From Neobacillus mesonae (GTDB lineage: Bacteria; Bacillota; Bacilli; Bacillales; Cytobacillaceae): 64,000 nt of DNA. Shown one piece after another: positions 1 through 64,000 of this stretch. Under the pieces are notes generated by a model, which was given only the letters and a program-made list of their open reading frames with translations, was not told where the DNA came from and ran no database searches. Within the stretch, counting starts at the first letter, position 1; each line of letters begins with the position of its first letter. The position numbers were made by a program, and so were the translations under genes. The stretch is taken from the NCBI RefSeq assembly GCF_001636315.1, contig NZ_KV440949.1:3218973-3282972 (forward strand), in the 5' to 3' direction.

Positions 1-36
1 CAAACACCTATCCAGGAGTTAAACAAATATTAAAAT

Positions 37-79
37 AAAAAAACCTACAATGGGTAATATCCCCTTTGTAGGTTTTTTT
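37..79 (+). terminator. Intrinsic terminator of a gene upstream of the window
   Basis: A-rich arm with AACCTACAA pairs with TTGTAGGTT across a TGGG/CCCC-containing loop and is followed by a run of T. It must serve a gene ending before position 1. Confidence 0.8.
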
Positions 80-228
80 GTCCTAAATCAGTAAATAATA
101 CCCATAAAAACTATTGACTAGGGACTTTATACCTCTTTTTCCATATATTTTAAATAATTCCAAATATTCATGAAATTATAGTTTGTTTGACCTATAATAA
201 AGTTGATAAAAATAATAGGGGGTCTCAG

Positions 229-1908
229 GTGTTGAAGAAAAAATTTATTGTTCCTGCAATATTGTCGTCTGCGCTGTTGGTAGGTTCTATTCCAGCTATT
301 AATGTACTTGCAAAGCCGGTGGATTCAAATGTGGTTAATAGTGTACAAGCTTCTAAGAAATGGAATGAGAAAGCAAGCGTTCCTTTATTTGTGAAGGAGC
401 GATTTGCGGAAAAGTTCTCTTCCAGCACCCCTTCCAATGCACTAAATTATTTAAAGAAAAATGAAGGAAAAACTGGTATTAAAAATCCGGATAAAAAACT
501 AAAAGTTAAAGATACGCAAAAAGATAAATTGGGCATGACCCATGTCCGCTTTAATCAGTCAATAAACGGAGTTAACGTAGAAGGCTCGGAAGTTATTGTA
601 CATTTTAATAAGGATAATGAGGTCGTATCCGTCAACGGAAGAATCAACCAAACGATTGATGAGGCTGCAGTGGACACAACTGCCACCTTAAGCAGTGATG
701 CAGCATTAAAGAAGGCGATGTCCTCTGTTAATGCACCTGCTGAGTTGACATATGAGCCGACTACTGAACTTGTAGTCTATCCTTTTGAAGGTGAAAATCA
801 TACAGCTTATAAGGTGAATGTAAACTTCATGGGGGATGAGCCAGGAAACTGGTTTGTCTTTGTAGATGCAAAAACAGGTGAAGTTGTAGACAAGTATAAT
901 GGCTTAATGCATGCGGATGAAATGAAAACACAAAAAGGTGCTGGAAAAGGTGTGCACGGTGCTCATAGGGAATTACATATTTCCCAAGTGAAGGATCCTC
1001 AATCGGGAACTAAATTCGCGTTAGCAGATTATGCTCATGAGGGCCTTGAAGGAATACTTACGTATGATGCTAAAAACGATAATATTGCCAGCAATGATAC
1101 ATTGTATGTAGGGGACTCTGCTTCGTTTAAGGGAGACTACGACCGAGCTCTAGTCGATGCACACTATAATTCAGAAAAGGTATATGATTATTACCTTAAT
1201 GAGCATGGCCGCAATTCCCTTGATGGTAATGGAATGGCGATTATTTCTAGGGTTCACTATGGCAATAATTACAACAATGCATCCTGGAATGGACGTTGGA
1301 TGACCTATGGTGATGGTGACGGTGAGTTTATGATTTCTCTTTCAGCGGGTCTTGACGTTGCTGCGCACGAAATGACTCATGGCGTTATCACACATTCAGC
1401 CAATTTAGTATACCGCAATCAGCCTGGGGCATTAAACGAATCCTTCGCTGACGTCTTTGGTGCACTTGTTGATGATAAGGATTGGGAAATGGGCGAGGAT
1501 ATTATGGCGCCGGCTGCTAAAGCTAACGGCACGACAGTTTTGCGTAGCTTAAGTAATCCAAACGGTGTTGTGGTCGCAAACGAGCAAAGAAGGGCATATA
1601 GTACAAATGGCGGAGTCTATCCGGCTCATATGGATGAATTTTATCACATGCCGCTTAACGTAGACAATGGCGGAGTTCACGTGAATTCCTCGATTACCAA
1701 CCATGCCGCTTACTTAATTGGACAAGAAATTGGAAGGCACAAGTTAGGGCAAATCTACTATCGTGCATTAACCGTTTATTTAACTGCAAATTCTGATTTC
1801 AGTGATGCACGTAAGGCCATCGTTCAGTCGGCAATTGATCTTTATGGTGAAGGAAGTAAGGAAGTTGCTGCAACTAATTCAGGATTTGATGCGGTGGGAA
1901 TTTACTAA
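229..1908 (+). CDS. Secreted thermolysin-like neutral metalloprotease (M4, bacillolysin)
   Basis: Zinc endopeptidase made as an exported pre-proprotein. A Sec signal peptide (LKKKFIVP, then a hydrophobic core ending near LAKP) is followed by FTP/PepSY-like propeptide sequence to about residue 215 and the M4 catalytic domain. The zinc site HEMTH lies at residues 380-384 and the third ligand is the Glu of NESFAD at 404, exactly the thermolysin H142/H146/E166 spacing. The transition-state His is in GGVHVN (H484). The GTG at 229 is preferred because AGGGGG ends 6 nt upstream; the TTG at 232 is also possible. The longer open frame from 187 has no ribosome site. 559 aa is a normal length for preprobacillolysin. 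Monocistronic with its own terminator. Function is very likely; the exact paralogue (NprE/NprB type) was not assigned. Confidence 0.95.
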   Translation: MLKKKFIVPAILSSALLVGSIPAINVLAKPVDSNVVNSVQASKKWNEKASVPLFVKERFAEKFSSSTPSNALNYLKKNEGKTGIKNPDKKLKVKDTQKDKLGMTHVRFNQSINGVNVEGSEVIVHFNKDNEVVSVNGRINQTIDEAAVDTTATLSSDAALKKAMSSVNAPAELTYEPTTELVVYPFEGENHTAYKVNVNFMGDEPGNWFVFVDAKTGEVVDKYNGLMHADEMKTQKGAGKGVHGAHRELHISQVKDPQSGTKFALADYAHEGLEGILTYDAKNDNIASNDTLYVGDSASFKGDYDRALVDAHYNSEKVYDYYLNEHGRNSLDGNGMAIISRVHYGNNYNNASWNGRWMTYGDGDGEFMISLSAGLDVAAHEMTHGVITHSANLVYRNQPGALNESFADVFGALVDDKDWEMGEDIMAPAAKANGTTVLRSLSNPNGVVVANEQRRAYSTNGGVYPAHMDEFYHMPLNVDNGGVHVNSSITNHAAYLIGQEIGRHKLGQIYYRALTVYLTANSDFSDARKAIVQSAIDLYGEGSKEVAATNSGFDAVGIY

Positions 1909-1944
1909 AATAACAGCAAAATAATAATAGAAGGATGTTGTATG

Positions 1945-1977
1945 CCCCCCGGACTAATAGTCTAGGGGGGTTTTTGT
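1945..1977 (+). terminator. Terminator after M4 protease
   Basis: CCCCCC and GGGGGG arms, extended by ACTA/TAGT around the loop with a small bulge, then TTTTTG. Confidence 0.85.
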
Positions 1978-2086
1978 TATGGCTTACGAAACTATTAAAG
2001 AAGAAAAATTAGGGAACTGCCAAGCACTTATAAATAATTATGGTAAAATTTATTAATAATATTCTAAAAAATGCAGGTGATAGTAG

Positions 2087-3250
2087 ATGAATATGGTTGC
2101 TTCAAAGAAAACAGAAAGAATGGCGACAAGTATTTTTACAGAGTTAGCAGATAAAAAACGAGAGGCAATAAAGAAAGGGATGGATGTTATTGATTTAAGT
2201 GTCGGCAGTCCAGATTTGCCGCCTCCTCCTCATGTTGTTGATACAATCGTTAAATATAGTAAGGATACTACAAAATATGGATATACCTTGAAGGGAATTG
2301 ATGAATTTAACGAAGCAGCAGCCTACTTTTATAAGGAGCGCTACGGAATTGAACTTAATCCTGAAAGGGAAGTATTACAGCTAATGGGTTCTCAAGATGG
2401 TCTGGCTCATTTGGCGACCGCAATGATTGATCCTGGAGATTATGTTCTCGTTCCGGATCCTGGTTACCCTATATACGAACAAGGTGTCATGATTGCTGGT
2501 GGTTCCATTTATCCAATGCCTTTATTAGAAGAAAATAACTTTTTACCACAATTACATGAAATTCCTTTAGAAATTTTACATAAAACGAAGATGATGATTA
2601 TCAGTTATCCGGGTAATCCTGTTACAGCCTTAGCTAATAAGGAATTTTTTGAAGAGGTTGTTGCTTTTGCTAAAAAATATAATATTCTAGTCGTACATGA
2701 TTTCGCTTATTCGGAACTGATTTTTGATCAAAATCCACAAATCAGTTTTATGTCAGTTCAAGGGGCAAAAGAGATAGGTATTGAATTTAACTCATTGTCC
2801 AAAACGTTTAATATGGCTGGCTGCCGGATTGGCTATGCCGTTGGGAACGAAGAGGCATTGAAAATATTAGCTTCCTTTAAGTCCAATATTGATTATGGAA
2901 TTTTTTATCCGATTCAAATGGCGGCGGTTTCTGCTTTGACAGGTGATTTCAGTGTGCTTCAAAAACAGGTTGAGGAATACGAGAAACGAAGAGATATTTT
3001 AATTTCCGGGCTCGCAAAAGGCGGCTGGCAAGTGGCTAATTCACCCGCGACAATGTTTGTTTGGGCAAAAATTCCTTCCGGCTGGACATCCCGCCAATTT
3101 GCTTTTGAATTGATTGAAAAGACAGGAGTAGTGGTTGTTCCAGGAGATGCTTTCGGAAAACAAGGGGAGGGCTATGTGAGGATGGCGATTGTACAATCTC
3201 CTGAAAACCTGGAAAAAGCAGCAAAAGGAATAGCGGAGTTTCTTCAATAA
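2087..3250 (+). CDS. PLP-dependent aminotransferase, LL-diaminopimelate aminotransferase-like
   Basis: Class I/II fold aminotransferase of 387 aa, cytosolic. The N-terminal segment VIDLSVGSPDLPPP and the internal PGYPIYEQG and SYPGNPVTA segments are typical of the DapL/alanine aminotransferase branch. The Schiff-base lysine is K239 in SLSKTFNMAG, followed by RIGYAVG. The start ATG is placed by AGGTGA 6 nt upstream; an in-frame ATG at 2093 is less well placed. Family members are often annotated as LL-DAP aminotransferase, but Bacillaceae normally make meso-DAP by the acetylase route, so a broader transaminase role is as likely. It stands alone and shares a bidirectional terminator with the convergent pcp. 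Confidence 0.85.
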   Translation: MNMVASKKTERMATSIFTELADKKREAIKKGMDVIDLSVGSPDLPPPPHVVDTIVKYSKDTTKYGYTLKGIDEFNEAAAYFYKERYGIELNPEREVLQLMGSQDGLAHLATAMIDPGDYVLVPDPGYPIYEQGVMIAGGSIYPMPLLEENNFLPQLHEIPLEILHKTKMMIISYPGNPVTALANKEFFEEVVAFAKKYNILVVHDFAYSELIFDQNPQISFMSVQGAKEIGIEFNSLSKTFNMAGCRIGYAVGNEEALKILASFKSNIDYGIFYPIQMAAVSALTGDFSVLQKQVEEYEKRRDILISGLAKGGWQVANSPATMFVWAKIPSGWTSRQFAFELIEKTGVVVVPGDAFGKQGEGYVRMAIVQSPENLEKAAKGIAEFLQ

Positions 3251-3285
3251 GTTTGCAAACTAATCACTCGGAGGAAAAAGGTGAA

Positions 3286-3323
3286 AAACGGGAATTCGGC
3301 TTAAAATAGTCGAATTCCCGTTT
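3286..3323. terminator. Bidirectional terminator between aminotransferase and pcp
   Basis: Perfect 13-bp stem AAACGGGAATTCG / CGAATTCCCGTTT with a 12-nt loop. A- and T-rich flanks on both sides suit both convergent genes. Confidence 0.85.
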
Positions 3324-3336
3324 AATTAAGTATGGC

Positions 3337-3984
3337 TTAATGGGTAGTCCCGCCGATTTCCTTCATATCTTTGGTTTCATTAGCCGCAACAAGCGCAGCA
3401 ATTTTAAGTCCTTTTACAATCACGTCAAGGCTCAGACTTGGAGCATTATTGTCGACCGTTTGCTCTGGAATATAGGGAATATGAATAAAGCCACCGCGGA
3501 TTTCTGTAGCGTTTGTATTTATATAATGCATTAATCCGTAAAATAGATGATTGCAGACGAAAGTTCCTGCTGTATTGGAAACAGCAGCCGGTACACCAGC
3601 CTTTCTCATTTCGTGAACCATTCGTTTAATGGGCAGGGTTGTCCAATAGGCAGCAGGTCCATCCTCGAATATGGCTTCATCAATTGGCTGCTCTTTCTGA
3701 TTATCCGGAATGCGGGCATCATCAATATTGATTGCAATCCGCTCAGGTGTCACTTGGGTACGGCCGCCTGCTTGACCAACGCAAATAACCACATCCGGAT
3801 TATGGGTTTCAATTGCTTTAATTACTACCTCAATTGAATCATGAAAGACAGTGGGCACTTCTTGAGTTACTATTTGTACATTATCGATAATAATTTCATC
3901 TAACTGTTTCACAGCTTCAAGTGCAGGGTTTACTTTTTCATGCCCAAAAGGGTCGAAGCCTGTCACCAATACCTTTTTCTGCAT
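3337..3984 (-). CDS. pcp: Pyrrolidone-carboxylate peptidase (pyroglutamyl peptidase I, C15)
   Basis: Cytosolic cysteine peptidase that removes N-terminal pyroglutamate from peptides. 215 aa, the standard length. All three catalytic residues fall at the canonical positions: E81 (VTPERIAI), C144 (AGTFVCNH) and H168 (GGFIHIP). The N-terminus VLVTGFDPFG is the family signature. The ATG at 3984 follows an AGGAG-type site (AGGAGAGTT on the minus strand). Monocistronic and convergent with the aminotransferase. Confidence 0.97.
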   Translation of the reverse strand: MQKKVLVTGFDPFGHEKVNPALEAVKQLDEIIIDNVQIVTQEVPTVFHDSIEVVIKAIETHNPDVVICVGQAGGRTQVTPERIAINIDDARIPDNQKEQPIDEAIFEDGPAAYWTTLPIKRMVHEMRKAGVPAAVSNTAGTFVCNHLFYGLMHYINTNATEIRGGFIHIPYIPEQTVDNNAPSLSLDVIVKGLKIAALVAANETKDMKEIGGTTH

Positions 3985-4120
3985 TCATCAACTCTCCTAT
4001 TTTATGAAGAAATAACATAAACATCCTTTATATCATACAATTTGCTGACATGTTAGAAAAGCAAATTTACTCCATGATGGGTTCAATTTCCTTTTGTGGA
4101 AAAATAAAAAAATCGTCCAT

Positions 4121-4138
4121 TGTGTGTCAAAATACACA
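4121..4138. promoter_or_regulatory. Imperfect palindrome upstream of the CysJ-like gene (possible operator)
   Basis: TGTGT at 4121-4125 and ACACA at 4134-4138 form an inverted repeat with an 8-nt spacer. It lies about 22 bp upstream of a TATGAT -10-like hexamer (4160-4165). The arms resemble CRP/FNR- or Rex-type half sites, but the spacing matches neither exactly. The regulator is unknown. Confidence 0.35.
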
Positions 4139-4197
4139 TCAGATTTCCCATTCCTGTGTTATGATAACCTTATACTAACTTTTGGAGGTTTCGAGCC

Positions 4198-5373
4198 ATG
4201 CAACTTACATTAGATGACACTAAAAATGCCAAAAGTGATAAACCGGTCTTTTCAAGGACTAATCCATTCCAAGCGAAGGTTCTTAAAAATATTAATTTAA
4301 ATGGAACAGGCTCTAGCAAGGAAACAAGGCATGTTGAGTTATCATTAAAAGATTCAGGTCTTTCTTACAAACCAGGTGATGCACTTGGCGTTATTCCATC
4401 CAATGATCCTGAACTTGTGGCTGTGCTTATTAGCGAAATGGGATGGGATGAAGAAGCAGTTGTAACTGTTGGAAAACAAGGTGAAACCATGCTGCTCAAG
4501 GAAGCGCTGACAAACTATTGTGAAATTACATTGCTAACGAAGAAAATTTTACAAGGAGCGGCTGCATTTACAGAAAATGAAGAGCTGCAAAAGCTTGTGC
4601 TGGTTGAAAATGCAGCCCAGCTAAAAGAATATTGCAATGGGCGCGATCTGCTTGATATGTTACGTGAATTCGGGCCATGGAAAGCAACAGCTCAAGATAT
4701 CGTCTCTTTATTAAGAAAAATGACAGCACGTCTCTATTCAATTGCAAGCAGCATTACCGCTAATCCGGATGAAGTTCATCTGACGATCGGGGCTGTACGT
4801 TATACAGCGCATGGTCGCGACCGAAAAGGCGTATGTTCTGTTTTATGTGCAGAGCGCGTTCAAGAAGGAGATACGCTTCCGGTCTTTGTACAAGCTAATA
4901 AACACTTCTTCTTACCAGAAACTTTGGACAAAGATATTATTATGGTGGGTCCTGGTACAGGTATTGCGCCATTCCGTTCGTTTATCCAAGAACTTGCGGT
5001 TAATAAAGCAACGGGCCGCTCATGGCTGTTCTTCGGGGACCAGCATGCAGCGTCAGATTTCCTTTATCAAGGCGAGCTGGAACAATATCAAAGGGATGGA
5101 GTATTAACAAAACTTGATACTGCATTCTCACGCGATTCGGATCAAAAGGTCTATGTACAGCATAAAATGCTTGAACATAGCAAAGACTTGTTTGAGTGGA
5201 TTGAAAAAGGAGCTTATTTCTACGTTTGTGGGGATAAGGAACATATGGCAAAAGACGTCAACGAAGCACTTCTTACTGTCATTGAAAAAGAAGGCGCGAT
5301 GGACCGTGATGCTGCCGAAGCGTATCTAAAAGATATGCAGCAGCAAGGCCGTTATCAACGTGATGTGTATTAA
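4198..5373 (+). CDS. CysJ-like NADPH:flavin reductase module without flavodoxin domain
   Basis: Homologous to the C-terminal two-thirds of sulfite reductase flavoprotein (CysJ) and the cytochrome P450 reductase family. An FAD-binding region contains ARLYSIASS and GVCSVLC. The NADPH-binding fold has GPGTGIAPFRSF (around residue 251), FFGDQ and YVCGD, and the C-terminus GRYQRDVY is the terminal-aromatic end typical of CysJ. At 391 aa it lacks the roughly 150-200 aa N-terminal FMN flavodoxin domain of CysJ. No flavodoxin or CysI gene is adjacent, so its electron acceptor cannot be read from context. It may work with a separate flavodoxin or another redox partner. The ATG is preceded by TTTGGAGG. 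Monocistronic with its own terminator. Confidence 0.85.
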   Translation: MQLTLDDTKNAKSDKPVFSRTNPFQAKVLKNINLNGTGSSKETRHVELSLKDSGLSYKPGDALGVIPSNDPELVAVLISEMGWDEEAVVTVGKQGETMLLKEALTNYCEITLLTKKILQGAAAFTENEELQKLVLVENAAQLKEYCNGRDLLDMLREFGPWKATAQDIVSLLRKMTARLYSIASSITANPDEVHLTIGAVRYTAHGRDRKGVCSVLCAERVQEGDTLPVFVQANKHFFLPETLDKDIIMVGPGTGIAPFRSFIQELAVNKATGRSWLFFGDQHAASDFLYQGELEQYQRDGVLTKLDTAFSRDSDQKVYVQHKMLEHSKDLFEWIEKGAYFYVCGDKEHMAKDVNEALLTVIEKEGAMDRDAAEAYLKDMQQQGRYQRDVY

Positions 5374-5386
5374 TTAAATTTTGTTT

Positions 5387-5432
5387 TAAAAGAACTCTTT
5401 CGTACTTAGTGATACGAAGGGGTTCTTTTTTT
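5387..5432 (+). terminator. Terminator after CysJ-like gene
   Basis: AAAAGAAC and TTCGTA pair with TACGAA and GTTCTTTTTT around CTTAGTGA; T tract at the end. Confidence 0.85.
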
Positions 5433-5526
5433 GAAAATCAGCATAGGAAATTATAGGAAACTATAATCTAGCATGGTAAAATGTTTTATATGAATCTAGA
5501 AGATTATAAGATTGGAGAATGAAGGA

Positions 5527-7446
5527 ATGAAATCAATCTTAATGAGGACAGGGATATTGGTTTGTTTGCTGTTCCTCGGATGGTCTTTTGATAAAGCATC
5601 CGCGGAGATGACATGGCCATCCAAATGTAAAGCATTATATGGTGAGGTTAAACCCAATCAAAATCCATCCCCGCAGCATATTAACTGCCTATTGACGAAC
5701 GCAGCATTGGCAGCCAATATTCCTCCGGAAGTGGTAAAAGCAGTGGCTAAACAAGAAAGTGATTGGATGCAATTTAAAAATGGTCAGCCTAATATATCAA
5801 ATGATGGCGGAATTGGCATCATGCAAATTACCAAACATGAGGGATATAAAGATCAGGAATTGAAAGATGATATTTATTACAATATCCAGGCGGGTGTCGA
5901 AATTCTTAATATCAAGTATAAGGATACACCCAAAATAGAAGGTGTAGGACCAGAGGTTATTGAAAATTGGTATTTCCCAGTAATGGCTTATAACGGGATT
6001 AAGCCTGTAAACAGTCCTATTTCACAAACTGATGAGAAGAGAAATACGAATGCTTATCAGGAAAAAGTCTTTTCTAAAATTAAGGACGATAGCTTTTTAG
6101 GAGATACGAAGTTAGCACAATTCTCTTTTACTAGAAATGATTTTGATTATGATTCTAACAGTAATGATAATATTGTTTTCATAACGAAAGAATATACCAT
6201 AACTGATCAAATGCATATTTCCACCCATCTTTTTCAAACGGGTAATAAGGTAATTGTAACAAAGGACGGGGTGAATTTAAGGTCAAAACCAGGGAATGAT
6301 GGAACTCCCTCGTCAAGTGTAAAAGAGTTATCGAAAAATACAACACTCACGATTGACGGGAATTTTGCCTTTGATAAATTTTCGGACAGTAACCAATATG
6401 TATGGTATCCGGTCAAAATAGAAAACTCGCAAGTTCAAGGTTTTATTTCTTCGGCCTATATTAGTAGAAAATTAGATTCTCCTAAAGTCAATCCCGTAGG
6501 AGATAATGATAAATCGCTATCTGGCAAAGTTACTGCGGGTGTCAGAGTACAAGTAAAAAATGGAACACAGTTGATTGGTAATGCTGTGGCTGATGGAAAT
6601 GGGAGCTTTAATGCTGCCATTCCTGTGCAAAAGGCAGGATCGAAATTAGCAGTAACCTATATGGATCAGTTAAATGCTGTCAGCCTTGTTACAACCATTG
6701 TAGTAGCAGATAAAACAGCTCCAATTGCGCCAAAGGTGAATAAGGTTACAAATAAATCTTCGGAAATATCCGGTAAAACAGAAGCGAATGCAGCTGTGTC
6801 CGTAGTAATTGCCGGGAAAACCTATAGCAAAAAAGCGGATAAGTACGGAAATTACAAAATAGTCATACCGGTACAAAATACGGGAGCTAAGATAACGGTT
6901 ACTGCGAAAGACAGTGCAGGTAATGTAAGTGTGGCTAGCAAAGTTACTGTGGTAAGAGCGGCGCCGAATATGCCTAGTGTGAATAAGGTGAATAACAAAG
7001 CAACAACAGTGTCGGGTAAAACAGAAGCAAAAGCAACCGTAACTGTAAAAATCGCCAGTAAAACCTATAAAGGAAAGGCGAATAGTTACGGGAATTACAA
7101 AGTGGTAATACCAGTTCAAAATACAGGAACTAGTTTATCAGTCACAGCAAAGGACGGCGCTGGCCGGGTAAGTGCTTCTAGAAGCATTAAAATCATTCGT
7201 GTCGCACCAAACCTTCCTATAGTAAATAAAGTCAGATACAATTCTAATACAGTGTCTGGAAAAACCGAAAAGTATGCAACTGTAACCGTGAAAATTGGTA
7301 AAAAGAACTATACAGCAAAAGCAAATGTTTATGGAAATTTTAAAGTGAAAATTCCAAAGCAGCGGGCAGGAACAAAATTATATGTGAATGCCAAAGATGC
7401 AAAAGAGAAGATAAGTGCAACAAGAACCGTTGCTGTATCAAAATGA
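5527..7446 (+). CDS. Secreted lytic transglycosylase with SH3 and tandem Ig-like repeats
   Basis: Exported wall-active protein of 639 aa. A signal peptide (MKSILMRTG, hydrophobic core, cleavage near KASAE) precedes an SLT/lysozyme-like domain (about 40-180) with the catalytic Glu in AKQESDW (E77) and the GIGIMQI motif. Next comes a bacterial SH3-like segment (VNLRSKPG, about 240-325), then four Ig-like repeats of about 80 aa. Each repeat carries an ISGKTE-type motif and a YGNYK(I/V)(V/K)IP motif; the first copy is more diverged. Basic, Lys-rich repeats suggest wall binding. The ATG at 5527 is chosen because GGAG sits 9 nt upstream; the TTG at 5512 has no site. Likely role: peptidoglycan cleavage or remodelling. 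Monocistronic. Confidence 0.88.
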   Translation: MKSILMRTGILVCLLFLGWSFDKASAEMTWPSKCKALYGEVKPNQNPSPQHINCLLTNAALAANIPPEVVKAVAKQESDWMQFKNGQPNISNDGGIGIMQITKHEGYKDQELKDDIYYNIQAGVEILNIKYKDTPKIEGVGPEVIENWYFPVMAYNGIKPVNSPISQTDEKRNTNAYQEKVFSKIKDDSFLGDTKLAQFSFTRNDFDYDSNSNDNIVFITKEYTITDQMHISTHLFQTGNKVIVTKDGVNLRSKPGNDGTPSSSVKELSKNTTLTIDGNFAFDKFSDSNQYVWYPVKIENSQVQGFISSAYISRKLDSPKVNPVGDNDKSLSGKVTAGVRVQVKNGTQLIGNAVADGNGSFNAAIPVQKAGSKLAVTYMDQLNAVSLVTTIVVADKTAPIAPKVNKVTNKSSEISGKTEANAAVSVVIAGKTYSKKADKYGNYKIVIPVQNTGAKITVTAKDSAGNVSVASKVTVVRAAPNMPSVNKVNNKATTVSGKTEAKATVTVKIASKTYKGKANSYGNYKVVIPVQNTGTSLSVTAKDGAGRVSASRSIKIIRVAPNLPIVNKVRYNSNTVSGKTEKYATVTVKIGKKNYTAKANVYGNFKVKIPKQRAGTKLYVNAKDAKEKISATRTVAVSK

Positions 7447-7472
7447 AAAGGTCAATAACTATTTAGAATCTG

Positions 7473-7496
7473 CCCAGTCTTAGGACTGGGTTTTTA
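7473..7496 (+). terminator. Terminator after transglycosylase
   Basis: CCCAGTC / GACTGGG stem followed by TTTTTATGTTTT. Confidence 0.85.
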
Positions 7497-7778
7497 TGTT
7501 TTGGGAACAATCCCTAATCCGGGAGGTGCATTGTAATTTTGCGAGTGCAAAATGTTTTGGCGCATAATCCTTAAAAAAGCAAAAATAATTGGCGGCATTT
7601 AAGTGCAAAAACATAATAAAATCCTAATTTCTTGCGGGGAAACAAGTTGGCATGGTTTTTGCATTATAGAATATGAATATATGGTGCAAATGATGAAAAT
7701 CAAAATGAATCAGAAACTAATTTCACCATACGGATTCAGAAAGTTCAATTATAAAAAGGAAAGGGGAAATGACTTTTT

Positions 7779-7934
7779 ATGTGGATCATTACTGTGCATT
7801 CCACAAGCAATGTCCAAATGTTTGAATTCGACAATCAAGATGAAGCAAAAGCGGCTTTCAAGGATATAAAAGGGTGTAAATATCTCAGCCATGTGATTTA
7901 CTATAATGATTTTGATTTAGCTGAAGCGCATTAA
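7779..7934 (+). CDS. Small conserved-type hypothetical protein (51 aa)
   Basis: Reads MWIITVHS, then an acidic/aromatic stretch and GCKYLSHV, ending in LAEAH. A stop codon (TGA at 7770) just upstream in frame fixes ATG 7779 as the first start, and GGAAAGGGG lies upstream with rather long spacing. The sequence looks like a real small beta/alpha protein (amphipathic DEAKAAFKDI helix) and resembles small Bacillaceae proteins beginning MWIITVHS, but no function is known to me. A longer overlapping frame (7603-7869) has no such features and was rejected. Confidence 0.6.
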   Translation: MWIITVHSTSNVQMFEFDNQDEAKAAFKDIKGCKYLSHVIYYNDFDLAEAH

Positions 7935-8042
7935 TTCATATAGAGATATTTTAATTTGAAAATAATAAAAGTATATCATTATAGTTTTGAATTTTACTAA
8001 GATATTGATAGTAAAATATTTTTCAAATTAATAAAAAATTAT

Positions 8043-8071
8043 TTTACATTTTAAAAAAATATAAGTATTAT
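8043..8071 (+). promoter_or_regulatory. Candidate sigma-A promoter of the permease leader
   Basis: TTTACA (8043-8048), 17-nt spacer, TATTAT (8066-8071). It places the start near 8078, just upstream of the riboswitch. Confidence 0.5.
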
Positions 8072-8095
8072 ATTGATATTATAGTTTCAATTTTC

Positions 8096-8240
8096 TAAAT
8101 CGCTCAAACCATTAGGTGCGGGGGAACCAATTAGATGGAAATCGTCTAAGGGGTGAATCCTTTTTAGGTAGGGCTACTCAAGAGGCCCGAATCCGACAGC
8201 TAACCTCGTAAGCGTTTTATGAGAAGGAAGGTGGAGCTTG
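8096..8240 (+). ncRNA. ydaO/yuaA (c-di-AMP) riboswitch
   Basis: Recognised from the conserved blocks GGGGAACCAA, GGGGTGAATCC, GGTAGGGCTAC, CCGAATCCGACAGCTAACC and GAGAAGGAAGG in that order and spacing. P1 can form between TAAATCGCT (8096-8104) and AGCGTTTTA (8212-8220). The class is a c-di-AMP sensor that turns genes off when ligand is bound. A terminator follows immediately, ahead of an amino-acid permease. Confidence 0.9.
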
Positions 8241-8256
8241 TGACGCAAGAAATCAT

Positions 8257-8301
8257 GTGTCTACAGGTCTATTTTACGAGGACTTGTGGGCACTTTTTTT
8301 A
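8257..8301 (+). terminator. Expression-platform terminator of the c-di-AMP riboswitch
   Basis: GTGTCTACAGGTC (8257-8269) pairs with GACTTGTGGGCAC (8281-8293), using a few G-U pairs, followed by seven T. It lies between the aptamer and the permease, as expected for transcription attenuation. Confidence 0.85.
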
Positions 8302-8379
8302 TCCTCCTCATTATTAGACTCTTCTGATAATATGAGTGAATTTTTTAATTTTTATCAACCAGGAAAGGACTGAATAAGG

Positions 8380-9867
8380 ATGTTAGCCCAAAGGAAACAT
8401 GAAATTTACCAGCAGCCAGAGGAACAAGATAATGGACCAAAATTAAAACGCGATTTAAAATCACGTCATTTAACGATGATTTCAATTGGAGGAGCTATTG
8501 GCACAGGGCTGTTTCTTAGCAGCGGTGCAGCGATTAATACAGCCGGACCCGGTGGTGCCTTGCTTGCTTATGCGTTTGTCGGAGCGATGGTCTTCTTTGT
8601 TATGACGAGTTTAGGAGAAATGGCTGCGTTTATGCCTGTAAGCGGTTCATTTAGTACATACGGATCGAAATTTGTTGATCCTGCTTTTGGCTTCGCAATT
8701 GGCTGGACGTATTGGTTTAACTGGGCCATGACGATTGCGGCGGAGTTAGCGGCCTCGACGATGATCATGAAGTTTTGGTTTCCAAACAGCCCATCATGGG
8801 TATGGAGCGGATCGTTCTTGGCATTAATTTTTCTGTTAAACTATTTATCTGTAAAAGGATACGGTGAAGGGGAATATATTCTTTCTTTTATCAAAGTCTC
8901 TGCCATTGTGCTCTTTATCATCGTTGGCGTACTGATGATTTTCGGTATTATGGGCGGCGAGGCAGTAGGCTTTAAAAACTTTACAGTCGGCGATGCGCCA
9001 TTTTCAGGCGGTATATTAGGTACTTTTGTTGTCTTTATAGCAGCCGGATTTTCCTTCCAAGGGACAGAAATTGTTGGTGTGACTGCAGGTGAAAGTGAGG
9101 ATCCTGCAAAAAATATCCCGAAGGCAGTTAAAAGTGTTTTCTGGAGGATTCTATTATTCTATATTTTTGCGATCTTTATTATTGGACTTCTTATTCCTTA
9201 TACAAATCCTAATTTACAAAATGATAGTGTTATTGTCAGCCCGTTTACCCTTATTTTTAAAAAGGCCGGGATTGCATTCGCTGCTTCACTCATGAATGCT
9301 ATTATTTTAACAGCTGTATTATCTGCAGGGAATTCGAGTCTTTATGCCTCAACCCGTATGCTATATTCAATGGCTAAAGCTGGGCAGGCACCGAGGATTT
9401 TTGAAAAACTTAACAGCCGCGGGGTGCCAGTTGCGGGCATGGTTTTAACTTGTGCGATTGGCGCACTTGCATTTTTAGCTTCTTTCTTCGGTGATGGGGT
9501 TGTCTATATTTGGTTAATGAATGCTATTGGGATTACTGGATTTATCTTTTGGCTTGGTATTTCCATCAGTCATTATCGTTTCCGAAAAGCCTATATTGCT
9601 CAAGGCCATTCTTTAGATCGTTTACCGTATAAGGCCAAATGGTTTCCGCTTGGACCTATCTTCGCTATTGCTTGCGGCGTAATCGTTATTTTAGCGCAAA
9701 ATTTCCAAGCATTTTTGGCGGATAAAATTGATTGGGGCAGTGTTGTAGCTGCGTACTTAGGAATTCCGCTCTTTCTATGTTTATGGTTTGGTTTTAAATT
9801 CTTTAGGAAAACAAAAGTGGTTAAACTTGAAGAAGTTGAATTTGAGTTTGATAAAAAATATGATTAA
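8380..9867 (+). CDS. Amino-acid permease (APC superfamily, AAT/LysP type)
   Basis: Integral membrane H+-coupled amino-acid carrier, 495 aa with about 12 hydrophobic segments. The N-terminus RDLKSRHLTMISIGGAIGTG is the signature of the AAT family (LysP/AroP/GabP); FQGTEIVGVTAGE and SAGNSSLYASTRMLY are conserved family blocks. Transcription is expected to be shut off by high c-di-AMP through the upstream riboswitch, linking amino-acid uptake to potassium/osmotic signalling. Start ATG 8380 follows AGGAAAGGA. Substrate not assignable by eye; lysine or another cationic/neutral amino acid is plausible. Ends at a bidirectional terminator shared with the thioesterase. Confidence 0.92.
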   Translation: MLAQRKHEIYQQPEEQDNGPKLKRDLKSRHLTMISIGGAIGTGLFLSSGAAINTAGPGGALLAYAFVGAMVFFVMTSLGEMAAFMPVSGSFSTYGSKFVDPAFGFAIGWTYWFNWAMTIAAELAASTMIMKFWFPNSPSWVWSGSFLALIFLLNYLSVKGYGEGEYILSFIKVSAIVLFIIVGVLMIFGIMGGEAVGFKNFTVGDAPFSGGILGTFVVFIAAGFSFQGTEIVGVTAGESEDPAKNIPKAVKSVFWRILLFYIFAIFIIGLLIPYTNPNLQNDSVIVSPFTLIFKKAGIAFAASLMNAIILTAVLSAGNSSLYASTRMLYSMAKAGQAPRIFEKLNSRGVPVAGMVLTCAIGALAFLASFFGDGVVYIWLMNAIGITGFIFWLGISISHYRFRKAYIAQGHSLDRLPYKAKWFPLGPIFAIACGVIVILAQNFQAFLADKIDWGSVVAAYLGIPLFLCLWFGFKFFRKTKVVKLEEVEFEFDKKYD

Positions 9868-9872
9868 TAAAT

Positions 9873-9916
9873 ATAGCAAGGGATAGCCGCACACACATGC
9901 AGCTATCCCTTGCTAT
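9873..9916. terminator. Bidirectional terminator
   Basis: Perfect 15-bp stem ATAGCAAGGGATAGC / GCTATCCCTTGCTAT between the convergent permease and thioesterase genes. Confidence 0.85.
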
Positions 9917-9941
9917 TCTCTGCTAGTCCTTTTGTATCTGT

Positions 9942-10334
9942 CTACTCGAATAATTCCCGTAATTCAGCAGGGACTTCACGGCTTTTTCTCGTCTCTGCGT
10001 CCATCGTTACACATGTTATCAGTGCATCAGCACATTTTTCACCATGTTGATTATAGATTTCCTGAAAAAGCACATAACTGCTTCGTCCCACCTTTTCCGG
10101 CCGGGTTTTGATCGAAAGCTGATCATTTTGTTTACATTCTTTACGATAGTTAATATTGATGTTTACTGTAACAGTTTGGATTCCCATCTCGAGAAATTTA
10201 TCATAAGGAAGCTTAGCATTTTCATACCAGTTTTCGCGCCCCCACTCGAGGTACTCCAAATATTTCGCATTGTTGACATGACCGTTTACATCAATTTCCG
10301 TAGAACGCACAACAATCTCTAATACATCCTCCAT
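9942..10334 (-). CDS. Hotdog-fold acyl-CoA thioesterase (4HBT/YbgC-like)
   Basis: Cytosolic thioesterase of 130 aa, a single hotdog domain. The segment EIDVNGHVNNAKYLEYLEWGRE is the 4HBT signature (Asp-x-x-Gly/Asn-His-x-Asn-Asn helix). VTVNININYRKE and SSYVLFQEIYN are the central beta strands. ATG 10334 is chosen over the in-frame ATG 10352 because an AAGGTG site lies just upstream of it and none precedes 10352. Likely hydrolyses short- or medium-chain acyl-CoA; the substrate is unknown. Monocistronic. Confidence 0.88.
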   Translation of the reverse strand: MEDVLEIVVRSTEIDVNGHVNNAKYLEYLEWGRENWYENAKLPYDKFLEMGIQTVTVNININYRKECKQNDQLSIKTRPEKVGRSSYVLFQEIYNQHGEKCADALITCVTMDAETRKSREVPAELRELFE

Positions 10335-10911
10335 TACCTTTTCACCTTCCATCGTAATTTATTTTAATAATATCCTATCATAATCAACACATTCTTAGGA
10401 CGGGTTTTAAAAGGAGAGGGGAAAATAATATTCCCTAAATTTTTTCTGGTATTTAACTAATGTATATAATGGCAGTATGTTTACTAATATTTACACGTGA
10501 CTTTGAAGTTATGCTTATACAACAACAAATGGGCCATATTGTGAAGTATAGACATATTGATACAGGGAAAATTAAATTAATGCTAAGCTCAACTTAAGCC
10601 CAAGATTATAATGAGTGGTTTTCTGATGAGTAGGTACAAATAACACAAACACTAATACATTTTTAATCTTAGGTTAATAGAAATATTTAGGGTGTCTTTT
10701 AATGAAGCTGCCTGTATAAACGGCAGCTTTATTACGTTAATGGCACCTATTACTATCGGAATTATTCGACGTAGTTGGCTAGTAAAATGTCGCCATTTGC
10801 TAGTTACGAGGCGACATTGAATAGGTAATATAATATTTGTCCCGTTAATTAGGTAGAACGCAATCACAACCAAAACTAGTGAATGTGTAGATCGCTAAAG
10901 GAGGACCCAAT
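10335..10911. other. Intergenic region without a supported gene
   Basis: 577 nt. Two hairpins stand out: AAGCTGCC / GGCAGCTT (about 10705-10732, followed by TTATT) and AATGTCGCC / GGCGACATT (10786-10818, 9-bp stem). An ATG frame of 42 codons (10469-10597) lacks a ribosome site and any recognisable homology. The region may be a decayed insertion boundary upstream of the GC-richer AraC gene. Confidence 0.5.
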
Positions 10912-11925
10912 ATGAAGTCTCATACTCGTATTAAAATCCCGGCAGGATTTTGGACAGGCATAGATCAATTAGGGATTGCCCCCCACGACGTGGTTCGAAA
11001 AGCACGACTGCCGCTCACCATTATTACTGACCCAGTTGTCACCACCGACCAATATTTCGCAATTTGGCAGGCTTATTCGGATCTCATTGACGACACTGCC
11101 GAAGGAATTATCAAGCTTACGACCGTCTTTGAAACAGCGCATTACCCACCCGCAGTCTTAGCGACTTACCATGCTCGTGACTACCGTGACGCTCTAAAAC
11201 GAATGGCACGGTACAAGCCGCTGTGTCCCCCTGAAAGCTTACGTATCACGGAGGGAAGTGAGTACTGTACCATTGAACTAGATTGGTTGTCTACCGAGCA
11301 GCCAGGTCCACCGATGCTGGTTGGAATCACTCTGGCATTTCTTTTGGAGCTTGGACGTCGAGGCACAGGTAAACCGTTGAAAGCGAGATTTGTCGAATTT
11401 TCTCACTCAATGGGAGACATACAGGCACTTGAAGCTTACTTCGGCTGCCATATCCGGATTGGTGCAAATTGTAACAGGTTGACGCTACATCGAGGAGATC
11501 TAGACCTCCCCTTTGTCTCGTACAACGAAGAGTTGCTGGAGATTCTGACTCCCGTATTGGACAAATCGTTAGATGAGCAGCAAAGCAGTCGCTCAATCAC
11601 CGAAATGGTTAAGTGGATCATGAAACGTAGCCTAGCAGGAGGGCGCCCTGACATACAGACTGTCGCAAGCGAGTTGGGGATGAGCAATCGTACCTTGCAG
11701 CGACGTCTTACTGACGAAGGTACGAGCTTCAAGCATCTTTTGACACAAGTCCGACATGAGTTGGCTCGAGAGTACTTGGCAGACCCCTCGTTCGATATTA
11801 AAGAAGTAGCCTTCATGATTGGATATGAAGACCAGAACTCGTTCTACCGCGCCTTCCGCATTTGGGAAGGTGATACTCCCTCAAATTGGCGTACTGAACA
11901 TTTAGATACAAACTCGACAAATTAA
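10912..11925 (+). CDS. AraC-family regulator with Arabinose_bd/OruR-type sensor domain
   Basis: 337 aa transcription factor. Residues about 15-205 resemble the 'Arabinose_bd' N-terminal domain found in OruR/ArgR-like AraC proteins. Residues about 235-330 form the double helix-turn-helix: PDIQTVASELGMSNRTLQRRL and DIKEVAFMIGYEDQNSFYRAF, the latter the AraC signature. Start ATG with AAAGGAGG 7-8 nt upstream. Codon choice is visibly richer in G and C than both neighbours (many GCC, ACC, CGT, CTG-type codons), and the family is commonest in Proteobacteria. Transfer is therefore likely. It may control the SDR gene just downstream, but nothing in the sequence proves this. Confidence 0.88.
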   Translation: MKSHTRIKIPAGFWTGIDQLGIAPHDVVRKARLPLTIITDPVVTTDQYFAIWQAYSDLIDDTAEGIIKLTTVFETAHYPPAVLATYHARDYRDALKRMARYKPLCPPESLRITEGSEYCTIELDWLSTEQPGPPMLVGITLAFLLELGRRGTGKPLKARFVEFSHSMGDIQALEAYFGCHIRIGANCNRLTLHRGDLDLPFVSYNEELLEILTPVLDKSLDEQQSSRSITEMVKWIMKRSLAGGRPDIQTVASELGMSNRTLQRRLTDEGTSFKHLLTQVRHELAREYLADPSFDIKEVAFMIGYEDQNSFYRAFRIWEGDTPSNWRTEHLDTNSTN

Positions 11926-12055
11926 CTTTGTCTTAAAAGGAAATTTTTTAACACGATATTAAAAAGATTAACCTAATAATTACCTTAAGGGGTAGGAGCG
12001 TTTTTATATTAACTTTTTATAATCATAAAAGGTAAATGAAATGGAGAAATGTATT

Positions 12056-12850
12056 ATGGATATGGGATTAAACAATAAAACAGCTTTAGTTACAGGATCA
12101 ACGAAAGGTATAGGTAAAGCAATTGCCATTGAACTTGCCAAAGAAGGTGTCAATGTACTAATTAATGGACGAAATTATGAAGAGGTAGAGCGAATTGTAA
12201 ATGAAATTAAATCGGATTTCCCGGCTACTTCTCCTCAAAATGCTACAGCTGATATTGTTGATATTCAACAAAGAGAAGCTTTATTTAAAAAATACCCCGC
12301 TATTGATATTTTAGTTAACAATATGGGTATTTATGAAATTATGCAATATGAGGACATTGACGATGAAGTATGGGAGAAATACTTCCGTACTAATGTTCTT
12401 GCTGCAAATGGATTATCTAAATTTTATTTACCTAAAATGTTAAAAAATGATTATGGTCGCATTATTTTTATTGCGAGTGAAGAAGCAATCATGCCTTCAG
12501 GACAAATGCCTCAGTATTGTATGACAAAATCAATGCTATTATCATTGTCAAAAAGCTTATCAAAAATAACAATAGGAACAGAAGTTACAGTCAATACGAT
12601 CATGCCAGGACCAACGCTATCTGAAAATGTTCATCAAATAATTGAGGGTATATATCCTAATGATGATATGACTTTTTCAGAAAAAGAGAAAGAATTTATG
12701 ACTACAAATCTACCTCACTCTGAAATACAACGATTTATCAAGCCGATTGAAATAGGTAGACTAACTACATTTGTGTGTAGTCCTTATGCATCCGCATTTA
12801 AAGGTTCTCCAATCCGTATGGATGGGGGAATGGTACCGACAATTTTTTAG
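12056..12850 (+). CDS. SDR-family oxidoreductase
   Basis: Short-chain dehydrogenase/reductase of 264 aa, NAD(P)H-dependent. The cofactor motif TGSTKGIG is close to the N-terminus, NNMG follows, and the catalytic Tyr/Lys are in YCMTK with the Ser (FIAS) 13 residues upstream. The C-terminal RMDGGMVPTIF closes the fold. ATG 12056 has GGAG 9 nt upstream; ATG 12041, preceded by AAAGG, is an alternative giving five more residues. Codons are very AT-rich, in sharp contrast to the preceding AraC gene, so the two were not acquired as one long-standing unit. Substrate unknown. Confidence 0.87.
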   Translation: MDMGLNNKTALVTGSTKGIGKAIAIELAKEGVNVLINGRNYEEVERIVNEIKSDFPATSPQNATADIVDIQQREALFKKYPAIDILVNNMGIYEIMQYEDIDDEVWEKYFRTNVLAANGLSKFYLPKMLKNDYGRIIFIASEEAIMPSGQMPQYCMTKSMLLSLSKSLSKITIGTEVTVNTIMPGPTLSENVHQIIEGIYPNDDMTFSEKEKEFMTTNLPHSEIQRFIKPIEIGRLTTFVCSPYASAFKGSPIRMDGGMVPTIF

Positions 12851-13197
12851 CACTTTTCTATTTCAAATATTGTATATAAGTTTAACAAATGTATAACAAT
12901 AGGATGCTCTAATACTATAGAATTGGAGTTTCCTATTTCCTTTCTTATTCCACAAAAAGGGTGCTTTTCTTCAATATCCCAAATAATAAATAAGCCGAAA
13001 AAAATACAAGTTTTCATTCATTATATGCATATTTTTACCTTTTTTACATTTAAAAAACTTATTGATATAAACAGCATTTTTTAATTATCAAATATAACTA
13101 AATACTTCTAAAGTAACTATTATTTAGAAATCAGAATTGTTAAACTACTAATAACATCATGGGTTGGCTTCAATTTAATCCTATAGGAGGGAAAAAA
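12851..13197. other. AT-rich intergenic stretch, nothing recognised
   Basis: 347 nt with no frame of credible length and no clear hairpin-plus-T terminator. The strong ribosome site of the following gene (AGGAGG at 13185-13190) closes the gap. Confidence 0.5.
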
Positions 13198-14043
13198 ATG
13201 AAGCACAATGAAAGTTTGATTCCGTTTCTAGTAGTTGAACAAGCAGAAAGGGGCAAATTACTGACTAAAGAACGGGAGGACGCAAAGGCGGCCTATTTGG
13301 AATTCAGCAAAAATCGCAGCTACTACGAGGAACAAAGAGATCTAGAAATTCAACAAACGTACTATGAAAATGCTGAATTTGAGAAAAACAGTATTCATCG
13401 TTTATTAGAAAAGACTCATAAGAATAAGCTTGGATACTCTCCGCATCGTTATGTTTACCCATGGGTGGATCTCCAGGAAAATGGGCAACTGAAAAGCTTA
13501 TATTCAGGGAAAGGAATGGATCCCCTTGCTGTGATTGAGGAGGATATTCGGATTCTTGAAAACATAGAAAGTGGGAACATTACTAGTTTAACAGAGGAAA
13601 TGACCTTTAATTGTGAGCATGTGGTACCTCAGTCATGGTTTCATAAACAAGAGCCAATGAGGGGAGACCTGCATCATTTATTTTCCTGTGATCCCGTATG
13701 CAACAGCCGCCGCGGAAACAGCCCTTATACTGACTTTGTTGATTATGTTCCGGAAAAGCTGGCTTTAGGAATCCAGGAAGGCTGTGGAAAAGCAGATGAA
13801 GGAAAATTTGAGCCTGAGTACGGAAAGGGAATTGTTGCAAGGGCCACATTTTATTTTTTAACCCGGTACCAAGGAGCAATCAATACTAATCAAGTGAATC
13901 TGCAGGTTCTACTAGATTGGCATAAGCATTTTCCAGTTTCTCTTTATGAAAAACACCGCAACCTGGCCATCTATGATTTACAAGGGAATCGGAATCCGTT
14001 TATTGATTTTCCGGAAATGGCTGAGAATTTGTTATGTGAATAA
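13198..14043 (+). CDS. Endonuclease I-family (His-Me finger) nuclease without signal peptide
   Basis: 281 aa. The core motif FNCEHVVPQSWF (H141) with downstream GDLHHLFSCDP and NSRRGNSPY matches the Endonuclease_1 family (Vibrio Dns/E. coli EndA; Bacillus Bsn), which cleaves DNA/RNA non-specifically with a ββα-metal site. ATG 13198 is set by AGGAGG with 7-nt spacing; the longer frame from 13159 has no site. Unlike secreted homologues, the N-terminus (MKHNESLIPFLVVEQAERGK) has no export signal, and residues 20-75 form a charged, probably helical segment. A cytosolic or otherwise released enzyme is therefore implied. Monocistronic; the terminator is shared with the next convergent cluster. Confidence 0.85.
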   Translation: MKHNESLIPFLVVEQAERGKLLTKEREDAKAAYLEFSKNRSYYEEQRDLEIQQTYYENAEFEKNSIHRLLEKTHKNKLGYSPHRYVYPWVDLQENGQLKSLYSGKGMDPLAVIEEDIRILENIESGNITSLTEEMTFNCEHVVPQSWFHKQEPMRGDLHHLFSCDPVCNSRRGNSPYTDFVDYVPEKLALGIQEGCGKADEGKFEPEYGKGIVARATFYFLTRYQGAINTNQVNLQVLLDWHKHFPVSLYEKHRNLAIYDLQGNRNPFIDFPEMAENLLCE

Positions 14044-14093
14044 GAAGATTTTGGCGTAAAAATTTTTTCGCGGTTTTTTAAATAGTTACTCAA

Positions 14094-14131
14094 ATGAAAC
14101 AGCAGCACTTAATTTAGTGCTGCTGTTTCAT
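14094..14131. terminator. Bidirectional terminator
   Basis: Perfect 16-bp stem ATGAAACAGCAGCACT / AGTGCTGCTGTTTCAT separating the convergent nuclease gene and the small-protein cluster. Confidence 0.85.
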
Positions 14132-14287
14132 TTATGCATTTTGTTTTTTTCTATTCGCTGTAATACTCCCATTAGTCTTGAGAGTGCTTAGATGAGCAAT
14201 CCGATTACCTTTTGTCCCTTTAACTATAGCTCCGTTTCGTTTGATGGTGGAGGAACCAATGGTGTGTGGTTTCACTGTACTCGCCAT
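14132..14287 (-). CDS. Small basic hypothetical protein (51 aa)
   Basis: Too short for most gene finders. It reads MASTVKPHTIGSSTIKRNGA, continues with Lys/Thr/Asn-rich sequence and ends RKKQNA. It begins 12 nt after the stop of the upstream membrane-protein gene and has AGGAGA 9-10 nt before its ATG, so it is probably cotranscribed and translated. Strongly basic with no hydrophobic segment. Function unknown. Confidence 0.6.
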   Translation of the reverse strand: MASTVKPHTIGSSTIKRNGAIVKGTKGNRIAHLSTLKTNGSITANRKKQNA

Positions 14288-14299
14288 AAAAGCCGTCTC

Positions 14300-15139
14300 C
14301 TAATTACCCGCATTCTTTTTCCTTTTGAATTGTCTCAAAAATCGGTTATTCGTTCCTAATAAGATTATTTTCGAGGTGTAGTAGGTAAATTCCTTTAAGT
14401 TTTCATTTGTAAATATGTTATCTTTGTGAATAAATACGGCTAGTCCTAATTTTAATTGCCCGTAATTGCGAACCGAAATGAACTGTCTAATAGGACTTTC
14501 ACTTAATTCCATTCTACTGTTGACAGCAGATTCTTGAACCCGCACATAAGGCATATCTAGTGCAGAGTTTATTAATTTAGCAACACTTTCGAGATCTGTT
14601 GGCGTTTTTAAATAAACTAATTCTATATCGTTGTTTTTACCTGCAAAGTACCAAACAAATTCAATTTGACGTTCAGGAAGACCAAATATTCTTTTGATTT
14701 CTGTGTGTTTACTCATCATGAATATCGTGACTTTTTCGTCAATTATTCTAAGTGCAGATTGTTGATCGAATGCTGTTAATACATCTCCTAACTTGTCTTC
14801 AAGATCTAAGTATGAATCGAAATCATCAGCCTTACCTGAAAGAAGTGCAGGAGTTTTTTTCATGATTACATTTTTAATTATTAATACAGCATTTACCAAA
14901 CCCACAAGGAATAAACCGTAAGTCAAGATTAAAAGGATAAATTGCAATGCTTGTAATAAAGGACTTTTCTCTTCGTGGTATTTAAAAAAATCAGCAGTAA
15001 TAAAATTGGACAGCTTTTTATGGAGATCTTTTAGTAGGTCGGAGTCATTGGTGATTAAATAAATGGAAAATAAAGATATGATTAAAAATAAAATGAAGCC
15101 TGGCACGCCAAATTGTTTAAATCTCTCTTTCCAAGCCAA
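14300..15139 (-). CDS. Membrane-anchored protein of unknown function (279 aa)
   Basis: Two strongly hydrophobic segments near the N-terminus (GVPGFILFLIISLFSIYLI, about 13-32, and an LLQALQFILL-type helix, about 62-90) separated by a Lys-rich 30-aa loop. A soluble C-terminal domain of about 185 aa with alternating charged strands follows (FVWYFAGKNNDIELVYLK, ISVRNYGQLKLGLAVF) and ends in a basic tail FKRKKNAGN. No catalytic motif recognised. Start is a TTG after AAGGGGGG. Middle gene of a likely three-gene operon with small proteins on both sides. Confidence 0.65.
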   Translation of the reverse strand: MAWKERFKQFGVPGFILFLIISLFSIYLITNDSDLLKDLHKKLSNFITADFFKYHEEKSPLLQALQFILLILTYGLFLVGLVNAVLIIKNVIMKKTPALLSGKADDFDSYLDLEDKLGDVLTAFDQQSALRIIDEKVTIFMMSKHTEIKRIFGLPERQIEFVWYFAGKNNDIELVYLKTPTDLESVAKLINSALDMPYVRVQESAVNSRMELSESPIRQFISVRNYGQLKLGLAVFIHKDNIFTNENLKEFTYYTSKIILLGTNNRFLRQFKRKKNAGN

Positions 15140-15215
15140 ATAAGCACCGCCCCCCTTATTTGGCTTAATTTTACAAAAGTAATGGTATATTTACAAGGTG
15201 TTGAAGAGTAATTGG

Positions 15216-15362
15216 TTAGTATTTACCAGGAAGAATAGGTCGAGCTCTTTGTAAAGTAGTACAGAATACCTTGGTCCCATTTTTAAGGGCTTTTTCCCTT
15301 TCGTTAGATATTGTAACTTGTATGTTAATGTCCAAAAGATTTTTAATCTTGGAGCGAATCAT
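15216..15362 (-). CDS. Small hypothetical protein (48 aa)
   Basis: MIRSKIKNLLDINIQVTISN begins the protein, followed by a charged helix (EREKALKNGTK) and ending ILPGKY. ATG 15362 is chosen because AAAGGAG lies 8 nt upstream, while the frame's earlier ATG (15401) has none. First gene of the cluster 15362-14132. Function unknown. Confidence 0.5.
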   Translation of the reverse strand: MIRSKIKNLLDINIQVTISNEREKALKNGTKVFCTTLQRARPILPGKY

Positions 15363-15481
15363 CAAAACATCTCCTTTCCCAATGGCTATATTATTTATCA
15401 TTTACCCCGGATAGAACATATTATGTGTAAAAGGTAAATATTGCATTTAGGTGGCCAAGTTACCAGGAGGCAACAAAGGAA

Positions 15482-15521
15482 TCAGACCCCCGATTATTAA
15501 TGCAGCGGGGGTCTGACCTTT
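15482..15521. terminator. Strong hairpin, possible terminator or dispersed repeat
   Basis: TCAGACCCCCG / CGGGGGTCTGA stem (11 bp) with T-run on the plus side. It lies between the small-protein cluster and the 3' end of hemY. The GGTCAGACCCC-type core may belong to the same class of dispersed palindromes seen elsewhere in the window. Confidence 0.6.
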
Positions 15522-15576
15522 TTCAAATCCCATAAATTAATGATCTCTGTTATCTTTATTAAAATGCAAGGAAGCA

Positions 15577-16968
15577 TTAAAATAATTCTACAATCTTCCT
15601 TGCAGATTCTATTCCGTTTTCGATACAATCGGGGATCCCAACCCCATAATAGGAACAGCCAGCAAGGATGATTCCCGGGTAGTCTGCTGCCATTTTGCCT
15701 TCAAGAGCCTCGACACTTTTGGGATGACTGATTAAATAATTCGGCATTTGACCGGTCCAATTCGTGATTTCACTGGCAACCGGCTGGGCACTAATGCCAA
15801 GGGATTTGTAAATGTCTTTAAGTGCTGTCTCAAGCAGATTTTCCTTACTCATTTCCTTTAATGAAGCAAAAGCTGGATGACTGCTCTTATAAAATAACCG
15901 AACAAGCAGGTTCCCGGATGTTGAGGTATGCTCCCATTTCCGGCTTGTCCAGGTACAGGCATTGCAGGACAATTCATCAGTTTTCGCGGTAATAAAACCC
16001 GTTCCGTCTGCAGGAAGTATGGTGTCAGGCACCTCAAAGCCGAGATACACACTGATCAGTGAACTGTTTTTCAGGTTGGAAAATTCACTTCGTAGTTCAG
16101 GGTCATCGATTAAGCCTTCTGCGGCTGTGTGCGGAATGCTAAGCATGACATAATCTGCTTCGATGATTTCCTGATTGTTTAGAATCAAATGATAACGACT
16201 GCCAGCTTTATCGATTTTATCAACCTTTGTATTTTTGAAAATTTCTGTTTCGCCAAGCTTGGTCGCATACGCGTCAATCAATGAGTCTAAGCCATTTTTG
16301 AAGGAAAGAAACTTCCTTTCCCCACCTTTGAATTTCTCCTTATTGGCTTCAAATCCTTTTATAATACTTCCGTATGTTTCTTTATAATCAATCAAATACG
16401 GAAGGGTAGAGGCGATGGTTAAGTCGCTGAGTTTCCCCGAATAGACCCCAGAAAGAACTGGAGCAATTTGTTTCTCAACTAATTCCGTTCCAAGAAAATG
16501 CTCAAGAAAGGCACCAACTGAATCGTTTTTGGTGAACGTTTCATTTTTTGTATAAAAATCCTTTAGCGCTTCCACTTTTCCTTCTGCAGAAACAAGCGTA
16601 CTTTTTGCCAGTGATTCAATGTTTGTGGGAATTCCGAAAACCGTCTCATCAGGAATCGGCTTCAATTCTCCATCGCTATATATAAAGGAACGTCCTGTCG
16701 TATTGTAGACAACCTCGTTCTCCAAGCCAAGTTCTTCGATTACAGACATTGTCTCCATTTTTCGGGCGACAATGGAATCCGCACCCGCTTCCATCACAAA
16801 GTCATCTTGTTTGACGGTACAGATTTTTCCGCCAAGCTGTTCGGATGCTTCTAATAGAATCAGCCTGACATCCGTTTTATTTGTTATTTTCCACTTTTTA
16901 AATTCATACATGGCCGATAGCCCAGTAATACCGCCACCAATTATAACGACTGTTTTCACTTTTGCCAC
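15577..16968 (-). CDS. hemY: Coproporphyrinogen III / protoporphyrinogen oxidase HemY (CgoX)
   Basis: FAD-dependent oxidase of haem synthesis, 463 aa, cytosolic face of the membrane. The dinucleotide motif VVIIGGGITGLSA is at residues 7-19, with LLEASEQLGGKI after it. The C-terminal ILAGCSYYGVGIPDCIENG block is the family FAD/substrate closing segment. In Bacillus hemY usually follows hemE-hemH; here it is alone, so it may be a second or relocated copy. Start GTG 16968 has GGAG upstream; a GTG three codons later is also possible. It contains one copy of the 13-bp palindrome GGTGTCAGGCACC (16021-16033) in its coding sequence. Confidence 0.92.
   Translation of the reverse strand: MAKVKTVVIIGGGITGLSAMYEFKKWKITNKTDVRLILLEASEQLGGKICTVKQDDFVMEAGADSIVARKMETMSVIEELGLENEVVYNTTGRSFIYSDGELKPIPDETVFGIPTNIESLAKSTLVSAEGKVEALKDFYTKNETFTKNDSVGAFLEHFLGTELVEKQIAPVLSGVYSGKLSDLTIASTLPYLIDYKETYGSIIKGFEANKEKFKGGERKFLSFKNGLDSLIDAYATKLGETEIFKNTKVDKIDKAGSRYHLILNNQEIIEADYVMLSIPHTAAEGLIDDPELRSEFSNLKNSSLISVYLGFEVPDTILPADGTGFITAKTDELSCNACTWTSRKWEHTSTSGNLLVRLFYKSSHPAFASLKEMSKENLLETALKDIYKSLGISAQPVASEITNWTGQMPNYLISHPKSVEALEGKMAADYPGIILAGCSYYGVGIPDCIENGIESARKIVELF
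16021..16033. repeat. GGTGTCAGGCACC palindrome inside hemY
   Basis: One of three identical 13-mers in the window, all in genes. Read on the coding (minus) strand it encodes V-P-D-T. Confidence 0.7.
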
Positions 16969-17525
16969 CTCTTATATCTCCATATCTTAGTCCCCATAAG
17001 TTTACCATTACCAGTCAGATTCCGGTACAATCATGGTCAGCATCCCAGAAATTTTTGATTATGTAAACTGAATGTGTTATACTATTAACATATTAAAAGG
17101 GCGGTTTTAAAAAACCACTATTAAATTCTATATTGAAAACTCTCCAAATTTATCTTAACTGCTGGATTCGGTAGTTTATTCCTTCTAAAAAACATTACTT
17201 AGATCTGTTGAAACGATCGAATGATTCTTCCTCAAATATATGAATCATTTTAAAAATCCTATTTTAAGTTACGGCCATAACAAAATGCAGGCCATTTTAC
17301 CATCTATATAGACATTTAGCTGAAATTTTGATTCATGAAATCAGTATTTTTTTTTTTGCTGTGATTAATGAAAATAAGAATTACACTTATTTTCATGATT
17401 TTAATCCTATCTTGCGCTGTTACATATTGTTCCTACTAACTGTCTTATCTATGTAGCAGCTTGTGATTCTGCAAATATAGTTTGAAAAAGTATGTTAAAA
17501 CCTACACAAAGAAAGGAATGATAAA
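16969..17525. other. Long divergent intergenic region / possible leader of the NCS1 permease
   Basis: 557 nt without a gene. A promoter-like pair at 17055-17083 would give a leader of about 430 nt before the permease. Within it are an 11-bp perfect hairpin ATGAAAATAAG / CTTATTTTCAT (17368-17396) and a weaker TGATT/AATCA hairpin followed by a 12-T run (about 17330-17357). No known riboswitch was recognised. Confidence 0.5.
17055..17083 (+). promoter_or_regulatory. Candidate sigma-A promoter
   Basis: TTGATT (17055-17060), 17-nt spacer, TATACT (17078-17083), facing the NCS1 permease 440 nt downstream. Confidence 0.5.
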
Positions 17526-18926
17526 ATGGGAACTGGTCAAACTAGATATCTATCTGTAAAAGAAAAGATGACAGATGATTATTCGTACGATAAAGTACCT
17601 ATAGAAAAAAGGAATATGGGCTGGTTTAGTATTACAAACATAACCTTTGGAATCGCAACAGCTATTTTTTACTTTCAAATGGGAAGTGTAATGGCGCTTC
17701 AATTTGGGGCGGTTAACGCAATTATATCAGCCGTTTATGCCATCGTTGTGGCTGGAATACTCGGAACAATTATTGCCTATTTATCAGCTAAATCTGGTAT
17801 GAATGTAAATTTATTATCCAGAGGAGGATTTGGATATATAGGCGCTTCATTAACCTCGTTCATTTACGCATCGAACTTTATTATGTATTGTGCATTTGAA
17901 GGCATGATATTAGTTGCTGCTATACACGCATTTTTTCCCTTCATCCCAGTATGGCTGTTAATTATCATCTTCGGTTCAGTTGTAATACCTTTGAATTGGT
18001 TCGGTATCAAACAGCTGGATAAATTACAAAAATGGTCATTGCCAATATTCGGTGTCTTTTTAATTACAACCATCACTGTAGCATTCAACAGAACTTCGCT
18101 TTATGATGGAAGCTTTTGGACATATATGCCTGAAGGAGTTCAAGCAGGAGGAACCGCTTTACTGCTTTGTATTGGAATGCAGCACGGCATTATGGGGTTA
18201 ACAGCTCTTCTTGCATCAGATTATGCTCGTTTCCTTAAACCGAAGGATATCAAAATTGGCTCATTCATGATTGGTTTTATCCCGCAAGTTTTTTGCTTTG
18301 GAGTAATGGGCGGTCTTGGAATATGGTTTGGTGTCCGTTTAGGAGAGTCCAATCCGGGTGTTTACATTGTGTCACTTCTTGGTTTGGGTGGGGTTTTATT
18401 CACTTTGTTGACTCAAATCAGAATTAATATTACCAATATATATAGTGCATCACTTTCACTATCTAACTTTTTTGAGAATGTTTTTAAATTTAAGCCAGGA
18501 AGACGATTCTGGATTGTTGTGGCAGGGGTAATATCGATTGCCTTGATGCTGGGCGGAATTCTGGATCATCTAGATACTGCTATGACATTCCAAGGGGTAT
18601 TCCTTTTGACATGGGCGGCTATTTTGGTTACTGACTCTTTAGTGGTGAAAAAAATATTAAAGATTGGCCCTGGTTACTATGAGGCAAGACAGGAGAATTT
18701 GTATAAGTGGAATCCCGTTGGTGTTATTCCACTCATTATAGCAAGTGTATTAGGTACGATTGCTGCATTGGGATATATGGGATTGTTCTTACAAAGTACG
18801 GCGGCCTTTTTTGCAGCGATTCTAGCATCTATCCTTACTGTAGTCCTAGCTGTTTTAACAAAGGGAAAATATTATAGCATGAGTAAAGCTGGTGATATAT
18901 CGGAAGAGGATAATATTGCTTCATAG
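17526..18926 (+). CDS. NCS1-family purine/cytosine-type permease
   Basis: 466 aa carrier with about 12 membrane segments. The N-terminal YDKVPIEKRNMGWFSITNI and the internal GGFGYIGASL and WFGIKQLDK blocks are characteristic of the Transp_cyt_pur (NCS1) family, which takes up cytosine, purines, allantoin or related N-heterocycles by H+ or Na+ symport. ATG is preceded by AAAGAAAGGA. The next genes encode a divergent MerR-like protein and an M20 hydrolase, which does not settle the substrate. The unusually long leader suggests regulated expression. Confidence 0.88.
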   Translation: MGTGQTRYLSVKEKMTDDYSYDKVPIEKRNMGWFSITNITFGIATAIFYFQMGSVMALQFGAVNAIISAVYAIVVAGILGTIIAYLSAKSGMNVNLLSRGGFGYIGASLTSFIYASNFIMYCAFEGMILVAAIHAFFPFIPVWLLIIIFGSVVIPLNWFGIKQLDKLQKWSLPIFGVFLITTITVAFNRTSLYDGSFWTYMPEGVQAGGTALLLCIGMQHGIMGLTALLASDYARFLKPKDIKIGSFMIGFIPQVFCFGVMGGLGIWFGVRLGESNPGVYIVSLLGLGGVLFTLLTQIRINITNIYSASLSLSNFFENVFKFKPGRRFWIVVAGVISIALMLGGILDHLDTAMTFQGVFLLTWAAILVTDSLVVKKILKIGPGYYEARQENLYKWNPVGVIPLIIASVLGTIAALGYMGLFLQSTAAFFAAILASILTVVLAVLTKGKYYSMSKAGDISEEDNIAS

Positions 18927-19070
18927 TATGGATGAAAAAGGGGCTTATCAGTTCTCATAAACGGTTCATAAGAACAGCGGGCAACTAGAAAAAAGGTAAC
19001 TTGTTTTTTTCACTAGTGAGTGTGATAAACTTACTTATAAAACTCACTTATAAATTGTTTGACCCGAGGA

Positions 19071-19112
19071 AATAACCCATCATGCCAAATTGGTTGATGG
19101 GTTATTTTTTTC
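19071..19112. terminator. Terminator between NCS1 permease and MerR-like gene
   Basis: AATAACCCATCA / TGATGGGTTATT with a T-run on the plus strand; also usable by the convergent gene. Confidence 0.85.
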
Positions 19113-19125
19113 GGTATCAGAAAAG

Positions 19126-20364
19126 TTATTCGGAGACGGAATATCGTGCTGTGTATCCCAGAAAGTTCATTTTTTCATTTTCATCATGATAGGCAAAATA
19201 GCTTCCAGGGTTTTGGGTTGATCCAATGATCTCCTTGTTCGAAAACTTAAAATGGTGTTCTTCCATTTCTTTTTCCAAATAGTTTGGGTGAAATGCATTC
19301 GGGCTCGGTGTCGGATAAAGGGATTGAATTTTCTTTAATGACTTAGTATTTGCTTCATAATAGACTGAATTCCCGATTATGCAGGAATTATTTTTTAGAT
19401 AACGTTTTAATATATGAAACGGTGACTCCTTATAAATCAAGGAATACTGAGTAGAAGAAGTACTATCTATAAAGAAATCTATTGAACGATGTGCAAGCGG
19501 CAATTGCAAATCACTGTTGACAATATACAAAACGGATAAATGTGGGTGAAGCTTTTCAATGCTTTTCTTCAATGTTTTAATCATTTCAAGAGAGTAGCAG
19601 GTGAAAATATAGGTTGTATTTTTAGGAAGTGTAGATAGATATTTTGGCAGCATCATCGAAACTTCAATATTGGTTTCAAGTATCACTTTATTTTCCAATG
19701 TTTGATGTAATAGCTCGTTATACATCCACAATTTTCCCTTTTCTATAATACTTACAAAATCGGGATTCCATTTTCCTACATCAATTTCATAAATGGAATA
19801 TTTATTAGGGGAAGATTGAAGGTTGGACGTAAACAGAATTCCTTCTTTGATTTCTGCCTGATAGCCGCAGCTGCAACGCAGGCTTCCTTCATAAATACGC
19901 TGCCCAAGGATGCTGGCCTGTTGTAAATTTAATTCGCTTTGGCAATGTGGACAGGAAAGGAGGGGAACAAAAAGTAAAGGAACACCCATCGTTACATGAT
20001 CTTGTTCCATTTCCTTCATAATCTCCCTATTAATCTTGGAGTCGATAGAATGGATTACATTCGAAATTTGTGCCTTCTCTTCTAATAACCCCTTCTTTTT
20101 TTCCATGAGCAGGCTGCTAAAGTAGCTCATATCAATATTATTCCCACTGTTCGTCAATCGTTTAAGGGATAAGATTTTGTGAATTTCTTTTAATGAAAAA
20201 CGATAATGTTTGAGTTCATTAATCAGTTCCATGTCTTCCATACAAATGGTATTCATTCGATATTGAGTGTTTGCTTTTTCGGGAATTAACAGCCCCGTCT
20301 CGATATAATATCTAACCGTATCAACAGATACACTAAATTCTTTAGCGAACTGTCCAATTTTCAT
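19126..20364 (-). CDS. MerR-type regulator fused to Zn-ribbon and degenerate methyltransferase-like domain
   Basis: 412 aa. Residues 1-75 are a MerR-type winged helix (MKIGQFAKEFSVSVDTVRYY, then ETGLLIP). A coiled-coil dimerisation helix runs to about 120. A zinc-ribbon-like C-x2-C...C-x-C (C138, C141, C164, C166) is followed by about 230 aa arranged like a Rossmann methyltransferase, with strands such as TTYIFTCYSLEMI and SIDFFIDSTSS but no glycine-rich SAM motif. The ribbon-plus-methyltransferase arrangement resembles RlmA-like proteins placed behind a MerR head. ATG 20364 is preceded by AGGAGGAATAGT. It probably senses a small molecule through the degenerate domain; the target is unknown. 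The divergent M20 hydrolase operon is the obvious candidate. Confidence 0.75.
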   Translation of the reverse strand: MKIGQFAKEFSVSVDTVRYYIETGLLIPEKANTQYRMNTICMEDMELINELKHYRFSLKEIHKILSLKRLTNSGNNIDMSYFSSLLMEKKKGLLEEKAQISNVIHSIDSKINREIMKEMEQDHVTMGVPLLFVPLLSCPHCQSELNLQQASILGQRIYEGSLRCSCGYQAEIKEGILFTSNLQSSPNKYSIYEIDVGKWNPDFVSIIEKGKLWMYNELLHQTLENKVILETNIEVSMMLPKYLSTLPKNTTYIFTCYSLEMIKTLKKSIEKLHPHLSVLYIVNSDLQLPLAHRSIDFFIDSTSSTQYSLIYKESPFHILKRYLKNNSCIIGNSVYYEANTKSLKKIQSLYPTPSPNAFHPNYLEKEMEEHHFKFSNKEIIGSTQNPGSYFAYHDENEKMNFLGYTARYSVSE

Positions 20365-20533
20365 ACTATTCCTCCTGTTCCATTCCTCTAGATGAAAAAC
20401 TGGAGTAACTCCACTTTTCTTTCAAAAATTCGTTAAAAATAGCACTTGTAATAGTCTTAACTCTATTTACTAAACTAATTATACAGAAAAATTATAATTG
20501 TTTGAAATAAAAGAAAAGAAGGAGGCATGTCTT

Positions 20534-21709
20534 TTGATAACAAAACAACTTTCTGTTAAGGATGAAGTGATTATATGGAGAAGGCATTTACATGAGAATC
20601 CAGAACTATCCTTCCAAGAAGTACAAACATCTGATTTCGTATACAATCTTTTAAAAACCTTTTCAGGCTTAGAAGTAACTAGACCAACTGCCACAAGTGT
20701 GCTGGCTGTACTAAAAGGTGGAGGAAAGTCCAGTGAAAAACAGTTTACCATTGCTTTTCGCGCTGATATGGATGCGCTTCCAATTCAAGAAGAAACAGAT
20801 ATTGAGTTTCGATCAAAGAATCCAGGAGTCATGCATGCCTGTGGACATGATGCCCATACAGCCATGCTCTTAGGTGCAGCGAGGGCTCTTTCGGAAATGA
20901 GGGATGAATTAAGCGGCGAAATTAGATTTATTTTTCAACATGCCGAAGAAATGCCGCCTGGAGGGGCAAAAGAGCTTGTGGAAAAAGGTGTTGTGGGAGG
21001 TGTTGATTATGCTTTTGCCCTTCATGTTACACCTTATCAACATTCTGGTTCTATTTGTATGAGGGAAGGTGTGCTTTGTGCATCAAATGATGATTTTGAA
21101 ATTAAGGTCATCGGCTTTGGAGGGCATGCATCAACCCCTGAATTGACGGTTGATCCGCTTGCCGTAGGGGTAGAAATTGCCTCCAATATACAGCATATTG
21201 TCTCGAGAAAACTACCGGCACTGCATTCACCCGTTATTTCTATAACTCAATTCCATGGCGGGAGTGCACTAAATATTATTCCCGATACAGTTGAGCTTGG
21301 TGGTACGATTCGGGCAATCGACCCGGACATTCGCTTAAAGGCTAAGAATTTTGTCAACCAGATTGTGAAAGGAATTACCGAGGCACATGGGGCTCGCTAT
21401 GAAATCGTTTGGCACGAAGGCTATGCCAGTGTTGTAAATGATAAAGAGGCTGTTCGGATCACAAGGGAGGCAGCAGAAGAGATTTTTGGACAAGAAAATG
21501 TAATCGGTGTGGAGGAGCCATTATTCGGCGGAGAAGATTTTTCAGCTATTGCGCAAAAGGTCCCTTCATCGATGCAATTTCTAGGTGTTCATCATGAGAA
21601 TCTTGGGGAAGCGTATCCGCTTCATCACCCGAAATTTAATATTGATGAGGCTGCATTACAATATGGAGTCGATTATTTTGTTGGTATTGCCAACAAGCTA
21701 TGTAAATAA
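20534..21709 (+). CDS. M20-family amidohydrolase (N-acyl-amino-acid/peptide hydrolase)
   Basis: 391 aa metal-dependent hydrolase. Motifs: FRADMDALPI, VMHACGHDAHTAM (metal ligands), FQHAEEMPPGGA (catalytic Glu and ligand), FGGEDFSAI and LHHPKFNID. The organisation is that of M20D aminoacylases such as hippurate hydrolase and YxeP/AmhX. A TTG start at 20534 is preferred because AAGGAGG ends 8 nt upstream (20519-20525); the frame's earlier TTG at 20498 has no site. Followed 37 nt later by a membrane carrier, suggesting import and hydrolysis of an N-acylated amino acid. Divergent from the MerR-like gene. Confidence 0.9.
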   Translation: MITKQLSVKDEVIIWRRHLHENPELSFQEVQTSDFVYNLLKTFSGLEVTRPTATSVLAVLKGGGKSSEKQFTIAFRADMDALPIQEETDIEFRSKNPGVMHACGHDAHTAMLLGAARALSEMRDELSGEIRFIFQHAEEMPPGGAKELVEKGVVGGVDYAFALHVTPYQHSGSICMREGVLCASNDDFEIKVIGFGGHASTPELTVDPLAVGVEIASNIQHIVSRKLPALHSPVISITQFHGGSALNIIPDTVELGGTIRAIDPDIRLKAKNFVNQIVKGITEAHGARYEIVWHEGYASVVNDKEAVRITREAAEEIFGQENVIGVEEPLFGGEDFSAIAQKVPSSMQFLGVHHENLGEAYPLHHPKFNIDEAALQYGVDYFVGIANKLCK

Positions 21710-21746
21710 TAGATTTCTATAATATTTATAAGGTGGGATGAGATTG

Positions 21747-22943
21747 ATGTTAAAAGATCCAGTAATTGCAACTACTATTATTTTAATTCTGATTGTTGTT
21801 GGAGAAATTATTTCTATTAAAACTAGAGCACGGATCCCCATGCTTGCGGTTGCGCTATTTGGCTACTTAGTTCTAATTTGGTTAGGGGTTTTTCCTAAAG
21901 ATTTATTAGAAAACTCGACTCTTTCAACTCTAGGCTCCCTGATGTTCGCACCCTTAATTGTTCATATGGGAACGCTTATACCAATTAAGTTAATTAAACA
22001 ACAATATAAATCAGTTTTTATTGCGTTACTTGGGATTTTGATTTCGACCATTACGATTTTATTAGTGGTTACACCTTTTTTGGGGTACGAAATTGCAGCA
22101 TCTGGTGTAGGTCCCATAAGCGGCGGTGTAGTTGCGTTTTTAATTACATCAGAAAAATTAAAAGAATTAGGGCTGGCTTCCATCGTTACGGTTCCAGCAG
22201 TTATTCTTGGCCTACAAACATTGATTGGGCTTCCGCTTGCCACCTTTTTCTTAAGAAGATACGCGAAAAAGCTTATTTTGGTAAGACGATCTGAACCATA
22301 CATTGCTGCTGCAGCTGAAGCAGCTGCTGAAACGGGTGGTAAACTAAAGAAAGAAGCGACTGAAACGGGGAAGAAATACTGGCTGCCGGAAAGATATGCA
22401 ACAGCTCCGATTTTAATGTTTCAATTACTGCTGGGCGGAACGCTTGCGGTTGTGTTGAATCATTTTACAGGGATTAACTATGCTTTGTGGGGATTAGTGA
22501 TTGGTTTAGTAGGGACCTACTTTGGCTTCTATCGTCAAAGCATGTTAGAACAGTCTAATTCTTTCGGTATTGTCATGCTTGCTATTGTTTTTGCTGTTAT
22601 CGCTACGATGAACGGTGTTACCTTTCAAATGCTCCTTGACTATTTCCCTGCTATCATGGCGATATTAGCTATCGGAGCAGTTGGAATTATTCTTGGCGGT
22701 TTAATAGGCTCCAAGCTTGTAAAGTGGGATCTCAATAAAGGCATTCCGGTTGCCTTAACGGCAATGTTTGGTTTCCCAGGAGACTATCTCATTTGTGAAG
22801 AAGTCAGCCGAAGTATAGGAAAGACAAAAGAAGAAGAGGAATATATTTTTAACGAAATATTATCACCGATGTTAGTAGGCGGATTCACGACTGTGACCAT
22901 TGCCTCCGTCTTTATTGCAGGTATTGTCATGGGGACGCTTTAA
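21747..22943 (+). CDS. Multi-spanning membrane carrier of unknown substrate
   Basis: 398 aa with about 10-12 hydrophobic segments and a charged, Ala/Glu-rich cytoplasmic loop near residues 185-215. The GPISGGVVAFLITSEKLKELG stretch is reminiscent of broken-helix motifs in secondary ion-coupled symporters, but I cannot name the family. ATG 21747 has AAGGTGG 10 nt upstream; ATG 21738 would sit on top of that site. Cotranscribed with the M20 amidohydrolase, so uptake of that enzyme's substrate is a reasonable guess. Confidence 0.7.
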   Translation: MLKDPVIATTIILILIVVGEIISIKTRARIPMLAVALFGYLVLIWLGVFPKDLLENSTLSTLGSLMFAPLIVHMGTLIPIKLIKQQYKSVFIALLGILISTITILLVVTPFLGYEIAASGVGPISGGVVAFLITSEKLKELGLASIVTVPAVILGLQTLIGLPLATFFLRRYAKKLILVRRSEPYIAAAAEAAAETGGKLKKEATETGKKYWLPERYATAPILMFQLLLGGTLAVVLNHFTGINYALWGLVIGLVGTYFGFYRQSMLEQSNSFGIVMLAIVFAVIATMNGVTFQMLLDYFPAIMAILAIGAVGIILGGLIGSKLVKWDLNKGIPVALTAMFGFPGDYLICEEVSRSIGKTKEEEEYIFNEILSPMLVGGFTTVTIASVFIAGIVMGTL

Positions 22944-22971
22944 TAGATTCGTAAGCTGTTACTATTAAAAA

Positions 22972-23014
22972 TGAAGGCTAATATGTAGCAGGGGACTGCT
23001 AATATTAGCTTTCT
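22972..23014 (+). terminator. Terminator-like hairpin after carrier gene
   Basis: GAAGGCTAATAT..AGCAG pairs with CTGCTAATATTAGCTTTC, ending in TTTCTTTG. The T-run is weak, so partial read-through into the next gene is possible. Confidence 0.6.
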
Positions 23015-23042
23015 TTGAGTGAAAAAAGAAAGGAAGTTTCAA

Positions 23043-23972
23043 ATGAATATAAAGGTGATTCTAATGGCGGGGATGGCTGTGTTTTTATGGGGATCAGCAT
23101 TTGCAGCCATTCGCGCAAGTTTACTAGGAGGCTATTCAGCCGGTCACTTAGTACTTTTCCGATTTCTGATTGCATCTTTTGTGTTTGTTCTTTATTTTTG
23201 GGTGTCAGGCACCCGACTTCGATTACCGAATAAGGAAGATATTGTTAGAATTCTACTTCTTGGATGGATTGGAATCAGTGTGTATCAATTAGGGGTAACC
23301 TATGGTGAAAAAACGGTTTCTGCTGGAACAGCTGGCCTGCTTATTGCCTCCGCTCCTATTTTTACAGCCTTAATTGCGACCATGGCATTAAAAGAATATC
23401 TTAGTTTTTTCGGCTGGTTAGGCATGGGAGTAGGGTTCATAGGTATATCTCTTATTACTTTCGGCAGCGCCGGATCGAACCTTACTATTTCAACAGGGTC
23501 CATTCTTTTGATTATTGCCGCCATTGCAGCATCCATTTTTTTTGTATATCAAAAGCCATTGTTTAAAAAATATAAACCTATTGAATTGACAGCTTACTTT
23601 ACATGGGCGGGGACCATTCCCTTTTTCATTTACTTCCCCGGGTTGATTCAAGAAATTCAAGCTGCAACTGTTGAGGCAAATCTATCGGCCATTTATGTTG
23701 GGATCTTTCCCGCAGCCGTCGCTTATGCCATGTGGGCCATTGCCTTATCATTAGGGGAAGCAGGTAAAGTGACAAGTATGATTTACATTGAGCCGGTTTT
23801 TGCCATTGCCGTAGCATGGATCTGGCTTCATGAACTGCCAAATGTGTTATCAATAATAGGTGGTATAATAGCTGTTTCAAGTGTTTTCATTATCAATGTG
23901 TTAGGAAAAAGAAAAGCCGCAGTGGAGCGACGGGCTGCCAATAATCGAGGCATATTGAACAGGCCCAGCTGA
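23043..23972 (+). CDS. DMT-superfamily EamA transporter
   Basis: 309 aa with about 10 membrane helices in two EamA repeats. MAGMAVFLWGSAFAAIRASL begins repeat one. AAIAASIFFVYQKPLFKKYKP opens repeat two, and YIEPVFAIAVAWIWLHE is the conserved closing block. ATG 23043 has AAGGAAG 6 nt upstream; the frame's GTG at 23019 does not. Probable exporter of amino acids or metabolites; substrate unknown. The coding sequence contains the palindrome GGGTGTCAGGCACCC (23200-23214), reading V-S-G-T. Confidence 0.88.
   Translation: MNIKVILMAGMAVFLWGSAFAAIRASLLGGYSAGHLVLFRFLIASFVFVLYFWVSGTRLRLPNKEDIVRILLLGWIGISVYQLGVTYGEKTVSAGTAGLLIASAPIFTALIATMALKEYLSFFGWLGMGVGFIGISLITFGSAGSNLTISTGSILLIIAAIAASIFFVYQKPLFKKYKPIELTAYFTWAGTIPFFIYFPGLIQEIQAATVEANLSAIYVGIFPAAVAYAMWAIALSLGEAGKVTSMIYIEPVFAIAVAWIWLHELPNVLSIIGGIIAVSSVFIINVLGKRKAAVERRAANNRGILNRPS
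23200..23214. repeat. GGGTGTCAGGCACCC palindrome inside EamA gene
   Basis: Second copy of the dispersed 13-mer, here extended to 15 bp by an extra G/C pair. Confidence 0.7.
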
Positions 23973-23990
23973 GTGCTGTGATAATAAGAA

Positions 23991-24022
23991 ATGACCCAGT
24001 TTTAGAACTGGGCCATTTTTAT
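23991..24022 (+). terminator. Terminator after EamA gene
   Basis: ATGACCCAGTT / AACTGGGCCAT stem (one mismatch), then TTTTTAT; also reads as a terminator for the convergent MFS gene. Confidence 0.8.
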
Positions 24023-24044
24023 ATTAAATTTTTTTGCCATATCT

Positions 24045-25274
24045 TCAGATGCTTTTCCTCAATTCTTGGCGGGCGGTAAACTGTATGACTTTACTTTTAA
24101 CAACAATCGCTAAACGAATGGAAACAATAATTGAAATAATCGCAAATACAACAATCATGGATACGACTCCGGACCACCCATATTGACTATAGAATGTGCC
24201 GCTTACTGTTCCGCCAATACTTGAACCTGCATAATAGAAAAACAAGTAAAGGGATGATGCTTGTGCCTTATCGTGTGTCGCTGCTTTTCCTACCCAGCCG
24301 CTGGCAATCGAGTGACCGGCAAAAAAGCCGTAGGTAAAGATGGCGATTCCTAAAATCTTAAACCATAAATTCGTGTTTAGTGTGATACAGGCTCCAATTA
24401 ATAAAATCCCTAGCGACAATAGAAAAATTTTGCTTTTTCCATGTTTGTCCGCCAGCATTCCCATCCATGTTGAGCTGAAGGTTCCAACCATGTATACGAT
24501 AAAAATAAATCCAACCAAGGTTTGGCTCAATGAATACGGCGGTTTAATTAACTGAAATCCTATATAGTTGTATAACGAGACGAAGCTGCCCATTAATAAA
24601 AATCCGATGATAAATAGATAAATCAGACCAGGTTCCTTGAATTGACTAAATAACGAGCTTGTAAGTTTTTTTAACGCAAATTTTTGCGGTGTGAAATGTT
24701 TAGATTTCGGCAGCATCCACAAAAACACGAAGCTTGAAGCTAAACTAATAACGCCAATGCCGATTAAGGCGATATGCCAGCCAAAATAATCCGTTAAAAT
24801 TCCGCTGATTATCCGGCCGGCCATACCGCCGACGGAATTCCCGCTAATGTATAACCCCATGGCCATCCCTAAGCTTTTCGGGTCAATTTCTTCCCCTAAA
24901 TAGGCCATAGCTACTGCCGGCAATCCAGCAAGCGTGATTCCTTGCAAGATCCGCCCCGCTATTAGGAGGTGAAAGTTAGGTGTAAATGCAGTTAAAATGG
25001 AAAGAATCGATGATGCAAATAATGCAATCGTCATGACCGATTTACGCCCGAATACCTCTGATAAAGACCCAGCTATTAAAAGACTAATCGATAAAGCAAT
25101 CGTGGCAGATGACAGGCTTAAGCTTGATACTGCCGGGGAAATATGGAATTCCCTTGAAAAGTCCGGCAGCAGCGGCTGTGTCCCCCAAAGGATAGCAAAC
25201 GTACTGAAGCCGCCTGCAAATAAAGCTAAATTAATCTTTTTAAAAGCACGTGTCCCACGTTGAACATATTCCAT
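24045..25274 (-). CDS. MFS transporter (YybF/YgaY-like)
   Basis: 409 aa, 12 predicted membrane segments. The loop 2-3 motif LSEVFGRKSVM and the internal LADKHGKSK repeat are major-facilitator signatures, and GISLTGLPAVAMA-like sequence around residue 115 fits the drug-exporter branch. It follows the LysR gene by 16 nt on the same strand, an arrangement recalling the Bacillus yybE-yybF pair, so LysR control of this exporter is likely. Substrate unknown. Confidence 0.85.
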   Translation of the reverse strand: MEYVQRGTRAFKKINLALFAGGFSTFAILWGTQPLLPDFSREFHISPAVSSLSLSSATIALSISLLIAGSLSEVFGRKSVMTIALFASSILSILTAFTPNFHLLIAGRILQGITLAGLPAVAMAYLGEEIDPKSLGMAMGLYISGNSVGGMAGRIISGILTDYFGWHIALIGIGVISLASSFVFLWMLPKSKHFTPQKFALKKLTSSLFSQFKEPGLIYLFIIGFLLMGSFVSLYNYIGFQLIKPPYSLSQTLVGFIFIVYMVGTFSSTWMGMLADKHGKSKIFLLSLGILLIGACITLNTNLWFKILGIAIFTYGFFAGHSIASGWVGKAATHDKAQASSLYLFFYYAGSSIGGTVSGTFYSQYGWSGVVSMIVVFAIISIIVSIRLAIVVKSKVIQFTARQELRKSI

Positions 25275-25290
25275 TTGTCATGCGCACTCC

Positions 25291-26172
25291 CTATTTGAGT
25301 TGAAATAATTGATGAATAAATTGAATAAATGGTTCCACAGCAGGTGATACGTAACTATCCGTCAGCCATGCAACCCCTATTTGCCTTTTACTGATTGGAT
25401 TTTTCACACGAATAAGTTTAACCTTCCTCTTATCCAAGAATTGTATATCAGGCACTAAGGATACGCCCAATTTTGCACCAACTAACCCGGAAACAGTGCC
25501 GATATCTTCCCCTTCAAACACTACATTTGGAGAAAAACCAGCCTTGTGGCATAAATCGTTAATAATCGTTTGCAGCTCATTCACGTCTTTAAAAGAGATA
25601 AATGGTTCATTTTTTATCATATTTAAATCAATTTCATCAAAGCCTCCGAGCGGATGGTCTATGGAAACAATCACAAATAACTCCTCTGTTAAGAAAGGCA
25701 GCCATTTAATCTCTTTTTCCTCATCGTGAAGCATAATAAGAGCTAAATCAATCTTTCTCGATTTTAATTGGTCGACTATTACCCGGTTTGAGGCTTGGTG
25801 TAATTGGAACTTAACATTAGCATGCTTTTTATGATAGGCACTTAAAATTTCCGGAACAACGCTTATACCAAGTGAAGGTAAAAAGGACAAGGAAATGGTT
25901 CCATGATCTGGATGGATTTCATCCCATATTTCTTGTTTGCCTATCTCAATTTGTTTGATGGATTGCTCCACACGATCTAAGAATATTTTTCCATATCGGT
26001 TTAAATAAATGTTCCTGCCTTTACGGTCAAAAAGCTGTACGCCTAATTCGTCCTCCAGCTTTGCAATCGACCGGCTAAGTGCGGGCTGTGAAATGGATAA
26101 TTGTTTTGCTGCTTGTGTAAAATGCTGAACCTTTGCTACGGTTTGAAAATAATTGATTTGATCCCATTCCAT
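25291..26172 (-). CDS. LysR-family transcriptional regulator
   Basis: 293 aa. N-terminal winged helix with FTQAAKQLSISQPALSRSI (about 18-36) and LEDELGVQLFDRKGR; the rest is the periplasmic-binding-like effector domain. ATG with GAGG 7 nt upstream. First gene of a pair with the MFS transporter immediately downstream, so it probably regulates this operon and perhaps the divergent TauE gene 207 nt away. Effector unknown. Confidence 0.93.
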   Translation of the reverse strand: MEWDQINYFQTVAKVQHFTQAAKQLSISQPALSRSIAKLEDELGVQLFDRKGRNIYLNRYGKIFLDRVEQSIKQIEIGKQEIWDEIHPDHGTISLSFLPSLGISVVPEILSAYHKKHANVKFQLHQASNRVIVDQLKSRKIDLALIMLHDEEKEIKWLPFLTEELFVIVSIDHPLGGFDEIDLNMIKNEPFISFKDVNELQTIINDLCHKAGFSPNVVFEGEDIGTVSGLVGAKLGVSLVPDIQFLDKRKVKLIRVKNPISKRQIGVAWLTDSYVSPAVEPFIQFIHQLFQLK

Positions 26173-26379
26173 CTGTATACCTCATAAAGTTTTATTTGCT
26201 TCTTCTTTATCATACTCTCCTTTATGTATAACTTCTAATTGTTAATTTGCATGAAATTAATGCGTATATGTTATAAAACTACTTTAATAAAAAAGTGCAG
26301 CATTTTGTATGGAGTAATAAACTTGGGCTTTCCCGAAACTTTTTCTAGAGGTATGCTATGAGGGGGGGAGGGATGAAAG

Positions 26380-27135
26380 ATGGTTATCACCTTAACTATG
26401 TTAGTAATGGGGATATTATTAGGATTTGTAGGAGCGGGGGGCTCTGGATTTATTATCGCCATTTTAACAGTTCTATTTGGAGTACCAATCCATACGGCTT
26501 TAGGAACTGCCTTGGCTGCCATGGTGTTTACCACTTTGTCCGGTACATACAGCCATTTTCGCCAAGGAAATATATCGGTAATAACCGGTGTCATTGTTGG
26601 TGGATTTGGTTCGTTTTTTTCTTATATTGGTTCAACGCTGTCCGGTATGATTCCAGTTTACTCCATGCATTGGTTAACAGCAGGGATGTTATTTTTGTCG
26701 GCTGTCATCTTGGTCGTACGTTTATTTGTTTTCCAAAAAATAACCTCAGACCGTAAAACGAAAGAACCTGGAGGCAAATTATATTTTCTTAAGAGGGCGG
26801 CATTTGTCGGTATTATTACTGGATTATTATCCGGAACATTTGGGATTGGTGCGGCTCCGTTCATTCAAATCGGGCTGCTTGTTATTATGGGTCTTTCTAT
26901 TAAACAATCTGTAGGAACAACGATGCTTGTGATTTTACCAATTGCCGTTGCGGGGGGAATTGGCTACTATTTTCAAGGTTTCCTAGACTTTAAACTGTTA
27001 TTTGAAGTAGTGGCAGGAACAATGATTGGATCTTATGTTGGGGCTAAGTTTACAACACTGGCACCACAGCCGGTATTGAAAAGTGCAATGGTCCTAACAC
27101 CTATTGTTGCTGGAGCACTTTTGCTAATAAGTTAA
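26380..27135 (+). CDS. TauE/SafE-family (sulfite exporter) permease
   Basis: 251 aa, about eight membrane helices in two repeats, each starting with the glycine-rich helix GFVGAGGSGFI or GLLSGTFGIGAAPFI. This is the hallmark of the TauE/SafE (DUF81) family, which exports sulfite, sulfoacetate or related organosulfur anions. ATG follows GGGAGGG. Divergent from the LysR regulator. Role by family only. Confidence 0.88.
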   Translation: MVITLTMLVMGILLGFVGAGGSGFIIAILTVLFGVPIHTALGTALAAMVFTTLSGTYSHFRQGNISVITGVIVGGFGSFFSYIGSTLSGMIPVYSMHWLTAGMLFLSAVILVVRLFVFQKITSDRKTKEPGGKLYFLKRAAFVGIITGLLSGTFGIGAAPFIQIGLLVIMGLSIKQSVGTTMLVILPIAVAGGIGYYFQGFLDFKLLFEVVAGTMIGSYVGAKFTTLAPQPVLKSAMVLTPIVAGALLLIS

Positions 27136-27160
27136 AAGAACTCCATTGCATGAAAAGGAG

Positions 27161-27210
27161 AAAAAAACTCCCTTTCATGGTCAATCCGTGTACCATTGTT
27201 CGAAAGGGAG
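27161..27210 (-). terminator. Terminator of the PhoX gene
   Basis: On the minus strand CTCCCTTTC and GAAAGGGAG bracket a 25-nt loop, followed by TTTTTTT. A competing plus-strand hairpin (CATGAAAAGGAG / CTCCCTTTCATG) could serve the TauE gene. Confidence 0.7.
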
Positions 27211-27219
27211 GAATGTTCC

Positions 27220-28989
27220 TTATTTTTTTGTGCTAAGTAATGTCAAATCAATATAGCCAATGTTGCCCGGATTCTGTGAGCCAACCATTAGATAAGACTT
27301 ACCATTTAACTCATCAATAGCCTGGAGGCCGGTAACTTCTCCGCCATCTGGTGCCGAGATAATACGGGAAAGTTCTTTTGTATCGACATTATAAGCCCAG
27401 CCAAAGTTATTGGTGTGCATGTCGCTGTCTTCGGCAATGAATAATGTTTTGTATTTTTCAGAGTAAGCTAGATTGTCAGGGTTGGCAATTTTATCAGGGT
27501 TCGCTTTATTTCCATCGGCATCTTTAACAGCAAGGTCTTCGCCGGTTAACAATCCGGACATTTTTGTTACAACATAATCGCTATTAATTGGTTTGCCTTC
27601 ACGGTCTTTTTGTCCCTTAGCCATACTCATCTCATATACCGTACCTGCACTTAATTTTGGCAATTGAACATCGTCTGCAGGGTCAGTTGGATTTTTAGTC
27701 ATGCCTTTTTCGACATAGGACATTGCCATATAAATTTTATTATCGGCTTTGTTAAAAGTGAGAGTTTCCATCTTGTTGAACTCAGAGGTTGCTCCAAGGA
27801 TAGCTCCATAACGGCGGGACTCCAAGAACGCTGCCGCCTTCTCCATACCCGGCTTCACTTTCAGCCACTCAGAATCTTTTCCACCATTTGAATTCGTTTT
27901 AATTTGTGTAAATCCATTAGCTTTTGCATAAGAAGCATCTGTTGTTGTTTCAAAAATATCGCTGAATTTGAGAGATTCAGCTAGATTCTTAATTTCTTTA
28001 TCGCTGGCATGTCCTAATTTAATCCATTCGATATTAGCAGAACCACCGTTTTGATCGCTTGTTTGGTTCCATTTTGCAGCATATAACGTACCAGCGGTTA
28101 AGTCATTTGCTTTATCCGCTATGTACATGAACGACATCGTATAGCTGCCGTCATCACCAAAGTAGACAGTACGATTGTCAGGTGCTACGGTAACATTTTC
28201 AAATGACAGTCGCCCCATGCTATAGTGCTTGACTGCCTCCGCTTCACCATTTGGGTGAACCTTTACCTCAGTAGTATGTCCATAAAGGTATGGATTCCCT
28301 ATTACATTAGCATTCTGATAATAGTTGCGTGCAAATTGGGTTACAGATGATTTTTCAGGATTTGCCTCGAATGCGCGGGCATCCGGCTCATATTCTTCAC
28401 TGCCTAAATGGGTATTCCAAGGAGATAGAACACCGGCGCAAGGTGTCCAGACACCGCCATCTGCTGAAAAATCAATCGGGTTAATATCCGTGATTTTCAG
28501 TTCACCTGTTTTCTTATCTTGAACGACAGTATTTAAATACAACGCTTTTGGCATATTGCCCATTTCATTGCTTGGCATGCTTTCAAAATGATTGATCATA
28601 TATAGTTTGCCGCTTTCTCCATTCACGCTTAGAAGCGAATTGCCATCAGGCGAGGTGGAAACATATGGATTGCCATTTTTATCTTTGATGATATTGCCAT
28701 TTATATCATGGGCAGCACCGACTATCTTGCCGTTAATGATTTCTCCAGGGCGGGTTAGTGCTTTATATTCTAAAGGGACGATTTTTTGACTGCCGTCTTT
28801 TAAGGTAACGATGGCGGATGCTTCGCTATACATAGAGGAACGTTTCGCATCCGTATCAGGCGCTTGCATTCCGGCAAATTGAACTGATTTTACTTCAACC
28901 GGTTTATTAGGATTGGCATGGACATTGATGGCTGTTGGAAATAGAATCGCTGCACTTAATAGTGGAACAAGGACCTTGCTTTTTTTCAA
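27220..28989 (-). CDS. PhoX-family (DUF839) secreted phosphatase
   Basis: 589 aa exported protein. The signal peptide (MKKSKVLVPLLSAAILFP, cleavage near VHANP) is of Sec type and lacks the twin-arginine motif used by Gram-negative PhoX. GGVWTPCAGVLSPWNTHLGS followed by EEYEPDAR, and later FIAEDSD and GWAYNV, are characteristic PhoX segments; the enzyme is a Ca2+/Fe3+ phosphomonoesterase. A TTG start at 28989 is indicated by AGGAGGAA 7 nt upstream. Likely induced on phosphate limitation, but no Pho box was identified. Monocistronic. Confidence 0.85.
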   Translation of the reverse strand: MKKSKVLVPLLSAAILFPTAINVHANPNKPVEVKSVQFAGMQAPDTDAKRSSMYSEASAIVTLKDGSQKIVPLEYKALTRPGEIINGKIVGAAHDINGNIIKDKNGNPYVSTSPDGNSLLSVNGESGKLYMINHFESMPSNEMGNMPKALYLNTVVQDKKTGELKITDINPIDFSADGGVWTPCAGVLSPWNTHLGSEEYEPDARAFEANPEKSSVTQFARNYYQNANVIGNPYLYGHTTEVKVHPNGEAEAVKHYSMGRLSFENVTVAPDNRTVYFGDDGSYTMSFMYIADKANDLTAGTLYAAKWNQTSDQNGGSANIEWIKLGHASDKEIKNLAESLKFSDIFETTTDASYAKANGFTQIKTNSNGGKDSEWLKVKPGMEKAAAFLESRRYGAILGATSEFNKMETLTFNKADNKIYMAMSYVEKGMTKNPTDPADDVQLPKLSAGTVYEMSMAKGQKDREGKPINSDYVVTKMSGLLTGEDLAVKDADGNKANPDKIANPDNLAYSEKYKTLFIAEDSDMHTNNFGWAYNVDTKELSRIISAPDGGEVTGLQAIDELNGKSYLMVGSQNPGNIGYIDLTLLSTKK

Positions 28990-29208
28990 TTTGAAATTCC
29001 TCCTAGTAGTTTAATAGAGTATGTCATCTTCTTTATCATAGGCTTTGATTGTAAAGGCAGTATTCGATTAATGTTAAGAAAATTTGAAGTTTTGTAGTGA
29101 ATAAGTACCGTGCGCAAAGCGGGGGCATGAGACAGAAGAACTATCACTGTGCATCATGCAAGTTGCTATTCAATAGTGAAACTTTTAAACTGAAAGGAGA
29201 ATGAATAT

Positions 29209-29898
29209 GTGGCGGGTGGTCAAATTATGGCGAAGTCTATTGTAGAGAAGTTGAATTTGCGAAAGTATGAAAAGGCAGCAATTTTAAGTGTTCCAGATGG
29301 AGCTGATTATTTTGCGGGTCTCGAAGGGTATGATTCGGAGTTAAAGGATGGTACCTACGATTTAATCTTTGCTTTTGTATTGGAAATGGGATCGCTTAAA
29401 GACCTTGTTAAAAAAGTAATCAGGGAAAATCACCTGAATAAGAATGGCTATCTTTATTTAGCTTATCCGAAGAAAGGGAATAAAGTATACCCAACCTTTA
29501 TTCATCGTGATGAGTTAATGAGCGGGTTGGGTGCTGATGAGAATGGGTATATTGGGAGCAGCTCGGTTAAATTTGCCCGGATGGTTGGATTAGATGAGGT
29601 CTTTACAGTCGTTGGATTGAAGGAGGAGTCAAAATCTAATAAGAGTACCGCGGCGAAACCGAGCCAAAGGGTTGATGATTATGAAGCCTTAATTCCAGAT
29701 GTGGAAGAGGAATTGCAGGGTGAACCGGAATTACTGGCCTTTTATCAATCGCTTACTCCAGGTTACCGGAAAGATTGGGCGCGTTATGTGTATAGTGCGA
29801 AACAAGAAGCAACAAGGGCAAAGCGCAGTGAAGAAATGAAAAAGATACTTGGTGAAGGATTCAAGACTAGGGAGCTGTATCTTAAAAGTAAAAGGTAA
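29209..29898 (+). CDS. OmdA/YdeI-type protein with DUF3052-like N-terminus
   Basis: 229 aa soluble protein. Residues about 5-130 form an alpha/beta domain (KAAILSVPDGADYF, LIFAFVLEMGSLKDLV, GYLYLAYPKKGNKVYP) similar to DUF3052. The C-terminal 60 aa contain the OmdA 'bacteriocin-protection' motif: YQSLTPGYRKDWARYVYSAK, then KRSEEMKKIL. Start GTG 29209 has AAAGGAGA 8 nt upstream; ATG 29227 is an in-frame alternative. Followed 54 nt later by a pirin gene, probably one operon. Function unclear. Confidence 0.75.
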   Translation: MAGGQIMAKSIVEKLNLRKYEKAAILSVPDGADYFAGLEGYDSELKDGTYDLIFAFVLEMGSLKDLVKKVIRENHLNKNGYLYLAYPKKGNKVYPTFIHRDELMSGLGADENGYIGSSSVKFARMVGLDEVFTVVGLKEESKSNKSTAAKPSQRVDDYEALIPDVEEELQGEPELLAFYQSLTPGYRKDWARYVYSAKQEATRAKRSEEMKKILGEGFKTRELYLKSKR

Positions 29899-29952
29899 TG
29901 GTAGCCAAAGAGCAATAGGTACCCGTAATCCTTAAATAATGAAAGGAGAAAT

Positions 29953-30972
29953 ATGATGTCAAACAACAAAATCCTGAAAATACAAAAGCTAGGCTTTCCG
30001 TGGGAAACAGAAGATCCGTTCTTGATGACCGTGCATCATAAAGACGCTTATCCTGCAGGGAATGAAAAGCAGGGTCCTGCTGTTTCTCTGGAAGGCAGGA
30101 ATCTGGGGGAAGATTTTACGATAAAAGATGGTTTTAGAATGTATCATGGCACCACTGTACCGGGGTTTCCGGCACATCCTCATAAAGGATTTGAAACTGT
30201 AACCATCGTGCTGGAAGGGTTGGTCGACCATTTTGATTCAACCGGGGCAAAAGGGCGTTATGGGAATGGAGATGTCCAATGGCTGACAACGGGAAAGGGC
30301 TGCCTCCATACGGAAATGTTTCCGCTGGTGCATCAGGACAAAGACAACCCGCTCGAACTTTTTCAAATATGGCTGAACCTGGCAGCTAAGGATAAGAAGG
30401 CAGATCCGGATTATAAGATGCTGTGGGCTAAAGATATTCCAGTACTAGAATCAGCAGATTCAAATGGGAAGAAAACCACTGTCAGGCTAATTGCTGGACA
30501 ACTGCAAGGAAAAAACAGCTTAGATCCAGCAGCCGCCTCTTGGGCAAAAGATCCAGATCATCATGTTGGTATTTACCTTATTCGTATGGACCCTGAAGCA
30601 GCATTTACACTGCCTGCGGTGTCAGGCACCCTGAACAGAAATTTATATTTTTATGAAGGCGAAGAAATTCATCTCGACGGAGAAACCATCTCAGTTTACC
30701 ATCGTGTAAAGCTGATAGGTGACCAAGAAATTGAAGTCACTAATGGCACCAAAGAGGCTTATATTCTGGTGCTTGAGGGAGAGCCGATTGGTGAGCCAGT
30801 TGCCCAATACGGTCCGTTTGTGATGAATACAGAGGAAGAAATCCGTGAAGCCTTTAACGACTATAGGAGAACACAATTTGGCGGCTGGAAATGGGGACGC
30901 CAAGATCCTGTCAATGAGCGCAGTGCAGGAAGATTTGCGCAGCACGGGGACGGGAAAATAGAAAAAAGATAA
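29953..30972 (+). CDS. Pirin-family bicupin protein
   Basis: 339 aa. The N-terminal cupin has the metal motif HPHKGFETVT with downstream TGKGCLHTEM, as in pirin/YhhW quercetinase-like proteins. The second cupin is about residues 190-300. Start ATG 29953 or 29956 behind GAAAGGAGAA. Probably a cytosolic dioxygenase or regulator responding to oxidative/xenobiotic compounds. The coding sequence carries a copy of GGTGTCAGGCACC (30618-30630), which encodes V-S-G-T in the linker before the second cupin. Confidence 0.88.
   Translation: MMSNNKILKIQKLGFPWETEDPFLMTVHHKDAYPAGNEKQGPAVSLEGRNLGEDFTIKDGFRMYHGTTVPGFPAHPHKGFETVTIVLEGLVDHFDSTGAKGRYGNGDVQWLTTGKGCLHTEMFPLVHQDKDNPLELFQIWLNLAAKDKKADPDYKMLWAKDIPVLESADSNGKKTTVRLIAGQLQGKNSLDPAAASWAKDPDHHVGIYLIRMDPEAAFTLPAVSGTLNRNLYFYEGEEIHLDGETISVYHRVKLIGDQEIEVTNGTKEAYILVLEGEPIGEPVAQYGPFVMNTEEEIREAFNDYRRTQFGGWKWGRQDPVNERSAGRFAQHGDGKIEKR
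30618..30630. repeat. GGTGTCAGGCACC palindrome inside pirin gene
   Basis: Third identical 13-mer; same reading frame (V-S-G-T) as the copy in the EamA gene. Confidence 0.7.
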
Positions 30973-30996
30973 TAAACATTTTGGAAGCTTCAAAGG

Positions 30997-31028
30997 GCTT
31001 GATTCAAATGAGAATCAAGCTCTTTTTT
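30997..31028 (+). terminator. Terminator after pirin
   Basis: GCTTGATTC / GAATCAAGC perfect 9-bp stem, then TCTTTTTT. Confidence 0.88.
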
Positions 31029-31095
31029 CGTAGATGTTTACTTATCACTAGAAAGGGTACTGTTTATCATAAACAATATAAAGGAGTTGGTATCC

Positions 31096-31254
31096 TTGAA
31101 ATTAGAAGTAAAATGCAATGTGGAAGATTGTAAATATTGGGATGAAGGAGACCGATGTATAGCGGATTCCATTTATGTGGTTGGACATCATGGCAGCAGG
31201 GAAGCGGACAAAGTTGAGGAAACGGCTTGTAAAACATTTGAAAAACGTAAATAA
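31096..31254 (+). CDS. DUF1540 small cysteine protein (52 aa)
   Basis: Begins at a TTG with AAGGAG (31081-31086) 9 nt upstream. Reads KLEVKCNVEDCKYWDEGDRC, then AIADSIYV-like sequence and TACKTFEKRK. The four-cysteine pattern C-x3-C-x9-C...C with 'xxC.t.F' at the end is DUF1540, a family of small probable metal-binding proteins common in endospore formers. Function unknown. Own terminator downstream. Confidence 0.85.
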   Translation: MKLEVKCNVEDCKYWDEGDRCIADSIYVVGHHGSREADKVEETACKTFEKRK

Positions 31255-31279
31255 AACACTTGAAAACCTTTTTTCTTGG

Positions 31280-31310
31280 CTGGACAGCTAAAGGCTTGTC
31301 CAGTTTTTTA
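31280..31310 (+). terminator. Terminator after DUF1540 gene
   Basis: CTGGACA / TGTCCAG stem followed by TTTTTTA. Confidence 0.85.
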
Positions 31311-31389
31311 TTTTTTTAAAATGATAAAAAACCAGAAAAGTTGGGTATATAAAGGTATCAAGTGAAAATGGGAGGAGAGAAATTGTAGT

Positions 31390-32169
31390 ATGAGGATCAA
31401 ATACATATTTTGTCTATTAAGCTTGTTTCTGCTTAGTGCACTTACTGCCTGTGCTCAAAAGGAAGAGCTTTCAGACGGGACAAAGCTGATAGACAAGGGA
31501 AAGTTTATTTTTGCAGCTTCCGGTGAATTTAAACCCTTTAGCTATTTAAACAATGACCTGTCCATGACGGGCTTTGATATCGAGGTAGGGAATGCTGTAG
31601 GAAAGGAACTAGGGCTGAAGCCAGTCCAGAAACGAATGAAATTTAAAGGGCTCATAGAGGGCATTAAAACAGGCAGGGCAGATGCTGCTGTTGCCAGCCA
31701 CACCATTAACCCCGATCGTGCCAAACATGTTGCATTTTCCACGCCATACTATTATTCAGGACCACAAATCTTTACACGACCTGACAGCAACATAAAAACG
31801 GTAGAAGATTTAAAAGGCAAAGAAGTAGCCGTTGCGAAGGGTTCTACATATGCGGATGTTGCCGGAAAGTATACGAGCAATCTCAAAATGTATGACAGTG
31901 ATATTACAGCATTAAAGGCACTTAGTATGGGCCGCCATGACGCTGTGATTACCGACTTTGTCACAGGGAAAAGTTCGCAGCAGGAAGGGTTTAAGATTAA
32001 AGGTCAGCAGCTAATTGAGCGAAGTGAACAGGCAATTGTTGTGCCTAAAGACAATCCAGAACTTTTGAAACGAATCAATAAAGCACTGCAAAAGCTTCGT
32101 GATGATGGAACACTTGCCCGAATCAGCCAAAAGTATTTTGGGCAGGATATTACCAAAAAACCAGAATAA
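31390..32169 (+). CDS. Polar amino-acid ABC transporter, substrate-binding lipoprotein
   Basis: 259 aa, SBP family 3. The lipobox LTAC gives the lipid-modified C21 after a short signal peptide. FAASGEFKPFSYLNNDLSMT and GFDIEVGNAVG are the classical N-lobe ligand-binding segment; GRADAAVASHTI and GRHDAVITDF supply hinge strands. First gene of an SBP-permease-ATPase operon (37-nt and 11-nt gaps). Ligand cannot be named; glutamine, arginine or cystine are typical. A second, non-identical set of the same architecture lies at 45.7-48.0 kb. Confidence 0.92.
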   Translation: MRIKYIFCLLSLFLLSALTACAQKEELSDGTKLIDKGKFIFAASGEFKPFSYLNNDLSMTGFDIEVGNAVGKELGLKPVQKRMKFKGLIEGIKTGRADAAVASHTINPDRAKHVAFSTPYYYSGPQIFTRPDSNIKTVEDLKGKEVAVAKGSTYADVAGKYTSNLKMYDSDITALKALSMGRHDAVITDFVTGKSSQQEGFKIKGQQLIERSEQAIVVPKDNPELLKRINKALQKLRDDGTLARISQKYFGQDITKKPE

Positions 32170-32206
32170 TAGAATGATTTTTTTTTGAAGAAAGGAAGTT
32201 GTTAAC

Positions 32207-32872
32207 TTGCCAAGTTTTTCGCATTTTTTTCAGACGTTTATTAGCAGCAAGGAACTTTTCTTGGATGCAACATTACTAACCTTAAAACTTACAATCGTAT
32301 CGATCCTAATTGGTATTATATTTGGTTTGTTTTTTGCTTTATTAAAAATATCAAGAATAAAAATACTAGAATACATATCAAACGCCTATGTGTTTCTTGT
32401 ACGAGGAACACCGCTCATTGTCCAGATTTTTGTTCTATATTTTGGCTTCAGCGGAATTTTTCTAATTCCCGACTTTTGGGCCGCCGCTCTTGCTCTTGCG
32501 TTTCATAATGGTGCCTATATTGCGGAAATTTTCCGCGGATCCATCCAGTCGGTGGATAGAGGGCAGATGGAAGCTGGCCGTTCCCTTGGGATGACCAGAG
32601 GTACTGCGATGCGCCGGATTATTCTTCCGCAGGCTTTCAGGAGAGCACTGCCGCCGCTTGGAAATCAGTTTATTATTGGGCTAAAAGATTCATCATTGGC
32701 AGCCTTCATCTCCATGAATGAGCTATTTAATGTGGCAACAACGTTAGGGTCGAATAATTTTGATGAAATGACCTATCTATTAATCGTTGCAATCTATTAC
32801 TTGGTGCTAGTTGCATTGTTAACGTTGATTGTGAGTCTGCTGGAAAAGAAATTAGCCATAAGTGATCGCTAG
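32207..32872 (+). CDS. Polar amino-acid ABC transporter permease
   Basis: 221 aa with five hydrophobic helices. The EAA loop [22 protein letters not shown] is typical of His/Gln/Arg-type permeases. Start is a TTG at 32207 with GGAAG 8 nt upstream. One permease gene implies a homodimeric channel. Cotranscribed with the binding protein and ATPase. Confidence 0.92.
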
Positions 32873-32883
32873 GAGGAGCTAAG

Positions 32884-33627
32884 ATGAATAGTAAAGAAAT
32901 GATTAAAATAGAAAACTTAAATAAATCGTTTGGCAGTTTGCACGTATTAAAGGATATTGAGTTGTCTGTCCACGAAAGCGAGGTAGTATGTTTGGTAGGG
33001 TCTTCAGGCTCGGGGAAAAGTACACTGCTTAGATGTCTGAATTTTTTAGAAAAGAAAGACAGAGGAAGTATTTTTATCCGCGGGGAAAAGGTATCACCAG
33101 ATACTCACAACATCAACCATGTTCGGCAAACGGTGGGAATGGTTTTTCAACATTTTAATCTATTCCCTCATAAAACCGTGCTGGAAAATATCATCGAGGC
33201 CCCGATTATAGTAAAGAAAATTCCCAAAAGCCAAGCTAAAGATGAAGCGATGGAACTGCTTCAAAAAGTAGGGCTCGAGGATAAGGCAGATGTATATCCA
33301 AGTAAATTATCCGGCGGACAAAAACAGCGTGTAGCGATTGCAAGGGCGCTTGCGATGAAACCGGATATAATGCTCTTTGATGAACCGACTTCCGCTCTTG
33401 ACCCTGAGCTTGTTGGAGAAGTATTAGCGACAATGAAGGAGCTTGCGGATGAGGGTATGACCATGGTAGTTGTTACACATGAAATGGGCTTCGCACGCGA
33501 GGTCGCTGATTCCATTGTATTTATGAATGAAGGAAAAATCATTGAAAAAAATAGCCCGGCAGAATTTTTTGACAATCCCAAGGAAGAACGCACAAAGGAA
33601 TTTCTTCAGACTACATCACTTAAATAA
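32884..33627 (+). CDS. Polar amino-acid ABC transporter ATPase
   Basis: 247 aa. Walker [10 protein letters not shown] (residues 39-47), signature LSGGQKQRV, Walker B IMLFDEP followed by TSALDPE and the switch His in VVVTHEM. This is the GlnQ/ArtP-type ATPase that powers the preceding permease. Starts 11 nt after the permease gene, with AGGAGG before the ATG. Confidence 0.95.
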
Positions 33628-33631
33628 TGGA

Positions 33632-33651
33632 GCATGGGGACGGTTCTCCTG
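33632..33651. repeat. Half copy of GGGGACGGTTCT repeat
   Basis: GCATGGGGACGGTTCTCCTG immediately downstream of the ABC ATPase stop; the complementary arm is missing. Confidence 0.7.
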
Positions 33652-33723
33652 CTTTATTCCGGCTTTTAAAACTAAGAGAATTTCTTAGCAGATGTAATTG
33701 AATATAAGTAATAGTTTATGCTT

Positions 33724-33775
33724 AAAAAGGGTTAGTTCTCCACTATTTTAAAAGTGGTAAGGATTAACCTTTTTT
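33724..33775 (+). terminator. Terminator downstream of the ABC operon
   Basis: AAAAAGGGTTA / TTAACCTTTTT outer stem with an inner CCACT/AGTGG stem, then T-run. Confidence 0.75.
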
Positions 33776-33911
33776 AGAGGTTTGTAACTGTATATTTCTG
33801 ATTAAAGCTCGGTATTTTGCGGGTTTTTTGAAAAAAATATGAGGCGGAACATAAACCATAAAGTCCCAAAATACATATGCATAGAAGAAATTGATACTAA
33901 GGAGGGACATT

Positions 33912-34258
33912 ATGGCAACACGCCCAAAAGCATTACAACGGGGAGATACAGTTGGGATTGTTACTCTAGCTAGTCCTTATCCATCTGAGTATATAAATCA
34001 GGCCGTAGCTACTCTTGAGAAGAGTGGATTTCAGGTTGTCGGAATTATCATCGGCGAATGTACCGATTGTATAGAGGCATACGGTAAGAGCTGGGACGAT
34101 GTAATTCATGATTTTTTAGTACCGTTAGGAAGCCATTAATAAAAAATCTAACCACATCACATGGAGTATATAAAACAACCATCCCTATCGGTGCCAATAT
34201 TAATCTTGACTCTAGGAATAATAAAATTACAATTCTTGAACCAACCGTAAGTTGGTAG
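33912..34258 (+). pseudogene. LD-carboxypeptidase (S66) pseudogene, internal deletion plus frameshift
   Basis: The intact family cleaves the L,D bond of murein tetrapeptides and is about 300-330 aa. Here the normal N-terminus (MATRPKALQRGDTVGIVTLA, to about residue 43 SGFQVV) runs directly into the C-terminal region (GIIIGECTDCIEAYGKSWDD, FLVPLG), so the middle with the catalytic Ser is gone. After LVPLG a one-base loss in the sequence for G-K-P (GGAAGCCA) shifts frame. The expected tail (SHGVYKTTIPIGANIN, ILEPTVSW) continues in the other frame to TAG 34258. ATG with GGAGGG upstream is retained. Certainly non-functional as a peptidase. Confidence 0.85.
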
Positions 34259-34314
34259 CATGCTGCGTTAGCCATGCATAGACTATCGTGTATAAGATTG
34301 GAGGTTTTTACACA

Positions 34315-34833
34315 ATGGCAGGTCCTTATATGTATAATTACAGACCTAATCCTTATTCTCCGTCCTACTATCAATACACATACCCATATCCTGCAACCTA
34401 TTACGGGGGGCCTCCCCCAGGATACTGGCATACAGGCGGTCAGTTGGCTGGTCTTTATGCGAATGGACATGTAGGTGGCGGTAATGGAGTTGGATATAAT
34501 GTTGGCGGACATTTAGGAGGACAGCACGGTCTAGGTGTTTATTCCAGTGGTCAGCTAGGAGGCGGACATGGTCTGGATATGCATGCGGTTGGTTCTTTAG
34601 GAGGTCAAAAAGGCCTTGGTGTTCAAGCGGGAAGCCAGTTGGGAGGCGGGCATGGACTTGGCCTTCATGCCGGCGGACAATTAGGCGGCCAGCATGGCTT
34701 AGGTGTTCAAGCTGGCGGCCATTTAGGCGGAGGACACGGATTAGGCGCACATGTCGGCGGAAAAGTAGGCAAATACAACGGCAACCTAGGCTTCCAGCTC
34801 GGAGGCAAAAAAGAATACGAATCATCATCCTAG
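34315..34833 (+). CDS. Gly/His-rich tandem-repeat protein with Tyr/Pro-rich head
   Basis: 172 aa from ATG 34315 (GGAGG 10 nt upstream). Residues 1-38 are rich in Tyr and Pro (YRPNPYSPSYYQYTYPYP). From about 45 to 155 there are tandem repeats of 14 aa with consensus G-G-x-L-G-G-G/Q-H-G-L-G-x-x-A, at least five clear copies alternating GGGHGLG and GGQHGLG. It ends VGKYNGNLGFQLGGKKEYES. No signal peptide or membrane helix. The composition resembles spore-coat or exosporium structural proteins, and the His spacing could bind metal; both are inference. Monocistronic, downstream of the LD-carboxypeptidase remnant. Confidence 0.75.
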   Translation: MAGPYMYNYRPNPYSPSYYQYTYPYPATYYGGPPPGYWHTGGQLAGLYANGHVGGGNGVGYNVGGHLGGQHGLGVYSSGQLGGGHGLDMHAVGSLGGQKGLGVQAGSQLGGGHGLGLHAGGQLGGQHGLGVQAGGHLGGGHGLGAHVGGKVGKYNGNLGFQLGGKKEYESSS

Positions 34834-34860
34834 AAGCATGGGCTCTCATGCTTCTTTTTT
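34833..34860 (+). terminator. Terminator after Gly/His repeat gene
   Basis: GAAGCATG / CATGCTTC perfect 8-bp stem followed by TTTTTT. Confidence 0.9.
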
Positions 34861-34872
34861 GCGGTTAATGAA

Positions 34873-34927
34873 ACATGGGGACGGTTCTTCTGCCTCAATG
34901 TTCTTGTAATGAGGCAGGGGGACATGC
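34873..34927. repeat. Degenerate GGGGACGGTTCT palindromic element
   Basis: Left arm ACATGGGGACGGTTCTTCTG and CCTCA is present. The right arm keeps TGAGGCAG and ACATG but has lost most of AGAACCGTCC. Confidence 0.7.
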
Positions 34928-35016
34928 TTTTTAATAAAAACTTAATAAATTCCTTCATTTTTTTTAAAGGTTTCTCCTTATACTAAAGTCATACTCAAAG
35001 TATGAGGTGAAGCGAA

Positions 35017-35574
35017 ATGCAAATGATTTCATTTTTGAATGAATTTATCAAACATCCTAGAAGTATGGGGGCGGTGGCTCCTAGCTCTAAGAAATTGGCA
35101 AGGAAAATGGTGGATGTAATTAATTTTAATAAAGCGAAAACGATTGTAGAATTAGGCCCTGGGACAGGTTCGTTCACAAAGGAAATTATGAAATGGAAAA
35201 AGAAGAGCACCCTATTAATTCTTATTGAAATTAATGAAACGTTTGTCAGACGCCTGCGGAAGGAATACGCAAATGATACAAGTGTCCATGTTATTCACGG
35301 GTCCGCAGAAAATATAAGGAAATATCTAGGTGAGCTAAATCTGGCTGCAACCGATTATGTACTATCCGGATTGCCATTTACATCTTTACCATCCGGTGTA
35401 TCCAAACGAATTTTACAAAACGTCAGAAATTCACTAACACCTAGGGGGAAGTTTATAACCTTCCAATATTCATTAGTGAAAAAAACATTTATCCAAAAGT
35501 ATTTTCCGAGCATAAGAGCTAAAAAGGTATGGCTCAATCTTCCGCCTGCCTATGTACTATCCTGCAATAAATAG
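35017..35574 (+). CDS. Class I SAM-dependent methyltransferase (phospholipid N-methyltransferase/RrmA-like)
   Basis: 185 aa. Motif I IVELGPGTGSFTKEI binds SAM; the acidic motif II is LILIEIN; LSGLPFTSLP corresponds to motif IV. The N-terminus FLNEFIKHPRSMGAVAPSSK, with its PRSxGAxxPSS signature, is typical of the COG3963 phospholipid N-methyltransferase (PmtA-like) group, and the C-terminus LNLPPAYVLSC fits. It may methylate phosphatidylethanolamine or act on rRNA/small molecules. ATG with TGAGGTG upstream. Monocistronic. Confidence 0.8.
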   Translation: MQMISFLNEFIKHPRSMGAVAPSSKKLARKMVDVINFNKAKTIVELGPGTGSFTKEIMKWKKKSTLLILIEINETFVRRLRKEYANDTSVHVIHGSAENIRKYLGELNLAATDYVLSGLPFTSLPSGVSKRILQNVRNSLTPRGKFITFQYSLVKKTFIQKYFPSIRAKKVWLNLPPAYVLSCNK

Positions 35575-35622
35575 TGGAAGCACAAGAATTCGTCTCCTGT
35601 GCTTCACGCAAACCTTTTAAGC

Positions 35623-35832
35623 CTATTTTACTAACTGCCAGCGATGTTGACGATTCCTGGTTTTCTTTTTGCCTTTATGTTCAATTGTTACTGTGTATGG
35701 TTTTAATTCAGGTAATTTCTCCCCTTTCTTGACCTCTACACGCTGAGCCCTTTTCACTTCGCCGCCGCCATGTCCTACTTCAATGTAAGTTCCGGAAAGA
35801 GTTGCGGTTTCCCCTGATTTTAATGTCAGCAC
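35623..35832 (-). CDS. YjzC-like small protein (69 aa)
   Basis: Begins at GTG 35832 with AAAGGGGAG and 7-8 nt spacing. MLTLKSGETATLSGTYIEVG, then an R-V-x-V-KKGEKLPEL segment and a strongly basic tail (KGKKKTRNRQHRWQ). The GTYIEVG...V...KGEKLP layout resembles the small Bacillus YjzC family. No known activity. Compact, basic, possibly nucleic-acid-associated (inference). Confidence 0.65.
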   Translation of the reverse strand: MLTLKSGETATLSGTYIEVGHGGGEVKRAQRVEVKKGEKLPELKPYTVTIEHKGKKKTRNRQHRWQLVK

Positions 35833-35944
35833 AAATAAACTCCCCTTTATTCTAATTTGTTTACTCCATAAATATATAGCTGGTAAATCGGAATTATGAG
35901 AGAAAATAAGGCTTCATTTGTGGACAATTCGTCCTTCGTCAATT

Positions 35945-36005
35945 GAGACATGGGGACGAAATAGTTAGATACCTGAATGAAGCACAAGAACCGTCCCCGT
36001 GTCTC
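35945..36005. repeat. GGGGACGGTTCT-family palindromic element, diverged centre
   Basis: GAGACATGGGGACG (35945-35958) and CGTCCCCGTGTCTC (35992-36005) are near-perfect outer arms. AGAACC is present only on the right. Confidence 0.7.
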
Positions 36006-36081
36006 ACCCGTGTCACATTAAGAAGGATTTTCTCTTCGAATGGCGAAATATATGGTGATGAATGTTGAAAGGGGAATTTTT

Positions 36082-37467
36082 ATGTCGATGGGAGCTTTGG
36101 TTGTTTTTTCGAGTGATTTGCGTTTTCAATCTGATGGTAAGGTGAAACAGTTTGTGGAGAATTGTTCAGCAGCTTTTACTACGTTGTTTCTTGATGGTGA
36201 ATTAGTTGTTGCTGTGAAGGAGTGTGAGGAAGAGAAAAAGTCGTATGAAACGATTAGAATGACTGCAGGAGCGATTGCCCGTGAATTATGTAATCGTAAA
36301 GTAGAAAAAGCCGTCATTCAAGTGGAAGATTTGACGAAGGAATTCTCAAATTTAGACGCAGGAAAGTCTGTAGCGGCTTTTGTTGAAGGCTGGCATTTGG
36401 GTTCATATAAATTTATTACATACAAATCAGAAGAATGTGCTTTTAAAACAGAATTGCAGGTCAGAGGCGGAGCGGATGTTAAATCATCTATTGAGGCTGG
36501 GCAAATCCGTGCTGCGGCAGCCGCATTTTCCCGCGATTTAATGAATGAAGTTCCAAATGTGTTGAATCCAGAGACCTTCCCGGCCATGTTAACAGAGGAA
36601 TTTGCGGGTACAGATGTCAAAGTAAATGTATTTCATAAAGAGAAGCTGGAGGAGCTGGAAATGAACGGCGTCTTAACGGTAGGGCGCGGCAGTAAATACA
36701 AGCCGGCCTTTGTTGAGCTTGTATACCAGACTGATGGGTCAAAGCCGCTGGTTGCTCTTGTTGGCAAAGGGGTAACGTTTGATACAGGCGGAATTAGTTT
36801 AAAAAGCGGCAGGGATTTAAGTGATATGCGCATGGATATGGGCGGAGCAGCCGCCGTTACCGGTGCGGTAAAACTTTTATCAGCAATACAAGCGAAAGTA
36901 AATGTTGTGGCCCTTATTCCAATCGTTGAAAATTCACCTGATAATACTTCGGTGCTCCCAGGTGAAATTATTCGTTATAAAAATGGCAAAACGGTTCAGG
37001 TCGGCAACACGGATGCGGAAGGACGCTTAATTTTAGCTGACGGTTTAATACGTGCAGGTGAATGGAATGCTCAATACGTTGTTGATATCGCAACATTAAC
37101 TGGAGCCATTCATAATGCCCTTGGTTCAAAAATGGCAGGGGTTTTCGGTGATGAACAACTGTCGTTTGAAATGAAACAAATCGGCCGGGAAAATGGCGAT
37201 TTTATTTGGCCGATGCCGTTAGTTGATGAATATGAGAAATATTTAAAAAGTGATTATGCTGATTTTTGCAATATCAGCTCCAAAGGAGAAGCAGGGTCGA
37301 TCACAGCGGGACTATTCCTGCGCCGCTTCGTGCCTGAATCCTGCCGCTGGCTCCACGTGGACATGGCCGGCGTAATGGAAAGCGAAGAAACGGGATACTA
37401 CCCAAAATCCGCAACAGGCTTCGGCGCCAGACTACTCGCCGATTATGTAACATATGTATCTAAGTAA
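36082..37467 (+). CDS. Leucyl aminopeptidase (M17 family)
   Basis: 461 aa cytosolic dimetal aminopeptidase, usually hexameric. The signature NTDAEGRLILADGLI carries metal ligands. VGKGVTFDTGGISLKSG provides the Lys and Asp ligands, and DIATLTGAIHNALGS and AGSITAGLFLRRFV follow. The N-terminal 150 aa are the diverged M17 macro-like domain. ATG 36082 is set by AAAGGGGA 6 nt upstream; in-frame ATGs at 36040 and 36055 are poorly placed. It processes peptides released by the secreted proteases or during protein turnover. Confidence 0.93.
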   Translation: MSMGALVVFSSDLRFQSDGKVKQFVENCSAAFTTLFLDGELVVAVKECEEEKKSYETIRMTAGAIARELCNRKVEKAVIQVEDLTKEFSNLDAGKSVAAFVEGWHLGSYKFITYKSEECAFKTELQVRGGADVKSSIEAGQIRAAAAAFSRDLMNEVPNVLNPETFPAMLTEEFAGTDVKVNVFHKEKLEELEMNGVLTVGRGSKYKPAFVELVYQTDGSKPLVALVGKGVTFDTGGISLKSGRDLSDMRMDMGGAAAVTGAVKLLSAIQAKVNVVALIPIVENSPDNTSVLPGEIIRYKNGKTVQVGNTDAEGRLILADGLIRAGEWNAQYVVDIATLTGAIHNALGSKMAGVFGDEQLSFEMKQIGRENGDFIWPMPLVDEYEKYLKSDYADFCNISSKGEAGSITAGLFLRRFVPESCRWLHVDMAGVMESEETGYYPKSATGFGARLLADYVTYVSK

Positions 37468-37471
37468 GAGA

Positions 37472-37525
37472 CATGGGGACGGTTCTTCTGCTTCATTGAA
37501 AGGAAGCAGGAGAACCGTCCCCATG
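37472..37525. repeat. Complete GGGGACGGTTCT palindromic element
   Basis: CATGGGGACGGTTCT plus TCTGCTTC (37472-37494) pairs with GAAGCAGG plus AGAACCGTCCCCATG (37503-37525): 23 bp with one mismatch around an 8-nt loop. It lies just 3' of the M17 gene and may act as its terminator. Confidence 0.85.
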
Positions 37526-37605
37526 CTTTATGACCCTGAAATTGCTTTTGGTATTTTGGGTTGATAAACTATTTTTAGGTTAAGCATAAAGAAGGGGAGA
37601 TTTAC

Positions 37606-37986
37606 ATGATCATTAATAAGATTGGAAAAATTACTGTTTATGTAAAAGACCAAGAAGTGGCTAAGGATTTTTGGATAAATAAAGTTGGTTTTGTTTTAAA
37701 AATGGAGCAGCCAATGGGACCGGATTTCTCATGGATTGAAGTCGGACCAAGTGAAGATGAATTTACCACTTTAGTCCTTTATTCTAAGGAAGCAATGGAA
37801 CAGCATGAGCCGTCTAAGGTAGCACATCCATCGATTCTTTTTAGCACTACAGAAATAGAATCAGCGTATAAGAAAATGAAACAAAATGGAGTAAAAGTCG
37901 GTGAAATGCTAAGAATGCCATTTGGCACCATGTTTTCATTTCAAGATCAGGAAGGAAATGAATACTTATTAAGGGAAGACAAATAG
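37606..37986 (+). CDS. VOC/glyoxalase-family protein
   Basis: 126 aa, one vicinal-oxygen-chelate domain made of two βαβββ units ([19 protein letters not shown] and the [20 protein letters not shown] half). The closing [13 protein letters not shown] is the usual glyoxalase/bleomycin-resistance end. ATG preceded by AAGAAGGGGAG. Metal-dependent enzyme or binding protein of unknown substrate; 29 nt upstream of selO and probably cotranscribed with it. Confidence 0.88.
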
Positions 37987-38015
37987 AGAAAAATAATAAA
38001 GAGGAAGCTGATACG

Positions 38016-39476
38016 ATGGGAAAAGACCCAGGATGGAACTTTGATAATAGTTATGCCCGTCTGCCGAAATCCTTTTTTTCGAGTCAGAATCCACAGCCTG
38101 TTCGCTCGCCGAAATTAATTATTCTTAATGAACCATTGGCAGCGTCTCTTGGATTTGATCCTGAGTCCTTAAATAGCGAAGAAGGAACAGCAGTTTTTGC
38201 GGGCAATAAAATCCCCGAAGGTGCCTCACTTTTAGCTCAAGCTTACGCAGGGCATCAATTCGGTCATTTTACGATGCTAGGGGACGGCCGAGCAATGCTT
38301 CTTGGCGAACAAATCACCCCTTCAGGCGAACGCTTTGATATTCAGCTGAAAGGTTCAGGTAGAACACCGTACTCACGCGGCGGTGATGGGCGCGCTGCTC
38401 TTGGACCGATGTTGCGTGAATACATCATCAGTGAAGCTATGCATGCGCTTGGCACTCCTACCACCCGAAGCTTGGCGGTGGTAACAACCGGTGAATCCAT
38501 CTACCGTGAAACTGAATTGCCTGGGGCTATTTTGACTAGAATCGCTGCCAGCCATCTACGTGTGGGTACGTTTGAATATGCTAGAAATTGGGGCACAGAC
38601 CAGGATCTTCGGGCTTTGGCTAATTATGCAATAGAACGCCATTATCCTGACATCAACGGTGCCGAGAATCAATATCTGGCATTTCTTCAGGAATTGATCA
38701 AGCGTCAAGCTTCACTGATTGCCAAATGGCAGCTTGTAGGCTTTATCCACGGGGTCATGAACACCGACAACATGACTATTAGCGGGGAAACAATTGATTA
38801 TGGTCCTTGCGCCTTCATGGATACCTATGACCCGGCTACAGTATTCAGTTCGATTGATGTTCAGGGCCGTTATGCTTATGGAAATCAGCCGTATATTGGC
38901 GGCTGGAATCTTGCCCGATTCGCTGAAGCTATCTTGCCGCTGTTGGATGAAGATGAGAAGCAAGCCGTCAAATTAGCTGAGGATGCCATTTCAGAATATG
39001 GTAAGCTGTATCAAGCAAATTGGCTTGTAGGAATGAGGGCAAAATTAGGGTTATTTAATGAAGAAGATGAGGACGAATCTTTAATTGAGGACCTGCTGAA
39101 GTTGATGGAAAAGCACCGTGCAGACTATACCAATACCTTTCGTGCGGTAACCTTTGACAGACATGAGGAAACGGGATTATTAGGCACGGAAGAATTTTCT
39201 CAGTGGCGGGAACGCTGGCAGACCAGACTAAGCAGGCAGGACGAATCAAAAGCAGACTCATATCAGTTAATGAAGAACTCCAACCCTGCTGTTATTCCAA
39301 GAAATCATCGGGTAGAAGAAGCGTTGGAAGCTGCAGTCAATCAAGAGGACTACGGTGTAATGGAACGACTGCTTAATGTTCTTTCAAACCCATACGCACA
39401 CACACCAGAACAGGCCGACTATTGTACGTTACCGGCACCAACAAACCCACCATACCGCACATTCTGCGGAACATAA
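38016..39476 (+). CDS. selO: SelO/YdiU family protein adenylyltransferase (pseudokinase fold)
   Basis: 486 aa, the normal length. [14 protein letters not shown] is the N-terminal signature. [20 protein letters not shown] and [20 protein letters not shown] line the nucleotide pocket; [12 protein letters not shown] carries the metal-binding Asn/Asp residues and [13 protein letters not shown] the activation segment. The family transfers AMP to Ser/Thr/Tyr of redox proteins. ATG follows AGAGGAAG. Downstream of the VOC gene, one likely operon, ending in a long terminator. Confidence 0.95.
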
Positions 39477-39481
39477 GGACG

Positions 39482-39512
39482 CATGGCGGCGGTTCTCCCG
39501 CTTCATTAGGTG
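39482..39512. repeat. Decayed GGGGACGGTTCT element
   Basis: CATGGCGGCGGTTCTCCCGC followed by TTCATT after the selO stop. It matches the left arm with two changes; the right arm is absent. Confidence 0.5.
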
Positions 39513-39531
39513 CCCTAAATAAAGTTTAACT

Positions 39532-39571
39532 AAAAAAGGCATTTCACTTTTTAGTGAAATGCCTTTTTTAC
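39532..39571. terminator. Terminator after selO
   Basis: AAAAAAGGCATTTCACT / AGTGAAATGCCTTTTTT perfect 17-bp stem, usable on both strands. Confidence 0.9.
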
Positions 39572-39672
39572 CTTATTACAGACAGTTTCCATGTTTGCTT
39601 GCCCCGTTTTGTCCTTAAGAAGCCATATAAAAGACAAATTCCGGCTATACAAGCCTCGTTGTGTCCTTAAGA

Positions 39673-40272
39673 CTAAGCCGTCGCAGTACTTCTTCTCTCA
39701 AGCCACGTAACCCCAAGAAACAATACCCCTAATGCCACTCCGCATCCGATAACAAACCCGCCGCCGTGAATTAGGATTGCGGCAATCCACATGATGCTGA
39801 GAATAAAGTGGGCAGAACGCAATTTCTTTTTCCCTTTTTTATTCCGGTTAAGCAAATACCCATAGCCTGCCAGGAAAAGCAACAGTACCAAAGCGGCCGC
39901 TCCTGTGAGATTATCGGGTTTTTTGAAATCAGTAATTAAATAATAGCCGCCATGTATAACAACAAGCGCCAATGCAGCCCAGCCAAAATAAGTATGAAAG
40001 CTGAATACCTTCTTTGCTGCAATTTTTACGTACTTAAACGGTGATTTTAATTTTTTCTTTAATAAATACCATGAAAAACTAAGCGTCCCAACAATAATCG
40101 CTCCGTTTCCCAATAATTTAAAAATCCCGCCAGCTTCGTCATCATCGCCTTTAAACTTTTCATGATCAAGCTGATGATATAAAGGCTCATAATAAAGATA
40201 AAAAGCCAACAATGCAATGCATATCAGACCTGCTATAATGATAGGAAAATATCCTTGAAGCTTATTTTTCAT
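39673..40272 (-). CDS. Six-helix membrane protein with helix-embedded histidines (cytochrome b561/ferric-reductase-like)
   Basis: 199 aa. Hydrophobic helices lie near 10-27, 52-70, 92-110, 124-142, 155-170 and 172-190. Histidines fall inside or at the ends of helices in SFHTYFGWAALALVVIHGGYY and in SAHFILSIMWIAAILIHGGG, giving two His pairs about 14-17 residues apart, as in b-type haem membrane proteins. This suggests a haem-binding transmembrane redox protein; no cytosolic flavin domain is attached. Start ATG follows an AAGGGAGGATCCCA stretch on the minus strand. Confidence 0.65.
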   Translation of the reverse strand: MKNKLQGYFPIIIAGLICIALLAFYLYYEPLYHQLDHEKFKGDDDEAGGIFKLLGNGAIIVGTLSFSWYLLKKKLKSPFKYVKIAAKKVFSFHTYFGWAALALVVIHGGYYLITDFKKPDNLTGAAALVLLLFLAGYGYLLNRNKKGKKKLRSAHFILSIMWIAAILIHGGGFVIGCGVALGVLFLGVTWLERRSTATA

Positions 40273-40379
40273 TGGGATCCTCCCTTATATCTTTAGTATT
40301 AACCATAACTATAAAGGAGAATCCTTAATATTTTCTTAAGCTGACATTAAAAGGTGAGGAAACACGAGACCCGCTCTAT

Positions 40380-41444
40380 TTACCGCAATAATTCCCTAAG
40401 CACATCTTCCAGCACCGTCTCCTCGGAAACAAGCCATTTTTCCGAAATCTCCCGATAGATACACTTGCCGCTTTCTAAGTAGCTATAGATAATTTGCGCT
40501 TCATCGATTTCTTCTTTACTGACTGTGTTTGGTAAACTTGGATCATCAGCCGTCAACCGATCTTTCAAATGTACCTTGATTGTGGGAATCAGTTCCTCAA
40601 CATTTCCAAGCTCATATTTTTGACCAAATAAAATCTTGCTTCTTTTAATAAGAAATAGTTTAAACGAACGATCGGTTAAAAATTCAACCATCACAATGGT
40701 CTTATTTTCTTCCGTAAACTCAATGACCTTTTCCTTGTAAAGCAAAGAATGGATGGCTTCCAAAAAGTTGCGGTACTTTGCTGCGGTTTCGAACTCGAAA
40801 TTCTCGGCAGCATGCAGCATTTTTTGTTTCATTCCCTCGAGAATCTCCAAATCTTCGCCTGTTAATAACGCAATGATCTTGTTAATCATCATCTTATACT
40901 GTCCGGCCGCAGAATCACCGAGACAAATACCCATGCATAAGCCCAAGGAATAGTTCAAGCAGGGGGAATGTGTTTTAGAAGAGCTGCTGCATAGAATTTT
41001 GCAAAACTCTTTTAATCCAACAACAGCCATTTCCACCGTATTTCTATTCTTAAAAGGGCCAAATCTCAAGCAATCTTTATTTGCGCAGGGGCCATTGGAC
41101 ACTTCAATCCTTGGATAGTTGTCCTCCATATGGACGTTGATAAAAGCATAAAGCTGCGGATTCTTCATTTGCCGATTAAAAAATGGCTTTATTTCATGGA
41201 TAAGGCGGCATTCCAGCATGAAGGCTTCAAATTCGGTATCCGTTAGAATCACATCAAAATCTTTTATATTTTGTCTCAACTTTTCTACCTTTTTCGAATG
41301 GGCCTGCGAATTTTGAAAATAAGACTGGACCCGCCGCTTAAGATTCTTCGCCTTTCCCACATAGATGACGCTGCCATTAGCATCCTTCATAAGATAAACT
41401 CCGGGTGATAAGGGAAGCGCCTGTACCTTTTCTTTTAAAAACAT
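40380..41444 (-). CDS. Half-length UvrC homologue (GIY-YIG nuclease plus UVR, Cho-like)
   Basis: 354 aa. The GIY-YIG nuclease domain is at 14-95 (PGVYLMKDANGSVIYVGKAK, then LKRRVQSYF). A UvrC middle region follows with RFGPFKNRNTVE and the Cys-rich PCLNYSLGLCMGIC. A UVR/UvrB-binding hairpin (MLHAAENFEFETAAKYRNFL, about 205-225) comes next. The RNase H-like and helix-hairpin-helix domains that make the 5' incision in full UvrC (about 590 aa) are absent. The architecture parallels E. coli Cho, which makes only the 3' incision. Probably an auxiliary nucleotide-excision nuclease. Confidence 0.85.
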   Translation of the reverse strand: MFLKEKVQALPLSPGVYLMKDANGSVIYVGKAKNLKRRVQSYFQNSQAHSKKVEKLRQNIKDFDVILTDTEFEAFMLECRLIHEIKPFFNRQMKNPQLYAFINVHMEDNYPRIEVSNGPCANKDCLRFGPFKNRNTVEMAVVGLKEFCKILCSSSSKTHSPCLNYSLGLCMGICLGDSAAGQYKMMINKIIALLTGEDLEILEGMKQKMLHAAENFEFETAAKYRNFLEAIHSLLYKEKVIEFTEENKTIVMVEFLTDRSFKLFLIKRSKILFGQKYELGNVEELIPTIKVHLKDRLTADDPSLPNTVSKEEIDEAQIIYSYLESGKCIYREISEKWLVSEETVLEDVLRELLR

Positions 41445-41470
41445 ATAAATCGCGCCTCTACTAAAATGAT

Positions 41471-41953
41471 TTATAACAATTTTAGCACATCTGCTTCGAT
41501 TTTCTTCGGATCCGTTGTCGGGGCGTAACGCTCGGCAACCTGCCCATTACGGTCGATTAAAAACTTGGTAAAGTTCCATTTTATTTTACTCGAAAGAATG
41601 CCCTTTTTCTGTTCAGTTAAAAATTTGAACAGCGGGTCAGCATCTCTTCCATTTACATCAATTTTGGCAAACATAGGAAAGGTAACACCATAGTTTACCT
41701 GACAAAACTCGGTGGTTTCCTTGATGTTTTCAAACTCCTGATTATTGAATTGTGCGCACGGAAATCCAAGGACCATCAAACCTTGTTCTTTATATTGTTC
41801 ATATAATTGTTGCAGCCCTTTAAACTGTGGGGTGAATCCACATTTGCTGGCGGTATTGACGATGACGAGCACCTTTCCTTCATAGTCTCTTAAATCTTTC
41901 TTTGCACCGTCAGGCGTTTTTACTGAAAAATCATATACCGTACTCACAATCAA
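41471..41953 (-). CDS. Glutathione peroxidase-family thiol peroxidase (BsaA-like)
   Basis: 160 aa thioredoxin-fold peroxidase. The peroxidatic residue is a cysteine, not selenocysteine ([12 protein letters not shown]38). The supporting Gln is in [11 protein letters not shown] and the Trp/Asn pair in [10 protein letters not shown]. In Bacillus such enzymes use thioredoxin or bacillithiol rather than glutathione. ATG 41953 is preceded by a GGGGG-containing site. 26 nt from the UvrC-like gene on the same strand, perhaps a small stress operon. Confidence 0.92.
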
Positions 41954-42196
41954 ATCCCCCTAACGTCTAATTAAAATGGATTATACCATTTCGGATGGAA
42001 ATAATCCTTCCATTAGGTGCCTCCATGGCCCATGGAACACCTTTTCAATAAACCTATTAATCCTTTTGGACTAGTTCTTGAATAGGTCTTAACTCCTGTT
42101 TTGATATTTTGGATAAAATTTATAAGAATTTCGAATATTCAATTATATAATAGGTATTGGTGTGAACCATTATTAATAGAAAAAGGGGGAAAAATC

Positions 42197-44098
42197 GTGA
42201 GGAAAAAGGTCTTATCCGCAGGTTTGTGCTCTGTTCTTTCACTATCATTACTGGCAAGCGCAAATCCATGGACGGTAAATGCTGAAGGTAAGCAGAGTCA
42301 GGCAGTCCAATCTTATGTCACTGGAAAGGGGACGGAATGGAAGGGAATCCCGCTTAACGGGTTAATACCGGAAACAGCCTCAGACGCTACAAAAATTGAA
42401 CTGGAAAATGGCATGACGAAACCGATTTACTCTACCGATGATGCGATTGTAGAAAACTTGTTTGTCGAAACAGAGATTGATAGTGATAGAGATGGTAAGC
42501 GCGACCGTGTTTCGATTAAAGTCTATCGTCCGAAAACAGATCAGGGTGTTAAGGTGCCTGTCATTTATGAGATGAGTCCGTATCGCTCCGGTATTCTAAA
42601 TGTTCCTGTCTTTAATGTCGATGTTGACTTAAATCCTGTTTCTCATCCCGGCAACGGCTTTGGCCGCGGCGGCAAGCCGTATGCTCTTGCAGAAGGACAA
42701 GCTGCCAATCTAGGTTCATTAGGAAATTACTATGTCCCTCGTGGCTATGGTGTCATTCTTGCAGAAAGTATCGGGACGGGGAAATCCGATGGCTGTCCGA
42801 CAACAGGCGACGAACGGGAAATACTTGGGACAAAAGCTGTTATTGATTGGTTGAACGGCCGTGCGAAGGCGTTTACCGGGGATGGAAAAGAGGTCGCCGC
42901 CGATTGGTCGACTGGGAATGTCGGGATGACTGGCACTTCTTACAATGGAACATTGCCAAATGCTGTAGCGGCAACTGGTGTTGACGGCTTGAAGACTATT
43001 ATTCCAGTAGCGGCTATCAGCAGCTGGTATGACTATTACCGTGCTAACGGAGCCGTTATCGCCCCAGGCGGATACCAAGGTGAAGACACAGATAATATGG
43101 CGGAAGCAGTATTAACGCGCATAAATCCGCAGGTTTGTAAAGATGTTATTGCCGAGCTTAAACGTGATCAAGATCGTGAAACAGGGGATTACAGCGAGTT
43201 TTGGGCACACCGTGATTATGTAAAGGATGCTGATAAAATAAAGGCAAGTGTCCTTGTTGTCCACGGGCTGAATGACTGGAACGTGAAGACGAAGCAGTTT
43301 GCCCAGTGGTGGGAAGCATTAGGGGAAAATAATGTCCCTCGCCGATTATGGCTGCATCAGGGCGGACATTCAGGCCCGTCCGGAAATAACTGGCCGCAAT
43401 TACAAAATAAATGGTTTGACTATTACCTATACGGGATAGAAAACGGCGTTATGACTGAGCCGGCAGTTGATATCCAACGTGAAGATAGATCATGGACTAA
43501 GGAAGCAAGCTGGCCTGCACCAGGCACTGTTTCTACAAAACTTCATTTAACGGGCACCGGAAATGATTTAGGGGCAATGGTTTTAAATCCGGTTCCAAAT
43601 CAGCCGCACAATAATCAAACGATTATTGATGCTCCGAAAACAAAGGCAAATACATTAATAGCCAATCCGGATTCAAATTCCCCGAACCGCCTAGCCTATT
43701 TAACACAGGAATTAACCGGGGATGTTCGGATCAGCGGAACACCTAAAGTGAGTATTCGTGCCAGCATTGACCGTCCAGTTGCGAACTTAACAGCCTTGCT
43801 CGTGGACTATAGCAGCGGAAATCCTGTCATAGTTTCACGCGGCTGGGTCGATCCGCAAAACCTCCATTCGGCTGATCGTTCGGAATCACTTGTGCCGGGA
43901 AGAGATTACACCTTCGAGTGGGCAATGGAGCCGAAGGACTATATCTTTAAAGCCGGACACCGTATCGGCGTTGTTTTGATCTCCAGCGATTTTGATTACA
44001 CCATCCGCCCTGAAGCAGGTACAAAAATTACTGTGATTCCAACACGGAGCGAAATTACATTGCCAATCGTTGGCGGAAAGAACGCCTTTAATCAATAA
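42197..44098 (+). CDS. Secreted X-Pro dipeptidyl-peptidase (S15 / CocE-NonD family)
   Basis: 633 aa exported serine peptidase. Signal peptide: RKKVLSAGLCSVLSLSLLAS with cleavage near VNAEG. Alpha/beta-hydrolase triad: S248 in GTSYNG, D360 in HGLNDWN and H391 in QGGHSG. The C-terminal jelly-roll (FDYTIRPEAG) is that of PepX_C. It releases X-Pro dipeptides from proline-rich peptides. The GTG at 42197 has AAGGGGG 6 nt upstream and starts exactly at the signal peptide; the frame's ATG at 42101 is not supported. Its terminator was split by an IS3-family insertion. Confidence 0.92.
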   Translation: MRKKVLSAGLCSVLSLSLLASANPWTVNAEGKQSQAVQSYVTGKGTEWKGIPLNGLIPETASDATKIELENGMTKPIYSTDDAIVENLFVETEIDSDRDGKRDRVSIKVYRPKTDQGVKVPVIYEMSPYRSGILNVPVFNVDVDLNPVSHPGNGFGRGGKPYALAEGQAANLGSLGNYYVPRGYGVILAESIGTGKSDGCPTTGDEREILGTKAVIDWLNGRAKAFTGDGKEVAADWSTGNVGMTGTSYNGTLPNAVAATGVDGLKTIIPVAAISSWYDYYRANGAVIAPGGYQGEDTDNMAEAVLTRINPQVCKDVIAELKRDQDRETGDYSEFWAHRDYVKDADKIKASVLVVHGLNDWNVKTKQFAQWWEALGENNVPRRLWLHQGGHSGPSGNNWPQLQNKWFDYYLYGIENGVMTEPAVDIQREDRSWTKEASWPAPGTVSTKLHLTGTGNDLGAMVLNPVPNQPHNNQTIIDAPKTKANTLIANPDSNSPNRLAYLTQELTGDVRISGTPKVSIRASIDRPVANLTALLVDYSSGNPVIVSRGWVDPQNLHSADRSESLVPGRDYTFEWAMEPKDYIFKAGHRIGVVLISSDFDYTIRPEAGTKITVIPTRSEITLPIVGGKNAFNQ

Positions 44099-44173
44099 TT
44101 ATTTAGAATACCAGTCTATTAAAAGGAGCCTTTTTCCATTATGATCTGAACCCAAAAAGTTAGACACTGAAAT

Positions 44174-45050
44174 TTAGGCAGCTACCTGGGCATGAGTTCG
44201 GTATAGAACCGGACTCATGCCTTTTAATTTTGCCTTAATCCGTTTGTGATTATAGTAATAAATATATTTCTCTAATTCTACTTTAAAATGCTGCATACTC
44301 TCAAATTCTTTTAAATAGAGTAATTCAGACTTTAATAAGCCAAAGAAATTCTCCATGACTGCGTTATCTAAACAATTCCCCTTACGTGACATACTCTGAG
44401 TAATCCCACGTTCTTTTAAAGCATGTTGGTACTGCTTCATTTGATAATGCCAACCTTGATCAGAATGGAGGATGGGGGTGTCTCCGTCATTTAGACGTTT
44501 AAAAGCTTTATCCAGCATTTTTGAAACAAGTGGATAAACAGGACGCTTTTCTGTGTTAAAAGCGATGATTTCCCCGTTGTATAAATCTAGAATGGTGGAT
44601 AAATATAGCTTCTCTCCATGTAGGTGGAATTCTGTTACATCCGTTACCCACTTCTCATTAGGCTTTGATGCTTTAAATTCACGCTCCAAAATATTAGGGG
44701 CAATTTTACCTACTTGCCCACGGTATGAACGATATTTTTTCATGCGTACAAGACATTTTAATCCCATTTCATTCATCAGGCGGCGAACAGTTTTATGATT
44801 AATTTGTAATCCTTGATTACGTAATTCCAACGTGATACGACGATATCCATATCGTCCTTGATGTTCCTCAAAAATATGATTAATTAGTTCTTTGACTTCC
44901 TTATATTTATCTGGACGATTCATTTGTTTAATCCAGTAATAATAGGTACTACGCGCAATACCAGCGACCTTTACTAGATCGATAACTTTAAATTCATGCC
45001 TTAATTCATATATTACTTGCGCTTTGTCTTGTTCCGTAATTTTTCTTTTT
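44174..45050 (-). CDS. IS3-family transposase OrfB (integrase catalytic domain, via frameshift)
   Basis: Read as an OrfAB fusion after a -1 slip on the A-rich AAAAAG stretch near 45040-45051; the upstream end given is the slip region, and the first ATG in this frame is at 44923. The rve core contains the DDE triad: Asp in WVTDVTEFH, Asp in LHSDQGWHY and Glu in [11 protein letters not shown], with exactly 35 residues between the second Asp and the Glu. The helix-turn-helix_21 part includes IARSTYYYW and [15 protein letters not shown]. Catalyses copy-out paste-in transposition. Confidence 0.9.
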
Positions 45051-45522
45051 CTTGAATTAAGGCACTCAACTTTTTTAAATAGGCATTCTCCATACGTAAA
45101 CGCTCAATTTCAGCGCGTAACGCTTTTTCAGATCCTTCCGCCGGTTGAGCTTTGTTTGTTTCTTTTTTCATGGATGAACGCCCCTTTGTCTTTGGTTGAA
45201 GAGCGTCAATCCCTTGAGTTTCAAATAAACACTTCCAATTCCCGACTGTTGTAGAGGCTGGAATGTTAAATGCTAAAGCTGCTTCATCGATGGACGCTCC
45301 CATCTCGTTTATATAATTTAGTACGTCCATTTTAAACTCTACTGGATAGTTTGTATATGTTTTGTGGAAAGCTGCTAATCCATGTTCACGATACTTAGCT
45401 ACCCATTTTTTTAACATCGTAATATTTACACTATATTTTCCAGCTATATCTTTAAAGGATTCTACCCCCTCAAGGTAGTCATAAATAGCTTCTAGTTTGG
45501 TTTCTAAAGAATATTTAGTCAT
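45013..45522 (-). CDS. IS3-family transposase OrfA (DNA-binding subunit)
   Basis: 169 aa from ATG 45522, with GGAGGTG 8 nt upstream. Two helix-turn-helix units ([20 protein letters not shown] then LKKWVAKY; and [20 protein letters not shown]) bind the IS ends. A C-terminal leucine-zipper-like coiled coil ([20 protein letters not shown]) precedes the A-rich frameshift site. Overlaps the OrfB frame by about 37 nt. Confidence 0.9.
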
Positions 45523-45613
45523 AAAAAACTGCACCTCCAATTGTTAGTTGTGTCTAACAATTGGGGTGCAGTTCATTAGTGGAAAAGGCTCTTTTTATTT
45601 ACATAAGAATCTA

Positions 45614-45643
45614 TTGTTTTTTAAAACATTATAGTGTTATAAT
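45614..45643 (+). promoter_or_regulatory. Candidate promoter of the second amino-acid ABC operon
   Basis: TTGTTT (45614-45619), 18-nt spacer, TATAAT (45638-45643), about 60 nt before the binding-protein gene. Confidence 0.55.
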
Positions 45644-45704
45644 ATGCTAGCATGATAATATGGTAACGCACTAAAGTAAATTAACAAAAAGGGGCTCAAT
45701 TCAC

Positions 45705-46487
45705 ATGAAACGTATAGCAACTTTCGTTTTAATAATTGCAGCTGTATTCTCCGTACTTACAGCCTGCTCAAGTAATACATCAGGATCGAAGGAAAAAGGT
45801 AAAACATTGGTTATTGGGGTAGACGATAAATTCGCGCCACTTGGTTTCCGGGATGAAAAGAACAATCTTGTCGGCTTCGATATTGATTATGCAAAGGCAG
45901 CCGCAAAAAAAATGGGCCTAGAAGCAAAATTCCAGCCAATCGACTGGAGCACAAAAGAGTCTGAACTAAGCAGCGGCCGGATTGACCTGATTTGGAATGG
46001 TTATACTATTACCGATGAAAGAAAGAAGAAAGTTCTTTTTACAAAGCCTTATTTAAAAAATGCTCAAGTAGTCGTGACAAAAGCTGGTTCAAACATTACA
46101 AAACTTGCTGATTTAGAGGGCAAAACTGTTGGCCTGCAGTCACTATCATCTGCTTCCGAAGCTTTGGATGCAAACCCAATTAAGTCAAAAATTAAAACAG
46201 TAACCGAGTTTAAAGATAACGTACTTGCATTAAATGATCTAAAAAGCGGCCGCTTGGACGCAGTCGTAATTGATGAGGTTGTCATTGATTACTACATGTC
46301 AAAACAAAAAGATACATTTAAAGTACTTGATGAAACCCTTGCACCTGAAGAATACGGCATTGGTGTGAAAAAAGGGAACGAGGAATTACTAACAAAGCTG
46401 CAGAAATCACTTGATCAATTGAATCAAGATGGTACGGCTGCTGAAATCTCGAAAAAATGGTTTGGAGAAAATAAGGTATTACACTAA
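45705..46487 (+). CDS. Polar amino-acid ABC transporter, substrate-binding lipoprotein
   Basis: 260 aa SBP family 3 lipoprotein; lipobox VLTAC with C21. KFAPLGFRDEKNNLVGFDID and the GRIDLIWNGYTI and GRLDAVVIDE strands define the ligand cleft. First gene of SBP-permease-ATPase. The NLVGFDIDYAKAAAKKMGLE region differs clearly from the 31.4-kb paralogue, so a different ligand is expected (glutamine- or cystine-type by family). Confidence 0.92.
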   Translation: MKRIATFVLIIAAVFSVLTACSSNTSGSKEKGKTLVIGVDDKFAPLGFRDEKNNLVGFDIDYAKAAAKKMGLEAKFQPIDWSTKESELSSGRIDLIWNGYTITDERKKKVLFTKPYLKNAQVVVTKAGSNITKLADLEGKTVGLQSLSSASEALDANPIKSKIKTVTEFKDNVLALNDLKSGRLDAVVIDEVVIDYYMSKQKDTFKVLDETLAPEEYGIGVKKGNEELLTKLQKSLDQLNQDGTAAEISKKWFGENKVLH

Positions 46488-46552
46488 TATCTATATAAGG
46501 CAAAGCAGGATTTCCATGGGAAACCCTGTTTTGTTTTTGGAGGAATCCTTTT

Positions 46553-47212
46553 ATGTCTTTAGAATATATCACTCAGATTTTAAAGCCGATGCTTCAAGGG
46601 GCACAAATGACGGTTCTTTTGTTCATTATTGCCATTGTTGTGTCCATTCCGCTTGGCTTTTTATTAACGCTTGCAGTCAGAAGCCCCATTAAGCCGCTTT
46701 CTTGGCTGGCACAGGCATATATTTACGTTATGCGGGGAACTCCGCTCTTGCTGCAGCTATTATTTATCTGTTTTGGCCTGCCGATGCTGCCGGTAATCGG
46801 AGAATATTTGGTGCTGGACCGCTTTGTCGCAGCATGTCTTGGATTTATTTTAAATTATGCCGCTTACTTTGCGGAGATTTTCCGCGGCGGTCTGCTTGCA
46901 ATCGATAAAGGACAATATGAAGCCTCTCAAGTCCTCGGATTAAATAAATGGCAGATGACAACACGGGTTATTTTGCCGCAAATGTTCCGTATTGCCCTTC
47001 CGGCGGTGGCGAATGAGTCGGTAACGCTAGTCAAGGATACGGCGCTGCTTTATGCAGTGGCGGTACCGGAACTGCTGCACTTTGCCGAAACGGCCGTTAA
47101 CCGCGACTTTACCATTGTTCCTTTTGTGGTTGCCGGAATTATTTATCTTATAATGACACTTTTATTGACCTTGGTGTTTAAATGGATTGAACGGCGCTTC
47201 AGATTTGAATAG
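46553..47212 (+). CDS. Polar amino-acid ABC transporter permease
   Basis: 219 aa, about five membrane helices. YVMRGTPLLLQLLFI is the conserved periplasmic-gate segment and EASQVLGLNKWQMTTRVILP the EAA loop that contacts the ATPase. ATG 46553 follows TTTGGAGGAATCC. 65 nt after the binding-protein gene and 15 nt before the ATPase gene. Confidence 0.92.
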   Translation: MSLEYITQILKPMLQGAQMTVLLFIIAIVVSIPLGFLLTLAVRSPIKPLSWLAQAYIYVMRGTPLLLQLLFICFGLPMLPVIGEYLVLDRFVAACLGFILNYAAYFAEIFRGGLLAIDKGQYEASQVLGLNKWQMTTRVILPQMFRIALPAVANESVTLVKDTALLYAVAVPELLHFAETAVNRDFTIVPFVVAGIIYLIMTLLLTLVFKWIERRFRFE

Positions 47213-47227
47213 GAAGGAGTGAGGAAT

Positions 47228-47968
47228 GTGGCGTTTATTGAAGTTTCAAATATGAAAAAATCGTATGGCAAGCTGGATGTCTTAAAACAAATCAGTTTTG
47301 ATGTGAATAAAAACGATGTGGTCGCCGTGATCGGTCCCTCGGGTTCCGGAAAAAGTACAATGCTCCGCAGCCTTGTTCATCTTGAAGAAGTAAATGGCGG
47401 CAGTATTCGAGTTGGCGATGATTATTTGGTTAAGGATGGAGTTTATTCCAAACCTCAGGAAATCAAGCAGATTACAACAAGGATGGGGATGGTATTCCAG
47501 CATTTTAATCTATTTCCCCATCTAACGGTTAAGGAGAATCTTGAGCTTGCTCCTCGATTAGTAAAAAGGGAGTCGGTGGCGGAAATTAAAAGCCGCAGTA
47601 CAGACCTTTTAGAAAAGGTTGGCTTGATTGACCGCGCGAATGCTTACCCTGCAAATTTATCAGGGGGGCAAAAGCAGCGGGTTGCAATTGCCAGGGCACT
47701 GATGATGAATCCGGAAATTATGCTGTTTGATGAACCTACATCCGCACTCGACCCAGAACTGACAGGCGAGGTCCTCCAGGTTATGAAGCGCTTGGCGCAG
47801 GAGCATATGACAATGATTGTTGTCACTCACGAAATGGGATTTGCCAAAGAGGTAGCAAACCGGGTCATGTTCATGGATAATGGGGAAATCATCGAATCCG
47901 GGCATCCAGCTGAAATGTTTTCGAATCCTCAATTTGAACGGACAAAGGCCTTTTTAAGCAGGCAGTAG
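47228..47968 (+). CDS. Polar amino-acid ABC transporter ATPase
   Basis: 247 aa. Walker [10 protein letters not shown] (36-44), signature LSGGQKQRV, Walker B IMLFDEP with TSALDPE. The GTG at 47228 is preferred, with GGAAGGAG 8 nt upstream; the GTG at 47219 would overlap that site. Last gene of the operon, followed by a perfect bidirectional terminator. Confidence 0.94.
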
Positions 47969-48007
47969 GAATATTCGAAAAACGCAATAGAATTAAATCA
48001 TTTAAAT

Positions 48008-48042
48008 AGAGTCAGTCCGCATACCGCGGACTGACTCTATTT
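48008..48042. terminator. Bidirectional terminator
   Basis: Perfect 13-bp stem AGAGTCAGTCCGC / GCGGACTGACTCT with 5-nt loop between convergent genes. It overlaps the last codons of the serine hydrolase. Confidence 0.85.
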
Positions 48043-49116
48043 AAGAATTCGATCAATCGTTTGAAGCATTAATTTAATTCCTTTTCGATTCAGGCGGAAA
48101 TGATTCAGTCCACCGATTAAGTATGTTTCCGTAGCCGGGTGGTAAAACATAAATGTCCCTGTTGAGCCTGCATTCCCCCACACATTATATTTTTCCGGCA
48201 TTAAGACCGGAATCGTTTTAAAATTCATTACCCCATAGCCGTAATCAATTCCGATGAAAAACTTACTGCAATTCTGCTTCATTTTTGCAATTGTGCTTTC
48301 GCTGATTAGTTCGTGCCGGACCAATGCCTTCATAAACTTGAGCAGGTCTTCATTTGTGGAAATAATACCACCGCCAGCATGCATAACGCTAAGGCATTTA
48401 TAATCGGTGATATTAATATTATTTAGATATAAGTGGGCCAAAGGGGTGTCGCTGTTTTCAATTGGTTCAGAGAAGACCAAATAAGAGTGTTTCATCTCCA
48501 GCGGTTGAAAAATATACTCACGAAGCACCTCGCCATAAGGCTTATCAGTTACTTTCTCAATGATTAACCCTAAAAGATGGTAGCCAGTGTCGGAATAGTG
48601 AAATCCTTTTCCGGGAGGGGAATGTGGTTCTAGATGCTGCTTTGCCCAAATAATTCCCTCTTTAGCCGTCCAAGAACGTGATGGTTCCTCAAGGATAAGA
48701 TCGACAAACGATTTACCTTGTTTGGGTTTGTCCTCAAAAAAGTCATGCAGCCCCGAGGTATGGTTCAATAAATGTTTTATTTTAATATCATTGGTGTAAT
48801 CCGTTCCTTTATAAACATGTAAGTTTTCTAGGAGATCGGGTTCCAAATACCGAGCGATTGGATCTTCAAAAGAAATTATGCCCTTTTCTACTAAAATACT
48901 AGTAAGAACTGCTGAAATCAGTTTGCTGACACTGGCAATATAATATGGCTGTTGCGGATTGGCAGGCATGCTGCCAGTCGAACCTTCAGCCATATTTATA
49001 TAGATATCATGTTTTTCGGAATTAACTAACATATAAGCATTGTATATCTGTGAATCTTTCTTTACGGTTTTTCGAAAAAGCTCTTCAATTGCGGCTGTTG
49101 TCTGAGCCGTTTTCAT
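48037..49116 (-). CDS. Beta-lactamase-fold serine hydrolase (class C/DD-peptidase-like)
   Basis: 359 aa. S62-x-x-K65 in IASVSKLIS is the nucleophile pair, Y-S-D in HYSDTGYHLLG the second motif, and GNAGSTGTF near the C-terminus fits the KTG-equivalent. HLLNHTSGLHDFF is the typical Beta-lactamase (PF00144) block. No signal peptide or membrane anchor is visible, so it is probably an intracellular esterase or peptidase rather than a penicillin-resistance enzyme. Confidence 0.9.
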   Translation of the reverse strand: MKTAQTTAAIEELFRKTVKKDSQIYNAYMLVNSEKHDIYINMAEGSTGSMPANPQQPYYIASVSKLISAVLTSILVEKGIISFEDPIARYLEPDLLENLHVYKGTDYTNDIKIKHLLNHTSGLHDFFEDKPKQGKSFVDLILEEPSRSWTAKEGIIWAKQHLEPHSPPGKGFHYSDTGYHLLGLIIEKVTDKPYGEVLREYIFQPLEMKHSYLVFSEPIENSDTPLAHLYLNNINITDYKCLSVMHAGGGIISTNEDLLKFMKALVRHELISESTIAKMKQNCSKFFIGIDYGYGVMNFKTIPVLMPEKYNVWGNAGSTGTFMFYHPATETYLIGGLNHFRLNRKGIKLMLQTIDRILK

Positions 49117-49337
49117 CCCACATCACACCCTCGAATTTTTAAAGTTCAATAAATAGGTTAATTTACCCATACTATAATATACTTGCCATTCTTAAAATAT
49201 GTTGATTTTAAGAATTATAAAAAAAGCGTTGATATCAATTTACAATGATACACAAGGAGTCAATGTACAAATTTCTAATGTAAAAGTCTAATTTGATAAA
49301 ACATGAGTATTATTTTAGTAAGAAAGGAAGTGATATG

Positions 49338-50447
49338 ATGAAAACAATCGGCGTTTTGGGGGTGGGCCAGGCGGGCGGCAATATTGCCCAAATTGCAGCA
49401 ACCATGGGCTTTCAAACCGCTCTAATTAACACGAACCAGAGGGACGGCATAGTCAATACAAAGGTCGAAAGAAAATTCTTTGTCCCCGGATATAATGGAG
49501 CTGGTCAAAATCGGTCTATAGGATTAAAGGCGGTTAATGAACATTACCGAGAACTCATTGACTTTGTGCAGAAATCTTTCAAAAACATAAAGCTTTTGTT
49601 AGTGGCTTTTTCTACTGACGGCGGTACTGGCTCGGGAATGAGCCCATTACTTATTGACCTGTTATTGGATAATATGCCAGGTGTCAACGTAGGTGCAATA
49701 GCGGTTGTTCCTGATCGCAATGTCCTAGCTGGTAACCGAATTAATGCAACTGAATGTATCACGGAGATCTCTAGAATTGATTCTCTTTCCTCGGTCTTCC
49801 TAGTTGACAATGACCAAATGCGAAAATTAAACCCACAATCCAGCAAACATCAAATCTATCTATCCTCTAATCAACAGGTCATGGAAGCCATTAACCATGT
49901 GCTGCAAATAACCCGGAAAAGCTCTTTTTACGGAAACTTTGATGAAACTGATATGATGAATATTTTGGCGACTAGAGGAGTAACAATTATTTCATCGGCA
50001 GCAATCACAGATGCAAAGACCACATCTGAGGTGGCAAGTAAAGTGCAGCAATCCTGGCTTAATTCCATTTTTTGCCCGGTTGAATCTGCAGGTGTCATTC
50101 GCGCTGGCTTAATTTATGAAGGATCGGAAAAAATGGCAAAGTTAATAAATGTCCCTGCCATTTTTGAGGCTGTCGGGGAGCCATTAGAATTGTTTGAAGG
50201 AACCTACATTACCGAAGCAGATCCGACCATAACTACGATTTTGGCGGGGCTTCCATTCCCAAGCCGTAGGATGGTTGCTATAGAGGAAACGCTTGAGAAA
50301 AACAAGGATCGGTTGCAAAACTTAGTAAGTAAGGAGTTTACTCAGAATTATGAGTCGAAAATACCTTGGGCTTCGAGTCTGAAAGCCAAACCGCAGGAGA
50401 GAAAAACGGGGAGTATTACGTCAAAGTTGTCGAAATATCAGAAGTAA
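49338..50447 (+). CDS. FtsZ/TubZ-like tubulin-family GTPase
   Basis: About 369 aa. The nucleotide-binding T1 loop is GVGQAGGN (residues 7-14). The tubulin signature DGGTGSGMSP has GGTGSG at 95-100. The T7 loop N-F-D-E-T-D (200-205) matches the NxDxxD catalytic loop that completes the GTPase site of the next subunit, so polymerisation-coupled hydrolysis is possible. The C-terminal tail is basic (KPQERKTGSITSKLSKYQK) and lacks the FtsZ peptide that binds FtsA/SepF. It is not in an ftsAZ context: neighbours are a serine hydrolase and UspA. ATG 49338 has GGAAG 7 nt upstream; ATG 49335 is equally in frame. Likely a cytomotive filament of unknown role. Confidence 0.85.
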   Translation: MKTIGVLGVGQAGGNIAQIAATMGFQTALINTNQRDGIVNTKVERKFFVPGYNGAGQNRSIGLKAVNEHYRELIDFVQKSFKNIKLLLVAFSTDGGTGSGMSPLLIDLLLDNMPGVNVGAIAVVPDRNVLAGNRINATECITEISRIDSLSSVFLVDNDQMRKLNPQSSKHQIYLSSNQQVMEAINHVLQITRKSSFYGNFDETDMMNILATRGVTIISSAAITDAKTTSEVASKVQQSWLNSIFCPVESAGVIRAGLIYEGSEKMAKLINVPAIFEAVGEPLELFEGTYITEADPTITTILAGLPFPSRRMVAIEETLEKNKDRLQNLVSKEFTQNYESKIPWASSLKAKPQERKTGSITSKLSKYQK

Positions 50448-50457
50448 GTATTTAAAA

Positions 50458-50500
50458 GGGCAGTCCTACGCTAAGAGAAATAGATGGGGCTGCTTTTTTT
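50458..50500 (+). terminator. Terminator after tubulin-like gene
   Basis: GCAGTCC / GGGGCTGC stem (one bulge), then seven T. Confidence 0.65.
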
Positions 50501-50506
50501 GCATAT

Positions 50507-50546
50507 AAAAACAGTGCCTTCTGCATTAATCTGAAGGCACTGTTTT
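50507..50546. terminator. Bidirectional terminator before uspA
   Basis: AAAACAGTGCCTTC / GAAGGCACTGTTTT perfect 14-bp stem, 11-nt loop. Confidence 0.85.
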
Positions 50547-50571
50547 GAATCTTTCTTAAACTTTAATCTAT

Positions 50572-51009
50572 TTATTTTACAATAAACACAGGACATGGAG
50601 ATTTTTGAACCACGTAATGACTAACGCTTCCTAAGAATACTTCTTTCAATCCACTTAATCCACGGCTTCCCATCACCACGAGGTCTGCCTGTGTTTCATT
50701 AATGAAGTCAATAATTGAAGCACTAGGGCTGCCTTCGATTAGGTGTGTATTTGTCTGATTTGGGAGTTCACTCAGCTCTTGCTCTACATCTTTAAGCATT
50801 TTGTTTGCTTCCTCGAGCTGTGTTTTACGTATCGGATCGATTGCATATACACCGTAGTGGTAGGCCGTATAATTTGAATTTACTACAGTAATAACATCCA
50901 ACTTAATACTGTTGTCTTGTTTTGCGAGCGTAATGGCTGTGTCCAAAGCCTTTTTGCTTAACTCGGAATTATCATATGGTACAACGATTTTAGAAAACAT
51001 ATTTAACAT
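50572..51009 (-). CDS. Universal stress protein (UspA family)
   Basis: 145 aa single Usp domain. IVVPYDNSELSKKALDTAI at the N-terminus and DLVVMGSRGLSGLKEVFLGS at the C-terminus, with the ATP-binding G-x2-G-x9-G-S pattern, place it in the ATP-binding UspA/YxiE branch. ATG 51009 has AGGGGAG 7 nt upstream. Monocistronic. Confidence 0.94.
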   Translation of the reverse strand: MLNMFSKIVVPYDNSELSKKALDTAITLAKQDNSIKLDVITVVNSNYTAYHYGVYAIDPIRKTQLEEANKMLKDVEQELSELPNQTNTHLIEGSPSASIIDFINETQADLVVMGSRGLSGLKEVFLGSVSHYVVQKSPCPVFIVK

Positions 51010-51116
51010 GTTTTCACTCCCCTTAGCAATGGAATTTATTTCTTCCTACTACTATTTTATCACTGCAAAAAGGCTGCAAAACCATTAAACTTTGACAATA
51101 TTAAGGCAGTATTATT

Positions 51117-52025
51117 TTATAATTCATCCGCCAACCCCAGCAGCGCAATCCCAATCATCACAATCACAATCACGACATAATGCAGTCTGCTTAATTTTTC
51201 CTTCAAAAAGATACGCGACAGGATCACCGACACAATACTGTAGGATGCGATCAGCGGTGCAGCAATAATAGCGTTTTTCGCCATGGCGAACACGTAAAAG
51301 AATTGCCCGGCTGTTTCCAAAATTGCCGCACACCCTTTGTCACGTTCACTAAAAATGTTAAATGGCACCTTTTTAACACCCTTAAGAAACACAAAAGACA
51401 CCACAGCACAAATAAGAAAGGTATACTCATAGGCAATCAACGCAGCATCTTCACTAATAAGCTGTAGCTCGTCCAAATAAATTCCGTCGGCAAAAGTCCC
51501 AAGCCCATCAAGAATACAATATAAAATCGGGAATGTAATCGCTAAGAAACCAATCTGGTATTTTTTATCAATCTGTACGTTGCTCGCTTTAAGAGCTTCT
51601 GTTACTGCTCTTTTTTCTAAAACAGCCAGTCCAATTACGCCCAAGCTGATAACTACCACTCCAACAATATGTATAACCCCAAGCTCCCGCGGGAAAAAAA
51701 TAAACAGTAGAATCGCAGTAATCGCTCCGGAAGAGTTCTGGACCGGGGAGGCAATGGAAAGCTCAATGTATCTTAAACCAATATAGCCAATCGCCATTGA
51801 TAATATGTAAAAAGCCGATACAGGCAGGTATTTGACTAAATCAATGGGGTCAAATGTCAGTCCTTTAAAAAGCATGTAGGCAGTGGCGTGTATGCCCATG
51901 ACCAGACCAACCATAACGACAATTTTTAAATGGCTGTACTTATCATCGCTGTCGGTGCCTTTTTTGTAAAATAGGTCAGCACCTCCCCAAGCCAAAGTTG
52001 TTAATAGTGCAAATGCAAACCACAT
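51117..52025 (-). CDS. EamA/DMT-type permease
   Basis: 302 aa with about ten membrane helices. The N-terminal LTTLAWGGADLFYKKG and the second repeat IIAAPLIASYSIVSVILSRI, followed by FLKEKLSRLHY, are EamA features. Larger loops and the FADGIYLDE segment between repeats distinguish it from YdcZ-type exporters. Substrate unknown. Divergent from the next DMT gene at 52178. Confidence 0.82.
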   Translation of the reverse strand: MWFAFALLTTLAWGGADLFYKKGTDSDDKYSHLKIVVMVGLVMGIHATAYMLFKGLTFDPIDLVKYLPVSAFYILSMAIGYIGLRYIELSIASPVQNSSGAITAILLFIFFPRELGVIHIVGVVVISLGVIGLAVLEKRAVTEALKASNVQIDKKYQIGFLAITFPILYCILDGLGTFADGIYLDELQLISEDAALIAYEYTFLICAVVSFVFLKGVKKVPFNIFSERDKGCAAILETAGQFFYVFAMAKNAIIAAPLIASYSIVSVILSRIFLKEKLSRLHYVVIVIVMIGIALLGLADEL

Positions 52026-52177
52026 TGTTCCGTCTCCTTATAAATTCGATTAAAAAAAACTCTATTATTATAAACAAATAGATTGAACAAGTCTATGAAA
52101 CTCTGGTGGTTCCTTTTTTAGCAAGAATATTCTAAAATTATATCTAGTGTTGATAGGGGAGACAGGGGGACAAAAGA

Positions 52178-53065
52178 TTGAACGGAAAAGTAAAATTATT
52201 AACAGCCATGCTGATTTGGGGGAGTATTGGCTTATTTGTAAAAAATATTAATTTATCATCGAGTGAAATTGCTCTGCTAAGAGGCGTTATCGGAAGTTTA
52301 TTTTTGCTTGTTATATGTGTACTTATAAAACAAAAGCTTTCTTTTCAGGCAATAAAGAAGAACGCCATATTGCTAATCCTGTCTGGGGCTGCAGTCGGGT
52401 TTAACTGGATTCTTTTATTCCAAGCTTATCAATATACGACGATATCTAACGCCACGTTAAGTTATTATTTTGCCCCCATATTTGTCATGATTTTGGCACC
52501 ATTTGTCCTTAAGGAGAGATTGGCCAAATTTCATGTGATCAGCATTGTCGCTGCCATGCTTGGTTTATTTTTGGTAAATATCGGTGGAGCAGGCGGGGGT
52601 GCATCCGGCCAGCATGTAATCGGGATTTTATATGGGTTGTCGGCTGCGGTGATGTATGCCAGCATTGTCTTGATCAATAAATTCATCAAAAATTTATCAG
52701 GTTTTGAAACAACGCTGGTCCAATTAATCGTCGCTGTTGTAGTCCTTTTTCCATATGTCTTACTAAAAGATTCGCTTGATTTTTCAAGCCTTGGCGTACG
52801 CTCCATTTTATTTGTCTTAATAGTTGGTATTATTCATACCGGCGTTGCTTACTATCTGTATTTTACCTCCTTAAAGGATTTAAAAGGGCAGACAATCGCG
52901 GTTCTTAGCTATTTGGATCCGGTTTCTGCAGTCATTTTTGCTGCTATATTTTTGAGCGAGAGCATGACAATCGTTCAAATTATAGGCGGAGTGCTAATCC
53001 TAGGATCGACCTACTTTAGTGAAAGAATGGAAATAAGGGCAAAAAAGTTAAAACCTACTATCTAA
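52178..53065 (+). CDS. EamA/DMT-superfamily transporter
   Basis: 295 aa, about ten helices. AMLIWGSIGLFVKNINLSSS opens repeat one. YGLSAAVMYASIVLINKFIK opens repeat two and LSYLDPVSAVIFAAIFLSE is the diagnostic end block. The start is a TTG at 52178 with GGGGGA about 7 nt upstream. Substrate unknown; the family exports amino acids and other metabolites. Confidence 0.88.
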   Translation: MNGKVKLLTAMLIWGSIGLFVKNINLSSSEIALLRGVIGSLFLLVICVLIKQKLSFQAIKKNAILLILSGAAVGFNWILLFQAYQYTTISNATLSYYFAPIFVMILAPFVLKERLAKFHVISIVAAMLGLFLVNIGGAGGGASGQHVIGILYGLSAAVMYASIVLINKFIKNLSGFETTLVQLIVAVVVLFPYVLLKDSLDFSSLGVRSILFVLIVGIIHTGVAYYLYFTSLKDLKGQTIAVLSYLDPVSAVIFAAIFLSESMTIVQIIGGVLILGSTYFSERMEIRAKKLKPTI

Positions 53066-53068
53066 AAA

Positions 53069-53100
53069 ATCCCCTCCGCATTCGTGCGTGAGGGGATATA
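53069..53100. terminator. Bidirectional terminator
   Basis: ATCCCCTC..GCA / TGC..GAGGGGAT hairpin between convergent genes. Confidence 0.8.
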
Positions 53101-53106
53101 GTTTTT

Positions 53107-53862
53107 TCAAAGATAAATCATATAATCCTCCGGCAAAACTCTTTTCAAGAATTGTTTTGTCCGATCTTCCTTTGGATTCGAGAAAATCTCTTTTGGCGGG
53201 CCTTCTTCTACAATGACCCCGCCGTCCATAAAGACAACTCTATTGGCAACATCCTTGGCAAACGACATTTCGTGGGTGACAACCAGCATCGTGGTGCCCT
53301 CTTTGGCGATATTCTTCATGACCGTTAACACCTCGCCGACTAATTCCGGGTCTAAGGCAGAGGTCGGCTCATCAAATAGAATAATATCCGGATTCAACGC
53401 GACAGCCCTGGCGATACCGACCCGCTGCTGCTGTCCGCCGGATAATTGGCTCGGATAGGCGTCGTATTTTTCCGACAGGCCTACTTTATCCAACGCCTTC
53501 TTGCCGATCTCGATGGCTTCCACTTTCGGAACCTTTCTGCCAATAATCAGCCCCTCTGTGACATTTTCGAGCGCAGTTTTATTATTGAACAAGTTATAGT
53601 TTTGAAAAACAAATGCCGTTTTCTGCCGAATGGCATGAATTTGTTTTTTCGTGGCTGTATGCAGATTAACTTCGGTGTCGCCGAAATTAGCGTGTCCTTG
53701 GTCGGCTTTTTCAAGAAAGTTGATGCAGCGAAGCAGTGTAGTCTTACCAGAACCGCTTGGGCCGAGAATAACCACCACGTCACCTTTAGCAATTGTTAAA
53801 TCTACACCCTTTAATATTTCATTTTGACCAAAAGATTTATGAATGTTTTTGATTTCTAACAT
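53107..53862 (-). CDS. Amino-acid (cystine-type) ABC transporter ATPase
   Basis: 251 aa. Walker [10 protein letters not shown] (34-42), signature LSGGQQQRV, Walker B IILFDEP. Highest resemblance by eye is to TcyN/GlnQ ATPases. Last gene of a binding protein, two permeases, ATPase series, starting 20 nt after the second permease. Confidence 0.94.
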
Positions 53863-53882
53863 AATTTTGCCTCCAGTTTCAT

Positions 53883-54584
53883 CTAGGCATGTGCAGTTTT
53901 ATATTTACTTAAGCGTTTTTCATAGCGTTTAAAAATATACTCTACTAAACTACATAAAATGAGATAGACTAGAAAAATATCGATATAGGCTTCCACATAA
54001 TTGTATCCGACATTTGCCGCTACTTTTGCCCTCAGCGTGATTTCCTGCAGCGACATGGCATATCCGAGCGATGTTGCCTTAATGAGATTGACGGTTGCCG
54101 TACAAATATTTGGCAGGGCCGTGACTAGGACTTGAGGGATAATAATCCTTCTAAAGGCCTGCACATTGGTTAAGCCCACGGAATAAGCCGCTTCCAGCTG
54201 CCCTTTACTGACGGTGCTGATCGCCGAGCGAAATATCTCAATCATAAGTGCCGTGGTGTTAATGGAAAACACAATAAAGGCATACCAAATCGGATTGATA
54301 TCATAGACATTTTTTTCAATATGATATTTTTCAAAAAGTGATGTCAATAATAACGGAACACTGCTATAAACAATGAAGATTTGGACAATGACAGGTGTTC
54401 CTCTGATAAATGAAACATAAACTTGCGCAAACCGCTGCAGGACTGGGATTTTGTTAATCCTTGTTAAGGCAAGCATAAAGCCTAGCGGCAGGGCAAGTAG
54501 TAGGGAAATAATAGTAATAATCAAGGCTGTAGGCACACCAGATAATGCTACGAAAAATGTATCCACCAAAAACTTATAATCCAC
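53883..54584 (-). CDS. Amino-acid ABC transporter permease (TcyM-like)
   Basis: 233 aa, about five helices. [18 protein letters not shown] and the EAA loop [20 protein letters not shown] are conserved. The sibling permease is 12 nt upstream, so the channel is probably a heterodimer, as in TcyL-TcyM. Confidence 0.9.
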
Positions 54585-54596
54585 GCTGTCACCACC

Positions 54597-55304
54597 TTAC
54601 GTAGTCTTAATGACTTGTTTTCCTTTGCTAAAGATTTTTTCTAATTTTAAGAAGAGCTGCTCAATCACAATCGAGATCACCCAGTAAATGACAGATAGGG
54701 CAAGATAGGTTTCGAGTGCATGGGCATTAAAGCGGCCGTCGATGATCAGGCTTGCTTTTCCCATGACATCGATTAATCCAATGGTATATGCCAATGAGCC
54801 TTCTTTAATTAATTCCAACAAGCTGTTACCGAAGTTTGGCAGGGCGACAACAAAAGCCTGTGGAAAAATAATTCTTCGGTAGGCCTGAAAATTGCTGAGC
54901 CCGACACTTACTGCTGCCTCGTATTGACCTTTATCAATCGATTGATAGGCAGAACGGATCACCTCAGCCATGGCCGCAGCAAATTGCAGTGAAAAGGTAA
55001 TGACAATAAAAACGAGTTTATCAACGTTATCAAGCAATAAGCCGAAGTTTTCAGCCAAAGCCGGTAAGCCGTAATAAACTAAGAAAAGCAGCACAATAGA
55101 CGGCGTACAGCGTAATGCTGTGATATAGCCGTTTGCCACTTTTTGGGCAATCTTGCTATTTCCTAATTTCATTGCTGCTAGAATAAACCCGAGAACCGTG
55201 CCGAAAAGGACCGAAAGACCAGCTACAAGAAAAGTCACTTTAACATAAGGGAGTAACATAGGGAACGACTCCCATATGAAGCTTTCATTAAAATATTTCT
55301 CCAT
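54597..55304 (-). CDS. Amino-acid ABC transporter permease (TcyL-like)
   Basis: 235 aa, about five helices. EAAVSVGLSNFQAYRRIIFP is the EAA loop and GYITALRCTPSIVLLFLVYY the gate segment. Paired with the next permease (12-nt gap) and preceded by an intercistronic hairpin that may lower its expression relative to the binding protein. Confidence 0.9.
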   Translation of the reverse strand: MEKYFNESFIWESFPMLLPYVKVTFLVAGLSVLFGTVLGFILAAMKLGNSKIAQKVANGYITALRCTPSIVLLFLVYYGLPALAENFGLLLDNVDKLVFIVITFSLQFAAAMAEVIRSAYQSIDKGQYEAAVSVGLSNFQAYRRIIFPQAFVVALPNFGNSLLELIKEGSLAYTIGLIDVMGKASLIIDGRFNAHALETYLALSVIYWVISIVIEQLFLKLEKIFSKGKQVIKTT

Positions 55305-55350
55305 GTTTTACCCTCAACTTTTTCATGTGATTTGAGTATTAAAGTTTTAC

Positions 55351-55390
55351 ATAAAAATCTGTCACTCTCTTGGTTGTGGGAGAGTGACAG
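55351..55390 (-). terminator. Intercistronic attenuator between binding protein and permeases
   Basis: On the minus strand CTGTCACTCTC / GAGAGTGACAG, an 11-bp stem with a 10-nt loop, then ATTTTTAT. Placed as expected for partial termination, which gives an excess of the binding protein. Confidence 0.75.
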
Positions 55391-55396
55391 GCATTA

Positions 55397-56260
55397 TTAT
55401 CGCTTAGCAGAATCTAATACTTCGAATAAATCTCTGCCATAGAATTTTTTACTTAATTCATTTGGTTTCTTTTCTTCCTTTAACTTTTTCATGGCTTGGT
55501 CAAAGGCATCGGCAAATTTCTGTTCCTTTTTATTAAACAGAGGCCACGTTTTAATCACGGCAAACTCGTTATAAACCACATCATCCTTTAAGTTATAGTA
55601 AGGACCGTTTTTATCGAGAACCTGCTTCTTGAAGGCACCCTCAATAATAACACCGCCGTCCACGCGTCCTTCGTTTACCCACTGGACGACATCGACTGTA
55701 AACGCATCTCCAGCCTTTAATTTCACCTTATTATCCGGATGTGCTTTGTTATATTCATCAATGACGGTATATTGCGCATTGTTTGCAGCAATTGGGGCTA
55801 AAGTAAATTTCTTAGAAGCAAAGTCTTCGAGTGTTTTGACGTCTTCATTTTTCTTTTTTAAGACAAGGCCGGTACTGCTAAGACCAAGGAATTCCTTCGG
55901 GTAGATAAACTTCTTTGTTCTTTCCTCAGTCCAGAAGGCATTTTTTACCCCTACCTGATATTTTCCTTGTTCAACCCCTAAAAGCAGGTCATCACTTGAG
56001 GTACCGACAAATTCAAATTTGTAATCCGGAAGTAATTCATCCACAAGCTTCATGACTTCCACATCATAGCCGGTTGGATTTCCATTTTGGTCTAGATAGG
56101 ACATCGGTTTTGATGCCTGATCAAACGCAACCTTTACTGTCCGTACTTTTGCATCGCTGCTATCCTTAGACGAGGATGCAGAGCTGGTGCCGCAGCCAGC
56201 AAGCAGCGCCATTAAGGCAAGCCCTGTTGCCGCTGTTTTTAAAAAATTTTTCGTTTTCAT
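55397..56260 (-). CDS. Amino-acid (cystine-type) ABC transporter substrate-binding lipoprotein
   Basis: 287 aa SBP family 3 lipoprotein; lipobox LLAGC with C23. FDQASKPMSYLDQNGNPTGY, then DVEVMKLV, form the N-lobe, and EGRVDGGVIIEG a C-lobe strand. The gene order SBP, permease, permease, ATPase matches Bacillus TcyJKLMN (cystine and other sulfur amino acids), and the upstream flavoprotein supports a sulfur role. Ligand is inferred, not shown. Confidence 0.88.
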   Translation of the reverse strand: MKTKNFLKTAATGLALMALLAGCGTSSASSSKDSSDAKVRTVKVAFDQASKPMSYLDQNGNPTGYDVEVMKLVDELLPDYKFEFVGTSSDDLLLGVEQGKYQVGVKNAFWTEERTKKFIYPKEFLGLSSTGLVLKKKNEDVKTLEDFASKKFTLAPIAANNAQYTVIDEYNKAHPDNKVKLKAGDAFTVDVVQWVNEGRVDGGVIIEGAFKKQVLDKNGPYYNLKDDVVYNEFAVIKTWPLFNKKEQKFADAFDQAMKKLKEEKKPNELSKKFYGRDLFEVLDSAKR

Positions 56261-56343
56261 TTTTCATAACCCCTCTTTTATTTAATATTTTTAGAAAATC
56301 AAGTTTATATATTAATCATATGTGAATAGTTGGTTTTAGGTTT

Positions 56344-56383
56344 AAAAAAGATGGCCCTCCTTTTGAAAGGCAGGGGAGAGCCC
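56344..56383 (-). terminator. Terminator-like hairpin between flavoprotein and binding-protein genes
   Basis: On the minus strand GGCTCTCC / GGAGGGCC (with G-U) followed by ATCTTTTTT. Suggests the ABC genes also have their own promoter. Confidence 0.6.
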
Positions 56384-56398
56384 CATAACCGTCGTGAT

Positions 56399-57574
56399 CT
56401 ATACTTGCTCTGTAGATATTATTTTCTCTTGTTCAATCGCAGCTAAGGCTAATTTTTTTATGGTCATATCGTCCATTGGCGGGTTGTGGAGTCCAGCCCT
56501 TACATCCCGATAATATTGTTGTAATGGGTTGCTGCGCTGTAAGCTTTTCGCTCCGACAATCCGCATCGCTTTATCAACAATCGAAATGGCCGAATTGGTG
56601 ACAACATGTTTAACTACTCCGAGTTCATTTGTAATATGCTTTCTTTGTGATTCGTTATCATATGCGGATGCAACGCTATAAATAAGGTGTCTTGCATTAA
56701 TTAATTCTAAATCAATTTCGCCTATAAGCTGCTGGACATTTGGCAGCTGGCTGATTGGTCCGTTTAAACTATTCGGCGAATGATGATTGGCAAAATGTAC
56801 CGCATAATCACGGGCAGCCTTGGCTACACCGAGATAACAGGCTGGGATATGAAGAATCCATCCATTTATTTTGCCGCCGCTCGGTAGTTCCGGAAGCTCA
56901 ACGAGTCTGGATTGATCCACTTTCACATTTTCCAGCACAAGGTCATGACTAGCGGTGCCCCGCATGGAGATAACATCCCAAGTTTCATCAATGGTCAGTC
57001 CGGGGCTATCCTTATGAATGAGAAAAAAGCCCACCTTTTGTTTTTCTTCAATCCAGGCGGATGTTAGGAAATAAGTTAATACTGGCGATGCTGTAGTAAA
57101 GATTTTACGGCCATTCAACACCCAGGCTCCATCTTTTTTTACCGCATATGTTCCGGGGCGCCCGCCTCTAGTTGGACTTCCTGTTTGAGCTTCGCTGACG
57201 GAACGGTTGACTAATGCGCCGTTAAGGACCTCTTTTGCAAAAAATTGCAGTTTTTCTTCCGGCCAAAGTTTTTTTTCAAAAATTTCTCCGACGACTCCAA
57301 GGTTCCAGCCGATGGACAATGCTGTACTGCTGTCGATGCTTGCCAGTGTCTCTTGGAACAGGACCATATCATATACCTTTAATCCTTCGCCGCCATAAGC
57401 CTTTGGAACGGTAATACTCGGATAGCCCATTTTTACGAGATCATGAATATTTTCTTCGGGGAAAATAGCCAAGTCATCGGAAATGACGCCTCGTTTATGA
57501 AACTCTTCTTTGTTTTTTCGTAATTTATCCACCCATAATCGCTGACTTTCTGTTTTAACGAATAGATCATTCAA
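56399..57574 (-). CDS. Acyl-CoA dehydrogenase-fold flavoprotein (SfnB/DszC-like monooxygenase candidate)
   Basis: 391 aa. The N-terminal helical domain contains YPSITVPKAYGGEGLKVYDM. The beta domain has RSVSEAQTGSPTRGG, SPVLTYFLTSAW and VISMRGTASHDLVLENVKVD. The C-terminal helical part ends HNPPMDDMTIKKLA. Sequence and lack of an obvious acyl-CoA base fit the flavin monooxygenase-like branch (DszC, SfnB) linked to organosulfur use in several bacteria, rather than fatty-acid oxidation. It lies directly upstream, on the same strand, of a cystine-type ABC transporter, which supports sulfur scavenging. Start ATG follows GGGAGGGATC. Confidence 0.8.
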   Translation of the reverse strand: MNDLFVKTESQRLWVDKLRKNKEEFHKRGVISDDLAIFPEENIHDLVKMGYPSITVPKAYGGEGLKVYDMVLFQETLASIDSSTALSIGWNLGVVGEIFEKKLWPEEKLQFFAKEVLNGALVNRSVSEAQTGSPTRGGRPGTYAVKKDGAWVLNGRKIFTTASPVLTYFLTSAWIEEKQKVGFFLIHKDSPGLTIDETWDVISMRGTASHDLVLENVKVDQSRLVELPELPSGGKINGWILHIPACYLGVAKAARDYAVHFANHHSPNSLNGPISQLPNVQQLIGEIDLELINARHLIYSVASAYDNESQRKHITNELGVVKHVVTNSAISIVDKAMRIVGAKSLQRSNPLQQYYRDVRAGLHNPPMDDMTIKKLALAAIEQEKIISTEQV

Positions 57575-57625
57575 TCATGATCCCTCCCTAAGTGTATAAT
57601 TCCGATTGGTTTTATTGGATTAATG

Positions 57626-57639
57626 ATAACGAAGGTTAT
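57626..57639. promoter_or_regulatory. Small inverted repeat upstream of the flavoprotein gene
   Basis: ATAAC-GAAG-GTTAT lies about 52 nt before the start codon in the divergent region. Possible operator for the sulfur/amino-acid locus; the regulator is unknown. Confidence 0.3.
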
Positions 57640-57904
57640 AATAGCTGTCAAGACTTTTAATTGACTCTTATTACTATTCACACTATTTATGTGGAAAAAA
57701 GATGGTTTTTACTATAATAATATTGTTTATTTGACAATTTAGTGACGATTCCTCCTTTTGGCGGTGCATTGATTCAATGGTCCTGCATTATGTGGTAAGA
57801 TAGATGGAGGAAAATAAATGAAACTATTGGCTGGCGGACAAAGGCAGTCCATATTATGTTATTATTACAATAGATTTTCCGACCATTTTGGGGGAGGTAA
57901 TGAA

Positions 57905-58846
57905 ATGAGGGAGGAAAGCTTTGCGTCTCCACGTCTTGATGGAAAAGCAGCTTTTTCTGATAAACGAAACATTTCTACTTTGTTAACGGATTTGAGGCTT
58001 TTATTTAAAGGTCCTGTATTAATAGCGAATGCTCTTCCTGTACTGACCGGTTTTTGGCTGGCGATTTATTTTACAGGCGGGTCCTTAAGTGGTTACTTGG
58101 ATTTGTTTCTTTTGACGATTATCGGCAGTACGCTGGTGATGGCGGGGGCACTCGTTATCAATAACTGGTACGATGTCGATATTGATACAATTATGGATCG
58201 GACAAAAAAACGGCCAACGGTTACGGGACATTTTTCGCTGAAGGCTGTTTTAATGCTGGGCATCGTTTTGACGGTCCTCGGTTTTGCCATGCTGATGTTT
58301 ACCACATGGGAAGCCGTGATTTATGCGTTTATTGGCTGGTTTACCTACTGCATTTTGTATACAATGTGGTCAAAGCGGCGCTATACATTAAATACCGTTA
58401 TTGGGAGTATATCAGGGGCTGTTACCCCGTTGATCGGCTGGGCCGCGGTGGACACAAGTTACCATGTCGTTCCGATTATGCTGGCGCTGATTATTTTTGT
58501 TTTTCAAATGCCGCATACGTTTGCGATTGCGATGAAAAAGTATGAAGAATACAAAGCTGCTGGTGTCGCGATGCTTCCAGTGGTCTACGGATTTACGATG
58601 ACAAAGCGGCAGATGGCTGTATATATTGCCTGCTTGCTTCCACTGCCATTCTATCTTGGTTCGCTGGGAGTTACCTTTGTGGTATTAGCAACTTTGCTGA
58701 ATGTGGCCTGGCTGGCAGTTAGTATTTATGGCTTTTTCACAAAAGATGACATGAAATGGGCACATGTGATGTTTCTGTGCTCAGTAAACTATATTACCAT
58801 CTTGTTCGTGATGGCAATTGTTGTGACATTGCCGGTATTTAATTAA
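57905..58846 (+). CDS. ctaB: Protoheme IX farnesyltransferase (UbiA family)
   Basis: 313 aa integral membrane prenyltransferase making haem O from haem B. The first Asp-rich motif is NNWYDVDIDTIMDRTKKRP (residues 86-104) and the second region is FQMPHTFAIAMKKYEEYKAA, typical of CtaB/CyoE, with about nine membrane helices. ATG 57905 has GGGAGG 8 nt upstream. An in-frame ATG at 57818, also with GGAGG 8-9 nt upstream, would add 29 residues not typical of the family. The gene is alone, away from cta oxidase genes, so it may be a second copy. Confidence 0.9.
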   Translation: MREESFASPRLDGKAAFSDKRNISTLLTDLRLLFKGPVLIANALPVLTGFWLAIYFTGGSLSGYLDLFLLTIIGSTLVMAGALVINNWYDVDIDTIMDRTKKRPTVTGHFSLKAVLMLGIVLTVLGFAMLMFTTWEAVIYAFIGWFTYCILYTMWSKRRYTLNTVIGSISGAVTPLIGWAAVDTSYHVVPIMLALIIFVFQMPHTFAIAMKKYEEYKAAGVAMLPVVYGFTMTKRQMAVYIACLLPLPFYLGSLGVTFVVLATLLNVAWLAVSIYGFFTKDDMKWAHVMFLCSVNYITILFVMAIVVTLPVFN

Positions 58847-58851
58847 ATAAG

Positions 58852-58882
58852 AGACCCCGTCGAGGATCGGCAGGGTCTTTTC
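58852..58882 (+). terminator. Terminator after ctaB
   Basis: AGACCC / GGGTCT plus inner pairs, then TTTTCT. Confidence 0.7.
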
Positions 58883-58889
58883 TATAGTT

Positions 58890-59521
58890 TTGGAGGGGCT
58901 AGGTGCCCGAGCAGATTATTTTTTCTGGATTCCGGTTGTATAAATGCATTCTATGTGCCCGAAAGTCGGATTTTTCCCGGTAGCCGGTAGAATAGAATAG
59001 CGTTCTATGCGCCCGCCGGATGGAATTTCCCCGGTAGCCGGTCGAATAGAAGCGTTCTACGTGCCTGAACAGTAGTATTTTTCCTGGTTTCGGTCACGTA
59101 GAGGCATTCTACGTGACCGAACGGTAGCATTTTTCGTGTTTCTGGTCACCTAGAGGGGTTCTACGTGCCCCAAACGGCGGTCTTTTCGTGTTTCTGGTCA
59201 CGTAAAGGCACTCTATATGCCCGAATGGCGGATTTTACCCGGTTTCCGGTAACATAGAAGCGTTCTATGCGCCCGCTCGAAGGATTTTCCCCGGTAGCGG
59301 GTCGAATAGGAGCGTTCTATGCGCCCGGCGGATGGATTTTACCCGGTAGCCGGTCGAACAGAAGCGTTCTACGTGCCTGAACAGTAGTATTTTTCTTGGC
59401 TTCGGTCACGTAGAGGGGTTCTACGTGACCAAAGGGCGGTATTTTTCTTACTTCGGGTAACGTAGAACCGGTCTAAGTATCCCGAAGAACCATTTTTCCC
59501 AGCCTTCGGTCACATAGACAG
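58890..59521. repeat. Tandem array of about 12 palindromic units with exact 52-bp period
   Basis: A recurring unit with consensus near CGGTCACGTAGAAGCG, TTCTACGTGCCCGAA and a T-rich tract. The TTCTA-like landmark occurs at 58897, 58949, 59003, 59055, 59107, 59159, 59211, 59263, 59315, 59367, 59419 and 59471: 52 bp apart everywhere except one 54-bp step. Several units are strong palindromes (GGTCACGTAGA / TCTACGTGACC at 59093 and 59405; CTTCGGG..TAGA / TCTA..CCCGAAG at 59451). It fills the space between ctaB and dapA. Period 52 is not a multiple of 3 and stops abound, so it is not coding. Both palindrome and spacer are conserved, unlike CRISPR. Confidence 0.9.
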
Positions 59522-59557
59522 CACCATTAACCCCATACAAAAACTCCCTAAAAAACC

Positions 59558-60433
59558 CTACACCGTTACCCCCGGAAGCAGACTCTGTAAAGCTTGTTCC
59601 TCTTCTTCATTTAGCTCCACCAATGGCAGGCGGACACCGCCAACCGGTACCCCCATCATATTCAAGGCGGCTTTTACCGGAGTTGGATTTGGTGCTGCGA
59701 ATAAGCCTTTCATAATCGGAAGCAGACGACGGTGTGCCGCAGCAGCACCTTGAATATCACCGCATCTAAACTGGTTAATCATTTCCTGCATTTCATTGCC
59801 GATAATATGCGATGCAACCGAAATAACGCCAGCGCCGCCAATCGATAAAACGGGGATTGTCAAAGCATCATCACCGCTGAACAGTAGGAAATCTTCCGGT
59901 GTTCTCTCGATGATTTCGGCCATCACATCTAAATTGCCGCTTGCTTCTTTAACAGCAACGATATTATCAATCTCTGACAGACGAACAATCGTATCTGCAG
60001 ACATGTTCACAGATGTCCGCCCTGGGATATTATAAAGCATAATTGGTAGTGATGTTGATTCTGCAATAGCCTTGAAATGCTGGTATAAACCTTCCTGTGA
60101 CGGCTTGTTATAGTAAGGCACAACAAGCATAATTCCATCTACACCGGCTTCTTCGGCCTTTTTCGTCAAAGCGATTGATGCTCTTGTGTTATTGGAGCCC
60201 GTTCCGGCAATGACAGGCACTCTGCCAGCTGCAGCTTCTACAACTAATTGAAACAATTCCACTTTTTCTTCAGTCGTTAAGGTAGGGGATTCGCCGGTTG
60301 TCCCGGAAACCACCAATCCTTCCGTACCAGTAGCAATTAAGTGATTTACTAAATTTTTTACAGCGTTAACGTCAACCTCGCCCTGTTGGTCAAATGGTGT
60401 AACCATTGCGGTTAAAACTTGGCCAAATTTCAT
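59558..60433 (-). CDS. dapA: 4-hydroxy-tetrahydrodipicolinate synthase
   Basis: 291 aa cytosolic aldolase-fold enzyme condensing pyruvate and aspartate semialdehyde, the first committed step of lysine/DAP and dipicolinate synthesis. K162 (AVKEASGN) forms the Schiff base. Y134 is in MLYNIPGRT and the Thr pair in SGTTGESPTL. ATG 60433 lies 6 nt after AAGGGTG; upstream in-frame codons overlap that site. Regulated by a lysine riboswitch and terminator upstream. Here it is monocistronic rather than in the asd-dapG-dapA cluster usual in Bacillus, so a second dapA may exist elsewhere. Confidence 0.96.
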   Translation of the reverse strand: MKFGQVLTAMVTPFDQQGEVDVNAVKNLVNHLIATGTEGLVVSGTTGESPTLTTEEKVELFQLVVEAAAGRVPVIAGTGSNNTRASIALTKKAEEAGVDGIMLVVPYYNKPSQEGLYQHFKAIAESTSLPIMLYNIPGRTSVNMSADTIVRLSEIDNIVAVKEASGNLDVMAEIIERTPEDFLLFSGDDALTIPVLSIGGAGVISVASHIIGNEMQEMINQFRCGDIQGAAAAHRRLLPIMKGLFAAPNPTPVKAALNMMGVPVGGVRLPLVELNEEEEQALQSLLPGVTV

Positions 60434-60490
60434 CATTCTCACCCTTTTAAAAATTTTTTAAAAAAAATTAGAGGGATTAGGCCGTTCAAT

Positions 60491-60546
60491 ATCAACGCAA
60501 AAAAGCAGCAATGAAGGGGGTCCCCGAGGGTTCCCATCGCTGCTGC
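60491..60546 (-). terminator. Expression-platform terminator of the lysine riboswitch
   Basis: On the minus strand GCAGCAGCGATGGGAACCC pairs with GGGGG..TTCATTGCTGC, then TTTTTTGCG. Directly downstream of the aptamer and upstream of dapA. Confidence 0.88.
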
Positions 60547-60578
60547 AGTAGAAACATATAAATTACAAGTTCCCATGC

Positions 60579-60754
60579 GTGAGATAGCCCTCCATATAGT
60601 TTCCTATATGACAATCCTGTGCTTGTTCAACACAGAACCAGCATCAAGAACAATGAGTTTCTTGATACTTCGGCAAATTCCCCTTTCCATAACTATCACA
60701 GGATCTCATTATCCTCAAATTATGTACTAATGGTTTTTGCGCCTCTATCCTCAC
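60579..60754 (-). ncRNA. Lysine riboswitch (L box)
   Basis: On the minus strand the conserved 5' block GTGAGGATAGAGGCGC is followed by AGTA, AAGGGGAATTTGCCGAAG and GGAGGGCTATCTCAC, the L-box core in correct order. P1 forms between GTGAGGATAG (60745-60754) and CTATCTCAC (60579-60587). Lysine binding favours the terminator and lowers dapA. Confidence 0.95.
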
Positions 60755-60793
60755 TTCAAAAGGTTTGAAGTAAGAAAATATCTAATTGATTGT

Positions 60794-60822
60794 AATATAA
60801 CAGAATATTCTAGGTAATTCAA
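60794..60822 (-). promoter_or_regulatory. Sigma-A promoter of the dapA leader
   Basis: Minus strand TTGAAT (60817-60822), 17-nt spacer, TATATT (60794-60799). It starts the leader about 30 nt before the L box. Confidence 0.65.
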
Positions 60823-61055
60823 GGGATATAGCAATTTGTCGAAAAGATATTTAGAAATTAAGAGTTTCGCTATTTGGGTTTTCCATGGTAGAGGAGAAAT
60901 GTGGAAAAGAAAATTCCGCAGCGAAAACATTGCAGGCCAAATAATGGCTGCAGCTTTTGACGATGCTCGCTGCTATTTATTATTGACGATTTTTCCAAAA
61001 AAAGTTTACTATAATTTTGAAACACAGAGGATAGGTTTGAGGTGAAAAAGTCAAC

Positions 61056-61261
61056 ATGAATTTACCAAAGGATTTTCAAACCAAAATGGCAGGGATTCCC
61101 GTGAAATCTTGGCTTACTTGGAAGGCGAGTCGCTGATGGTTGTTGGTTCAAAAGGCTGGTACCTTGTAGACGTCGATGGTTTTTCTATTGGCTGGGGCAA
61201 GCTGTCTGAGCAAGTGTTGAAAAACCATTATCCAAAGGGGTTAAGATGGCTGGCAAAATAA
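61056..61261 (+). pseudogene. RsmF/NOP2-type rRNA methyltransferase remnant (N-terminus joined to C-terminal PUA-like end)
   Basis: ATG 61056 opens MNLPKDFQTKMAG, like the N-terminus of RsmF/NOP2 m5C methyltransferases. In the -1 frame from about 61090 to TAA 61261 it reads REILAYLEGESLMVVGSKGW, then VDGFSIGWGKLSEQ and LKNHYPKGLRW. The last block is the hallmark of the PUA-like C-terminal domain of these roughly 450-aa proteins. The whole catalytic middle is missing and the frames disagree, so this is a dead gene. Homology is called by eye. Confidence 0.65.
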
Positions 61262-61304
61262 AAATTAGGGAAATCTTTTGAAAAATCTTTCAATCGTGAA
61301 ATCG

Positions 61305-61332
61305 TTTACAAATTATTTATGTATGCTATAAT
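61305..61332 (+). promoter_or_regulatory. Promoter of the PTS operon
   Basis: TTTACA (61305-61310), 16-nt spacer, TATAAT (61327-61332), just upstream of the RAT element. Confidence 0.65.
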
Positions 61333-61350
61333 AAAGGTAATTAAATTATT

Positions 61351-61384
61351 GATCACATGTTACTGATACGATCAGGCATGGTGG
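61351..61384 (+). promoter_or_regulatory. RAT (ribonucleic antiterminator) for a GlcT-type PRD protein
   Basis: ATGTTACTGATACGATCAGG closely matches the RAT of Bacillus ptsG (TTACTGAT-x-CGATCAGGCATG). It overlaps the 5' arm of the following terminator, as required for BglG-family antitermination. Confidence 0.85.
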
Positions 61385-61436
61385 TAAAACGGATGGTTTA
61401 TTTTGGCCTGTCTGTTATACTGCCATGCCTTTTTGT
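61374..61436 (+). terminator. Leader terminator controlled by RAT
   Basis: AGGCATGG..GTA pairs with TAC..CCATGCCT, then TTTTT. Mutually exclusive with the RAT hairpin. Confidence 0.85.
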
Positions 61437-61530
61437 GTTTTAATTAATGTGTTTAAAGCAGGCTGATTAGGAAAATAGTATTAATAATCATGGCCTTGTT
61501 TCAATATGACATAGTAAAGGAGATAAAAAA

Positions 61531-62019
61531 ATGTTCAATTTTTTTAAAAAAGGAAAGTCACAAGCTTTAGATATCTATGCACCGGTTAATGGGGATATTT
61601 TGCGGATTGAGGATGTTCCAGATCCCGTATTCAGTCAAAAAATGATGGGTGAAGGGGCCGCAGTAATGCCTAATGGCGGAAATATCGTGGCTCCGGTTAA
61701 TGGCAAAGTGCTCCAGGTTGCTCCAACTAAGCATGCGATTGGCCTTCTAGCAGATGATGGAACGGAAATATTGATTCATGTCGGCTTAGAGACCGTCGCA
61801 CTAAATGGCGAGGGCTTTAAACCTGCTGTTAAGGAAGGGGATAAAGTATCCGTTGGGCAGCTGTTACTGGAGGTTGACTGGGACTTTGTTGGCGCAAATG
61901 CCGTAAGTACAGTTACCCCAATCGTAATCACAAATAGCCAAGGAAGCGGCAAGGATTATGTTACAACAGAGGAGAAAACCGCTGTTGCAGGCGAAACGGT
62001 TATCATTAACGTTAAATAA
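61531..62019 (+). CDS. PTS glucose-type EIIA protein (Crr family)
   Basis: 162 aa stand-alone EIIA-Glc domain. APVNGDILRIEDVPDPVFSQ is the N-terminal signature. The phosphoryl-accepting His is H83 in ILIHVGLETV and the partner His is H68 in TKHAIGL. It relays phosphate from HPr to the EIIB domain of the next gene. ATG with AAAGGAG upstream. First gene after the RAT/terminator leader. Confidence 0.94.
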   Translation: MFNFFKKGKSQALDIYAPVNGDILRIEDVPDPVFSQKMMGEGAAVMPNGGNIVAPVNGKVLQVAPTKHAIGLLADDGTEILIHVGLETVALNGEGFKPAVKEGDKVSVGQLLLEVDWDFVGANAVSTVTPIVITNSQGSGKDYVTTEEKTAVAGETVIINVK

Positions 62020-62032
62020 TTTTAAAAAAATA

Positions 62033-62112
62033 TGGCTTTGTTAAAGGGCAATGTTGGTATTTGTAGCTCTGTTGATTAGAGCCGAAATCAACAGCCTGGT
62101 TTAACAAAGCCA
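62033..62112. repeat. 80-bp MITE-like inverted repeat inside the PTS operon
   Basis: Perfect 13-bp terminal inverted repeats TGGCTTTGTTAAA (62033-62045) and TTTAACAAAGCCA (62100-62112) with a nested hairpin CTGTTGATT / AATCAACAG (62069-62094). It lies between the EIIA and EIICB genes. It may be a small non-autonomous element or an RNA processing/attenuation structure. Confidence 0.7.
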
Positions 62113-62228
62113 AAATAAAAATTTTAAGGAGGTGGTTGCCTTCCCGTTGCTAAACGGTTTATAAATCTGCTGTAGGATTTTTGTGATGGACTTATTTTTT
62201 TAATTAAATTTCTTAGGGGGTAATGGAG

Positions 62229-63689
62229 ATGAAAAAGTACTTTCAAAGACTCGGAAGTTCTTTGATGTTACCTGTTGCAGTACTGCCGGCAGCGGCGGTC
62301 TTGATGGGAATCGGGTACTGGATTGACCCAGCAGGCTGGGGCGGTGGAAGCCCGGTTGCGGCTTTCTTAATCAAAGCAGGTAGTTCGATTATAGATAATA
62401 TTCCAATTCTATTTGCCGTCGGTGTTGCGTTAGGGATGTCGAGGGAAAAGGACGGTTCAGCAGCGCTCTCTGGGCTTGTTGCCTTTCTCGTCGTCAAAAC
62501 CTTGCTGTCACCTGATTCTGTTGCGATGTTACAGCAAATTGACGTAGCAAAGGTCGACCCAGCATTTGCAAAAATCGGGAATGCCTTTGTCGGAATCATT
62601 TCCGGTATCGTGGCTTCGACGATGTACAATCGTTTTAGTCATGTAAAATTGCCGGATGCACTCGCGTTCTTTAGTGGTAAACGGTTAGTACCGATTATGA
62701 CAGCGGTTTCAATGCTCGTAGTTTCTGTCGCCTTATTCTTTATCTGGCCTCCAATCTATACATTATTAGTTAACTTTGGTGAGGGAATTGCGAAATTAGG
62801 CGCTGCTGGTGCTGGTTTATACGGCTTCTTTAACCGTTTATTAATTCCAACTGGTCTGCACCATGCATTAAACTCTGTATTCTGGTTTGATGTGGCGAAT
62901 ATCAATGATATTGGTAACTTCTGGTCCGGAAAAGGGGTAAAAGGCGTTACTGGAATGTATCAGGCGGGATTCTTCCCAATTATGATGTTTGGCCTTCCTG
63001 CCGCTGGTCTTGCAATGTACCATACTGCAAAAACAAAGAGGAAGAAAGAAGTCGCCTCGTTAATGATGGCTGCTGGATTCGCGGCATTTTTCACTGGTGT
63101 TACTGAGCCGCTTGAGTTCTCCTTTATGTTCCTTGCACCAGCATTGTATGTGGTCCATGCTATTTTGACAGGTCTTTCTTTAGCAATTGCGGCTATGTTC
63201 CATTGGACAGCCGGATTTGGCTTTAGTGCCGGATTAGTCGACTTTCTTTTAAGTTCCAGACTGCCATTGGCTAATCAGCCTTATATGCTGCTTCTCCAAG
63301 GTTTAGTCTTTGCGGTTATTTACTATTTCTTATTCCGTTTCATTATTGTGAAGTTTAATTTGGCTACACCTGGACGCGAAGAAGATTTTGATGAAGAAGT
63401 GCCAACAGCGGGTGCGGTTGGAACCGCAGCTGGCGGGAACAAATTTGCTGTTATGGCAGAGCAGATTTATGCCGGCTTAGGCGGAGATGCCAATGTTGTT
63501 TCTGTTGATAACTGTGCAACACGTCTAAGATTAGAAGTTAAAGACATGAATGTCGTCGACCAGAAGAAAATTAAAACAACCGGAGTTCCGGGTATTAACG
63601 TCGTCGGTCCGAAAAACATTCAAGTCATTGTCGGTCCAAATGTGCAATTTGTCGCAGACGAAATCCACAAAATGCGCAAAGGAAAATAA
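62229..63689 (+). CDS. nagE: PTS N-acetylglucosamine/glucose-type EIICB permease (NagE/NagP-like)
   Basis: 486 aa. EIIC membrane domain to about residue 385: FQRLGSSLMLPVAVLPAAAV, RLLIPTGLHHALNSVFWFDV and FFTGVTEPLEFSFMFLAP, all closer by eye to NagP/NagE than to PtsG. The linker carries acidic residues and ATPGREEDFDEE. The EIIB domain at about 405-486 has the phosphocysteine motif SVDNCATRLRLEV. There is no EIIA domain; the preceding gene supplies it. ATG 62229 has AGGGGG 8 nt upstream. Imports and phosphorylates the sugar (GlcNAc most likely, glucose possible). Controlled by the RAT switch. Confidence 0.9.
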   Translation: MKKYFQRLGSSLMLPVAVLPAAAVLMGIGYWIDPAGWGGGSPVAAFLIKAGSSIIDNIPILFAVGVALGMSREKDGSAALSGLVAFLVVKTLLSPDSVAMLQQIDVAKVDPAFAKIGNAFVGIISGIVASTMYNRFSHVKLPDALAFFSGKRLVPIMTAVSMLVVSVALFFIWPPIYTLLVNFGEGIAKLGAAGAGLYGFFNRLLIPTGLHHALNSVFWFDVANINDIGNFWSGKGVKGVTGMYQAGFFPIMMFGLPAAGLAMYHTAKTKRKKEVASLMMAAGFAAFFTGVTEPLEFSFMFLAPALYVVHAILTGLSLAIAAMFHWTAGFGFSAGLVDFLLSSRLPLANQPYMLLLQGLVFAVIYYFLFRFIIVKFNLATPGREEDFDEEVPTAGAVGTAAGGNKFAVMAEQIYAGLGGDANVVSVDNCATRLRLEVKDMNVVDQKKIKTTGVPGINVVGPKNIQVIVGPNVQFVADEIHKMRKGK

Positions 63690-63702
63690 ACTGTAGCAAA
63701 AG

Positions 63703-63738
63703 AAAACGCTTGGGCTGATCTGGCCCAAGCGTTTTTGC
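63703..63738 (+). terminator. Terminator of the PTS operon
   Basis: AAAACGCTTGGGC / GCCCAAGCGTTTT perfect 13-bp stem followed by T. Confidence 0.9.
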
Positions 63739-63745
63739 TATGAGG

Positions 63746-63801
63746 GCATGGGGACGGTTCTTGCGCTTCCTAAAAAGGAAGCGCAAGAACCGTCCTCATG
63801 C
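63746..63801. repeat. Complete GGGGACGGTTCT palindromic element
   Basis: GCATGGGGACGGTTCT with TGCGCTTCC (63746-63770) pairs with GGAAGCGCA with AGAACCGTCCTCATGC (63777-63801): 25 bp, one mismatch, 6-nt loop. It abuts the stop codon of the convergent antiterminator gene. Confidence 0.85.
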
Positions 63802-63802
63802 T

Positions 63803-64000
63803 TCATCGTTTTCGCAGCCTCTCGATGTGAAGGGAGATGTAGCCTAGTTCGTGGTGCGGCAGGTTGATGTCGAAGTGCTGTGCTAGATGGCCTGCGACGG
63901 TCGTTGCGCATTTGAAGGAAGTGGGGAACTTCTTTTGGATCATGGTAAGCATTTCATCATCCATGATGTGCGGCTCACCGCTGCTGATTCGTGAAATGGC
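63803..64000 (-). CDS. BglG-family transcriptional antiterminator, C-terminal PRD2 fragment (GlcT-like), partial
   Basis: The window holds only the last 65 codons. They read AISRISSGEPHIMDDEMLTM, then FKCATTVAGHLAQHF and LPHHELGYISLHIERLRKR. The E-x-G-Y-x-x-x-H-x-x-R-L ending is typical of PRD domains. PRD proteins bind RAT RNA when the cognate PTS substrate is present. Its position convergent to the RAT-controlled EIIA-nagE operon makes it the likely regulator. The N-terminal RNA-binding and PRD1 domains lie beyond the window edge. Confidence 0.85.
   Translation of the reverse strand, partial: AISRISSGEPHIMDDEMLTMIQKKFPTSFKCATTVAGHLAQHFDINLPHHELGYISLHIERLRKR

Follow-up and report, generated by a model that had tools for sequence, protein, structure and literature searches.

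A TubZ-like tubulin GTPase gene that stands alone, with no adjoining tubR, in the chromosomes of Neobacillus and close genera

We identified a stand-alone gene for a TubZ-like tubulin GTPase in a 64,000-bp stretch of the Neobacillus mesonae genome (hereafter the window). Its product is probably a TubZ-type cytomotive GTPase that derives from a type III partition system, has lost its TubR, and is now a stand-alone core gene of Neobacillus and close genera. The protein is TubZ-like by fold and tail, and the locus is not a TubZRC system. The features of the locus, in window positions, are as follows.

49284..49322, + strand: conserved promoter-like upstream element, AAGTCTAA-N13-GAGTATTATTTTAGTAAG
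49338..50447, + strand: TubZ-like tubulin GTPase gene, 369 aa (open reading frame, Pfam, tree, and structure prediction)
49359..49382, + strand: G1 nucleotide-binding motif GVGQAGGN, residues 8 to 15
49617..49637, + strand: G-box DGGTGSG, residues 94 to 100
49932..49952, + strand: T7 catalytic loop GNFDETD, residues 199 to 205
50328..50444, + strand: basic, mostly disordered C-terminal tail, residues 331 to 369, with invariant Y338, S340, W344, and L348 and terminal SKLSKYQK
50458..50501, + strand: possible terminator after the gene, a weak hairpin followed by a T run, read by eye

The open frame at 49338 to 50447 (+ strand, 369 aa) is intact and holds all three motifs (GVGQAGGN, DGGTGSG, and GNFDETD), so that the tubulin/FtsZ GTPase signature of the original prediction (GVGQAGGN, GGTGSG, and NFDETD) is indeed present. 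The ORF finder also offers a longer in-frame start, a TTG at 49293, but we prefer 49338 because a ribosome-binding site and the relatives back it. The protein matches Pfam Tubulin at 48.1 bits (cut-off 33, E 2e-12) and falls just below the cut-off for Tubulin_2 (26.1 versus 27 bits). Among sequences of solved structure, the best matches are phage c-st TubZ, then 3zid (a tubulin/FtsZ GTPase; CetZ), then RepX/TubZ of Bacillus cereus. The gene lies on contig 1 (5,806,292 bases) of a two-contig genome, which bears out the chromosomal location first proposed, and it is chromosomal in relatives too, single-contig genomes among them.

The GTPase motifs are strongly conserved. Seven of the eight G1 positions are identical in all 45 orthologues, the exception being V9, which is replaced by I in 3 of the 45. 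The G-box is invariant but for T97 (S in one orthologue), and in the T7 loop N200, D202, and D205 are present in 45/45. GTP-binding residues have thus been kept across the 45 orthologues rather than lost in most of them. The median dN/dS among these orthologues is 0.072 (Nei-Gojobori; 142 of 990 pairs, those with 0.2 < dS < 1.5), indicating purifying selection. Broken copies occur in 2 of the 58 genus members that have the gene (G113 and G124); the latter is the frameshifted copy L043, which was excluded from the selection set. With orthologues intact throughout a genus, the gene is far beyond chance.

An orthologue at ≥68% identity is present in 58 of the 61 Neobacillus genomes, the other three having no match. 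Across the GTDB family the count at this threshold is 75/193 genomes, 17 of them outside Neobacillus: 4/5 genomes of one further genus (g7), 8/8 of another (g8), and single genomes elsewhere. The locus search returned 45 relatives at 68 to 94% identity, 24 titled Neobacillus and the others mostly Bacillus sp.; among named relatives, Neobacillus kokaensis comes closest (94% at the protein level). Farther out the gene is rare. In the order sample, 5 of 397 genomes, our own included, carry an orthologue at ≥74%, and one more has a 27% match; in the phylum sample, the orthologue is confined to our own genome among 398, with three others matching at 22 to 26% through longer proteins. TubZ and rpoB distances show moderate congruence (Mantel r 0.48, p 0.0001) in the 27 genomes with both genes available, a set drawn from the window's best matches.

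Relatives on mobile elements are far more distant. On plasmids, relatives reach no more than 33% identity (tblastn, 22 records, 18 of them Priestia), and the phage match is phage G alone, in two records of a single genome. Close viral relatives were absent from a single-sequence scan, and an alignment-based scan gave distant ones only. The closest non-orphan sequences that we compared, from Priestia megaterium plasmids of the pBM400 type, Bacillus velezensis and Bacillus pumilus plasmids, and phage G (gp138), are 29 to 34% identical; they are equal in length, and their tails look alike by eye. The best mobile matches are P. megaterium plasmids and phage G, which infects B. (now Priestia) megaterium. 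These matches, and a gene that stands alone without a DNA adaptor, would suit a role in interference, in which a chromosomal TubZ copolymerises with, or poisons, the TubZ filaments of incoming plasmids or of jumbo phages of the phage G type, thereby serving in incompatibility or defence. We regard such a role as unlikely: the gene is near-universal in the genus and evolves slowly, unlike patchy defence genes, the full catalytic set is retained, a PADLOC search gave no match (nor did Rfam), and the 29 to 34% identity to mobile TubZs makes copolymerisation doubtful.

The orphan loci differ from these mobile relatives in what lies upstream. All four plasmid and phage records (phage G, pBM400, and the plasmids of B. 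velezensis and B. pumilus) carry, directly upstream of tubZ, a gene of some 100 codons whose end meets or slightly overlaps the tubZ start; the Neobacillus gene has none. The small gene probably encodes a winged-helix protein in the TubR position. In the three records whose ~100-aa proteins were scanned, these gave weak matches to winged-helix and other families, below Pfam cut-offs, so their identity as TubR is drawn from place, size, and mutual similarity. We built a TubR-like profile from 11 such small upstream proteins. At E < 1e-10 it matched a gene abutting tubZ in the four plasmid and phage records and in 36 of 69 viral-contig loci, although 11 of these 40 matches are the profile's own training rows and no match of that strength came from the remaining 33 viral loci. 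The profile also matches in three of four distant relatives found in genomes. No TubR-like gene adjoins tubZ at any of 105 orphan loci (a count that includes duplicates and one locus, L019, with just 21 bp upstream), so the absence of an adjacent TubR-like gene, predicted for the window, extends to its relatives. Weak profile matches at two of these loci, about 400 bp downstream of tubZ in L028 (E 0.001) and about 5 kb off in L006 (E 0.004), neither abut the gene nor are shared.

If a TubR were encoded elsewhere on the chromosome, the gene would belong to a functional type III partition system. The basic tail is conserved, as such a system might require, and some genomes yield weak TubR-profile matches. 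However, genome-wide searches of 12 genomes gave no convincing TubR: the best match was E 8e-4 (G141) and that in our own genome 0.023, against 8e-41 for a control plasmid. TubRs diverge fast, and a very distant one would escape a profile search. No direct repeats of the kind expected for tubC iterons lie beside the gene in the window. On this evidence we think a working system with a distant TubR rather improbable. Two close relatives have tandem arrays of a 52-bp repeat immediately before tubZ (L004:6353-6919 and L007:5774-6879), with a sequence that varies by locus; we rejected them as tubC iterons, since each genome has the repeat family at several sites.

The TubZ of tubZRC systems (pBtoxis, B. 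cereus group plasmids, and phage c-st) shares with the Neobacillus protein its fold, its GTPase and T7 motifs, and a flexible basic tail; the Neobacillus gene differs in having no adjoining tubR and no iteron centromere that we could find, and in being chromosomal and genus-wide. TubZ without TubR has precedents. According to excerpts of PMC7762940, some clostridial chromosomes encode a TubZ without TubR, accompanied by TubY; going by that description, the clostridial and Neobacillus genes are alike in the missing TubR and differ in that TubY is the partner in clostridia, whereas the Neobacillus gene has no conserved neighbour. Plasmid repX-like minireplicons also encode an orphan TubZ, as stated in excerpts of PMC4219350. 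The Neobacillus case thus extends a phenomenon already reported for clostridia in the same PMC7762940 excerpts. Our literature search found no paper joining TubZ with Neobacillus, nor TubZ and TubR with megaterium.

An FtsZ-like GTPase domain, together with the frequency of extra FtsZ copies in these genomes, raises the alternative of a divergent FtsZ paralogue serving division or sporulation septation. The ftsZ equivalog model TIGR00065 scores the protein at 50.8 bits, far below its cut-off of 295.2, while two other genes of the same genome score 465 and 451 bits. One of these strong FtsZ genes (L235) directly follows ftsA (TIGR01174, 413 bits). The other, at 451 bits, is a second FtsZ paralogue outside the division cluster (G000:C1:5324998-5325483; L002/L234), and two to four strong FtsZ matches are present in 19 of 20 genomes examined. 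Like the TubZ-like protein, FtsZ has a disordered linker followed by a terminal peptide, but the peptides differ: our genome's own FtsZ ends in DIPTFLRNRNRRR, the FtsA/SepF-binding peptide, which is absent from the TubZ-like protein with its terminal SKLSKYQK. No ftsA or div gene is found among the neighbours of the TubZ-like gene in the window. On both the peptide and the neighbours the original prediction was correct.

The protein was also compared with FtsZ by phylogeny and predicted structure. In a tree of 63 rows (IQ-TREE), the 18 orphan rows form a clade with 100/100 support amid phage and plasmid TubZ-like rows, and the 17 FtsZ rows group together on a branch with a length of 3.36 changes per column. 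The PhuZ of jumbo Pseudomonas phages, also a tubulin-family spindle protein but phage-borne, is a far branch (4.18). CetZ and the TubZs of solved structure were left out of the tree. Support at its deep forks is weak (55/83) and long branches come together, so the tree does not prove the exact sister group, nor loss of TubR as against its original absence. The AlphaFold2 model (19 alignment rows; pLDDT 83.8, pTM 0.84) was compared with solved structures. With VIA-align the top five rows are all TubZ (Z 37.1, 36.9, 36.4, 35.2, and 34.2), the best being phage c-st TubZ (Z 37.1, 296 residues aligned, 2.0 Å), followed by B. cereus TubZ (Z 36.9); CetZ2 comes next after TubZ (Z 33.3), and FtsZ reaches at most 30.5 among the best 50 rows. 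Foldseek ranks c-st TubZ 1 and 2, CetZ 3 and 4, B. cereus TubZ 5 and 6, and FtsZ from 8 onward. Among proteins of solved structure, TubZ is the closest both in predicted structure and in sequence, and CetZ is second. The protein is therefore not FtsZ, its score, tree position, terminal peptide, and locus all being against that identity, and a divergent paralogue with a role in septation is improbable. The possibility raised at the outset, of a gene within true FtsZ and no second copy in the genome, does not apply: the protein branches outside FtsZ, and a canonical FtsZ gene sits beside ftsA.

The surroundings of the gene are not conserved. Among the neighbouring gene families, the commonest appears in 8 of 72 contexts (some species being counted twice), and the comparison of neighbourhoods suggested in the original prediction showed synteny within subclades only and no conserved neighbour. 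None of the seven neighbours searched is a replicon gene. The prediction had also offered an origin from an integrated replicon. In the form of a TubZRC replicon or prophage in decay, this is very improbable: although relatives with a TubR-like gene sit on plasmids and phages and two broken copies are known, the idea is contradicted by the breadth (58/61) and selection (median dN/dS 0.07) of the gene. The seven neighbours without a replicon gene, the lack of any family in more than 8/72 contexts, and a GC content of 0.427 against 0.396 in the flanks also speak against it. Measured from dnaA in 20 genomes, with rounded chromosome sizes, the gene lies near the terminus (0.44 to 0.50 of the chromosome) in ten, at 0.08 to 0.16 in nine (two of these in the mirror-image position), and at 0.25 in one (G155). 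The near-terminus set includes all six genomes sampled from g7 and g8. Two further elements were observed nearby: a two-ORF transposase (helix-turn-helix ORF plus rve integrase), presumably of the IS3 type, a few kilobases upstream at 44174 to 45540, and a perfect 14-nt inverted repeat downstream at 50508 to 50546, which may be the terminator of a convergent UspA gene.

Some 40 bp upstream of the gene, with GTCTAA-N13-GAGTATTAT, recur across genera, though the genes farther upstream differ. Forty-seven of 65 distinct upstream sequences pass our motif test, and the other 18, mostly from one Neobacillus subclade, have a changed version. Because the threshold is loose (264 of 1,300 shuffles also pass) and the upstream sequences are homologous, what counts is the fixed position and spacing alone: in the passing sequences, the spacer is 13 bp in 44/47, and in 37/47 the distance from the end of the −10-like box to the start codon is 27 or 28 bp. 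The element GTCTAA-N13-GAGTAT resembles sigma-B sites, and our genome's own sigB operon has GTTTAG-N14-GGGTAT just upstream. We set a sigma-B promoter aside nonetheless. A sigma-B above the cut-off is missing from 4 of 20 genomes, and the element persists in two of these (G148 and G109), while in the other two (G013 and G015) its −35-like half is degenerate; the failure of 18/65 upstream sequences in the motif test weakens the reading further. A regulon search in six genomes found none. The motif at up to two mismatches was rarer than a reversed control in five of the six, the exception being G141 (21 versus 12 occurrences), in which a single repeated sequence accounts for 10 of the 21; exact matches occurred at tubZ only in five genomes, and the sixth has one mismatch at tubZ.

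The median net charge of the tail is +7, against −5 for the core, and pLDDT falls below 50 at residues 331 to 341 and 343 to 358. The four invariant residues (Y-x-S...W...L) lie inside this disordered part in all 45 orthologues, residues 350 to 357 vary, and the majority terminus is SKLxKYQK (K366 invariant, K363 0.98, L364 0.91, Y367 0.89, Q368 0.82, and K369 0.71). Excerpts of PMC7762940 describe the flexible basic tail of plasmid TubZ as contacting TubR-tubC and mattering for assembly, and the tails of pBc10987 and pBtoxis TubZ, which have basic clusters, as critical for assembly; a role of the tail in assembly is likewise given for Pseudomonas phage TubZ/PhuZ in excerpts of PMC3678025. Conservation of the tail in the absence of TubR points to a new partner, or to a function in assembly like that in the Pseudomonas phage proteins.

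Under our preferred reading, an ancestor of these genera would have captured TubZ from a phage or plasmid tubC-tubR-tubZ system. The DNA adaptor TubR would then have been lost, and a function of the filament in the host would have come under selection. That the gene came from a mobile element long ago is plausible. The protein is predicted to bind GTP and to polymerise head to tail, the T7 loop completing the active site of the next subunit, and the filament would treadmill or depolymerise upon GTP hydrolysis. The basic tail (Y-x-S...W...L plus SKLxKYQK) may hold a different host partner, such as an unlinked adaptor, DNA, or membrane, so that the filament would move or organise host cargo and not a plasmid. 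Of the originally suggested little-studied Bacillaceae filament, a genus-wide, selected, TubZ-like GTPase without TubR has been borne out, while filament formation itself we infer. We offer more tentatively the idea of a host cytoskeletal filament, a domesticated DNA spindle of a mobile element, that carries a chromosome region, a membrane site, or a stress or spore structure by way of a new partner of the tail.

TubZ filaments are the machinery with which selfish elements drag plasmids. A chromosomal TubZ without TubR, present across a genus and under selection, would, if true, represent the capture of such a motor by its host, and it opens the question of what a cytomotive filament does once its DNA adaptor is gone, a question approachable in culturable Bacillaceae. 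If the filament has indeed been domesticated, a bacterial tubulin encoded on the chromosome would have a role in addition to that of FtsZ, and this in a soil genus that is easy to grow.
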